Source: an uncultured Xylophilus sp. (GTDB taxonomy: Bacteria > Pseudomonadota > Gammaproteobacteria > Burkholderiales > Burkholderiaceae_C). From it: 34,557 nt of DNA. The notes below the pieces were generated by a model. That model saw only the letters and a program-made list of their open reading frames with translations, was not told the origin of the DNA and did no database searches. Made by a program: the position numbers and the translations under genes. The stretch spans positions 65,248 through 99,804 of the forward strand of contig CAJYQL010000023.1 in the NCBI GenBank assembly GCA_913776965.1, in the 5' to 3' direction. Shown piece by piece: positions 1 through 34,557 of this stretch. Within the stretch, counting starts at the first letter, position 1. Each line of letters opens with the position of its first letter.

Positions 1-476
1 GTGATGTCGAACTTCGGGTTGATGTAGACGGCTTCCTGCAAAATCACGTCGTACTTTTCCTGCTCGGCGACCTGCTTGACCACACGGTTGGCGCGCTCGA
101 GGACGGCCTGCAGTTCTTCGTTCTTGCGGGAATTTAGGTCTTCCTGGAACTCGCGGCGCTTGCGCTGGAAATCGCGGTCCTGCTCGACCAGCTGGCGCTG
201 GCGGCTGGCGCGCTGGCTCTCGGCCAGCGTGGGGGCTTCCCGCTCGAACTTGTCCGAGGCGGACTTCAGCGCGTTGCCCTGGTCCAGCAGGTCTTTTTCG
301 CGCTTCGCGAATTCTTGCTCCAGCTTCGCCTGGGCGGCCTTGGCGGTGTTCGCTTCGCGGAAGATGCGGTCCGTGTTCACGAAGCCCGCGCGGAAGTCCT
401 CGGCCTGTGCCGGCGCCGCGCAGGCGACGAAGGCAAGTGCGAGACCGATGGAGCTGTGACGGAGAAAAGCGTTCAT
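1..476 (-). CDS. skp: Periplasmic chaperone Skp/OmpH (3' part cut by window edge)
   Basis: Skp is the small periplasmic chaperone that holds unfolded outer-membrane proteins on their way to the Bam complex. The ATG at 474-476 opens a reading frame of about 158 visible codons, running off the left edge; family members are about 160-190 residues. Residues 1-25 form a Sec signal peptide (MNAFLRHSS, then a hydrophobic stretch ending APAQA). The mature part begins with the family's beta-strand GFVNTDRIF, and residues of roughly 45-130 are Glu/Lys/Gln/Arg-rich, as in the coiled-coil tentacles of Skp. The frame then returns to a beta-strand (YDVILQEAVYINP), typical of the C-terminal body. The start overlaps the bamA stop by one base (TAATG), indicating translational coupling. 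The position directly after bamA is the conserved proteobacterial order and supports the assignment. Confidence 0.93.
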   Translation of the reverse strand, partial: MNAFLRHSSIGLALAFVACAAPAQAEDFRAGFVNTDRIFREANTAKAAQAKLEQEFAKREKDLLDQGNALKSASDKFEREAPTLAESQRASRQRQLVEQDRDFQRKRREFQEDLNSRKNEELQAVLERANRVVKQVAEQEKYDVILQEAVYINPKFDI

Positions 477-2773
477 TAGAAGGACGTTCCGATCTGGAAT
501 TGCAGTTTCTGGATTCTATCGCCGGGCTTCTTGCGCACCGGGTTGGCGATGGCGATACGCAGCGGGCCGACCGGGGAGATCCAGCTCAAGCCCACGCCCA
601 CCGAGGCGCGCAGCTCGCTCGCGGTGAACTTCTCATTTTCGCCGAACACATTACCCACGTCGGTGAAGCCGAATACCCGCAGCGTGCGGTCGTTGCCGGC
701 ACCCGGGAACGGCGCCACCGCTTCGACGTTCAGCGTGAACTTCTTCGCACCGCCGATCGACGAGCCGGTCACGTCGCGCGGACCGAGCGTGCCCTGGTCG
801 AAGCCGCGCACCGAGCCCAGGCCACCGGAGTAGAAGTTCTTGAAGATCGGGAACGGCTTGCCGTTCAGGCCCTTGCCCGCGCCGAGTTCGGTATTGAACG
901 CCAGCGTGAACTTCTTGCTGAGCGGCACGTACTGCTGGAACTGGTAGTTCCCGCGCGCATAGCGTGCATCGCCCGCCACGCCGAACTCGGAATTGAAGCG
1001 CTGGTAGCGGCCGGAATTCGGCGCCAGCGCGCTGTCGCGACTGTCGCGCGACCAGCCGATCGTCAACGGCAGCGAATAGCTGGTGTACCCCACCTGTTCC
1101 GCGTAGCGCAGGTAGGCCGCCGGAATGTTGGTACCCGGCTTGATCTCGGTGCGCTCGCCGCCGGCACCGAAGAAGACGGTGTCGGTCTCGCTGAAAGGCA
1201 CACCGAAACGCATGCTGGCGCCGGAGGTCAGCAGCCGGTAGTTGCCGCCCTGGTCCTGGTACGGACGCGAGGACCGGTGGTAAACGTCGACCGTGCGGGA
1301 AATGCCGTCCTGCGTGAAGTACGGATTGGTCGTGCTCAGCACGATCGCCCGGTTGTAGCGGCTGGTATTCACGTCGATGCCCAGGTAGTTGCCCGAGCCG
1401 AACACGTTTTCCTGCTTGATGCCGAAATTGAGCGCGACCTTTTCCGCGCTGGAGAAGCCGGCGCCCAGTTGCAGGCTGCCGGTGGGCTTCTCGGTCACGT
1501 TGATCACGAGGTCGACCTGGTCCGGCGAGCCGGGCACGTCCTGCGTCTCGATGTCAACCTGGCTGAAATAGCCGAGGCGGTCCACCCGGTCGCGCGAGAG
1601 CTTAATCTTGTCACCGTCGTACCAGGAGGATTCGAACTGGCGGAATTCGCGCCGGATCACTTCGTCGCGGGTGCGGTTGTTGCCGCTGACCGAGATGCGC
1701 CGCACATACGCCCGGCGCGACGGCTCGGCCTGCAGCACCAGGGCCACGCGGTTGTTCGCACGGTCCACGTCGGGCACCGCCTCGACCCGCGCGAAGGCGA
1801 AGCCGAAGTTGCTGAAATAGTCGGTGAATGCCTTGGTGGTCTCGGTGACCTGGTCGGCGTTGTACGGCTCGCCGGGCACGATCTTGATCAACGACTTGAA
1901 CTCGTCGTCGCGGCCGAGGTAGTTGCCCTCGAGCCGCACGGCCGACACCACGTAGCGCTCGCCTTCGGTCACGTTGACGGTGATGCTGATGTCCTGCTTG
2001 TTCGGCGAGATCGCGACCTGCGTCGAATCGACCTTGAACTCCAGGTAGCCGCGCGACAGGTAGTAGGAGCGCAGCGTCTCGAGGTCGGCATTTAGCTTGG
2101 CGCGCGAGTAGCGGTCGGACTTGGTATACCAGCTCAACCAGCCGCCGGTGTCGAGGTCGAACAGCCCCTTGAGCGTCGACTCGCTGAACGCCTTGTTGCC
2201 GACGATGCGGATGTCCTTGATCTTCGCCGGCTCGCCTTCGGTCACCGTGAAGGTCAGGTTGACGCGGTTGCGGTCGATCGGCGTGACCGTCGTCACCACG
2301 TCGGCACCGTAGAGGCTGCGGTTGATGTACTGGCGCTTGAGTTCCTGCTCGGCGCGGTCGGCCAGCGCCTTGTCGTACGGACGGCCTTCGGTCAGGCCGA
2401 CGTCGCGCATCGCCTTTTTCAGCGTGTCCTTGTCGAATTCCTTGGTGCCGGCGAAATCGACGTTGGCCACCGTCGGCCGTTCCTCGACGATCACGGTCAG
2501 CACGTCGCCGGTCACTTCCAGGCGCACATCCTTGAACAGGCCGAGCGCGAACAGGCTGCGGATCGCACCGGAACCCTTCTCGTCGTTGTAGTTGTCGCCG
2601 ACGCGGAACGGCAGCGACGCGAACACCGTGCCGGGCTCGACTCGCTGCAGCCCCTCGACACGGATGTCGCGCAGGGTGAACGGATCGACGGCCCAGGCCG
2701 CCTGCGCCGCGAACAGCAGGGCGGCCACGGCCGCAGCGGGGCGCGGGCGGAAACGGGTGAGGGGGTGCTTCAT
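476..2773 (-). CDS. bamA: Outer membrane protein assembly factor BamA
   Basis: BamA is the essential Omp85 barrel that inserts beta-barrel proteins into the outer membrane. The 765-residue product is of normal family length. It has a signal peptide (MKHPLTRFRPRP, hydrophobic core, AAWA before VDPF), and the mature start FTLRDIRVEGLQRVEPGTV is POTRA1. Five POTRA repeats follow to about residue 420. The C-terminal 16-strand barrel carries the lid-lock motif GSVRGFDQGTLGPRD and ends in an aromatic residue (QFQIGTSF), the outer-membrane beta-signal. I chose the ATG at 2773 because it gives a clean signal peptide; no convincing Shine-Dalgarno sequence precedes it. It lies 95 bases after rseP and overlaps the skp start by one base. 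RseP, BamA and Skp are all envelope-stress linked in other proteobacteria, but no sigma-E promoter could be identified here. Confidence 0.97.
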   Translation of the reverse strand: MKHPLTRFRPRPAAAVAALLFAAQAAWAVDPFTLRDIRVEGLQRVEPGTVFASLPFRVGDNYNDEKGSGAIRSLFALGLFKDVRLEVTGDVLTVIVEERPTVANVDFAGTKEFDKDTLKKAMRDVGLTEGRPYDKALADRAEQELKRQYINRSLYGADVVTTVTPIDRNRVNLTFTVTEGEPAKIKDIRIVGNKAFSESTLKGLFDLDTGGWLSWYTKSDRYSRAKLNADLETLRSYYLSRGYLEFKVDSTQVAISPNKQDISITVNVTEGERYVVSAVRLEGNYLGRDDEFKSLIKIVPGEPYNADQVTETTKAFTDYFSNFGFAFARVEAVPDVDRANNRVALVLQAEPSRRAYVRRISVSGNNRTRDEVIRREFRQFESSWYDGDKIKLSRDRVDRLGYFSQVDIETQDVPGSPDQVDLVINVTEKPTGSLQLGAGFSSAEKVALNFGIKQENVFGSGNYLGIDVNTSRYNRAIVLSTTNPYFTQDGISRTVDVYHRSSRPYQDQGGNYRLLTSGASMRFGVPFSETDTVFFGAGGERTEIKPGTNIPAAYLRYAEQVGYTSYSLPLTIGWSRDSRDSALAPNSGRYQRFNSEFGVAGDARYARGNYQFQQYVPLSKKFTLAFNTELGAGKGLNGKPFPIFKNFYSGGLGSVRGFDQGTLGPRDVTGSSIGGAKKFTLNVEAVAPFPGAGNDRTLRVFGFTDVGNVFGENEKFTASELRASVGVGLSWISPVGPLRIAIANPVRKKPGDRIQKLQFQIGTSF

Positions 2774-2868
2774 GGATGGATGAAGGATCAGAAAGAAAAC
2801 CGGGGAGCCGCAGCGACCCGCGGGAGGACCCGCCGGCGCAGCCAACGCGCGATTATGACGGACGCGCC

Positions 2869-4233
2869 TCAGCCCAAAAGGCGGGACACGTCGTTGAAGA
2901 GTGCGATCGACATCATCACCAGCAGCAGCGCGACGCCGCCCCGCTGCAGCCGCTCCAGCCAGGCGTCCGACACCGCACGTCCGGTGACGCCCTCCCAAAG
3001 GTACATCGCGAGATGGCCGCCGTCGAGCACCGGCAGCGGCAGCAGGTTGAGCACGCCCAGGCTCACGCTGATCAGCGCGAGGAACACGAGGTACTGGGTG
3101 AAGCCCATGTTCGCGGAGCGGCCGGCGTAGTCGGCGATGGTCAGCGGACCGCTCAGGTTCTTCAGCGAAGCCTCGCCGATCACCATGCGGCCCATCATGC
3201 GGAGCGTGAGCGTTGACACCTCCCAGGTGCGGACCGCGCCGCGCCACAGCCCTTCGACCACACCGTAGCGCACCGTCAGCATCGCGGGCGGCCCACCCAC
3301 CAGCGCACCTATGCGGCCGACGGTTTCACCCTTGTCCGTCACCACGGCCGCCGTGACCGGGACTTCCATCAGACGCCCTGCCCGCTCGATCTGCCAGAGG
3401 CGGGGCCCGGCCGCCGCACCGCCGGTGGATGCGCGGATGGCCTCCCGCAACTGCGGCCCGTCCGCCACCGGCGTGCCGCCGATGCGCAGGACCCGGTCGC
3501 CCTTCTGCAGACCGGCCGCATTCGCTGCGCCGCCGGCCTGCACGTCGCCCAGCACCGGCGCGGTCCACGGCCCCAGGATGCCGATCGCGCGGAACAGCCG
3601 CGCATCCGCGTCGCGGGCGTCGAGCTGCGCGAGCGGCAAGGTCACGGTCCGGGCGGCACGGCGATCGGGCGCCCGCACCTCGACCTGCAGGTCTTGTCCG
3701 TCCAGGGCCGCGCGGACCAGCATCCAGTGGAAATCGTCGAACGACCGGACGGCTTCGAGCGGCTCGTCCACCGGCGCAGCGCGCAGCACTTCGTCGCCGC
3801 CCTGCAGACCGGCGCGCGCCGCAATCGAATCGGTGGTCGGCGCCGGCAATACGGCCTGCGCTTCCTGCACGCCGATCCAGTTGACGCCTGCATAGAGCAG
3901 CACGGCCAGCAGCAGATTGGCGATCGGCCCTGCCGCGACGATCGCCGCCCGCGCCCGCAGAGGCTGGGTGTTGAACGCGAGGTGCAGTTCCTCGGGCGCC
4001 ACCGGCCCCTCGCGCTCGTCGAGCATCTTCACATAGCCGCCGAGCGGCAATGCGCCGATCGCGAACTCGGTCGGCAACCCCGCTTTCTGCCAGCGCCAGA
4101 CCGATGGACCGAAGCCGATGGAGAAGCGCAGCACCTTCACCCCGCAGGCGCGCGCCATCCGGTAGTGGCCGTATTCGTGTACGGCGATCAGCAGGCCGAG
4201 CGCGACGAGAAAGGCAAGAACGGTCGTCAGCAT
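2869..4233 (-). CDS. rseP: Site-2 zinc metalloprotease RseP
   Basis: RseP is an inner-membrane intramembrane protease. In E. coli it makes the second cut of the anti-sigma factor RseA and clears remnant signal peptides. The 454-residue product has the zinc motif HEYGH at residues 19-23 in the first membrane helix and the third-ligand motif around LLPLPVLDGGHL near residues 398-408. Two PDZ domains lie between about residues 120 and 310 (for example AARAGLQGGDEVL and ANAAGLQKGDRVL). Membrane segments are at about 1-18, 95-118, 380-400 and 425-450. The ATG at 4233 gives the usual short cytoplasmic or periplasmic lead. It lies 36 bases after dxr in the superoperon. All catalytic residues are present, so it should be active. 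Confidence 0.97.
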   Translation of the reverse strand: MLTTVLAFLVALGLLIAVHEYGHYRMARACGVKVLRFSIGFGPSVWRWQKAGLPTEFAIGALPLGGYVKMLDEREGPVAPEELHLAFNTQPLRARAAIVAAGPIANLLLAVLLYAGVNWIGVQEAQAVLPAPTTDSIAARAGLQGGDEVLRAAPVDEPLEAVRSFDDFHWMLVRAALDGQDLQVEVRAPDRRAARTVTLPLAQLDARDADARLFRAIGILGPWTAPVLGDVQAGGAANAAGLQKGDRVLRIGGTPVADGPQLREAIRASTGGAAAGPRLWQIERAGRLMEVPVTAAVVTDKGETVGRIGALVGGPPAMLTVRYGVVEGLWRGAVRTWEVSTLTLRMMGRMVIGEASLKNLSGPLTIADYAGRSANMGFTQYLVFLALISVSLGVLNLLPLPVLDGGHLAMYLWEGVTGRAVSDAWLERLQRGGVALLLVMMSIALFNDVSRLLG

Positions 4234-4269
4234 GGGGAAAGTGTCGGTCGTCCGGCGTAGCGGCGGGTG

Positions 4270-5460
4270 TCAGCCCAGCCGGGTCACGCAGACTTCGGCG
4301 GTGCGCCGGGTGCGGGCGTCGAGCGCCAGCAAATCGCCGAGCGAAGACGGCGCGCCGCAATCGACCGTGGAGAGTGCGTCGGTGTTGACCGCATGGATCT
4401 GGTCGAAGCGGATGCGGCGGTCGAGGAAGGCCTGCACCGCCACCTCGTTGGCGGCATTCAGGACGGCGGTCGTGCCGGCCGGGCCGCGCAGCGCATCCCA
4501 GGCCAGCTGCAGGCCCGGGAAGCGCGTGTGGTCGGGCGTTTCGAAGGTGAGCGCGGACAGAGCGGCGAAATCCAGCCGCTCCGCGCCGCTTTCGATCCGC
4601 TCCGGCCAGGACAGGCCGTAGGCGATCGGCACCCGCATGTCCGGCACGCCGAGCTGCGCAACGAGCGAACCGTCGTGGTACTGGACCAGCGAATGGACGA
4701 CGCTCTGCGGATGGATCACCACCTCGATCCGGTCCGGCGGCAGTCCGAACAGATAACAGGCCTCGATCACCTCGAGGCCCTTGTTCATCATGGTCGCGGA
4801 ATCGACCGAGATCTTGCGGCCCATCGACCAGTTGGGATGGGCACAGGCTTCCTCGGGCGTCACGGCCGCGAGCGTCGCCGGATCGCGGCGCCGGAACGGG
4901 CCGCCGGATGCCGTGAGGATCAGCCGGTCGACCCGGCGCGCCCAGGTGGCAGGATCGTCGGGCAGCGACTGGAAGATGGCGGAATGTTCGCTGTCGATCG
5001 GTAGCAGCGTGGCCCCACCGCTGCGCACCGCCGCCATGAACAAGGCACCGCCGACGACCAACGCCTCCTTGTTAGCGAGCAGCAAACGCTTGCCCGCTGC
5101 CGCCGCCGCCAGGCACGGCGCCAGACCGGCGGCGCCGACGATCGCCGCCATCACAGCATCGACCTCCGAATCGGATGCTATATCTTTCATAGCATCCGAC
5201 CCATGCAGCACCTGCGTCGGCAGCCCCTGGGTCTCCAATTGTTGCTGCAGCTGAAGCCCGTGCGGTGCGCTGGCCATCACGGCATAGCGCGGCCGGAATC
5301 GCTGGCACTGCGCCAATAGAAGATCCACCTGGGTGGACGCCGCCAGGGCAAACACCTCGAACCGGTCCGGATGGCGGCCGACGACGTCGAGCGTGCTGGT
5401 GCCGATCGAACCGGTGGAGCCGAGGACCGTCAGCCGCAGCCGGCGTGCAGCGCCGTTCAT
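4270..5460 (-). CDS. dxr: 1-deoxy-D-xylulose 5-phosphate reductoisomerase
   Basis: Dxr converts DXP to 2-C-methyl-D-erythritol 4-phosphate using NADPH and a divalent metal. It is the first committed step of the MEP isoprenoid pathway and is the target of fosmidomycin. The 396-residue product is of normal length. It shows the nucleotide-binding start VLGSTGSIGTSTLDVV, the conserved VMAAIVGAAGL and LLANKEALV segments, the metal/substrate region PIDSEHSAIFQ, and the later SMGRKISVDSATMMNKGLE motif. The ATG at 5460 overlaps the cdsA stop by four bases (ATGA), so the two are probably coupled. A perfect 11-base inverted repeat sits inside the gene (5171-5199) in a variable loop before the VMAAIVGAAG segment; see the repeat entry. 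Upstream uppS uses the isoprenoid precursors this pathway supplies. Confidence 0.98.
   Translation of the reverse strand: MNGAARRLRLTVLGSTGSIGTSTLDVVGRHPDRFEVFALAASTQVDLLLAQCQRFRPRYAVMASAPHGLQLQQQLETQGLPTQVLHGSDAMKDIASDSEVDAVMAAIVGAAGLAPCLAAAAAGKRLLLANKEALVVGGALFMAAVRSGGATLLPIDSEHSAIFQSLPDDPATWARRVDRLILTASGGPFRRRDPATLAAVTPEEACAHPNWSMGRKISVDSATMMNKGLEVIEACYLFGLPPDRIEVVIHPQSVVHSLVQYHDGSLVAQLGVPDMRVPIAYGLSWPERIESGAERLDFAALSALTFETPDHTRFPGLQLAWDALRGPAGTTAVLNAANEVAVQAFLDRRIRFDQIHAVNTDALSTVDCGAPSSLGDLLALDARTRRTAEVCVTRLG
5171..5199. repeat. Perfect 11-bp inverted repeat inside dxr
   Basis: The left arm TCGGATGCTAT (5171-5181) and right arm ATAGCATCCGA (5189-5199) are perfectly complementary around a 7-base loop. 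The core GCTAT-N7-ATAGC is shared with the hairpin inside the NAD(P)HX repair gene at 11016-11034. It is noticeably more A+T rich than its surroundings. In the dxr frame it codes for the variable stretch SDAMKDIASDSEVD. It may be a relic of a short repeat family common in Comamonadaceae, or an mRNA hairpin; I cannot decide which. Confidence 0.75.
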
Positions 5461-6320
5461 GCGGGGAACGCCGGCAAGGTGGTGGCCAGCATCATCGCCA
5501 GCGGCAGCGTCGGCAGCAGCGCGTCGATCCGGTCGAGCACGCCGCCGTGGCCGGGCAGCAGGCTGCTGCTGTCCTTGGCGCCGGCGCTGCGCTTGACCAG
5601 CGACTCGACCAGATCGCCCACCACGCTCATCGCTGCGAGAAAGATCGCCCCGACGGCGACCAGCCACCAGCCCTGCTCCGCCAATCGGCTGTAGAAGCTC
5701 GGCACCGCCGGCTGGGCATGACGGTCGGCGACGATCCACACGACCGCCAGCACCACCACGCCCAGCATGCCGCCCCAGACGCCTTCCCAGCTCTTGCCCG
5801 GGCTGATCGACGGCGCCAGCTTGCCGCGGGTGAAGCGCAGTCCGAAAGCTCGCCCAGCGAAGTAGGCGAACACGTCGGCGATCCAGACCAGCAGCAGGAT
5901 CGACAGCAGGAAATTGATGCCGATGACGCGCGCCTGCGCGACTGCAAGCCACGCGAGCCACAATGCCAGCACGCCCCCGATCACCCGCACTGTCTTCGGT
6001 ACCCCAGGCCAGCCGGCGACGCCCCGACGCAGCAACCATGCACCGGCGAGCACCCACAGAGCGCCCCCGATGAGCCAGGCGAGCGGCATCGGCCGCTCGA
6101 TCCAGCCGAGCTTCCAGGACACCAAGCACAGCGCAGAGCAGTCGAACGCGACGAACAGCGCACTCTTGCCGCCGTAACCGTTCAGCCGGCCCCATTCCCA
6201 GGCGGCCGCCGCCATCGCCAGCAATGCGAGAACGTTGAAGGGGACCGGCGACGGATAGAACAGCGCCGGCAACAGGATGGCGAGCAGGACGGCGGCGGTG
6301 ATGATACGCTGCTTCAGCAT
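5457..6320 (-). CDS. cdsA: Phosphatidate cytidylyltransferase (CDP-diglyceride synthetase)
   Basis: CdsA is an integral inner-membrane enzyme that joins CTP and phosphatidic acid to give CDP-diacylglycerol, the precursor of all bacterial phospholipids. The 287-residue product is close to the E. coli length. About eight hydrophobic segments are visible from MLKQRIITAAVLLAILLP onward. The family signature occurs near residues 240-264 (SLVKRSAGAKDSSS then LLPGHGGVLDR), including the paired Asp residues that bind metal. The ATG at 6320 was chosen because it overlaps the uppS stop by seven bases and starts directly at the first membrane helix. Its stop overlaps the dxr start. Its product feeds PgsA, encoded at 20671-21237. 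Confidence 0.97.
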   Translation of the reverse strand: MLKQRIITAAVLLAILLPALFYPSPVPFNVLALLAMAAAAWEWGRLNGYGGKSALFVAFDCSALCLVSWKLGWIERPMPLAWLIGGALWVLAGAWLLRRGVAGWPGVPKTVRVIGGVLALWLAWLAVAQARVIGINFLLSILLLVWIADVFAYFAGRAFGLRFTRGKLAPSISPGKSWEGVWGGMLGVVVLAVVWIVADRHAQPAVPSFYSRLAEQGWWLVAVGAIFLAAMSVVGDLVESLVKRSAGAKDSSSLLPGHGGVLDRIDALLPTLPLAMMLATTLPAFPA

Positions 6321-7093
6321 GGTGGGACCGCTTTCAGGGAAGGCACGGCAGCCGGCGGAAGCGCCGACCCACTCGGAGAGGCTGCGGCAGCGGCGACCTG
6401 CTCGGGTGTCTTGCCGTAACGGCGCTGGCGTCTCGAGAATTCCGCAATGGCTGCGTCGAGCGCGTCGGCATCGAACTCGGGCCAGAGCCGGTCGCTGAAG
6501 ACCAGCTCGGAGTATGCGCACTGCCAGAGCAGGAAATTGCTGATGCGCTGCTCGCCCCCGGTGCGGATCAGCAGATCGGGATCCGACACATGCGACAGCG
6601 ACAGCGTGCGCTGCAGGCCCGCTTCAGTGATGGGTTCGCCCCGCTCTGCCAGCGTCTGCGCGGCCTGGGCGATGTCCCAGCGGCCGCCGTAGTTGAAACA
6701 CACGTTGAGCACGAGTCCGGTGTTGCCGGCCGTCAGCACCTCGGCCGCCCGCAGGCTGTCCTGCACCGCAGGCGCGAGCGGGCTGCGGTCACCGGCGAAA
6801 TGCAGTCGAACGCCGTCCGCATGCAGCGGCGGTACTTCCCGCGCCAGTGCACGCCCCAGCAGCGACATCAGTCCCGAGACCTCGGTCGCGGGCCGGTTCC
6901 AGTTTTCGGAGGAGAACGCGAAGACGGTCAGGACACCGACCCCTCGCTCCATACAGGCCCGGACGCAGCGTCGCAGCGACTCGACGCCCTGCCGGTGACC
7001 GGCGAAACGCGGCAGAAAACGGCGGGTTGCCCACCGGCCGTTGCCGTCCATGACGATGGCGATATGGTGCGGAATCCCGCACGGGGACGACAT
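6314..7093 (-). CDS. uppS: Undecaprenyl diphosphate synthase (cis-prenyltransferase)
   Basis: UppS adds eight isopentenyl units to farnesyl diphosphate in cis configuration, making the C55 lipid carrier used for peptidoglycan and O-antigen. The 259-residue product has the catalytic motif HIAIVMDGNGRWA (Asp16 is the metal ligand), the segment TVFAFSSENWNRP, and the C-terminal substrate motif SDPDLLIRTGGEQRISNFL. It ends with a short Ala/Pro-rich tail. The ATG at 7093 gives the usual short lead before the catalytic motif. Longer in-frame extension upstream would run through the end of frr and is rejected. It lies 19 bases after frr and overlaps cdsA by seven bases. Confidence 0.97.
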   Translation of the reverse strand: MSSPCGIPHHIAIVMDGNGRWATRRFLPRFAGHRQGVESLRRCVRACMERGVGVLTVFAFSSENWNRPATEVSGLMSLLGRALAREVPPLHADGVRLHFAGDRSPLAPAVQDSLRAAEVLTAGNTGLVLNVCFNYGGRWDIAQAAQTLAERGEPITEAGLQRTLSLSHVSDPDLLIRTGGEQRISNFLLWQCAYSELVFSDRLWPEFDADALDAAIAEFSRRQRRYGKTPEQVAAAAASPSGSALPPAAVPSLKAVPPC

Positions 7094-7112
7094 GCCAGGA
7101 CGCTCCGCAGGC

Positions 7113-7673
7113 TCAGACGGCCAGGATTTCCTGTTCCTTGGCCGCGACGAGCTTGTCGATCTCGGCGATGTGGCGATCGGTGACCTTCTGCACGTCGGCT
7201 TCGGCACGCTTCTGGTCGTCTTCCGATGCTTCCTTGTCCTTGACCAAGCGCTTGACGGCATCGTTGGCGTCGCGACGCAGGTTGCGCACGGCGACCTTGG
7301 CGTTCTCGCCTTCGTTGCGCACCAGCTTGGTCATTTCCTTGCGGCGCTCCTCGCTCATCGGCGGCATCGGCACGCGGATCAGATCGCCCATCGATGCGGG
7401 ATTGAGGCCCAGATCGCTTTCGCGGATCGCCTTCTCGATCTTGGCGCCCATGCCCTTTTCCCAGGGCTGCACGCTGATCGTGCGTGCGTCCAGCAGCGAC
7501 ACGTTGGCCACCTGGCTCAGCGGCACCATGGAGCCGTAGTACTCGACCTGGACCGTGTCGAGCAGTGCGGGATTGGCGCGGCCGGTCCGGATCTTGGTCA
7601 GGTTGTTCTTGAAGGCCACGATGGACTGGTCCATCTTGCCTTCGGCAGTCTTCTTGATGTCGGCGATCGTCAT
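7113..7673 (-). CDS. frr: Ribosome recycling factor
   Basis: RRF, with EF-G, splits the post-termination ribosome so that it can be reused. The 186-residue product matches the family length. The start [18 protein letters not shown] and the segments [31 protein letters not shown] and RIPMPP-like [15 protein letters not shown] are diagnostic. The tail contains the two long helices of domain I, ending with [10 protein letters not shown]. It lies 34 bases after pyrH and 19 bases before uppS, with a Shine-Dalgarno-like GGAGAA upstream of the ATG at 7673. Confidence 0.98.
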
Positions 7674-7707
7674 GAATGTTCTCCTGCAGGGCGGATGCTC
7701 GCTACGT

Positions 7708-8430
7708 TCAGGCGTGGACCAGCGTACCTTCGTCTTCGCCCATCACCACGCGGCGCAGTCCGCCATGCTTGAAGATGGAGAAGACCTTGATCGGCAGCTT
7801 CTGGTCGCGGCACAGCGCGAAGGCGGTGGCGTCCATGATGCCGAGATTCTGCGCGATCGCATCGTCGAAGCTGAGCTGCGCATAGCGCGTGGCCGAGGGA
7901 TCCTTCTTGGGATCGGCGGTGTACACGCCATCGACCTTGGTCGCCTTCAGCACGATCTCGGCGCCGATCTCGGCGCCGCGCAGCGCAGCAGCGGTATCGG
8001 TCGTGAAGAACGGATTGCCGGTACCGGCGGCGAAGACCACCACCTTGCCTTCTTCGAGGTACTGCAGCGCCTTCGGCCGCACGTAGGGCTCGACCACCTG
8101 CTCGATCGCGATCGCCGACATGACGCGGGCGGTCAGGCCCTGCTTGTCCATCGCATCGGCGAGCGCCAGCGCGTTCATCACGGTGGCGAGCATGCCCATG
8201 TAGTCGGCGGTCGCCCGGTCCATGCCGACCGAGCCGCCCGCGACGCCGCGGAAGATGTTCCCCCCGCCGATGACGACGGCCACCTGCACGCCCAGCCGCG
8301 TGACGTCCGCGATCTCCTCGACCATCCGCACGATGGTCGCGCGGTTGATGCCGAACGCGTCGTCGCCCATCAGTGCTTCACCGGACAGCTTGAGCAGGAT
8401 GCGCTTGTGGGCTGGCGAGGTGTCGGACAT
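7708..8430 (-). CDS. pyrH: UMP kinase
   Basis: PyrH phosphorylates UMP to UDP in pyrimidine nucleotide synthesis. In bacteria it is a hexameric amino-acid-kinase-fold enzyme, activated by GTP and inhibited by UTP. The 240-residue product has the N-terminal phosphate-binding motif [11 protein letters not shown], the glycine-rich [13 protein letters not shown], the uridine-binding region [13 protein letters not shown], and [14 protein letters not shown] chose the ATG at 8430 because it has a GGAG sequence about ten bases upstream and yields the family length; an upstream ATG at 8472 would add 14 unsupported residues. The gene lies 108 bases after tsf and 34 before frr. Confidence 0.98.
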
Positions 8431-8538
8431 CGATGAACTCCTGGGCAATACGGGCAAAAAATTCTCAGGCAAAAACTCGGGCGGCCAAAGCCACCCGCCG
8501 CCCCGACCATGCAGCCAGGGCGTGGGAGCACCGCAGGA

Positions 8539-9468
8539 TCAGGCGGCACCCTTGGCAGCGGCGACCTGCGCGGCAACTTCGGCTGCGAAGTCGTCGACCT
8601 TCTTCTCGATGCCTTCGCCGACCACGTACAGCGTGAAGCCCTTCACGGTCGTGCCGCTGGCCTTGAGCATCTGCTCGACCGTCTGCTTGCCGTCCGCAGC
8701 CTTCACGAAGACCTGGTTGAACAGCGAGACTTCCTTCAGGTACTTCTGCACGCCGCCTTCGATGCGCTTGGAGACGATCTCGTCGGACTGGGCCGGCTTG
8801 CCGGCAGCTTCTGCGGCCTTCTTGTCTTCCTCGGCTTTGCCGGCGGCAACGGCACGTTCCTTCTCGATCAGCTCGGCCGGCACGTCGGCGCTGGTCAGCG
8901 CGACCGGCTTCATGGCGGCGACGTGCATCGCGACGTCCTTGGCAGCCGTGGCATCACCTTCGAACTCGACGACCACGCCGATGCGGGTGCCGTGCAGGTA
9001 GGAGGCCAGCTGGGCGCCGGAATCGAAGCGCTTGAAGCGGCGGAACGACATGTTCTCGCCGATCTTGCCGATCAGGCCCTTGCGCACGTCCTCGAGCGTC
9101 GGGCCGAAACCGTCCTGCTCGTACGCCAGTGCACCCAGGGCTTCGACGTCGGCCGGGTTGTGCTGGGCGATCAGCTTGGCAGCGGCGTTGGCCAGTGCGA
9201 TGAAGCTGTCGTTCTTGCTGACGAAGTCGGTTTCGCTGTTGACTTCCACCAGCGCGCCGACCTTGCCGTCGATGTGGCTGGCGACGACGCCTTCCGCCGT
9301 GATGCGTGCAGCCGCCTTGCCGGCCTTGTTGCCGAGCTTGACGCGCAACAGTTCTTCCGCCTTGTCCAGATCGCCGTCGGCCTCCGTCAGGGCCTTCTTG
9401 CACTCCATCATCGGAGCGTCGGTCTTGGCACGCAGTTCTGCGACGAGTTTTGCGGTGATAGCAGCCAT
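8539..9468 (-). CDS. tsf: Elongation factor Ts
   Basis: EF-Ts is the guanine-nucleotide exchange factor that regenerates EF-Tu-GTP. The 309-residue product begins [19 protein letters not shown], where residues 1-50 form the UBA-like EF-Tu contact domain with [18 protein letters not shown]. The core includes the signature [14 protein letters not shown]. The C-terminal module carries [19 protein letters not shown] and ends in an Ala-rich helix. The ATG at 9468 follows a good purine-rich sequence (AAAGAGAAAGAAC). It is separated from rpsB by 102 bases that contain an intrinsic terminator, so part of its transcription probably depends on read-through, as known for this pair in E. coli. Confidence 0.98.
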
Positions 9469-9521
9469 GTGTTCTTTCTCTTTAACGGTTCGGTATGGAT
9501 CGGTGCGGCAGACGGCCGGCT

Positions 9522-9547
9522 AAAAAAAAGGGGCCAACAGCCCCTTT
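9522..9547 (-). terminator. Intrinsic terminator/attenuator between rpsB and tsf
   Basis: On the minus strand the RNA would form an eight-base stem AAAGGGGC / GCCCCTTT around a 5-base loop (527-534 and 540-547 of the 9 kb block), followed directly by a run of eight T. It reads in the direction from rpsB to tsf. Because tsf, pyrH and frr follow on the same strand with no obvious strong promoter in the gap, it is likely a partial terminator that sets the S2 to EF-Ts ratio. Confidence 0.85.
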
Positions 9548-9570
9548 CCTGACGGCCGCGAAGGGTCGAC

Positions 9571-10326
9571 TCAGGCGGCAGCGCCCTCTTCGACTTCGAC
9601 GAACTCGTCGTTGCCTTCGGACGCAGCCTTGGCGACGTCGTTGACGGCGTTGGAACGGCCTTCGATGACCGCATCAGCGATGCCGCGGGCATACAACGCC
9701 ACGGCCTTGGCCGAGTCATCGTTACCGGGGATCACGTAGTCGATGCCTTCGGGCGAGTGGTTGGTATCGACCACGCCGATCAGCGGAATGCCGAGCTTCT
9801 TGGCTTCCGAGATGGCGATCTTGTGGTAGCCCACGTCGATCACGAAGATCGCGTCGGGCAGCGCAGCCATTTCCTGGATGCCGCCGATGTCCTTCTCGAG
9901 CTTCTCGATTTCGCGGGAGAAGGTCAGCTGCTCCTTCTTGCTCAGCGTGGCGAACGCACCGCTTTCCTGCTGGGCCTTCAGGTCCTTCAGACGCTTGATC
10001 GAGGTCTTGACCGTCTTGAAGTTGGTCAGCATGCCGCCGAGCCAGCGCTGGTCAACGAAGGGCACGCCGGCGCGCTTGGCTTCGTTGGAGACGATCTCGC
10101 GGGCCTGGCGCTTGGTGCCGACGAACAGGATCGTGCCGCGGTTGGCCGACAGCTGCTTGACGAACTTCTCGGCTTCCTGGAACAGCGGGAGCGACTTTTC
10201 CAGGTTGATGATGTGGATCTTGTTGCGGTGGCCGAAGATGTACTGGGACATCTTGGGGTTCCAGAAGCGGGTCTGGTGTCCGAAGTGGACGCCGGCTTCC
10301 AGCATTTCGCGCATGGTGGTGGGCAT
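9571..10326 (-). CDS. rpsB: 30S ribosomal protein S2
   Basis: S2 is an essential 30S subunit protein at the head/body junction that recruits bS1. The 251-residue product has the diagnostic start [20 protein letters not shown], then [19 protein letters not shown], the segment [13 protein letters not shown], and [19 protein letters not shown]. The C-terminal half has [20 protein letters not shown] and [19 protein letters not shown], and it ends in an acidic tail. The ATG at 10326 is the only start compatible with the family N-terminus; the open frame extends upstream only by chance. A leader of about 150 bases separates it from a candidate promoter beside the divergent NAD(P)HX repair gene, which would suit the S2 autoregulation known in other bacteria. 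Confidence 0.99.
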
Positions 10327-10475
10327 GAATAGGCTCCGAAGGTTGGGTCTTAAATCCGGTCCGTAACGCGGTTCGCGCAGCAGACAACGACTGCGGCGAA
10401 CACGGCACCTTGAGTGGACCGGTTTGCGATTGATCCGCCGTCGCACCGGGGATCGGCGCTGGGCGAAACCGCGAG

Positions 10476-10484
10476 AGTATAACA
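10476..10484 (-). promoter_or_regulatory. Candidate extended -10 promoter of rpsB, overlapping a -10-like site for the divergent gene
   Basis: On the minus strand the bases read TGTTATACT: a TATACT -10 preceded by the TGn extension, which can compensate for the absence of a clear -35 (none seen at 16-18 bases). Transcription would start about 140 bases before rpsB. On the plus strand the same bases contain TATAAC (10478-10483), five bases before the ATG of the NAD(P)HX repair gene. The arrangement is a possible bidirectional promoter. Confidence 0.5.
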
Positions 10485-10488
10485 GCGC

Positions 10489-12006
10489 ATGCACCGCATC
10501 CTCCCCGACCGTCCCCATCCCCTCTTCGATACATCGGCCACGCGTCGCATCGAAACGGCTGCAGCACAGGGACTGCCGCCCCATACGCTGATGGAACGGG
10601 CCGGCCGGTCGGCCGCGCGCTTGGCCCTAGCGCTCGCACCGCACGCACGCCACGTCTGGGTCGCCTGCGGACCAGGTCACAACGGGGGCGACGGGCTGGA
10701 GGCGGCGGCGGCGCTGCGACAGGCCGGACGCACGGTGACGGTCACGCTGGCGGCCGACGCCGACCGACTGCAGACCGATGCCCGCGTGGCCCTCGACCGC
10801 GCCCGCGCCGCGGGTGTCGTGTTCGACCCGGGCCTACCGGACGGCCTCGGCCCGCAGGACCTGTGCATCGATGGACTGCTCGGCATCGGGCTGCGCAGCC
10901 GCTCTGAGCCGATGGCGGACCGCCTGCAACGGACGTTCGCGCAGCTGGCCGACACCTGCGCGCCCATCCTGGCGCTGGACATTCCGTCCGGCCTCGCAGC
11001 CGACACCGGGCATGAAGCTATCGAAACCATAGCTGGATACTCAGCACAGTCGGGCGCAGGAGGCCATTTTCTTGCTCAGAACACCCTGACTTTCCTGACG
11101 CTCAAGCCCGGCCTCTTCACCGCCCAGGGGCGCGACCGGGCCGGCACCGTCTGGTTCGACGACCTCGGTATCGCACCGTCCGAGGCGCCTGCCGCGTGGC
11201 TGTCCGGCCCGCCCGCTGACGCCGACAGTCGGCATGCCGTGCACAAGGGCAGCTTCGGCGATGTCGCGGTGGTCGGCGGCGAAGGCATCGGCCGTCGCGG
11301 ACGCGGCATGGAGGGCGCGGCCTGGCTGGCCGCCACGGCCGCGTTGCATGCCGGCGCCGGCCGGGTACTGCTCGCGCTGCTCGACACCGCCGCCTGGACC
11401 GGGGGAAGCTCGCCCGAACTGATGCTGCGGACCGTCGACGCGTTCGACCTGTCGGCCGGCGCGGTCGTCTGCGGGTGCGGCGGCGGAGAGGCGATCCGCG
11501 AACCGCTCCCGCGGGTGCTGGCCGAGGCGTCCCGCCTGGTGCTGGACGCCGACGCGCTGAATGCCGTCGCTGCCGACAGGTCACTGCAGCAGCAGCTGGC
11601 CGGTCGCGCACCGCACGGCCGCACGACAGTCCTGACTCCGCATCCGCTCGAAGCCGCACGCCTGTTGGACAGCACGACCGATGCGGTCCAGGCCGATCGG
11701 CTGGAGGCGGCCCGCCGCTTGTCCGAGCGGTACGGCTGCACCGTCGCGCTGAAGGGCTCGGGCACGATCGTCGCCACGCCCGGACGCACACCCGCCATCA
11801 ACCCGACAGGCAACGGCCGGCTGGCGACGGCCGGGACCGGCGATGTCCTCGCCGGCATGGTCGGCGCAGCGCTGGCCCGCCCGGGCGCCGATGCCTTCCA
11901 GGCGACGGTCGAGGCGGTCTACACGCACGGCGCGCTGGCCGACCGCTGGCCGACCGACCGCGCGCTCACGGCCGGCCGGCTGGCGCTTAGCGCCATTCGC
12001 CGCTGA
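10489..12006 (+). CDS. nnr: Bifunctional NAD(P)HX epimerase / ADP-dependent NAD(P)HX dehydratase
   Basis: This two-domain enzyme repairs hydrated NADH and NADPH: the N-terminal YjeF-type domain epimerises R- to S-NAD(P)HX, and the C-terminal ribokinase-like domain dehydrates the S form using ADP. The 505-residue product has the N-domain motif GPGHNGGDG at residues 61-69, with His64 where Asn is usual, and [13 protein letters not shown]. The C-domain has [25 protein letters not shown], and the catalytic [16 protein letters not shown]. An extra stretch of about 20 residues (about 175-196), more A+T-rich than its surroundings, lies just after ADTG and before the conserved [12 protein letters not shown]. 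It contains a 6-base inverted repeat and looks like an in-frame insertion. The gene is divergent from rpsB and convergent with the SDR gene (12-base gap). No strong Shine-Dalgarno sequence precedes the ATG. Confidence 0.95.
11016..11034. repeat. Inverted repeat in an in-frame A+T-richer insertion of the NAD(P)HX repair gene
   Basis: AGCTAT (11016-11021), a 7-base loop, and ATAGCT (11029-11034) form a short hairpin. It opens a patch of roughly 70 bases (to about 11085, including AGGAGGCCATTTTCTTGC) that has lower G+C than the rest of the gene and coincides with residues absent from typical family members. The core and loop length match the dxr hairpin at 5171-5199. Confidence 0.65.
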
Positions 12007-12012
12007 GCGGCG
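11998..12012. terminator. Small palindrome between convergent genes
   Basis: CGCCGCT-G-AGCGGCG spans the stop codon of the NAD(P)HX repair gene, just before the convergent SDR gene ends. It could fold as a 5-base G+C stem on either strand. There is no T-run, so a termination role is only a guess. Confidence 0.3.
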
Positions 12013-12018
12013 CGCGCT

Positions 12019-12801
12019 TCAGCCGCGGCCGACGAACGGCATCTTGGTCGCCATCACCGTGTGGAACAGCACGTTGGCCTCCAGCGGCAGGTTGGCCATG
12101 TAGAGCACCGACTGGCCGACGTGGGCGACGTCCATCAGCGGCTCGGGCGCGATGTCTCCCCGGGCCTGCGGCACGCCGAGCGCCATGCGCGACGCGAGCG
12201 GCGTCTCCGCGTTGCCGACGTCGATCTGGCCCACAGCGATGTCGTACTTGCGGCCGTCGAGCGAGGCGGTCTTGGTCAGTCCCGCTACCGCATGCTTGGT
12301 CGCGGTGTAGGCCATCGAGTTCGGCCGCGGCGCGTACGACGAGATGGAGCCGTTGTTGATGATGCGGCCGCCGCGCGGCGACTGGTCGCGCATCGTGCGG
12401 AACGCCTGCTGCAGGCAATAAAACATGCCGTTCAGGTTGATGTCGACGACGGCGCGCCACTGCTCGGGCGTCCAGTCTTCGAACGGGCCGGGCGGGTTGC
12501 CGACTCCCGCGTTGTTGAACAGCAGGTCCACCCGGCCGAACCGGTCCAGCGCAGCCGAGAAGAGCGCCTGCACCGACTCGGGTCGGGCCACGTCGGTCGG
12601 CACCGCCAGCGCACGCGCGCCGGCACCGCTCTCGTCGACGACCGCATCGAGCGGTTCGGGACGGCGGCCGGCGAGGACCACGCGCCAGCCGTCGGCCAGC
12701 AGCGCCAGCGCAGACGCCCGGCCGATGCCGGAGCCGGCGCCGGTGACGATGGCGACGCCGCGTGTCGAAGCGCCCTGCGGCGCGGGGGATGCAATAGCCA
12801 T
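12019..12801 (-). CDS. SDR-family NAD(P)-dependent oxidoreductase
   Basis: This is a classical short-chain dehydrogenase/reductase; the substrate cannot be told from sequence. The 260-residue product has the Rossmann motif TGAGSGIG at residues 20-27, the structural NNAG at 96-99, the catalytic Ser in the GSIS segment near 152, and YTATK at 165-169. The arginines after the second strand (AGRRPEP, residues 44-50) suggest NADP(H) preference. The ATG at 12801 has a well-placed AGGAG nine bases upstream, so the longer frame from 12837 is rejected. It lies 105 bases downstream of rnr on the same strand, and may be co-transcribed with it, but no functional link is evident. Confidence 0.9.
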
Positions 12802-12906
12802 GAATGATGTCTCCTGAAATACGAATGGTCGGGGCAACCCTGCCCCACGACCGCGTTCGGCCGCGGCTGCGCGGTTCGGCGGACAGCCGCGCAGGGCCGG
12901 TGCGCC

Positions 12907-15189
12907 TCAGCGCCGACTCTTGCGCGGCTTGCCGCCCGATTTGGCCGCGGCTTTCTTGGCGGACGTCTTGCCGGCGCGGCCACCCGACAGGCTGCGGTCG
13001 GTGTCACCGCCGCCCTCCCCGCTCCGCGCCTTGCCGGTGCGCCCGGATTTGTTACGGTTGGCCCGCGGCGCCTCGCCGTCTCCACCGCCACCTTCGCGGC
13101 CGACGCCCTTGTCGCGCATCGCTCGGACGATAGCGTCCTCGCCGTCGCGCACCAACCGAAAGTCGATCTTGCGGCCGTCCAGGTCCACCCGGCTGACCTG
13201 CACCCGCAGACGCGTGCCGACCGCATACCGGATGCCCGTGCGTTCGCCGCGCAGCTCCTGCCGGGCCTCGTCGAAGCGGAAGTACTCCCCGCCGAGTTCG
13301 GTGATGTGGACCAGCCCTTCGACATACATCGCGTCGAGCGTGACGAAGATGCCGAAGGTCGTCGCCGCGGTGACGACACCGCTGTACTCCTCGCCGAGGT
13401 GCTCACGCATGTACTTGCACTTGAGCCAGGCCTCGACATCGCGGCTCGCCTCGTCGGCACGGCGCTCGTTGGCGCTGCAGTGCAGTCCGGCCGCCTCCCA
13501 GGCCTGCATTTCCTTCGCGCCGGCGACGATCTTCACCGGCTTCTGCGTCGGCGGCTTGACCCGCTGGGCGAGCCGCTTGGCCAGCTTCGCATGCGCCTCG
13601 CCGGGCGTCGGCAACGTCGGCAACTGGTAGGTGGTCTTGCCGAGGATCGCCTTGATCACCCGGTGCACCAGCAGGTCGGGGTAGCGGCGGATCGGGCTGG
13701 TGAAGTGGGTGTAGGCCTCGTAGGCGAGGCCGAAGTGTCCGCTGTTGAACGGCGTGTAGATCGCCTGCTGCATCGACCGCAGCAGCATCGTGTGGATCTG
13801 CTGCGCATCCGGCCGGTCTTTGGTGGCCTGGGCCACCGCCTGGAATTCGCCGGGCACGGGATCGTCGCTGATGGTCATGCCGACGCCCATCGCCCGCAGG
13901 TAGTTGCGCAGGATTTCCTTCTTCTCGGGCGTGGGGCCTTCGTGGACCCGATACAGCCCGGGCTGGCCGCCCTGCTGGATGAAGTCGGCGCTGCAGACGT
14001 TGGCCGCGAGCATCGCCTCCTCGATGATCCGGTGCGCTTCGTTGCGGGTGCGCGGTACGATCTTCTCGACGCGGCCGTTTTCGTCGCAGACGATCTGCGT
14101 TTCGGTCGTCTCGAAGTCGACCGCCCCGCGTGCACCGCGGGCCGCAAGCAGGGCACGGTACACGTCCGACAGGTTCAGCAGATTCTCGATCCGGTCCTTG
14201 CGCTTGGCCGCCTCGGGGCCTCGGGTGTTGGACAGGATGGCCGCCACTTCGGTGTAGGTGAAGCGGGCATGGCTGAACATCACCGCCGGGTAGAACTGGT
14301 AGGCGTGCACCTCGCCCTTGGCGGTGACGAGCATGTCGCACACCATGCAGAGCCGCTCGACATCGGGGTTCAGCGAACAGAGTCCGTTCGACAGCTTCTC
14401 CGGCAGCATGGGGATCACGCGGCGCGGGAAGTAGACGCTGGTGGCGCGCTCGTAGGCGTCGATGTCGATCGCGTTGCCGGTGTGCACGTAGTGGCTCACG
14501 TCGGCGATCGCCACCAGCAGGCGCCAGCCCTTGGTGCGGCCGACCTTCGCCGGTTCGCAATAGACCGCGTCGTCGAAGTCGCGTGCGTCTTCGCCGTCGA
14601 TCGTCACCAGCGGCACATCGCGCAGATCCACCCGATCGCGGTGGTCCTGCGGGCGGACCTTGTCGGGCAGGGTTTTCGTGAGCGCGAGACATGCCTCAGA
14701 AAACTCGTGCGGCACGCCGTATTTGCGCACCGCGATCTCGATCTCCATGCCGGGGTCATCGACCTCGCCGAGCACCTCGATTACGCGGCCCACCGGCTGG
14801 CCGTACAGCGCCGGCGGTTCGGTCAGTTCGACCACCACCACCTGCCCCGGATTGGCCGTGCCGATCGCACCTTTCGGAATGAGCACGTCCTGGCCGTACC
14901 GCTTGTCTTCCGGCGCGACCAGCCAGATGCCGCTCTCCTGCAGCAGGCGGCCGATGATCGGCTGGGCAGGGCGCTCGACGATCTCGACCACCCGGCCTTC
15001 CGCCCGGCCGCGCCGGTCGTGCCGCACGATCCGCGCTTTTACGCGGTCCTTGTGCAGCACGGCACGCATCTCGTTGGGCGGCAGGAATACGTCCGTCTGG
15101 CCGTCGTCGCGCAGCAGGAATCCGTGGCCATCGCGGTGGCCTTGTACGGTTCCGACAAATTCTTCGAGAAGATTGTTGTGTTGGTTCAT
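12907..15189 (-). CDS. rnr: Ribonuclease R
   Basis: RNase R is a processive 3'-5' exoribonuclease that degrades structured RNA and takes part in trans-translation and rRNA quality control. The 760-residue product has N-terminal cold-shock/OB domains (GHGFLLRDDGQTDVFLPP near 21-38), the catalytic RNB domain with the metal-binding cluster TIDGEDARDFDD at residues 196-207, ISDDPVPGEF, and SPIRRYPDLLVHR. An S1 domain follows near 610-690, and a Lys/Arg/Ser/Gly-rich tail extends to the end. It starts directly in the first OB domain and so lacks the N-terminal helix-turn-helix region of the 813-residue E. coli protein. The ATG at 15189 has no Shine-Dalgarno sequence, but TATACT lies only six bases upstream on the same strand, so a leaderless message is possible. 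Confidence 0.97.
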   Translation of the reverse strand: MNQHNNLLEEFVGTVQGHRDGHGFLLRDDGQTDVFLPPNEMRAVLHKDRVKARIVRHDRRGRAEGRVVEIVERPAQPIIGRLLQESGIWLVAPEDKRYGQDVLIPKGAIGTANPGQVVVVELTEPPALYGQPVGRVIEVLGEVDDPGMEIEIAVRKYGVPHEFSEACLALTKTLPDKVRPQDHRDRVDLRDVPLVTIDGEDARDFDDAVYCEPAKVGRTKGWRLLVAIADVSHYVHTGNAIDIDAYERATSVYFPRRVIPMLPEKLSNGLCSLNPDVERLCMVCDMLVTAKGEVHAYQFYPAVMFSHARFTYTEVAAILSNTRGPEAAKRKDRIENLLNLSDVYRALLAARGARGAVDFETTETQIVCDENGRVEKIVPRTRNEAHRIIEEAMLAANVCSADFIQQGGQPGLYRVHEGPTPEKKEILRNYLRAMGVGMTISDDPVPGEFQAVAQATKDRPDAQQIHTMLLRSMQQAIYTPFNSGHFGLAYEAYTHFTSPIRRYPDLLVHRVIKAILGKTTYQLPTLPTPGEAHAKLAKRLAQRVKPPTQKPVKIVAGAKEMQAWEAAGLHCSANERRADEASRDVEAWLKCKYMREHLGEEYSGVVTAATTFGIFVTLDAMYVEGLVHITELGGEYFRFDEARQELRGERTGIRYAVGTRLRVQVSRVDLDGRKIDFRLVRDGEDAIVRAMRDKGVGREGGGGDGEAPRANRNKSGRTGKARSGEGGGDTDRSLSGGRAGKTSAKKAAAKSGGKPRKSRR

Positions 15190-15205
15190 TTTTTCAGTAT
15201 AGAAT
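15176..15205 (+). promoter_or_regulatory. Candidate promoter of tRNA-Leu overlapping the rnr start
   Basis: TTGTGT (15176-15181), a 16-base spacer and TATAGA (15198-15203) precede the tRNA by about 20 bases. The overlapping bases AGTATA (15196-15201) read TATACT on the minus strand, just upstream of the rnr ATG. Both readings are plausible but the -35 is weak. Confidence 0.4.
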
Positions 15206-15222
15206 CGTGGCTTCCCTGAAAT

Positions 15223-15307
<85 letters not shown>

Positions 15308-15343
15308 AGTTTGATGACAGCCGACAAGGCTGGAATTGTGAGA

Positions 15344-15372
15344 AGCCGCTGAGTGATCAGCGGCTTTTTTTT
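15344..15372 (+). terminator. Intrinsic terminator of tRNA-Leu
   Basis: AGCCGCTGA (15344-15352), loop GTGA and TCAGCGGCT (15357-15365) form a perfect nine-base stem followed by a run of T to 15372. It lies 36 bases after the tRNA. It faces the 3' end of rimO, which is on the opposite strand. Confidence 0.93.
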
Positions 15373-15491
15373 GTCTCTGCGCAGACGGGCTTCGGCCACT
15401 GCGCCCCACAGCGCGGGCCTGCAAGCCCGTACGGTGGCCACAACGCACGCCAGCAGCGAATCGACCTGTGCGATCACCGCCGCGTGCTCCG

Positions 15492-16901
15492 TCATACGGG
15501 CAGCGCCACCAGATCGTGACCGTCGGTCGAGACGATGCGTGCGCGGGTGAACTCGCCCACCTTCAGCGTCTTGCTGATCTTCTCGGGCGGCAGCAGTTTC
15601 ACGACACCGTCGATCTCCGGTGCATCCGCATAGCTGCGGCCGGTGCCGCCGCGACGGCCCAGACCCGGCGCCGCATCCACCAGCACCTGCATCGTGGCAC
15701 CCACGCGGCGCCGCAGCTTGGCGGCCGACACCTCTTCGGCCACCGCCATGAAGCGCGCGCGCCGCGCTTCGCGCTCCTCCAGCGGCAGCAAGCCCGGAAT
15801 GTCGTTGGCGGCCGCACCGTCCACGGCGCTGTATGCGAAACAACCTGCACGGTCGATTTCCGCCTCGCGCACGAAGTCGAGCAGATGCTGGAACTCTTCT
15901 TCCGTCTCGCCGGGAAACCCGGCGATGAACGTGCTGCGGATCACGATCTCCGGACAGGCTTCGCGCCAGCGCTGGATGCGCTCCAGGTTGCGCTCGCCGC
16001 TCGCCGGCCGTTTCATGCGACGCAGCACGTCGGGATGGCTGTGCTGGAAGGGCACGTCCAGGTATGGCAACGCGAGACCCTGCGCCATCAGCGGCACGAC
16101 ATCGTCCACGCTCGGATACGGGTAGACGTAATGCAGCCGCACCCAGGCACCGTAGGGCTCGGCCATTTCGCCGAGCGCCTGCACCAGGTCCAGCATGCGG
16201 GTCCGGACCGGACGGCCGTCGTAGAAACCGGTGCGGTACTTCACGTCCACGCCGTAGGCCGAGGTGTCCTGGCTGATGATCAGCAGTTCCTTCACACCGC
16301 CTTCGAACAACGCGCGCGCTTCCTTCAGCACATCGCCGATCGGCCGCGACACCAGGTCGCCGCGCATCGACGGGATGATGCAGAAGGTGCAGCGATGGTT
16401 GCAGCCTTCGCTGATCTTGAGATACGCATAGTGCTTGGGTGTCAGCTTGATGCCCGCTTCGCCGAAACCGCCGGGCACCAGATCGATGAACGGATCGTGC
16501 GGCTTGGGCAGATTGAGATGGACCGCATCCATCACCTCCTGCGTGGCGTGCGGCCCGGTGACGGCCAGCACGCTGGGGTGCATCTGCCGCACGAGATTGC
16601 CGCCGCCTTCGCCGCTGCGGGCACCGAGGCAGCCGGTCACGATCACCTTGCCGTTTTCCGCCAGCGCCTCGCCGATGGTGTCGAGGCTTTCGCGCACTGC
16701 ATCGTCGATGAAGCCGCAGGTGTTGACGATGACGAGATCGGCACCTTCGAACGTTTTGGAGGTCTGGTAGCCCTCGGCGCTCAGCTGCGTGAGGATCAGT
16801 TCGGAATCGGTCAGCGCCTTCGGACAGCCGAGACTGACGAATCCGACGCGCGGTGCGGCCGCTGCGGGTGTGTGCGTGGGGGAGAGTACTTCTTCGCTCA
16901 T
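15492..16901 (-). CDS. rimO: Ribosomal protein uS12 Asp88 methylthiotransferase
   Basis: RimO is a radical-SAM enzyme with two [4Fe-4S] clusters that adds a methylthio group to the beta-carbon of an aspartate in ribosomal protein S12. The 469-residue product has the N-terminal methylthiotransferase domain with cluster ligands Cys26 ([13 protein letters not shown]), Cys62 ([10 protein letters not shown]) and Cys91 (VTGCLGAR). The radical-SAM motif CNHRCTFC is at residues 167-174, in [20 protein letters not shown], which distinguishes RimO from MiaB. A C-terminal TRAM domain follows. The ATG at 16901 gives the family N-terminus; the longer open frame upstream only covers phaR. The gene lies 23 bases downstream of phaR and is probably co-transcribed with it. 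Confidence 0.97.
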
Positions 16902-16924
16902 CCCCGTATTGTCCCCTGCCCGCT

Positions 16925-17458
16925 TCAACGCTTGATGCCGAAGGCCCCCAGCATCTGCTCGGTTTGCTTTTGCAGCTGTTCCTGCATCAGCAGAAAGGCT
17001 TCCTTCGACTGCTCGGCGTAACTGCCCATCATCCCCTGCAGTACCGGCGGCTGGATCTTCAGAAACTGGGCCCACATCTCGGGGGTAAAGCTCTTCGATT
17101 GTTCGGCCATCCGGATCTGCATGTCCGTGAAGGCCTGAACGTTCTTTTCCAGATAGGCACCCATGAATCCCTGCATGGCATGGCCGTAGAAGCGGATGAT
17201 GTTGGCCAGCACCGCCTCGCTGAACATCGGGGCGCCACCCGCTTCTTCTTCGAGAATGATCTGCAGCAGGATGCTGCGGGTCAGGTCCTCACCGGATTTC
17301 GCGTCGCGTACGGAAAAGGGTTCGTGGCTCAACACCAGCTGCCGCACTTCTGCCAGCGTGATGTAGGCCGAGGTATTCGTGTCGTAGAGCCGCCGGTTCG
17401 GATACTTCTTGATCACGCGGGGCGCCGGGGGACTCGCCGCGTTCTTGTGTGAGGACAC
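16925..17458 (-). CDS. phaR: Polyhydroxyalkanoate synthesis repressor PhaR
   Basis: PhaR binds DNA upstream of phasin genes and its own gene, and binds nascent polyhydroxybutyrate, so phasin expression follows polymer synthesis. The N-terminal PHB/PHA accumulation DNA-binding domain is diagnostic: [20 protein letters not shown] and [20 protein letters not shown]. It is followed by a second PHB-associated domain ([18 protein letters not shown]). The C-terminal half is helical and Gln/Met-rich. I chose the GTG at 17458 (177 residues) because AGGAG lies six bases upstream; a GTG at 17479 would add seven residues but has no such site. The presence of phaR implies that the host makes polyhydroxyalkanoate granules, although the polymer synthase is not in this window. 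Confidence 0.94.
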
Positions 17459-17553
17459 TGATGGCTCCTGTGCCCGCACGCGGCGAGCCTATTGCACTGC
17501 AGCACATTCTAGGGATGCACCCCCGGCAACGGCCCCGAGAAAACCCCTGCTGA

Positions 17554-17568
17554 GCGGGCATCGCCCGC
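17554..17568 (-). terminator. Short hairpin after the 56-residue gene
   Basis: GCGGGC, a three-base loop, and GCCCGC form a six-base G+C stem just after the stop codon of the small gene on the minus strand. A short T-run (TTTT) occurs about 10 bases later rather than directly, so it is a weak terminator candidate. Confidence 0.45.
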
Positions 17569-17575
17569 CTCAAAA

Positions 17576-17746
17576 TCAGCCGCCCTTGTGGGCGCGCTTG
17601 CCGGGGTTCTTCTTGCTGCGGGTCGCGGTACCGCGCTCCAGGCTGCGCTTCTGCCCACGGCCTGCGGTGCGCAGCGTGACGCCCGGCAGCGTCGGCAGCG
17701 GCGGGGTGGCCTTGCGGTCGGCTTCGGTGACGATCTTGTTGCCCAT
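17576..17746 (-). CDS. Small basic hypothetical protein (56 residues)
   Basis: The frame from the ATG at 17746 to the stop at 17576 encodes 56 residues beginning MGNKIVTEADRK, and is supported by AGGAG six bases upstream of the start. The product is very basic, with the Lys/Arg-rich C-terminus RSKKNPGKRAHKGG, a Pro/Leu-rich middle (ATPPLPTLPG), no Cys, no signal peptide and no membrane segment. The basic composition would fit a ribosome- or nucleic-acid-associated protein, but I do not recognise a domain and assign no function. It lies upstream of phaR on the same strand, and between them is the hairpin at 17554-17568, so it is probably its own transcription unit. Confidence 0.65.
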   Translation of the reverse strand: MGNKIVTEADRKATPPLPTLPGVTLRTAGRGQKRSLERGTATRSKKNPGKRAHKGG

Positions 17747-17917
17747 GAAATACTCCTGTGGAATGAAAAATTGGAAAACCCGGCATTAGGCCACAGCCCA
17801 TGATGGCTTCGTCACTGCCCGAGCCGGATGTGTGTCGAAACCGGCTGCAGCCCTTCGCACAAGACGGCCGCCATGCGCGGTGTCTGTCATGTCGCGCAAC
17901 TGCCATGCCCAAAGCAA

Positions 17918-17950
17918 ACGCCCCTGCTACCGATTCGGCAACAGGGGCGT
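17918..17950 (-). terminator. Intrinsic terminator of tRNA-His
   Basis: On the minus strand ACGCCCCTG pairs with CAGGGGCGT over an inner stem (GCCGA/TCGGT) with one small internal mismatch, followed by TTTGCTTT. It lies 10 bases past the tRNA-His 3' end. Confidence 0.8.
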
Positions 17951-17960
17951 CTTGTATTTC

Positions 17961-18037
17961 TGGGGTGGCTGATGGGACTCGAACCCACGACGACAGGAAT
18001 CACAATCCTGGACTCTACCAACTGAGCTACAGCCACC
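17961..18037 (-). tRNA. tRNA-His (anticodon GTG)
   Basis: The minus strand gives a 77-base gene with acceptor GTGGCTG/CAGCCAC, an extra 5' G at position -1 (18037) facing C73, and encoded CCA at 17961-17963. The G-1:C73 pair is the identity element of tRNA-His. The anticodon arm reads CAGGATTGTGATTCCTG with anticodon GTG, and the T-loop contains GGTTCGAGTCC. It follows the PpiD-like gene by 61 bases and may share its transcript. Confidence 0.97.
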
Positions 18038-18098
18038 GTAGAGCCCTCAATTATACCGGGGAAATCGCCGATTTCGCGGCGACCGCTATTTCACGGTA

Positions 18099-20003
18099 TC
18101 ACGTCGCCGGTGCCGCCGGCCGAGCCGCCTTGAACTCCACCTTGTAGCGGGACTTCAGCAGGTCGTAGTAAGCCTGCCCTTCCGCCGATCCCCACCACTG
18201 GGCGACCTGGCTGCGGTCCTGCGCGGCGTTGGCCGAGGCCGCGCGCGGTTCGACCTTGTTGATCCGGATCACCGCGTAGCCGGCACCTACGTCGGTGCCA
18301 ACGAAGGCCGGCAGTTGCGCGGCTGGTGCGCGCAACGCTGCCATCACTACCTGCTGGGGCTGTTGCTGCGACTGCTCGCGCGACACCGTGACCGGTGCCG
18401 GCAGGGAGGCCGACGACGGGTTGGCCTGCAACGCCTGCAGCCGTGCCTGACCTTCCTTGCGGGACATCTCGGTCGCGCGTTGCGCGACGACCAGCTTGCG
18501 CACCTCTTCGCGCACTTCGGCGAAAGCGGGCGTCCGGGCCGCCACATGGCGGACCACGCGCGCCGATGCCAGCTGGCTCGGACCGATCTCGATGGCCTCG
18601 GTGTTGCGCTTCTTCTCGATCGCATCCGGTGCGAACAGCGCCTCCAGGAGTCGCGGGTTTGCCAGCGCGCCGGTCGCGCCGGGCGCCGGCGTCCGCTGGA
18701 CGCCCGGCGCCGTCCGGACCGTGAGCTTCAGCCGCTCGGCGATGGGCTTGAGGCTGTCTGCCTGCTCGTACACGCCATTGGTGAAAACTTCTGCAAGCTC
18801 GGCAAACTTGGCCGCGGCCTGCTGCTGACGCAGTTCAGCCTCGAGTTGGGGACGCACTTCCTCGAAGCTGCGCGCCTTCGGTGCCTTGATGTCGGTTAGC
18901 TGGATGATGTGGTAGCCGAAATCGGATGCCACGACATCGCTGATCTCCCCCTTCTTCAACGCGAATGCTGCGTCTTCGAACGACTTGACCATCGCGCCAC
19001 GCGCGAAGAAATCCAGATCTCCGCCGTTGGCGGCCGAGCCCGGGTCCTGCGAATTCTTGCGCGCGATGTCGGCGAACTGCCCGGGCGATTTCCGGACGGT
19101 CGCCAGCAACGCTTCGGCGCGGGCCTTGGCCTTGTCGCGTTCGGCCTGCGGTGCATCCTTCGGCGCGGTGATCAGAATGTGGCTGGCACGGCGCTCTTCC
19201 TGTCCGGCCAGGCGGGCCTGGTTCTGCTCGTAGTAGGTGCGCAGATCCTGTTCACTGACAGCCATGCCCTTCTTCACGCTGTCGAGATCCAGGACGACGT
19301 ACTCCACATCGGCCTGCTCAGGCAGACGGAAGCGGTCCGTGTTCTGGCGGTAGTACGCCTCCAGATCCGCATCGGTGACGGTGACCTTGGCGGTGAAATC
19401 CTCTGGCTTGAACTGCAGCACCTGGATCTCGCGTCGCTCGAGGAACGGATTCAGCGCTGCGTCGGTCTGCGCCGGCGTGGCAAAGGAGGTTGCGGTCACG
19501 CCGTCGACGACCTGGCGCAATGCCAGGTCCGAGCGCACCCGCGACTCGTAGCCTTCCGGCGTCAGACCCTGGCGCGCCAGCACTTCGCGGTACTGCGCCA
19601 TGTCGAGCTTGCCGTCGGCGCCCCGCATGGCCGCGATGCCAGGGTCCTCGCCCAAGGTACGTGCCAGACGTGCATCGCTCGGCGCAAGATGCCCCTTCTC
19701 GGCAGCCGTCAGCAGCACCCGCTCGCGGACCAGCCGCTCGAGGGTGGCATAGCGGGCATCGGGCGTGTCGAAGATCTTGGCGTCGAGGTTGGGCATCTGC
19801 GCGCGCATCCGCTCGACCGTGGCCTGGTGGGCGGTATCCCACTCGCCCTGGGTGATCTCGTGCCCGTCCACCGTGGCGACGGCGGCGCCCTTCTCCATAG
19901 ACCGCCGGTAGCCGTCGACACCGAACAGGACGAACGACGGGATGATCAGCAAGAACAGCAGGATCATGACGATCTTGGAGTGCTTGCGGATGAACTCGAA
20001 CAT
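18099..20003 (-). CDS. ppiD: PpiD-like membrane-anchored peptidyl-prolyl isomerase/foldase
   Basis: PpiD-type proteins are inner-membrane-anchored periplasmic foldases that meet proteins leaving the Sec translocon. The 634-residue product begins MFEFIRKHSK and then has one hydrophobic anchor (about 11-28, MILLFLLIIPSFVLFGVDGY), with the rest periplasmic. The SurA-like chaperone region covers about 35-250. A parvulin domain starts at RRASHILITAPKDA and includes NSQDPGSAANGGDLDFFARG and SDFGYHIIQLTDIKA (about 265-370). A second, degenerate helical region follows, ending in a short Ala/Pro tail. The length matches E. coli PpiD (623). The ATG at 20003 is favoured because the anchor starts immediately. 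The location downstream of hupB mirrors E. coli, where ppiD follows hupB. Confidence 0.94.
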   Translation of the reverse strand: MFEFIRKHSKIVMILLFLLIIPSFVLFGVDGYRRSMEKGAAVATVDGHEITQGEWDTAHQATVERMRAQMPNLDAKIFDTPDARYATLERLVRERVLLTAAEKGHLAPSDARLARTLGEDPGIAAMRGADGKLDMAQYREVLARQGLTPEGYESRVRSDLALRQVVDGVTATSFATPAQTDAALNPFLERREIQVLQFKPEDFTAKVTVTDADLEAYYRQNTDRFRLPEQADVEYVVLDLDSVKKGMAVSEQDLRTYYEQNQARLAGQEERRASHILITAPKDAPQAERDKAKARAEALLATVRKSPGQFADIARKNSQDPGSAANGGDLDFFARGAMVKSFEDAAFALKKGEISDVVASDFGYHIIQLTDIKAPKARSFEEVRPQLEAELRQQQAAAKFAELAEVFTNGVYEQADSLKPIAERLKLTVRTAPGVQRTPAPGATGALANPRLLEALFAPDAIEKKRNTEAIEIGPSQLASARVVRHVAARTPAFAEVREEVRKLVVAQRATEMSRKEGQARLQALQANPSSASLPAPVTVSREQSQQQPQQVVMAALRAPAAQLPAFVGTDVGAGYAVIRINKVEPRAASANAAQDRSQVAQWWGSAEGQAYYDLLKSRYKVEFKAARPAAPAT

Positions 20004-20045
20004 GGCGGATCTTTCGGGCGCGTGCGACGGGTGCCGCGGAAAAAG

Positions 20046-20071
20046 AAAAGGCGAACCTGCGTTCGCCTTTT
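20046..20071 (-). terminator. Intrinsic terminator after hupB / tRNA-Val
   Basis: On the minus strand AAAAGGCGAAC, a 4-base loop, and GTTCGCCTTTT form a perfect 11-base stem followed by CTTTTT. It lies seven bases past the tRNA-Val 3' end and separates the hupB-tRNA-Val unit from the ppiD-like gene. Confidence 0.93.
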
Positions 20072-20077
20072 GGGGAG

Positions 20078-20153
20078 TGGTGGGTGCTGACGGGCTCGAA
20101 CCGCCGACCTACGCCGTGTAAGGGCGCTGCTCTACCAACTGAGCTAAGCACCC
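20078..20153 (-). tRNA. tRNA-Val (anticodon TAC)
   Basis: The 76-base minus-strand gene has acceptor GGGTGCT/AGCACCC, discriminator A and encoded CCA at 20078-20080. The D-arm reads TAGCTCAGTTGGTAGAGC; the anticodon loop CTTACAC gives anticodon TAC, and the T-arm contains GGTTCGAGCCC. It starts 16 bases after the hupB stop, so it is probably processed from a shared transcript. Confidence 0.97.
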
Positions 20154-20169
20154 CGCCTGGAAACGGGGT

Positions 20170-20442
20170 TCAGTTCAAGGCATCCTTCAATGCCTTGCCC
20201 GGACGAAACTTCGGTACTTTAGCAGCCTTGATCTTGATCGTGTCGCCGGTCCGGGGATTGCGTCCGCTGCGCGCTGCACGCTTGCCGACCGCGAAGGTGC
20301 CGAAGCCGACTAGCGACACGGTGCCGCCCTTTTTCAGCGTCGTCTTCACGGCGCCGATGGTGGATTCCAGGGCACGCGTGGCGGCAGCCTTGGAAATATC
20401 GGCGTTCTTGGCGATGTGCTCGATCAGTTCGGTTTTGTTCAC
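20170..20442 (-). CDS. hupB: DNA-binding protein HU-beta
   Basis: HU is the abundant histone-like dimer that bends DNA and shapes the nucleoid. The 90-residue product is exactly the family length: helix start [20 protein letters not shown], then [22 protein letters not shown], containing the beta-ribbon arm signature [12 protein letters not shown], and the C-terminal [17 protein letters not shown]. The start is GTG at 20442, which gives the canonical N-terminus; an ATG far upstream (20631) is excluded by family length. A purine-rich GAGGGG lies upstream. It is followed by tRNA-Val and a strong terminator. The 228-base gap to pgsA shows a possible -10 (TAGAAT near 20650 on the minus strand) but no convincing -35. 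Confidence 0.98.
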
Positions 20443-20670
20443 AAAAGGCCCCTCGAATAGATGATGGACGTTGGCCGGCGGTATGCACAGTTCTGATGCC
20501 TGTCCGCACCTGGGGCGTGCCATGCAGGACGCGACCAGGAGCGCGAAAGCGATGTTCAAAGACGGGTGCGGAACGACATGATGCGGACCTGCGGGCAGCG
20601 GTTTGTCACCACACAGCGGCCCGCGGGACAACGGCGCGAAGAGCGGATTCTAGACGCATTCCCCGTCCGG

Positions 20671-21237
20671 TTACTTCACCCGCGCGCGGATTTCCGGCAG
20701 TGCTTTCTGCAGGTAATACACCATCGACCAGACCGTCAATACAGCGGCAATCCAGATCAGCACCGTGCCCCACAAGCCGGTATCGACCACACCGAAAATC
20801 ACGCCGTCGAACAGCAGGAACGGAATGGCCACCATCTGGACGGTCGTCTTCACCTTGCCGAGCATGTGCACCGCCACGCTCTTGGATGCGCCGATCTGCG
20901 CCATCCATTCGCGCAGTGCCGAAATCGCGATCTCGCGCCCGATGATGATGAGGGCGACGAACACGTCCGCCCGCCCCAGGTGGACCAGCACCAGCAGGGA
21001 CGCGCACACCAGGAACTTGTCGGCCACCGGATCGAGAAACGCACCGAAGGACGAAGTCTGGTTGAGCCGCCGTGCGAGCCATCCGTCGAGCCAGTCGGTG
21101 GCGGCGAACACCACGAACATCGCGGTGGCGACGATGTTGCGGAAGCCTTCGGGAAACGGCAGGTAGAACACACCGACTATGAGCGGGATCGCGACGATGC
21201 GCGTCCAGGTCATGATGGTGGGAACGGTCCAGAACAT
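20671..21237 (-). CDS. pgsA: CDP-diacylglycerol-glycerol-3-phosphate 3-phosphatidyltransferase
   Basis: PgsA is an inner-membrane enzyme that makes phosphatidylglycerol phosphate from CDP-diacylglycerol and glycerol 3-phosphate, leading to phosphatidylglycerol and cardiolipin. The 188-residue product has the family signature D-x2-D-G-x2-A-R-x8-G-x3-D-x3-D, visible as DWLDGWLARR then GAFLDPVAD at about residues 48-73. It has four to six hydrophobic segments. The start MFWTVPTIMTWTRIVAIP at 21237 is typical of bacterial PgsA. It follows uvrC by 32 bases, an arrangement (uvrC-pgsA) conserved in many proteobacteria. Confidence 0.97.
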   Translation of the reverse strand: MFWTVPTIMTWTRIVAIPLIVGVFYLPFPEGFRNIVATAMFVVFAATDWLDGWLARRLNQTSSFGAFLDPVADKFLVCASLLVLVHLGRADVFVALIIIGREIAISALREWMAQIGASKSVAVHMLGKVKTTVQMVAIPFLLFDGVIFGVVDTGLWGTVLIWIAAVLTVWSMVYYLQKALPEIRARVK

Positions 21238-21269
21238 GCGCGGATTGTGCCACCCGCATCCGGACGGCC

Positions 21270-23279
21270 TCAGTGCAGCGCGCGGTAAATTTCCTCGGCC
21301 AGTTCGCGCGACACGCCCTCGACCCGGGCGATGTCGTCGATGCCCGCGGCCGTCACGCCCCGCACCCCGCCGAAATGCTGGAGCAGGCGCGCCCGCTTCT
21401 TCGGACCGATGCCCGGAATGTCCTCGAGCCGGCTGCCGCCGACGCGCACTTTCGCGCGGCGCGCCCGCATCCCGGTGATCGCGAACCGGTGCGCCTCGTC
21501 GCGGATCTGGGCCACCAGCATCAGGGCGGCGGAATCGCTGCCCAGGTAGACCTTCTCCCGCCCATCGGCGAAAACGAGTTCTTCCAGTCCGACCTTGCGG
21601 CCCTCGCCTTTCTCGACGCCCACGATGAGCGACAGATCCAGGCCCAGTTCGGTAAACACCTCGCGCGCCATCGCGACCTGGCCCTTGCCGCCATCGACCA
21701 GCACCAGGTCCGGCATGCGCGCCCCGTCGCCGACTGGATGGTCGGGATCGGCCGAGGTACGCGCGGCTTCCGCCAGCTTCGCATAGCGGCGGGTCAGCAC
21801 CTGGCGCATCGCGGCATAGTCGTCGCCCCCGGTGATGCCCTCGATGTTGTAGCGTCGGTATTCGCTGTTCTGCATCTTGTGGTGCTGGAAGACGACGCAG
21901 GACGCCTGCGTCGCCTCACCCGCCGTGTGAGAGATGTCGAAGCATTCGATCCGCAATGCATCCAGGTCGTCCGGTGCGAGGTCCAGCGCCTCGGCGAGCG
22001 CCCGGGTGCGCGACTGCTGCGAACCTTCTTCCGCCAGCAGGCGGGCGAGCTGCAGGTCGGCGTTCTTCTGCGCCATCTCCAGCCATACCCTGCGCTGCTC
22101 CCGGGGGTTGTGCACGGCGGTGATCTTCATGCCGGACTGCTGCGACAGCGCCTCGATCAGCGTCTTCGCCACCGGCACGCCGGTGATCAGCGCGGGTGGC
22201 GGGGCCACGCCGGTATAGTGCTGCGCCACGAAGGCCTCCAGCACCTGCACCTCGACCGGCTGCGCGACAGCGCCGCCGGTGTCGCCCGCCTCCTCGGCCG
22301 CCCGCAGCGCAGTGGCGTCTTCCACATGCACCGGGAAGTACGGCCGATCGCCCAGATGGCGCCCACCACGCACCATCGCCAGGTTCACGCAGGCGCGGCC
22401 GCCCTGCACCCGCACAGCCAGAATGTCCACGTCCTTGTCGCTGGCGGTCTCGATCGACTGCTGGTGCAGCACCCGCGACAGCGCGCCCAACTGGTTGCGG
22501 ATCTCGGCGGCCTGCTCGAATTCCAGCCTTTCGGCATGCGCGGTCATGCGACGCTCGAGTTCGGCCGCGACCTGCTGCGTCTCGCCGCGCAGGAACCGTT
22601 CGGCATGGGCTACATCGACGCCGTAGGCTTCCGGCGAGATCAGGTCCACGCAAGGCCCCGAACAGCGCTTGATCTGGTACAGCAGGCACGGCCGGGTGCG
22701 GTTATTGAATACCGTGTCTTCGCAGGTGCGCAGGCGGAACACCTTCTGCAGTAGCTGGATCGATTCCTTGACGGCCCAGGCGCTCGGGAAGGGGCCGAAA
22801 TAGCGATGCCGCTTTTCGACTGCGCCCCGGTAATAGGCGACACGCGGGAAGACCTGGGCCGCGTCGCCTGCAACGGGCGCCCGCAGACCGGGATTGCCGG
22901 TGATCTTCAGATAGGGATAGCTCTTGTCGTCCCGGAACAGGATGTTGAACCGGGGGTTCAGCGTTTTGATCAGGTTGTTCTCGAGCAGCAGCGCCTCTGC
23001 CTCGGAACGCACGACCGTCGTCTCCAGCCGCACGATCTTCGACACCATGTGGCCGATGCGGGTGCCGCCGTGGTTCTTCTGGAAGTAGCTGGACACCCGC
23101 TTCTTCAGATCGCGCGCCTTGCCGACGTACAGCAACCCGCCCTGGGCGTCGAAATACCGGTAGACGCCCGGCAGCGCCGGCAAGCTCGCCACCTCGCCCA
23201 GCAACTTCTCGTCGTGCGGGCCCGCGGCCGTCGGGCGCGCCGCCGCCTGATCCCTCTCCTTGTCTGCTCCGTCTGCCAT
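21270..23279 (-). CDS. uvrC: Excinuclease ABC subunit C
   Basis: UvrC makes both incisions around a lesion in nucleotide excision repair after UvrB loading. The 669-residue product starts with a GIY-YIG nuclease domain ([10 protein letters not shown] then [14 protein letters not shown]), with the conserved [19 protein letters not shown]/UvrB-binding segment follows ([20 protein letters not shown]). The RNase H-like endonuclease domain contains [13 protein letters not shown] and [11 protein letters not shown], and the end has paired helix-hairpin-helix motifs ([20 protein letters not shown]). The ATG at 23279 has AGAGAG four bases upstream; the longer frame to 23324 is not supported. It is divergent from the carrier-protein cluster, with 107 bases between the two start codons. 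Confidence 0.98.
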
Positions 23280-23386
23280 GCGTCTCTCTTTGCGGCCCAG
23301 GGCCCGAAAGCGAGATGGTGGCACAGCCGGCTGACCCTACAATTTCTGACATTGATAGCCCCCGTCCGCACGCGCCGATTCCTGCC

Positions 23387-23860
23387 ATGCCTCTGCCTCT
23401 CCGCTCGCCCCACGGCTCGGCCGACGGCATCCGCCTGGGCAGCGACATCGTGCGGATCGCGGACGTCGCCGATGCCTTGCAGACCTTCGGCGACCGTTAC
23501 CTGCGCCGCGTCTTCACGCCCCACGAAATCGCCACCTGCCGGACGGCGGCAGCGACCATGCCGTCGCGGCTGGCCGCCCGCTTCGCTGCGAAGGAAGCCT
23601 GCGTCAAGGTGCTGCGGCCGGTGCACCGCTGGTTCGACTGGCGGTCGATCGAGGTCGTGAAGACCAGCGGCGGCTGGTGCGAACTGCGGCTGCACGGCGC
23701 GGCTCTGCGTGCCGCCCGCCGCCAAGGCGTCGTGTCGCTCGCCGTTTCCCTCAGCCACGACGGCGCCTATGCGCAGTCGGTGGTGGCCGCTACCCTCAGA
23801 CCGACCGTCCGCCCTCGTCCTTTGCGCCCCCGCGCCCATTCCCCCGGGAGAATCCGTTGA
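23387..23860 (+). CDS. acpS: AcpS-type holo-[carrier protein] synthase, cluster-dedicated
   Basis: AcpS enzymes move 4'-phosphopantetheine from CoA to a conserved Ser of a carrier protein. The 157-residue product has all family motifs: GSDIVRIADV near residue 18 (Asp is the Mg ligand), YLRRVFTPHEI, the CoA-binding RFAAKEACVK, and VSLSHDGAYA. A Pro/Arg-rich tail of about 25 residues extends past the usual 125-residue length. The gene's TGA overlaps the TTG start of the carrier-protein gene (TTGA), so the two are translationally coupled. This links it to that carrier rather than to fatty-acid synthesis. E. coli acpS sits beside pdxJ, which is not here, so a second copy may exist elsewhere (inference). 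The ATG at 23387 is preferred over upstream in-frame starts because it begins close to the first motif. Confidence 0.9.
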   Translation: MPLPLRSPHGSADGIRLGSDIVRIADVADALQTFGDRYLRRVFTPHEIATCRTAAATMPSRLAARFAAKEACVKVLRPVHRWFDWRSIEVVKTSGGWCELRLHGAALRAARRQGVVSLAVSLSHDGAYAQSVVAATLRPTVRPRPLRPRAHSPGRIR

Positions 23861-24102
23861 ATCCGACCGAAGACATCCGCAAGGTCCTGCAGCAGCACGG
23901 CCGCCTCTCCGCAGACGCCCTTACGCTGGCCGAAGATGCCGACCTGTACCAGGCGGGACTGACCTCGCATGCCAGCGTCAATGTGATGCTGGCGCTCGAG
24001 AACGTGTTCGACGTCGAGTTCCCGGACCGGATGCTCAAGCGCGGCGTATTCGCAAGCATCGCCAGCATCCGCGAGGCGGTTGAGGAATTGACCGCATCAT
24101 GA
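23857..24102 (+). CDS. Free-standing acyl/aminoacyl carrier protein (TTG start)
   Basis: This is an 81-residue carrier protein whose phosphopantetheine arm would carry the cluster's intermediate. The site reads DLYQAGLTSHASVN, with attachment Ser37 in the place of the canonical D-S-L Ser. Helix I (about 4-14), the loop, helix II (38-50, MLALENVFDVEF follows) and helix III/IV (ASIASIREAVEEL) fit the four-helix fold. The sequence resembles the carriers paired with amino acid:[carrier protein] ligases more than fatty-acid ACP, which has DSLD. The TTG at 23857 was chosen because it overlaps the acpS stop and gives the exact family length; upstream extension would run through acpS. It overlaps the next gene's ATG (ATGA). 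A gene finder that requires ATG or GTG would miss or lengthen it. Confidence 0.88.
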   Translation: MNPTEDIRKVLQQHGRLSADALTLAEDADLYQAGLTSHASVNVMLALENVFDVEFPDRMLKRGVFASIASIREAVEELTAS

Positions 24103-25277
24103 GCGCCGCCGCACCGGCCGACGACCGCACAGCCCTGGCTGTCGCCCGGCGGATCGCCGACACGATCGCCGCCCGCCATGCGGACGAGGTCGACCGCGCA
24201 TCGCGTTTCCCGGCGGAGACGATCGCGGCGCTGCGCGAGGAAGGGCTGCTGTCGGCCTACGTGCCGGCGGCGCTCGGCGGCCGGAGCACCTCCTTCGGCG
24301 AACTGGTCGCCATCTGCACCGCGCTCGGACAGCGCTGTTCAGCCTCGGCGATGGTGTTCGCGATGCACCAGATCCAGGTCGGCTGCATCGTGCACCACGG
24401 GCTGACGACCGACTATTTCCGCGACTACTGCCGCCAGCTCGTCGAGCAACAGTGGCTGATCGCCTCGGTAACGTCGGAGCTCGGCGTGGGCGGCGATACC
24501 CGTTCCAGCATCTGTGCGGTCGAGGTGGACGGAGCACGTTTCGCACTCGACAAGATCGCGACCACGATTTCCTACGGCGCGCATGCAGACGACCTGCTCG
24601 TCACCTGCCGGCGCGACCCGCAGGCTGCGCGCAGTGACCAGGTGATGGTGTTGCTGCGCCAGGGCAGCTTCTCTTTGGAGCAGACCTCGCAGTGGGACAC
24701 CCTCGGCATGCGCGGCACCTGCAGTCCCGGCTTCAAGCTCGCGTCCACCGGATCGGTCGACCAGATTCTGCCGGTGGACTATGCCGAGGTGTCGGGCGCG
24801 ACGATGGTGCCGTTCTCGCACATCCTCTGGGCTGGCGTATGGCTCGGCATCGCGACCGATGCCACCGCCCGGGCGGCCGCGAGCGTGCGGGCCGCCGCCC
24901 GGCAGAACCCGGGCACTGTGCCGCCGACGGCGCTGCGATTGGCCGAACTGGCCGGCGCGCTGCAGACGATGCGGGCGCAGGTCCAGGAAGCCGTCGCGTC
25001 GTTCGAGGCATTGCTCGCGGCACCCGAAGGAGCGGACACCTTCTCCACGATCGCGTTCGCCCTGCGCATGAACCACCTCAAGATCGCCTGCTCCACCGCG
25101 GTGGTCGACATCGTGCAGCAGGCGCTGCTGATCTGCGGCATCCAGGGCTATCGCAACGGCTCGCCAGCGAGCGTCGGCCGGCACCTGCGCGACGCGCTGT
25201 CGGCGCCGCTGATGGTCGGCAACGACCGCATGCACGCCCAGAACGCATCGCTACTGCTGGTGCACAAGGACATCTGA
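24099..25277 (+). CDS. Acyl-CoA dehydrogenase-fold flavoprotein
   Basis: The 392-residue product has the acyl-CoA dehydrogenase fold: an N-terminal helical domain (to about 115), the FAD-binding middle domain with LIASVTSELGVGGDTRSS near 127-144, and a C-terminal helical domain from about 225. Family members oxidise acyl thioesters; relatives in antibiotic pathways act on carrier-protein-bound substrates, and others are flavin monooxygenases. At the C-terminal site where short-chain dehydrogenases have the catalytic Glu in a YEGT motif, this protein reads LMVGNDRMHAQNASLL, so that Glu is absent. Either another residue is the base or the enzyme is a monooxygenase-type member. The RHLRDALSAPL segment before it recalls the type 2 subgroup. 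Its ATG overlaps the carrier-protein stop, and the ligase gene starts four bases after it, so the bound aminoacyl group is the likely substrate (inference). Confidence 0.87.
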   Translation: MSAAAPADDRTALAVARRIADTIAARHADEVDRASRFPAETIAALREEGLLSAYVPAALGGRSTSFGELVAICTALGQRCSASAMVFAMHQIQVGCIVHHGLTTDYFRDYCRQLVEQQWLIASVTSELGVGGDTRSSICAVEVDGARFALDKIATTISYGAHADDLLVTCRRDPQAARSDQVMVLLRQGSFSLEQTSQWDTLGMRGTCSPGFKLASTGSVDQILPVDYAEVSGATMVPFSHILWAGVWLGIATDATARAAASVRAAARQNPGTVPPTALRLAELAGALQTMRAQVQEAVASFEALLAAPEGADTFSTIAFALRMNHLKIACSTAVVDIVQQALLICGIQGYRNGSPASVGRHLRDALSAPLMVGNDRMHAQNASLLLVHKDI

Positions 25278-25281
25278 CCTC

Positions 25282-26187
25282 ATGGAATTCGACTCCCGAT
25301 CCCTCTACGACGGACTGGTGGCGCACGGCCTGATCGTGCCGTCGGGCGAGCCCGGCGTGTTCGGCCGCAACGCGGCGTTCGAGGACGTGCTCGAGCGCTT
25401 CTCCGCCCTGGTGAGCCAGGTGGCAGCGGCCGATGGCGCCGAGAAGTACACCTTCCCGCCGACGCTCGCCCGGCCGGTGTTCGAACGCAGCGGCTTCATG
25501 AAGTCGTTCCCGCAGCTGGCGATGGGCGTCGTCAGCTTCTGCGGCTGCGCCTCGGATCACCCGAAGCTCGTCGAACGCATCGCCAACGGCGAAAGCTACG
25601 ACGACCTGATGGCACGGACCGGCGTGGTGCTGATCCCCGCCGCCTGCTACCCGCTCTACCCGAGCCTGGGCGGCACCCTGCCCGCCGGCGGCCGGCTGGT
25701 CGACATGACCCACTGGGTGTTCCGCCACGAGCCGTCGGACGAACCGACCCGGATGCAGGCGTTCCGCGTGCGGGAATTCGTGCGTGCCGGCGCGCCCGAC
25801 GAGGTGGTGGCCTGGCGCGACATGTGGCTGGAGCGCGGTCTGGAACTGCTGCGCAGCCTCGGCCTGCCGGCCGACCCCGAGGTGGCGACGGACCCGTTCT
25901 TCGGCCGCGCCGGCCGGATGCTGGCGGTCAACCAGCGCGAGCAGAAGCTGAAGTTCGAGGTGGTGGTGCCGGTGATCTCGGCCGAGAAGCCGACCGCCGT
26001 CTGCTCCTTCAACTACCACCAGGACTACTTCTCCAAAACCTTCGAGATCCTGCAGCCCAACGGCGAACTGGCCCACACCGCCTGCCTCGGCTTCGGACTG
26101 GAGCGTGTCTGCATGGCGCTGTTCAAGCACCACGGCTTCGATCCGCTGCAGTGGCCGGCGGCGGTCCGCGCGCGGCTCTGGCCATGA
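25282..26187 (+). CDS. Amino acid:[carrier protein] ligase (atypical seryl-tRNA synthetase homologue)
   Basis: These enzymes are seryl-tRNA-synthetase paralogues that lack the tRNA-binding arm. They activate an amino acid with ATP and load it on the phosphopantetheine of a carrier protein; characterised Bradyrhizobium members use Gly or Ala. The 301-residue product is the right length and has only the catalytic class II domain. Motif 2 reads FRVREF (161-166) and motif 3 GFGLER (270-275). The three residues expected to bind the active-site zinc are present: Cys122 (PAACYPLYPSLGG), Glu165 and Cys268 (AHTACLGFG). The ACYPLYP segment is characteristic of this family. Its substrate cannot be read from sequence alone. 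It starts four bases after the flavoprotein and overlaps the DUF1839 gene by four bases. The carrier protein it should charge is two genes upstream. Confidence 0.9.
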   Translation: MEFDSRSLYDGLVAHGLIVPSGEPGVFGRNAAFEDVLERFSALVSQVAAADGAEKYTFPPTLARPVFERSGFMKSFPQLAMGVVSFCGCASDHPKLVERIANGESYDDLMARTGVVLIPAACYPLYPSLGGTLPAGGRLVDMTHWVFRHEPSDEPTRMQAFRVREFVRAGAPDEVVAWRDMWLERGLELLRSLGLPADPEVATDPFFGRAGRMLAVNQREQKLKFEVVVPVISAEKPTAVCSFNYHQDYFSKTFEILQPNGELAHTACLGFGLERVCMALFKHHGFDPLQWPAAVRARLWP

Positions 26188-27194
26188 CGGCGCCCGCCGC
26201 GCCGGGTGCTGCGGTGCTGCCGCTGCGCGCCGCCGACTACCAGTCGCATGCCGTGCATTGCCCGGGCAGCGCCTGGGTCGAGAAGAACTGCTACATCGAT
26301 GTGTGGATCGAGGCGGTACATGCGCTCGGCCTGGAACCGCTCGCGATGCTCCCGTTCACCGTGCGGCTGGACTTCGAGGGCGACCAGTGGACCTTCTTCA
26401 AGCCGCCGCACCGCGACCTGGAGCGTCTGTACGGCATCGTGGTGCACGAGCTCAACCCATGGCGCGGCGACATCGTCCTGCATGCCGAGGCGCAGGCGCG
26501 CCAGGGCCGGCTGGTGTTCACCGAGGCCGATGCCTTCTGGCTGCCCGATACCGCCGGCACCGACTACCGCCAGCAGCACACCAAGACGACCATCGTGGTC
26601 AATGCGCTGGACCGGACCGCCGAGACGCTGGGCTACTTCCACAACGCCGGCTACCACGAACTGCAGGGCGAAGACTTCCGCCGGCTGTTCCGCACCGACG
26701 TACCGCCCGATCCCGCCTTCATGCCCTTCTATGCCGAGTTCGCGCGGATCGACCGGCTGAAGCGCCTGCCGGCGCCGGAACTGGCGGCCCTGTCGACCGA
26801 GCTGCTGGCGGAACACCTGGCTTATGTGCCCGCCACGAACCCGGTGGAGCGTTTCGCGGCGCAGTTTCCCGCCGACGTCGCTTGGCTGCAGGCCGAGGGC
26901 CTGCCGCTCTACCACGGCTATGCGTTCGCGACGCTGCGCCAGCTGGGTGCGAACTTCGAACTGTGCGCGCGCGGCATCGGGTGGATGGCCGCGCAGCACG
27001 CTGGTGGCGACAAGGCGGCCCTCGCCGAGGCCGAAGCCGCCTTCGACGAGATCTCCGGCGGCGCCAAGGCCATGGTGCTGAAGACCGCGCGGGCGGTGCA
27101 CGGCGGCCGCGCGACCGATTTCGCGCCCCTGCTGCAGGGCATGGCCGACGCCTGGACGCGCGGCATGCAGGCGTTGCGCACGGCGGTCGTCTGA
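26184..27194 (+). CDS. DUF1839 protein, candidate papain-like aminoacyltransferase
   Basis: The 336-residue product matches my recollection of the DUF1839 family, which has no established activity. Its N-terminal 170 residues resemble the BtrH-type papain-like fold: a Cys early in a helix (Cys36 in KNCYIDVWIEAVHALGLEP), then ADAFWLPDTAGTDYRQQH, and His132 before TTIVVNALD, with a following LGYFHNAGYHEL strand. In butirosin synthesis BtrH moves an acyl group from a carrier protein to an aminoglycoside amine, so a similar transfer of an aminoacyl group is plausible (inference). The C-terminal 160 residues are helical and unassigned. There is no signal peptide. The ATG overlaps the ligase stop (ATGA), and the GH2 gene starts ten bases later. 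The Cys/His assignment is by eye and needs structure prediction. Confidence 0.8.
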   Translation: MTAPAAPGAAVLPLRAADYQSHAVHCPGSAWVEKNCYIDVWIEAVHALGLEPLAMLPFTVRLDFEGDQWTFFKPPHRDLERLYGIVVHELNPWRGDIVLHAEAQARQGRLVFTEADAFWLPDTAGTDYRQQHTKTTIVVNALDRTAETLGYFHNAGYHELQGEDFRRLFRTDVPPDPAFMPFYAEFARIDRLKRLPAPELAALSTELLAEHLAYVPATNPVERFAAQFPADVAWLQAEGLPLYHGYAFATLRQLGANFELCARGIGWMAAQHAGGDKAALAEAEAAFDEISGGAKAMVLKTARAVHGGRATDFAPLLQGMADAWTRGMQALRTAVV

Positions 27195-27204
27195 CCGGTC
27201 CGCG

Positions 27205-29778
27205 ATGCCGCTGCTGCCCCTCGCGCTCACCCCGGCCGTGCCGTCGCCGCTGCGGCTGCTGGACAGCGGCTGGGAGATGGCGGCCGTGCCGCCCCATGCC
27301 GCCGCCGAGCCGGACGCCCTGGCGGCGCTGGAGCCGGCATGGCAGCCCGCCACCGTGCCCGGCACCGCCAGCGCCCAGGGACGCCCCGGTGGGGCCTCAG
27401 ACCCTGCCGCCTGGCCGGCGCTCGACGATCGGGACGTATGGTTCCGCTGCCGGTTCGAGGCCGCGGCGGCACAGCCTGGGCAGGGTCGCAGCCTTGCCCT
27501 CGGCGGTATCGCCACGCTGGCGCAGGTGTGGGTGAACGGCACCCCGCTGCTGGCCGCGTCGGACAACATGTTCCACGCCCACCTGCTGGATGCGGACGCC
27601 CTACTGGTCGAAGGGTCCAACACGCTACAGATCCGTTGCGCCTCGGTCGCCGCAGCACTGCAGGCCCGCCGGCCGCGGCCGCGCTGGCGCACCCGGCTGG
27701 TCGACCAGCAGCAGCTGCGCTGGATCCGCACCAGCCTCGTCGGCCGCATGCCCGGCTGGACCCCGACCGCGCCGGCCATCGGCCCGTGGCGGCCGGTGGC
27801 GCTCGCCACCCACGACGGCGCCCAGTGGCACACGCTGGACGTGCAGGCCGCGCTCGACGATGCTGGTACCGGCACGGTGCGCCTGCAGGGTTGCCTGGAA
27901 CTGAACGACGCACGGCATCCGACGGCCCATCTGACCGTCGGCGATACCACCGTGTTGCTCGACATCCAACCTTTGCCCGACGGCCAATGGCACATTGCCG
28001 GCCAATGCACCGTACCATCCCCCGCGCTGTGGTGGCCGCATACCCACGGCGAACCTGCGCTGTATGCGGTCACGCTGACGGTCGAAGACCCCACCCGCCA
28101 CTGGCGCTTCGACCTCGGCCGCACCGGCTTCCGCCGCATCGCCCTCGCAATGGCGGACGACGGCTTCGCGCTGTCGGTCAACGGCGTGCCGGTGTTCTGC
28201 CGAGGCGCCTGCTGGACGCCCGCCGACCTGCTCGCCCTGCCCGGCCAGGCGCCCGACCTGCGGGCTCGCCTACTGCAGGCCCGCGACGCCGGCATGAACA
28301 TGCTGCGGGTCGGCGGCACGATGGCCTACGAAACCGACGCATTCCATGCGCTTTGCGACGAACTCGGCATCCTGGTCTGGCAGGACTGGATGTTCGCCAA
28401 CATGGACTACCCGGCCGACGATGCGCACTTCGCGGCGTCGGTCGAGACCGAGGCACGCCAGTTCCTGCAGCGCACCGCGCTGTCGCCCAGCCTGGCGCTG
28501 CTGTGCGGCAACAGCGAGGTCGAGCAGCAGGCGGCGATGGTCGGCGCCGATCCGGCGATCTGGCGCAGCACGTTGTTCGCCGATCGCCTGCCCGCCATCG
28601 GCCGGGAGATGCGACCTGACGTGCCGTATTGGCCGTCGAGCCCCGCCGGCGGCGTGCTGCCGTTCCAAGTCGATGCGGGCGTGGCGCACTACTTCGGCGT
28701 CGGCGCCTATCTGCAGCCGGTCACCGACGCACGGCGCAGCGGCCTGCGCTTCGCGTCCGAATGCCTGGCCTTCGCCCACATTCCCGAGCCGGACAACCTG
28801 GAACGTCTGACGCCCGCGGGCGCGGCACCGCCCGGTCATTCGGCCTGGAAGGCCCGGGTGCCGCGCGACGGTGGCGCCGCCTGGGACTTCGACGACGTAC
28901 GCGACCATTACCTGCAGGCGCTGTTCGGCGTGCAGCCCGACCTGCTGCGCCGCACCGAGCCCGAGCGCTACCTGGCGCTGGGCCGGGTCGCCACCGGCGA
29001 GACGATGCTCGCCGCCTTCCGCGAATGGCGCCGCAGCGGCTCGGCCTGCGCCGGTGCGCTGGTCTGGTTCCTGCAGGACCTGCAGGCCGGCGCCGGCTGG
29101 GGCGTGGTCGATGCCGACGGCCATCCGAAAGCCGCCTGGTACTACCTGCAGCGGGCGATGGCGCCGGTCGCGTTGTTCCTGACCGACGAAGGCCTGAACG
29201 GCCTGGCGCTGCATGCGGTGAACGACCGGCCGCAGTCGCGCGCCGCCGTCCTGAGCCTCTGCCTGCTGCGCCGCGACGGCTTGCGCGTGGCCGAGGGCCG
29301 ACGGGAGGTCGTGCTGCCGGCGCATGGCGCACGGGCCCTGCGCGGCGACGACCTGCTCGGCCGCTTCACCGACAGCACCTGCCGCTACCTGTTCGGCCCG
29401 CCGGGCCACGACCTGGCCTGGGCCGAATTGCGCGACGCCACGACCGGCGAGCTGCTGGCCTGCGACGCGTACTTCCCGGCCGGCCACGGCCTGCCGGTGC
29501 AGCCGTCGGTCGGGCTGGCCGTCCATGCCGGCACGCCGCAGGCGGACGGTACGGTCGTGCTCGACATCCGCACTACCGCCTTCGCGCAGGCGGTGCGCAT
29601 CGAGGCGGCCGGCTTCCGGGCCGAGCGCAACTATTTCCACCTGCCGCCCGGCGGCACCGCCGCGGTGCGGCTGCGGCCGCTGCACGCGGTACGGCGGCCG
29701 CAGGTCCTGGTGGAGGTGCTGAACGCCGCCGAGGCGGTACGCCTGCCGCTGCCGGCCGCGCCCGCCTCTGCCCCATGA
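27205..29778 (+). CDS. GH2 family glycoside hydrolase, beta-mannosidase-like
   Basis: The 857-residue product has the GH2 modular layout: a jelly-roll sugar-binding domain (about 15-190, with LAQVWVNGTPLL), an immunoglobulin-like domain (about 200-310), a TIM barrel from about 315 and C-terminal beta domains. In the barrel, the acid/base Glu438 lies in CGNSEVEQQ and the nucleophile Glu519 in RFASECLAFAHIPEPDN, equivalent to the beta-mannosidase sites; ALVWFLQDLQAGAGWGVVD matches the family's conserved segment after them. The catalytic pair is intact, so it should be active on a beta-mannoside or related glycoside. No signal peptide is present, so the enzyme is probably cytoplasmic and acts on an imported or internally made substrate. 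It starts ten bases after the DUF1839 gene and ends four bases before the hydrolase gene. Confidence 0.88.
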   Translation: MPLLPLALTPAVPSPLRLLDSGWEMAAVPPHAAAEPDALAALEPAWQPATVPGTASAQGRPGGASDPAAWPALDDRDVWFRCRFEAAAAQPGQGRSLALGGIATLAQVWVNGTPLLAASDNMFHAHLLDADALLVEGSNTLQIRCASVAAALQARRPRPRWRTRLVDQQQLRWIRTSLVGRMPGWTPTAPAIGPWRPVALATHDGAQWHTLDVQAALDDAGTGTVRLQGCLELNDARHPTAHLTVGDTTVLLDIQPLPDGQWHIAGQCTVPSPALWWPHTHGEPALYAVTLTVEDPTRHWRFDLGRTGFRRIALAMADDGFALSVNGVPVFCRGACWTPADLLALPGQAPDLRARLLQARDAGMNMLRVGGTMAYETDAFHALCDELGILVWQDWMFANMDYPADDAHFAASVETEARQFLQRTALSPSLALLCGNSEVEQQAAMVGADPAIWRSTLFADRLPAIGREMRPDVPYWPSSPAGGVLPFQVDAGVAHYFGVGAYLQPVTDARRSGLRFASECLAFAHIPEPDNLERLTPAGAAPPGHSAWKARVPRDGGAAWDFDDVRDHYLQALFGVQPDLLRRTEPERYLALGRVATGETMLAAFREWRRSGSACAGALVWFLQDLQAGAGWGVVDADGHPKAAWYYLQRAMAPVALFLTDEGLNGLALHAVNDRPQSRAAVLSLCLLRRDGLRVAEGRREVVLPAHGARALRGDDLLGRFTDSTCRYLFGPPGHDLAWAELRDATTGELLACDAYFPAGHGLPVQPSVGLAVHAGTPQADGTVVLDIRTTAFAQAVRIEAAGFRAERNYFHLPPGGTAAVRLRPLHAVRRPQVLVEVLNAAEAVRLPLPAAPASAP

Positions 29779-29782
29779 CCCG

Positions 29783-31666
29783 ATGACGCCTGCCGCCGCA
29801 TCACCGCCATTCGCCTGGATGCCGTCCGCCGAGCCGATGCCGGACGGCGCCCGCCCGGTGCTGTTCGACCGGCCCGGGCGTCGGCTGTTCGGCTGGTACC
29901 ACCCACCGGCCATCGGCGCCGACGGCACCTGGCGCGACTGCGCAGTGGTCCTCGTGTCGCCGATCGGCTACGACGCGGTCTACACCCACCGGCACTACCG
30001 CAACCTCGCCCAGCAGTTGGCAGCCGCCGGCTTCGCGGTGCTGCGCTACGACCACCACGGCACCGGCGATTCGTCCGGCGGTGAAACCGCGCCGGAGCGG
30101 ATCGCCGCCTGGATGCGCGGCGTGCAGCGGGCGGCCGAATTCGCCCGGTCCAGCAGCGGTGCGGCACGCGTCGGCCTGTTCGGCGTGCGCCTGGGGGGTA
30201 CGCTCGCGCTGGCGGCCGCGGCGGGCGCATCCGACGGGCTGATCGACGGCGTCGCCGCCTGGGCGCCGTATCCATCGGGCCAGAACTTCCTGCGCGAGAT
30301 GCGGGCGCTGGCGATGCGCCAGGACGCCGATCCGGTCGCCGCACCGCCGGCCCACGACCCCGGTGCCGACGCCGGCGAGGAAGCGGCCGGCCACCTGCTC
30401 ACCGCCTCCACCATCGCTGCCCTGGGCACGCTCGACCTGCTGGCGCTGGACCGGGCGCCGGCCGCGCAGGTGTTGCTGCTCGACCGCGACGACCTGCCCG
30501 GCCGGCCGCGGCTCGCGCGCCACCTGGAGAGCCTGGGCTGCGACCTGCGCCTGTCCACGGCGCCGGGCTACGCGGCCATGATGCGCGAGCCGTACGACGC
30601 CACACTGCCGGCCGAAGCCTTCGCTGCGGTGCGCCGCTGGCTGGAGGACGGCTGCCCGCCCGGCCCCGCACCGGCCGTCGTGCCGCTGCCGCCGGTCTTT
30701 CCCGCCCACCTGCACGGCCCGGCCGACGGCGTGGAGGAATTGCCGATGCGCTTCGGCCGCGACGGCAACCTGTTCGGCCTGCTGGCGCGGCCGGTGGTGC
30801 CGGCGCCGGGGCGTGCGCAGGTCGGGATCGTGTTCGCGACCGTCGGCGCCAACCTGCACACCGGCCCGCACCGCATGCATGTCCAGCAGTCGCGGCTGCT
30901 GGCTGAACGCGGCTTCGTCGCGCTGCGGATCGACATCGGCGGCATCGGCGAAAGCCCGGCCGCACCGGGTCGCGCCCATCACCAGTTGCATGCGGACCAT
31001 TCGGTCGGCGACGTGCTGGACGCGGTCGCGCTGCTGCGCGAGCGCTGCGGCGTGCAGAGGGTGGTCGTGATCGGCCTCTGCTCGGGCGGCTACCTGGCTT
31101 TCCATGCGGCGCTGGACGCGGCGAGCGGCATCGACAGCATCGTGCTGATCAACCAGCAGACCTTCCAGTGGCGCGAAGGCGATTCCTACGAAGTGCGCCG
31201 GCGCGCCAACATCCGCTCGGTCGGCTTCTACCGCAGCCGCCTGTTCGACGGCGCGACCTGGCGCCGGCTGCTGCGCGGCAAGGTGGACGTGGCGCGCATC
31301 GCCGTCGGCATGACGCACCTGGTGCGGCGCCGCGCCGCGCTGAAGCTGGCCGCCTGGCAGCGGCGCGGCGACGGCACCCATGCGGCCGACGGCGTGCTGG
31401 GCGACCGTGCGCCCGCGCTCAACGTGCAGCGCGCGATGACCGGGCTGCTGCAGCGCGGCCTGCAGGTCTACTTCATCTTCAGCGCCGACGACGGCGGCCT
31501 GGACGAGATCGAGACCCACCTCGGCCCGGGCGGCCGGCGAATGCGCAAGCACACCAACTTCCGCCTGGAGATCGTGCCCGGTGCCGACCACACCTTCACG
31601 CCGCGCTGGGCGCAGCGGCACCTGGCGGGCCTGGTGGAGCAGCACGTCACCCGCCTCTACGGCTGA
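29783..31666 (+). CDS. Tandem alpha/beta hydrolase (degenerate domain 1, Cys-type domain 2)
   Basis: The 627-residue product is two alpha/beta hydrolase domains fused. Domain 1 (about 25-290) has LRYDHHGTGDSSGG and GLFGVRLGG (134-139), where Arg136 occupies the nucleophile position. In the usual His region it reads PGYAAMMREPYDATLP, with Tyr where His would be expected, so it is probably catalytically dead. Domain 2 (about 315-627) has LRIDIGGIGES, VVIGLCSGGY with Cys433 as nucleophile, the acidic FIFSADDGGLDEI and the His in PGADHTFTP. That is a complete Cys-Asp-His triad, as in dienelactone hydrolases. Both halves resemble the exosortase-A-associated hydrolases. A thioesterase or acyl-transfer role on the carrier-bound product is an inference from context. 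It starts four bases after the GH2 gene and ends 21 bases before earP. Confidence 0.85.
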   Translation: MTPAAASPPFAWMPSAEPMPDGARPVLFDRPGRRLFGWYHPPAIGADGTWRDCAVVLVSPIGYDAVYTHRHYRNLAQQLAAAGFAVLRYDHHGTGDSSGGETAPERIAAWMRGVQRAAEFARSSSGAARVGLFGVRLGGTLALAAAAGASDGLIDGVAAWAPYPSGQNFLREMRALAMRQDADPVAAPPAHDPGADAGEEAAGHLLTASTIAALGTLDLLALDRAPAAQVLLLDRDDLPGRPRLARHLESLGCDLRLSTAPGYAAMMREPYDATLPAEAFAAVRRWLEDGCPPGPAPAVVPLPPVFPAHLHGPADGVEELPMRFGRDGNLFGLLARPVVPAPGRAQVGIVFATVGANLHTGPHRMHVQQSRLLAERGFVALRIDIGGIGESPAAPGRAHHQLHADHSVGDVLDAVALLRERCGVQRVVVIGLCSGGYLAFHAALDAASGIDSIVLINQQTFQWREGDSYEVRRRANIRSVGFYRSRLFDGATWRRLLRGKVDVARIAVGMTHLVRRRAALKLAAWQRRGDGTHAADGVLGDRAPALNVQRAMTGLLQRGLQVYFIFSADDGGLDEIETHLGPGGRRMRKHTNFRLEIVPGADHTFTPRWAQRHLAGLVEQHVTRLYG

Positions 31667-31687
31667 ACGCAGTCCGCGGAGGTACCG

Positions 31688-32752
31688 ATGCGCTGGGACA
31701 TCTTCTGCCGGGTGATCGACAACCACGGCGACCTGGGCGTCTGCTGGCGGCTCGCAGCGGATCTGGCAGGCCGCGGCGACCGGGTGCGGCTCTGGGTCGA
31801 CGACCCGTCCGCCCTCGCCTGGATGGCGCCGGACGGCGCGCCGGGGGTAGAACTGCGGCCCTGGACCACGCCGCTCGGCGCTGCGGCCCTGGCATCGGTC
31901 GACATGCCGGATGCGCTGGTCGAAGCCTTCGGCTGCGATATTGCTCCCGAATTCATAGCGCATTGCGCACGACTGGCGGACGCTGGAGCCCGAAAACCGG
32001 CCTGGCTCAACCTGGAATACCTGACCGCCGAGCCGTATGCCGCCCGCTGCCATGGGCTGCCGTCGCCGGTGCAGCACGGGCCGGCGGCCGGCTGGACCAA
32101 GTGGTTCTTCTACCCCGGCTTCACGGCCGACACCGGCGGGCTGCTGCGCGAACCGGGCATCGGCTCGGCCGATGACGAGACGACGGAGCACAGCGGCGAT
32201 GCGGCGCCGGACGATCCGTCTCCGCAGCAGGTTACCCTCTTCTGCTACGAACCGCCGGCCCTGTCCGACCTGCTCGCACGCTTGGCCGAAGGCCCCGGAC
32301 CGGCCCGACTGAGGGCGCTGCCCGGCCGGCCGGTGGCGGCGGTGAACCGCATCCTCAGCAGCGCAGACCGGCGCGGGGCGCTGATGATCGAGCGGCCGGC
32401 ACCCCGTCCGCAGGCCGGCTTCGACGACTGGCTGCGCCGGTCGGACCTGAACTTCGTCCGAGGCGAGGATTCGCTGGTCCGCGCGCTGTGGGCCGGCCGG
32501 CCGTTCGTATGGCAGATCTATCCGCAGGACGGCGGCGTGCATGCGGCCAAGCTCGACGCCTTCCTCGACTGGCTGGACGCGCCGGCCGACCTGCGCCGTT
32601 TCCACCATGTCTGGAATGGCCTGCGACCCGGGCCGCTGCCGCCGTGGGACTTGCCGGCCTGGGGCGCCGTAGTGCGGACCGCGCGCGTCCGCGCGCTGCA
32701 GGTGCCCGACCTCGCGACGCAGCTGCGCCGGTTCGCCATCGAAAAACAGTAA
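31688..32752 (+). CDS. earP: EF-P arginine rhamnosyltransferase EarP
   Basis: EarP uses dTDP-beta-L-rhamnose to rhamnosylate Arg32 of elongation factor P, which activates it for translating polyproline. The 354-residue product has the GT-B fold start [21 protein letters not shown], with Asp11 and Asp15 matching the conserved Asp pair. Later come [32 protein letters not shown], and the donor-binding [20 protein letters not shown], in the usual order. The ATG at 31688 has GGAGG five bases upstream. It lies 21 bases after the hydrolase and 151 bases before efp, the usual earP-efp neighbourhood. A short A+T-rich patch (31938-31975) lies inside it, but sequence conservation continues across it. 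Confidence 0.96.
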
Positions 32753-32755
32753 AAT
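32727..32755 (+). promoter_or_regulatory. Possible efp promoter at the end of earP
   Basis: TAAAAT at 32750-32755 overlaps the earP stop codon and resembles a -10. The sequence 17 bases upstream (GCCGGT) is a poor -35. If used, it would give efp a leader of about 140 bases, which contains the small hairpin GGGCC/GGCCC near 32782-32800. This is a weak call. Confidence 0.25.
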
Positions 32756-32903
32756 CAGAGGCTTTGCGTTATTCGGGCGGCGGGCCGTTTTCGGGCCCTG
32801 TGAACTGCTGCCGGTATGGCGCTCCCGCCGCCCCCGGGCCGCACCGCATGCACCGCGGGCGCGGCCACGCGGCTCCCACCCAGCCTACAGGCAAGCTCTC
32901 CCT

Positions 32904-33458
32904 ATGAAAATCGCTCAAGAAATCCGCGCCGGCAACGTGATCATGCATGGCAAGGACCCGATGGTCGTCCTGAAGACCGAATACAGCCGCGGCGGCCGCA
33001 ACTCCGCCACCGTGCGCATGAAGCTCAAGAGCCTGATCGCCAACTTCGGCACCGAAGTCGTGTTCAAGGCCGACGACAAGATGGACCAGATCATCCTGGA
33101 CAAGAAGGAGTGCACCTACTCCTACTTCGCCGACCCGATGTACGTCTGCATGGACAGCGACTACAACCAGTACGAAGTCGAAGCCGAGAACATGGGCGAC
33201 GCGCTGAACTACCTGGAAGACGGCATGGCCGTCGAAGTGGTGTTCTACGACGGCAAGGCGATCTCGGTCGAACTGCCGACCAGCGTCGAGCGCGAAGTCA
33301 CCTGGACCGAGCCGGCCGTCAAGGGCGACACCTCCGGCAAGGTGCTGAAGCCCGCCAAGATCGCCACCGGCTTCGAAGTGCCGGTGCCGCTGTTCGTGTC
33401 GCAAGGCGACCGGATCGAAATCGACACCCGCACCGGCGAATACCGCAAGCGCGTCTGA
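32904..33458 (+). CDS. efp: Elongation factor P (Arg32 type)
   Basis: EF-P binds ribosomes stalled at consecutive prolines and speeds peptide-bond formation. The 184-residue product has the three OB-like domains of the family. The loop that reaches the peptidyl-transferase centre reads YSRGGRNSA, with Arg32 in the modified position, where E. coli has Lys34. Arg32 is the residue rhamnosylated by EarP, whose gene lies directly upstream. The C-terminal signature [15 protein letters not shown] is present. The ATG at 32904 gives the canonical N-terminus ([12 protein letters not shown]); the Shine-Dalgarno sequence is weak. Two tandem terminators follow the gene. Confidence 0.99.
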
Positions 33459-33504
33459 TGCTGCGACCGGCTGCCGCCGGACGGCAGTCGATGGCACCAT
33501 CCGA

Positions 33505-33530
33505 GGGCTCTGCAAGGGGCCCTTTTTCTT
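33505..33530 (+). terminator. Intrinsic terminator 1 after efp
   Basis: GGGCTC (33505-33510), a 6-base loop and GGGCCC (33517-33522), with one G-T pair, form a stem followed by TTTTTCTT. It starts 46 bases past the efp stop. Confidence 0.8.
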
Positions 33531-33532
33531 AG

Positions 33533-33557
33533 GGGCTCCGCAGGGAGCTCTTTTTTG
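33533..33557 (+). terminator. Intrinsic terminator 2 after efp
   Basis: GGGCTCC (33533-33539), a 4-base loop and GGAGCTC (33544-33550) form a second stem followed by six T. It ends only 27 bases before the next ATG, so the reductase gene must start from a promoter inside or right after it, or by read-through. Confidence 0.8.
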
Positions 33558-33583
33558 TTTCCGCCTGCGATCCGCTTCCGTCG

Positions 33584-34324
33584 ATGCCTTTACTGCCTCC
33601 GCTCCCCGCCGTCCCTCGCTCCGCGCGCCCCTTCGTCCGCCTGAAGCTCGCCGCGTCGCTGGACGGCACCACCGCGCTGCAGAACGGGCAGAGCCAGTGG
33701 ATCACCTCACCCGAGGCCCGCGCCGACGGCCACCGCTGGCGCGCGGCGGCCGACGGCATCCTGACCGGCGTCGGCACGGTGCTGGCCGACGATCCGCGGC
33801 TCGACGTGCGGCTGCCGCCGGGCGATGCCGATACGCCCGCGCAGCCACCGCCGCTGATCGTGCTCGACAGCGGGCTGCGCACGCCGGCGGATGCCGCGCT
33901 GTTCGGCGTCGCCGGGCGAAAGGTTCATTTGCTGTACCGCGACGATGCGCCGCCCGGCCGGGAAACAGAATTGCGCGCGGCCGGCGCCGCCGTCCACCGT
34001 CTGCCTGCAGCACCGGACGAGCCGCGGCGCACCAACCTGCAGGCCGCGCTCGCCTGGATCGCACAAGCCGGCATCGCGACCCGCCTGCATGCGGAGGCCG
34101 GCGCCACGCTCGCCGGCGCGCTGCTGCAGGCCCGGCTGGTGGACGAACTGCTGCTCTACCTGGCCCCAACGCTGCTCGGACCCGGCAGGGGACTGGCTAC
34201 GTTCAGCCCGCTCGCCACGCTGGTGGACGGCGTGGCGCTGGAATGGCAGTCGGTCGACCGCGTGGGGCCGGACCTGCGGATCGTCGCGCGGGTGCGGGCG
34301 CGCGACGAGCGCAGCGCACCCTAG
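33584..34324 (+). CDS. Free-standing RibD C-terminal-type reductase
   Basis: The 246-residue product matches the reductase half of RibD, which reduces 5-amino-6-ribosylamino-uracil 5'-phosphate with NADPH in riboflavin synthesis. Typical segments are RPFVRLKLAASLDGTTAL near 16-33, SQWITSPEARADGHRWRA, DGILTGVGTVLADDP and the late LLLYLAPTLLGPG. The N-terminal zinc-dependent deaminase domain of bifunctional RibD (HAE and PCxxxGxxxPC motifs) is absent, and nothing resembling it precedes the gene. The gene might be a separate paralogue or a substrate-shifted RibD-family reductase, so I give no symbol. It is isolated: terminators precede it and a hairpin follows it before a convergent gene. No clear Shine-Dalgarno sequence precedes the ATG. 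Confidence 0.85.
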   Translation: MPLLPPLPAVPRSARPFVRLKLAASLDGTTALQNGQSQWITSPEARADGHRWRAAADGILTGVGTVLADDPRLDVRLPPGDADTPAQPPPLIVLDSGLRTPADAALFGVAGRKVHLLYRDDAPPGRETELRAAGAAVHRLPAAPDEPRRTNLQAALAWIAQAGIATRLHAEAGATLAGALLQARLVDELLLYLAPTLLGPGRGLATFSPLATLVDGVALEWQSVDRVGPDLRIVARVRARDERSAP

Positions 34325-34332
34325 AAACGACG

Positions 34333-34364
34333 GAGCCCCCGCGGCCGGTGGGCAGCGGGGGCTC
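34333..34364. terminator. Hairpin between convergent genes
   Basis: GAGCCCCCGC (34333-34342) and GCGGGGGCTC (34355-34364) form a perfect 10-base stem with a 12-base loop. It lies between the reductase stop and the stop of the convergent minus-strand gene. There is no T-run on either side, but position and stability suit a bidirectional terminator. Confidence 0.7.
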
Positions 34365-34408
34365 GTGGTGCGGTCGCGGCGCCCACCCTCGCGGGCCGGG
34401 CGTCGAGG

Positions 34409-34557
34409 TCAGCCGCGCAGCAGCGCCTTCAGCGCGTTCTGCAGGCGGCGCGCCGTCTGCGCGTCGCTCACGGTCGCCAGCACGCGGGCGGCGTCGTCGC
34501 CCCAGGTCTGGGCCGGCGCCGGGTCGTTGCGGCGGGTCAGCAGCTTCAGCTGCAGCG
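34409..34557 (-). CDS. 3' end of an unidentified gene (cut by window edge)
   Basis: A minus-strand frame enters from the right edge and stops at 34409 after about 49 codons. The visible C-terminus includes LQLKLLTRRNDPAPAQTWGD and ends QNALKALLRG. It is helical in character and rich in Ala, Leu and Arg, with strong third-position G+C bias as in real genes here. I do not recognise a family in so short a piece. It is convergent with the RibD-type reductase gene. Confidence 0.55.
   Translation of the reverse strand, partial: LQLKLLTRRNDPAPAQTWGDDAARVLATVSDAQTARRLQNALKALLRG

Follow-up and report, generated by a model that had tools for sequence, protein, structure and literature searches.

The present study analyzes a compact gene cluster which, with a probability of about 0.68, encodes an NRPS-independent, carrier-dependent condensation pathway, with DUF1839 as the condensing enzyme and an amine-bearing, possibly sugar-linked compound as the acceptor. 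The cluster occupies positions 23387-31666 of the window, by which we mean the whole 34,557-nucleotide stretch of DNA that was analyzed. As computed, it consists of seven tightly packed open reading frames, all on the + strand and all coding by score, with three overlaps of 4 bases each and remaining gaps of 4, 10, and 4 bases; the positions and coding scores thus confirm the packing in overlaps or gaps of at most 10 bases described in the earlier note. The genes are as follows.

23387..23860, + strand: AcpS-type phosphopantetheinyl transferase (PPTase), 157 aa; PF01648 (ACPS family), 56.4 bits.
23857..24102, + strand: carrier protein, 81 aa, TTG start; PP-binding; NCBIfam PRK07081, 105.8 bits (cut-off 72).
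24099..25277, + strand: acyl-CoA-dehydrogenase-fold (ACAD-fold) flavoprotein of the acyl-CoA dehydrogenase family, without the canonical catalytic Glu; His241 invariant.
25282..26187, + strand: amino acid:[carrier protein] ligase, SerRS-like, without a tRNA-binding domain; NCBIfam PRK07080, 396.6 bits (cut-off 357).
26184..27194, + strand: DUF1839, predicted papain-like condensing enzyme with Cys36, Thr136, and His153; DUF1839, 359.2 bits (cut-off 22.5).
27205..29778, + strand: GH2 glycosidase, beta-mannosidase-like, with acid/base Glu438 and nucleophile Glu519.
29783..31666, + strand: fused double alpha/beta hydrolase of two alpha/beta-hydrolase units, GxRxG in the N half and GxCxG in the C half.

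Conservation was computed in two sets of loci, drawn partly from the same genomes (L127 and L209, L125 and L212, and L148 and L219 are pairs on equally long contigs). The 48-locus set is a non-random sample from the 80 best matches to the window's DUF1839, 32 of which were too short or cut and were left out, and presence was scored anywhere within the locus; a 17-locus set of DUF1839-type loci was compared separately and, together with the window, supplied the profiles other than that of the PPTase. Carrier, flavoprotein, ligase, DUF1839, and GH2 occurred in that order in all 17 loci of the latter set, and in the 48-locus set the partners of DUF1839 were found in 44 to 47 loci each (GH2 47, carrier 46, flavoprotein 46, ligase 44), patterns that support a coherent core. 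The comparison of gene neighborhoods proposed in the earlier note was therefore positive for these five genes, and rare co-occurrence was not seen for that core. The claim of a seven-gene set held in some loci but not as a rule: the double hydrolase was present in 38/48 and 10/17 loci, and a PPTase relative in 26/48 and 0/17, by a profile made from the window protein alone that may miss relatives. In a phylum survey of 398 genomes, including the window's own, 28 had an over-cut-off ligase and 16 had DUF1839, and because all 16 were among the 28 the pairing is not chance (2e-21 assuming independent genomes, an assumption that does not hold). Immediately 3′ of the ligase, and on its strand, lies a DUF1839 gene in the window; the 15 other genomes all show this arrangement. 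Among the matches listed, 567 of 590 pattern-matched stretches were confirmed as DUF1839 relatives. The gene set is conserved and present in many bacterial groups, and the cluster sits at unrelated genomic places, plasmids among them. GH2 is not always needed: on Rhizobium binae plasmid p4 it is missing from the 20.9 kb that hold the carrier, flavoprotein, ligase, and DUF1839 genes, and it is broken in the R. acidisoli cluster. In bean-nodulating rhizobia the cluster was found behind nitrogenase genes.

The window cluster lies 21 bases before earP-efp, and an efp relative was also nearby in four other loci (L060, L061, L064, L066), together with genes resembling an aminomutase and epmA; these latter two were identified only in L060 and L064. 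Among six fetched relatives, five (L193-L196, L198) have uvrC and earP-efp 0.2 to 2.2 kb apart and no core gene in the interval, and in the sixth (L197) approximately 5 kb without core matches separate them. On these grounds a functional tie to elongation factor P is rejected for the window, where the place before earP-efp is best regarded as an insertion site.

The earlier note had the product trimmed by the glycosidase and the hydrolase, which was a guess. Alignment of GH2 with the PDB beta-mannosidase 5n6u (E 4.7e-61) placed the catalytic residues, and the pair is kept, Glu519 in 79/79 and Glu438 in 74/79 sequences (4 Asp, 1 Gln). The hydrolase, however, lacks a nucleophile in its N half, where residue 136 is never Ser, and has Cys433 and His603 in 56/56 in its C half; these residues would suit an acyltransferase or a thioesterase no less than a trimming enzyme. 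The two halves resemble TIGR03101 and TIGR03100, under the cut-offs, with 111.9 vs 168.45 and 94.3 vs 202.75 bits for TIGR03100 and TIGR03101, and in one locus (L155) the two halves have separate relatives, which adjoin genes for a carrier, a flavoprotein, and an adenylation protein. A crude hydropathy scan found a signal-like N terminus in 0/79 GH2 sequences, and the double hydrolase likewise looks cytoplasmic.

An alternative explanation, in our estimate unlikely, could be decoration of the cell envelope or of an exopolysaccharide, with the acyl group moved from the carrier to a lipid-linked sugar or to the repeat unit of a polysaccharide, which GH2 and the hydrolase would then edit. This would be consistent with the likeness of the hydrolase halves to exosortase A-associated hydrolases, with a guess from gene context, made at one point in a published survey, that DUF1839 acts on cell-wall glycans (PMC10318531), and with some of the neighboring genes: among 111 scanned of the nearest 150 (766 lay within 8 kb) there were 4 matches to Bac_transf, 4 and 3 to two glycosyltransferase families, and 3 to Acyl_transf_3. 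Such sugar and acyl transferase families are, however, few among the 111 and come without a background rate, no glycan genes lie beside the cluster in the window, and neither the apparently cytoplasmic GH2 and hydrolase nor the scatter of the cluster over unrelated places, plasmids included, would be expected of this explanation.

Condensation by DUF1839 is suggested by its predicted structure, a papain-like N-terminal and a helical C-terminal domain that match CcbD and CtaG over most of the length, which supports the transfer to an acceptor that had been proposed for this cluster. As in CcbD/CtaG-type systems, a carrier and an amino-acid-activating enzyme share the cluster with DUF1839, in the window and in both locus sets. 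CtaG, from a different type of cluster, that of closthioamide, joins an acyl group and an amine; the CtaG variants deposited in the PDB implicate C11, H128, and D144. In DUF1839, Cys36 opens the first long helix (36-47) and is present in 84/86 sequences, with His132 and His153 in 86/86 and Thr136 in 82/86. A 2023 survey describes, in one of its parts, a C-(T/S)-H triad with the His moved (PMC10318531); this probably permuted triad differs from the Cys-His-Glu of CcbD. A sequence-profile search of the PDB with DUF1839 found none of the fold relatives CcbD, CtaG, and AziU3. The fold likeness does not fix the reaction, but the best reading of the model is a carrier-dependent condensing enzyme, with amide formation predicted. 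One of the fold relatives, AziU3, performs ring closure and not condensation, and DUF1839 could similarly close a ring intramolecularly on the carrier, or act as a hydrolase, so that the carrier-bound amino acid itself would be converted and released. This we consider improbable, as CcbD and CtaG couple an acyl group with an amine and GH2 would be left without a role.

For the condensation pathway the carrier would need an amino acid, and the family assignments support loading by the ligase, as had been proposed. The 301-aa ligase scores above the curated cut-off of its family and retains a SerRS-like core; the matches to SerRS models begin only at model positions 303 and 301 of 518. It matches the Bll0957 structures at E 3e-72, and C122, E165, and C268, the equivalents of what we take to be the zinc ligands in Bll0957, are kept in 86/86 sequences. 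Further support comes from replacement elsewhere: five genomes had no ligase, and four of these had an amino-acid adenylation protein, in two cases (L127, L163) outside the fetched stretch, while in the fifth, a Gemmatimonadota MAG (L152), no close adenylation protein was found; four of the five genomes are MAGs, from which genes may be missing. The ligase is thus the replaceable step of the pathway, and where an NRPS-type adenylation protein takes its place, two unrelated enzymes appear to serve the same chemical step. The chimera in 4h2w has a helix sequence that, judged by eye, is like those of DUF1839-type ligases, and one studied donor was probably of the DUF1839-associated type.

Twelve genomes had an over-cut-off ligase but no DUF1839; ten of them (all except G544 and G353) and L056 from an order search make up a second group of ligases, eleven loci in all, which contains Bll0957. 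In the whole collection of loci, L057 was recovered by six-frame search, and L083-L087, with ligase matches under the cut-off, were left out of both groups. Flavoprotein and ligase were found in 11/11 of these loci and a carrier-like gene in 8/11, with DUF1839 and GH2 in 0/11. That arrangement could suggest an ordinary stand-alone module that loads for an NRPS or fatty-acid system located elsewhere; GH2 and the hydrolase would then be hitch-hikers, but hitch-hiking clashes with the presence of GH2 in 47/48 and 17/17 loci and we regard this as very improbable.

The phosphopantetheine residue of the carrier, Ser37, was present in 73/73 sequences; for all cluster proteins, such residue counts leave out odd-length or low-score sequences. 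The PPTase is probably dedicated to the cluster, and the same genome carries another AcpS-type gene on contig C12. Oxidation of the amino acid while carrier-bound is less well supported. Precedents make it plausible, but when the flavoprotein was aligned to butyryl-CoA and isovaleryl-CoA dehydrogenases to place the catalytic positions, both base glutamates of known acyl-CoA dehydrogenases were missing. There was no catalytic Glu in the window protein or its aligned relatives (n=93) at either position, by what we take to be the roles and numbering of the two residues (MCAD-376, IVD-254): the equivalent of the first, 373, was I in 49 and V in 43 with one gap, and that of the second, 240, was S in 70, A in 20, T in 2, and C in 1. 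The proposed oxidation could for that reason be wrong.

In the condensation pathway that we favor, the PPTase or a housekeeping AcpS would place phosphopantetheine on the 81-aa carrier, and the SerRS-like ligase would use ATP to activate a small amino acid, which it would then load as a thioester. The bound aminoacyl group may then be oxidized by the flavoprotein, after which Cys36 of DUF1839 would accept it and hand it to an acceptor amine, or less likely a hydroxyl, in a ping-pong manner like CcbD. A cytoplasmic GH2 might act on a glycoside, either the acceptor or the product, and a second acyl transfer or the release could fall to the Cys-type double hydrolase. Carried further, and tentatively, the cluster may be a cross-phylum route to undescribed soluble aminoacyl-amides, in which an amino acid oxidized on the carrier is joined to a glycoside-bound amine, with a tRNA-synthetase relative in place of an adenylation domain, a permuted-triad papain-fold enzyme in place of a condensation domain, a half-dead Cys double hydrolase for finishing, and possible symbiotic use in rhizobia. 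The ligase family is not known to have a physiological role, and the cluster would supply its first likely job. In this cluster the partners of the ligase are steady, and one has the predicted fold of enzymes that move carrier-bound amino acids to amines; this makes the old question of its role testable. As the module is widespread, its product may be a common, overlooked bacterial metabolite.

Among known systems, the Bradyrhizobium ligases (Bll0957; PDB 3mey, 4h2s-4h2y) belong to the same family as the window ligase, with equivalent zinc ligands, and an ACAD-fold gene adjoins the ligase in both settings, whereas DUF1839 and GH2 occur only in the window type. The neighboring bll0958 is given as an acyl-CoA dehydrogenase in a passage of PMC10888616. 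The prolyl-ACP dehydrogenase 4irn and ColB1 7xp7, by their entry titles, use the ACAD fold on carrier-tethered amino acids, the fold seen here, but in place of the two known catalytic Glu residues the window type has Val or Ile at 373 and mostly Ser or Ala at 240. Exosortase A-associated hydrolases 1 and 2 (TIGR03100, TIGR03101) are like the two hydrolase halves, which are fused in the window cluster. Butirosin BtrH (BtrH_N, PF14399) is described, in part of the survey cited above, as a member of the papain-like superfamily that transfers an acyl group from a carrier to an aminoglycoside (PMC10318531); DUF1839 is predicted to share the superfamily, and hhalign linked the two profiles weakly, at 44% probability, with the Cys motifs aligned. 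Lincosamide synthetase (LmbC, LmbN-CP, LmbD/CcbD) likewise combines stand-alone amino-acid activation and a carrier with a papain-like condensing enzyme, whose overall fold is the one predicted for DUF1839. It differs in that most loci here use a SerRS-like ligase and not an A domain, in that the window lacks sugar-building genes, and in that the flavoprotein, GH2, and Cys hydrolase are additions of the present cluster.

The cluster appears in our comparisons as a real unit with a constant core of five genes, running from the carrier protein through the flavoprotein, the ligase and DUF1839 to GH2; the unit described in the earlier note is indeed unusually complete, and in part of the loci only does it extend to the PPTase and the hydrolase. 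In the window itself, an ORF check found all seven frames present, coding and tightly packed, and the genes are real and packed as first described.

Genes of the cluster (23387-31666, plus strand), in order, as identified with Pfam and NCBIfam models:
PPTase, AcpS-type
Carrier protein, PRK07081
Flavoprotein with acyl-CoA-dehydrogenase fold
Amino acid--[acyl-carrier-protein] ligase, PRK07080, score above the cut-off
Remaining three genes: DUF1839, GH2 enzyme, double alpha/beta hydrolase

Among 398 genomes of the phylum, a number that includes the window's own, 28 had an over-cut-off ligase and 16 had DUF1839, every one of the 16 being among the 28. The co-occurrence check proposed earlier for ligase homologues bore out the core: in longer stretches around 17 DUF1839-type loci (15 from the 398-genome search and two from a gene-order search), the five genes lay on one strand in this order in all 17; ten of these loci also had the hydrolase, and none had the PPTase. 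A profile scan of named genomes confirmed at least 567 of 590 stretches as DUF1839, the best 80 of which came, going by their record titles, from Beta- and Gammaproteobacteria, Myxococcota, Acidobacteriota, Chloroflexi, Planctomycetes, Gemmatimonadota, Actinobacteria and Firmicutes. Among the 48 of these 80 loci that were well covered (over 5 kb of sequence ahead of DUF1839 and over 8 kb counted from its start), GH2 was found anywhere in the locus in 47, the flavoprotein and the carrier in 46 each, the ligase in 44, the hydrolase in 38 and the PPTase in 26; for all 80, cut contigs included, the counts were flavoprotein 74, GH2 73, ligase 71, carrier 68, hydrolase 52 and PPTase 38. Gene order varied: the genes formed either a single operon or two divergent ones, the first with flavoprotein-ligase-DUF1839 and the second with PPTase-carrier-GH2-hydrolase. 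Each pairing among the five large proteins gave correlated inter-locus distances (r 0.54 to 0.86, with none of 200 permutations as high), a result that host kinship alone can produce.

Another AcpS-type gene is present outside the cluster in the same genome, so the clustered PPTase looks dedicated. A consensus scan of the window detected five terminator-like sites against 3.3 expected, the two longest 3' of efp and the other three within genes, and no sigma-70-like promoter; as weak evidence, this does not contradict a single transcript from the PPTase to efp.

The second ligase group is built differently. Its 11 fetched loci all had flavoprotein and ligase, and none had DUF1839 or GH2; Bll0957, the studied Bradyrhizobium ligase, was placed in this group from its sequence, by eye. 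A table in PMC10888616 gives its neighbour tag, bll0958, as an acyl-CoA dehydrogenase and reports both proteins up 3-fold in a phaR mutant.

Five loci (L127, L138, L152, L163, L165) had no ligase between flavoprotein and DUF1839, and their genomes gave no PRK07080 match (0/5), while each of four comparison loci (L091, L093, L094, L119) gave one. This could partly be incompleteness because four of the five genomes are MAGs, the isolate being L165 (Reinekea). Four of the five carried a stand-alone protein close to that of L138 (100% for its own, then 81, 65 and 57%), and the fifth, L152, gave nothing closer than a 33% match, which lay in a large frame. Of seven ligase-bearing genomes searched alongside, four had matches, none above 37%, and three had no match.

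Adenylation genes in the four genomes:
L138:10216-11745, near the cluster, score above the cut-off of the amino-acid adenylation model
L165:18771-20315, near the cluster, likewise above that cut-off
L227 and L228 (in the genomes of L127 and L163 the gene lies outside the fetched stretch)

In four genomes the tRNA-synthetase-like ligase seems to have given way to a stand-alone amino-acid adenylation protein. These findings support the view that the pathway begins with amino-acid activation, independently of what the ligase is named.

Some loci carry additional genes. Beside the cluster, L155:375-5314 holds a second set with an adenylation protein (above the cut-off of the amino-acid adenylation model), a carrier, a flavoprotein and two hydrolases as separate genes; this flavoprotein fell below every listed cut-off (best E 6.9e-48), and the prolyl-carrier dehydrogenase model matched it at E 8.9e-36, behind several other models. 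Hydrolase relatives form part of larger proteins (about 1100 aa) close to the cluster at L060:912-4223 and in L061 from 14691, and an extra hydrolase of about 223 aa lies in or adjoins the cluster at 12 loci, including L111:7031-7750, where it is carboxylesterase-like. Two genomes have an operon DUF1839 without the catalytic Cys and a second DUF1839 with it.

Paired DUF1839 genes:
L070:9919-10896 and 14753-15817
L054:10910-11893
L082:91-1188

The operon copy is likely a pseudo-enzyme and the second its active paralogue.

Two genes that we take, from their sequence, to be uvrC and pgsA border the window's cluster at one end, and earP, efp and a ribD-like gene border it at the other. Six relatives (L193-L198) were compared at this site. 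In five of them, four from the same genus and one from the same family, uvrC and earP-efp are 0.2 to 2.2 kb apart with no core gene between; in the sixth, about 5 kb of other DNA lies between them. Of 200 genomes of the family, 17 gave a DUF1839 match, a number that includes the window's own genome and one remnant. The remnant, in another genus of the family (L206:9265-13120, 5.8 kb from earP-efp), retains a ligase frame of full length and a hydrolase, with GH2 and DUF1839 present as fragments, and its gene order and side of earP-efp match the window's; it is apparently a decaying copy of the cluster at the same place. In one family outside the window's class (L060, L061, L064, L066), the cluster has as neighbours an elongation factor P relative together with an aminomutase-like and an epmA-like gene (the latter two identified in L060 and L064), as it has earP-efp in the window.

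The cluster is also plasmid-borne, in 59 records: Rhizobium 18, Azospirillum 11, Mycetohabitans 9, Caballeronia 7, Cupriavidus 4, Burkholderia 4, Shinella 3, Methylobacterium 2 and Phyllobacterium 1. Ten plasmid regions were fetched, one of them unannotated. In R. gallicum and R. acidisoli, nifDKENX-fdxB is followed by one small gene and then the carrier gene.

Clusters behind nif genes on two bean-nodule Rhizobium plasmids:
L235:7604-13463
L172:6604-12445

GH2 is broken across several frames in R. acidisoli, and the 20.9 kb read on R. binae plasmid p4 contain the first four core genes without GH2.

On the evidence added here, the most likely central reaction is one in which DUF1839 passes the carrier-bound amino acid to an amine. 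The proposed DUF1839 pathway would work in a mode like that of lincosamide synthetase.
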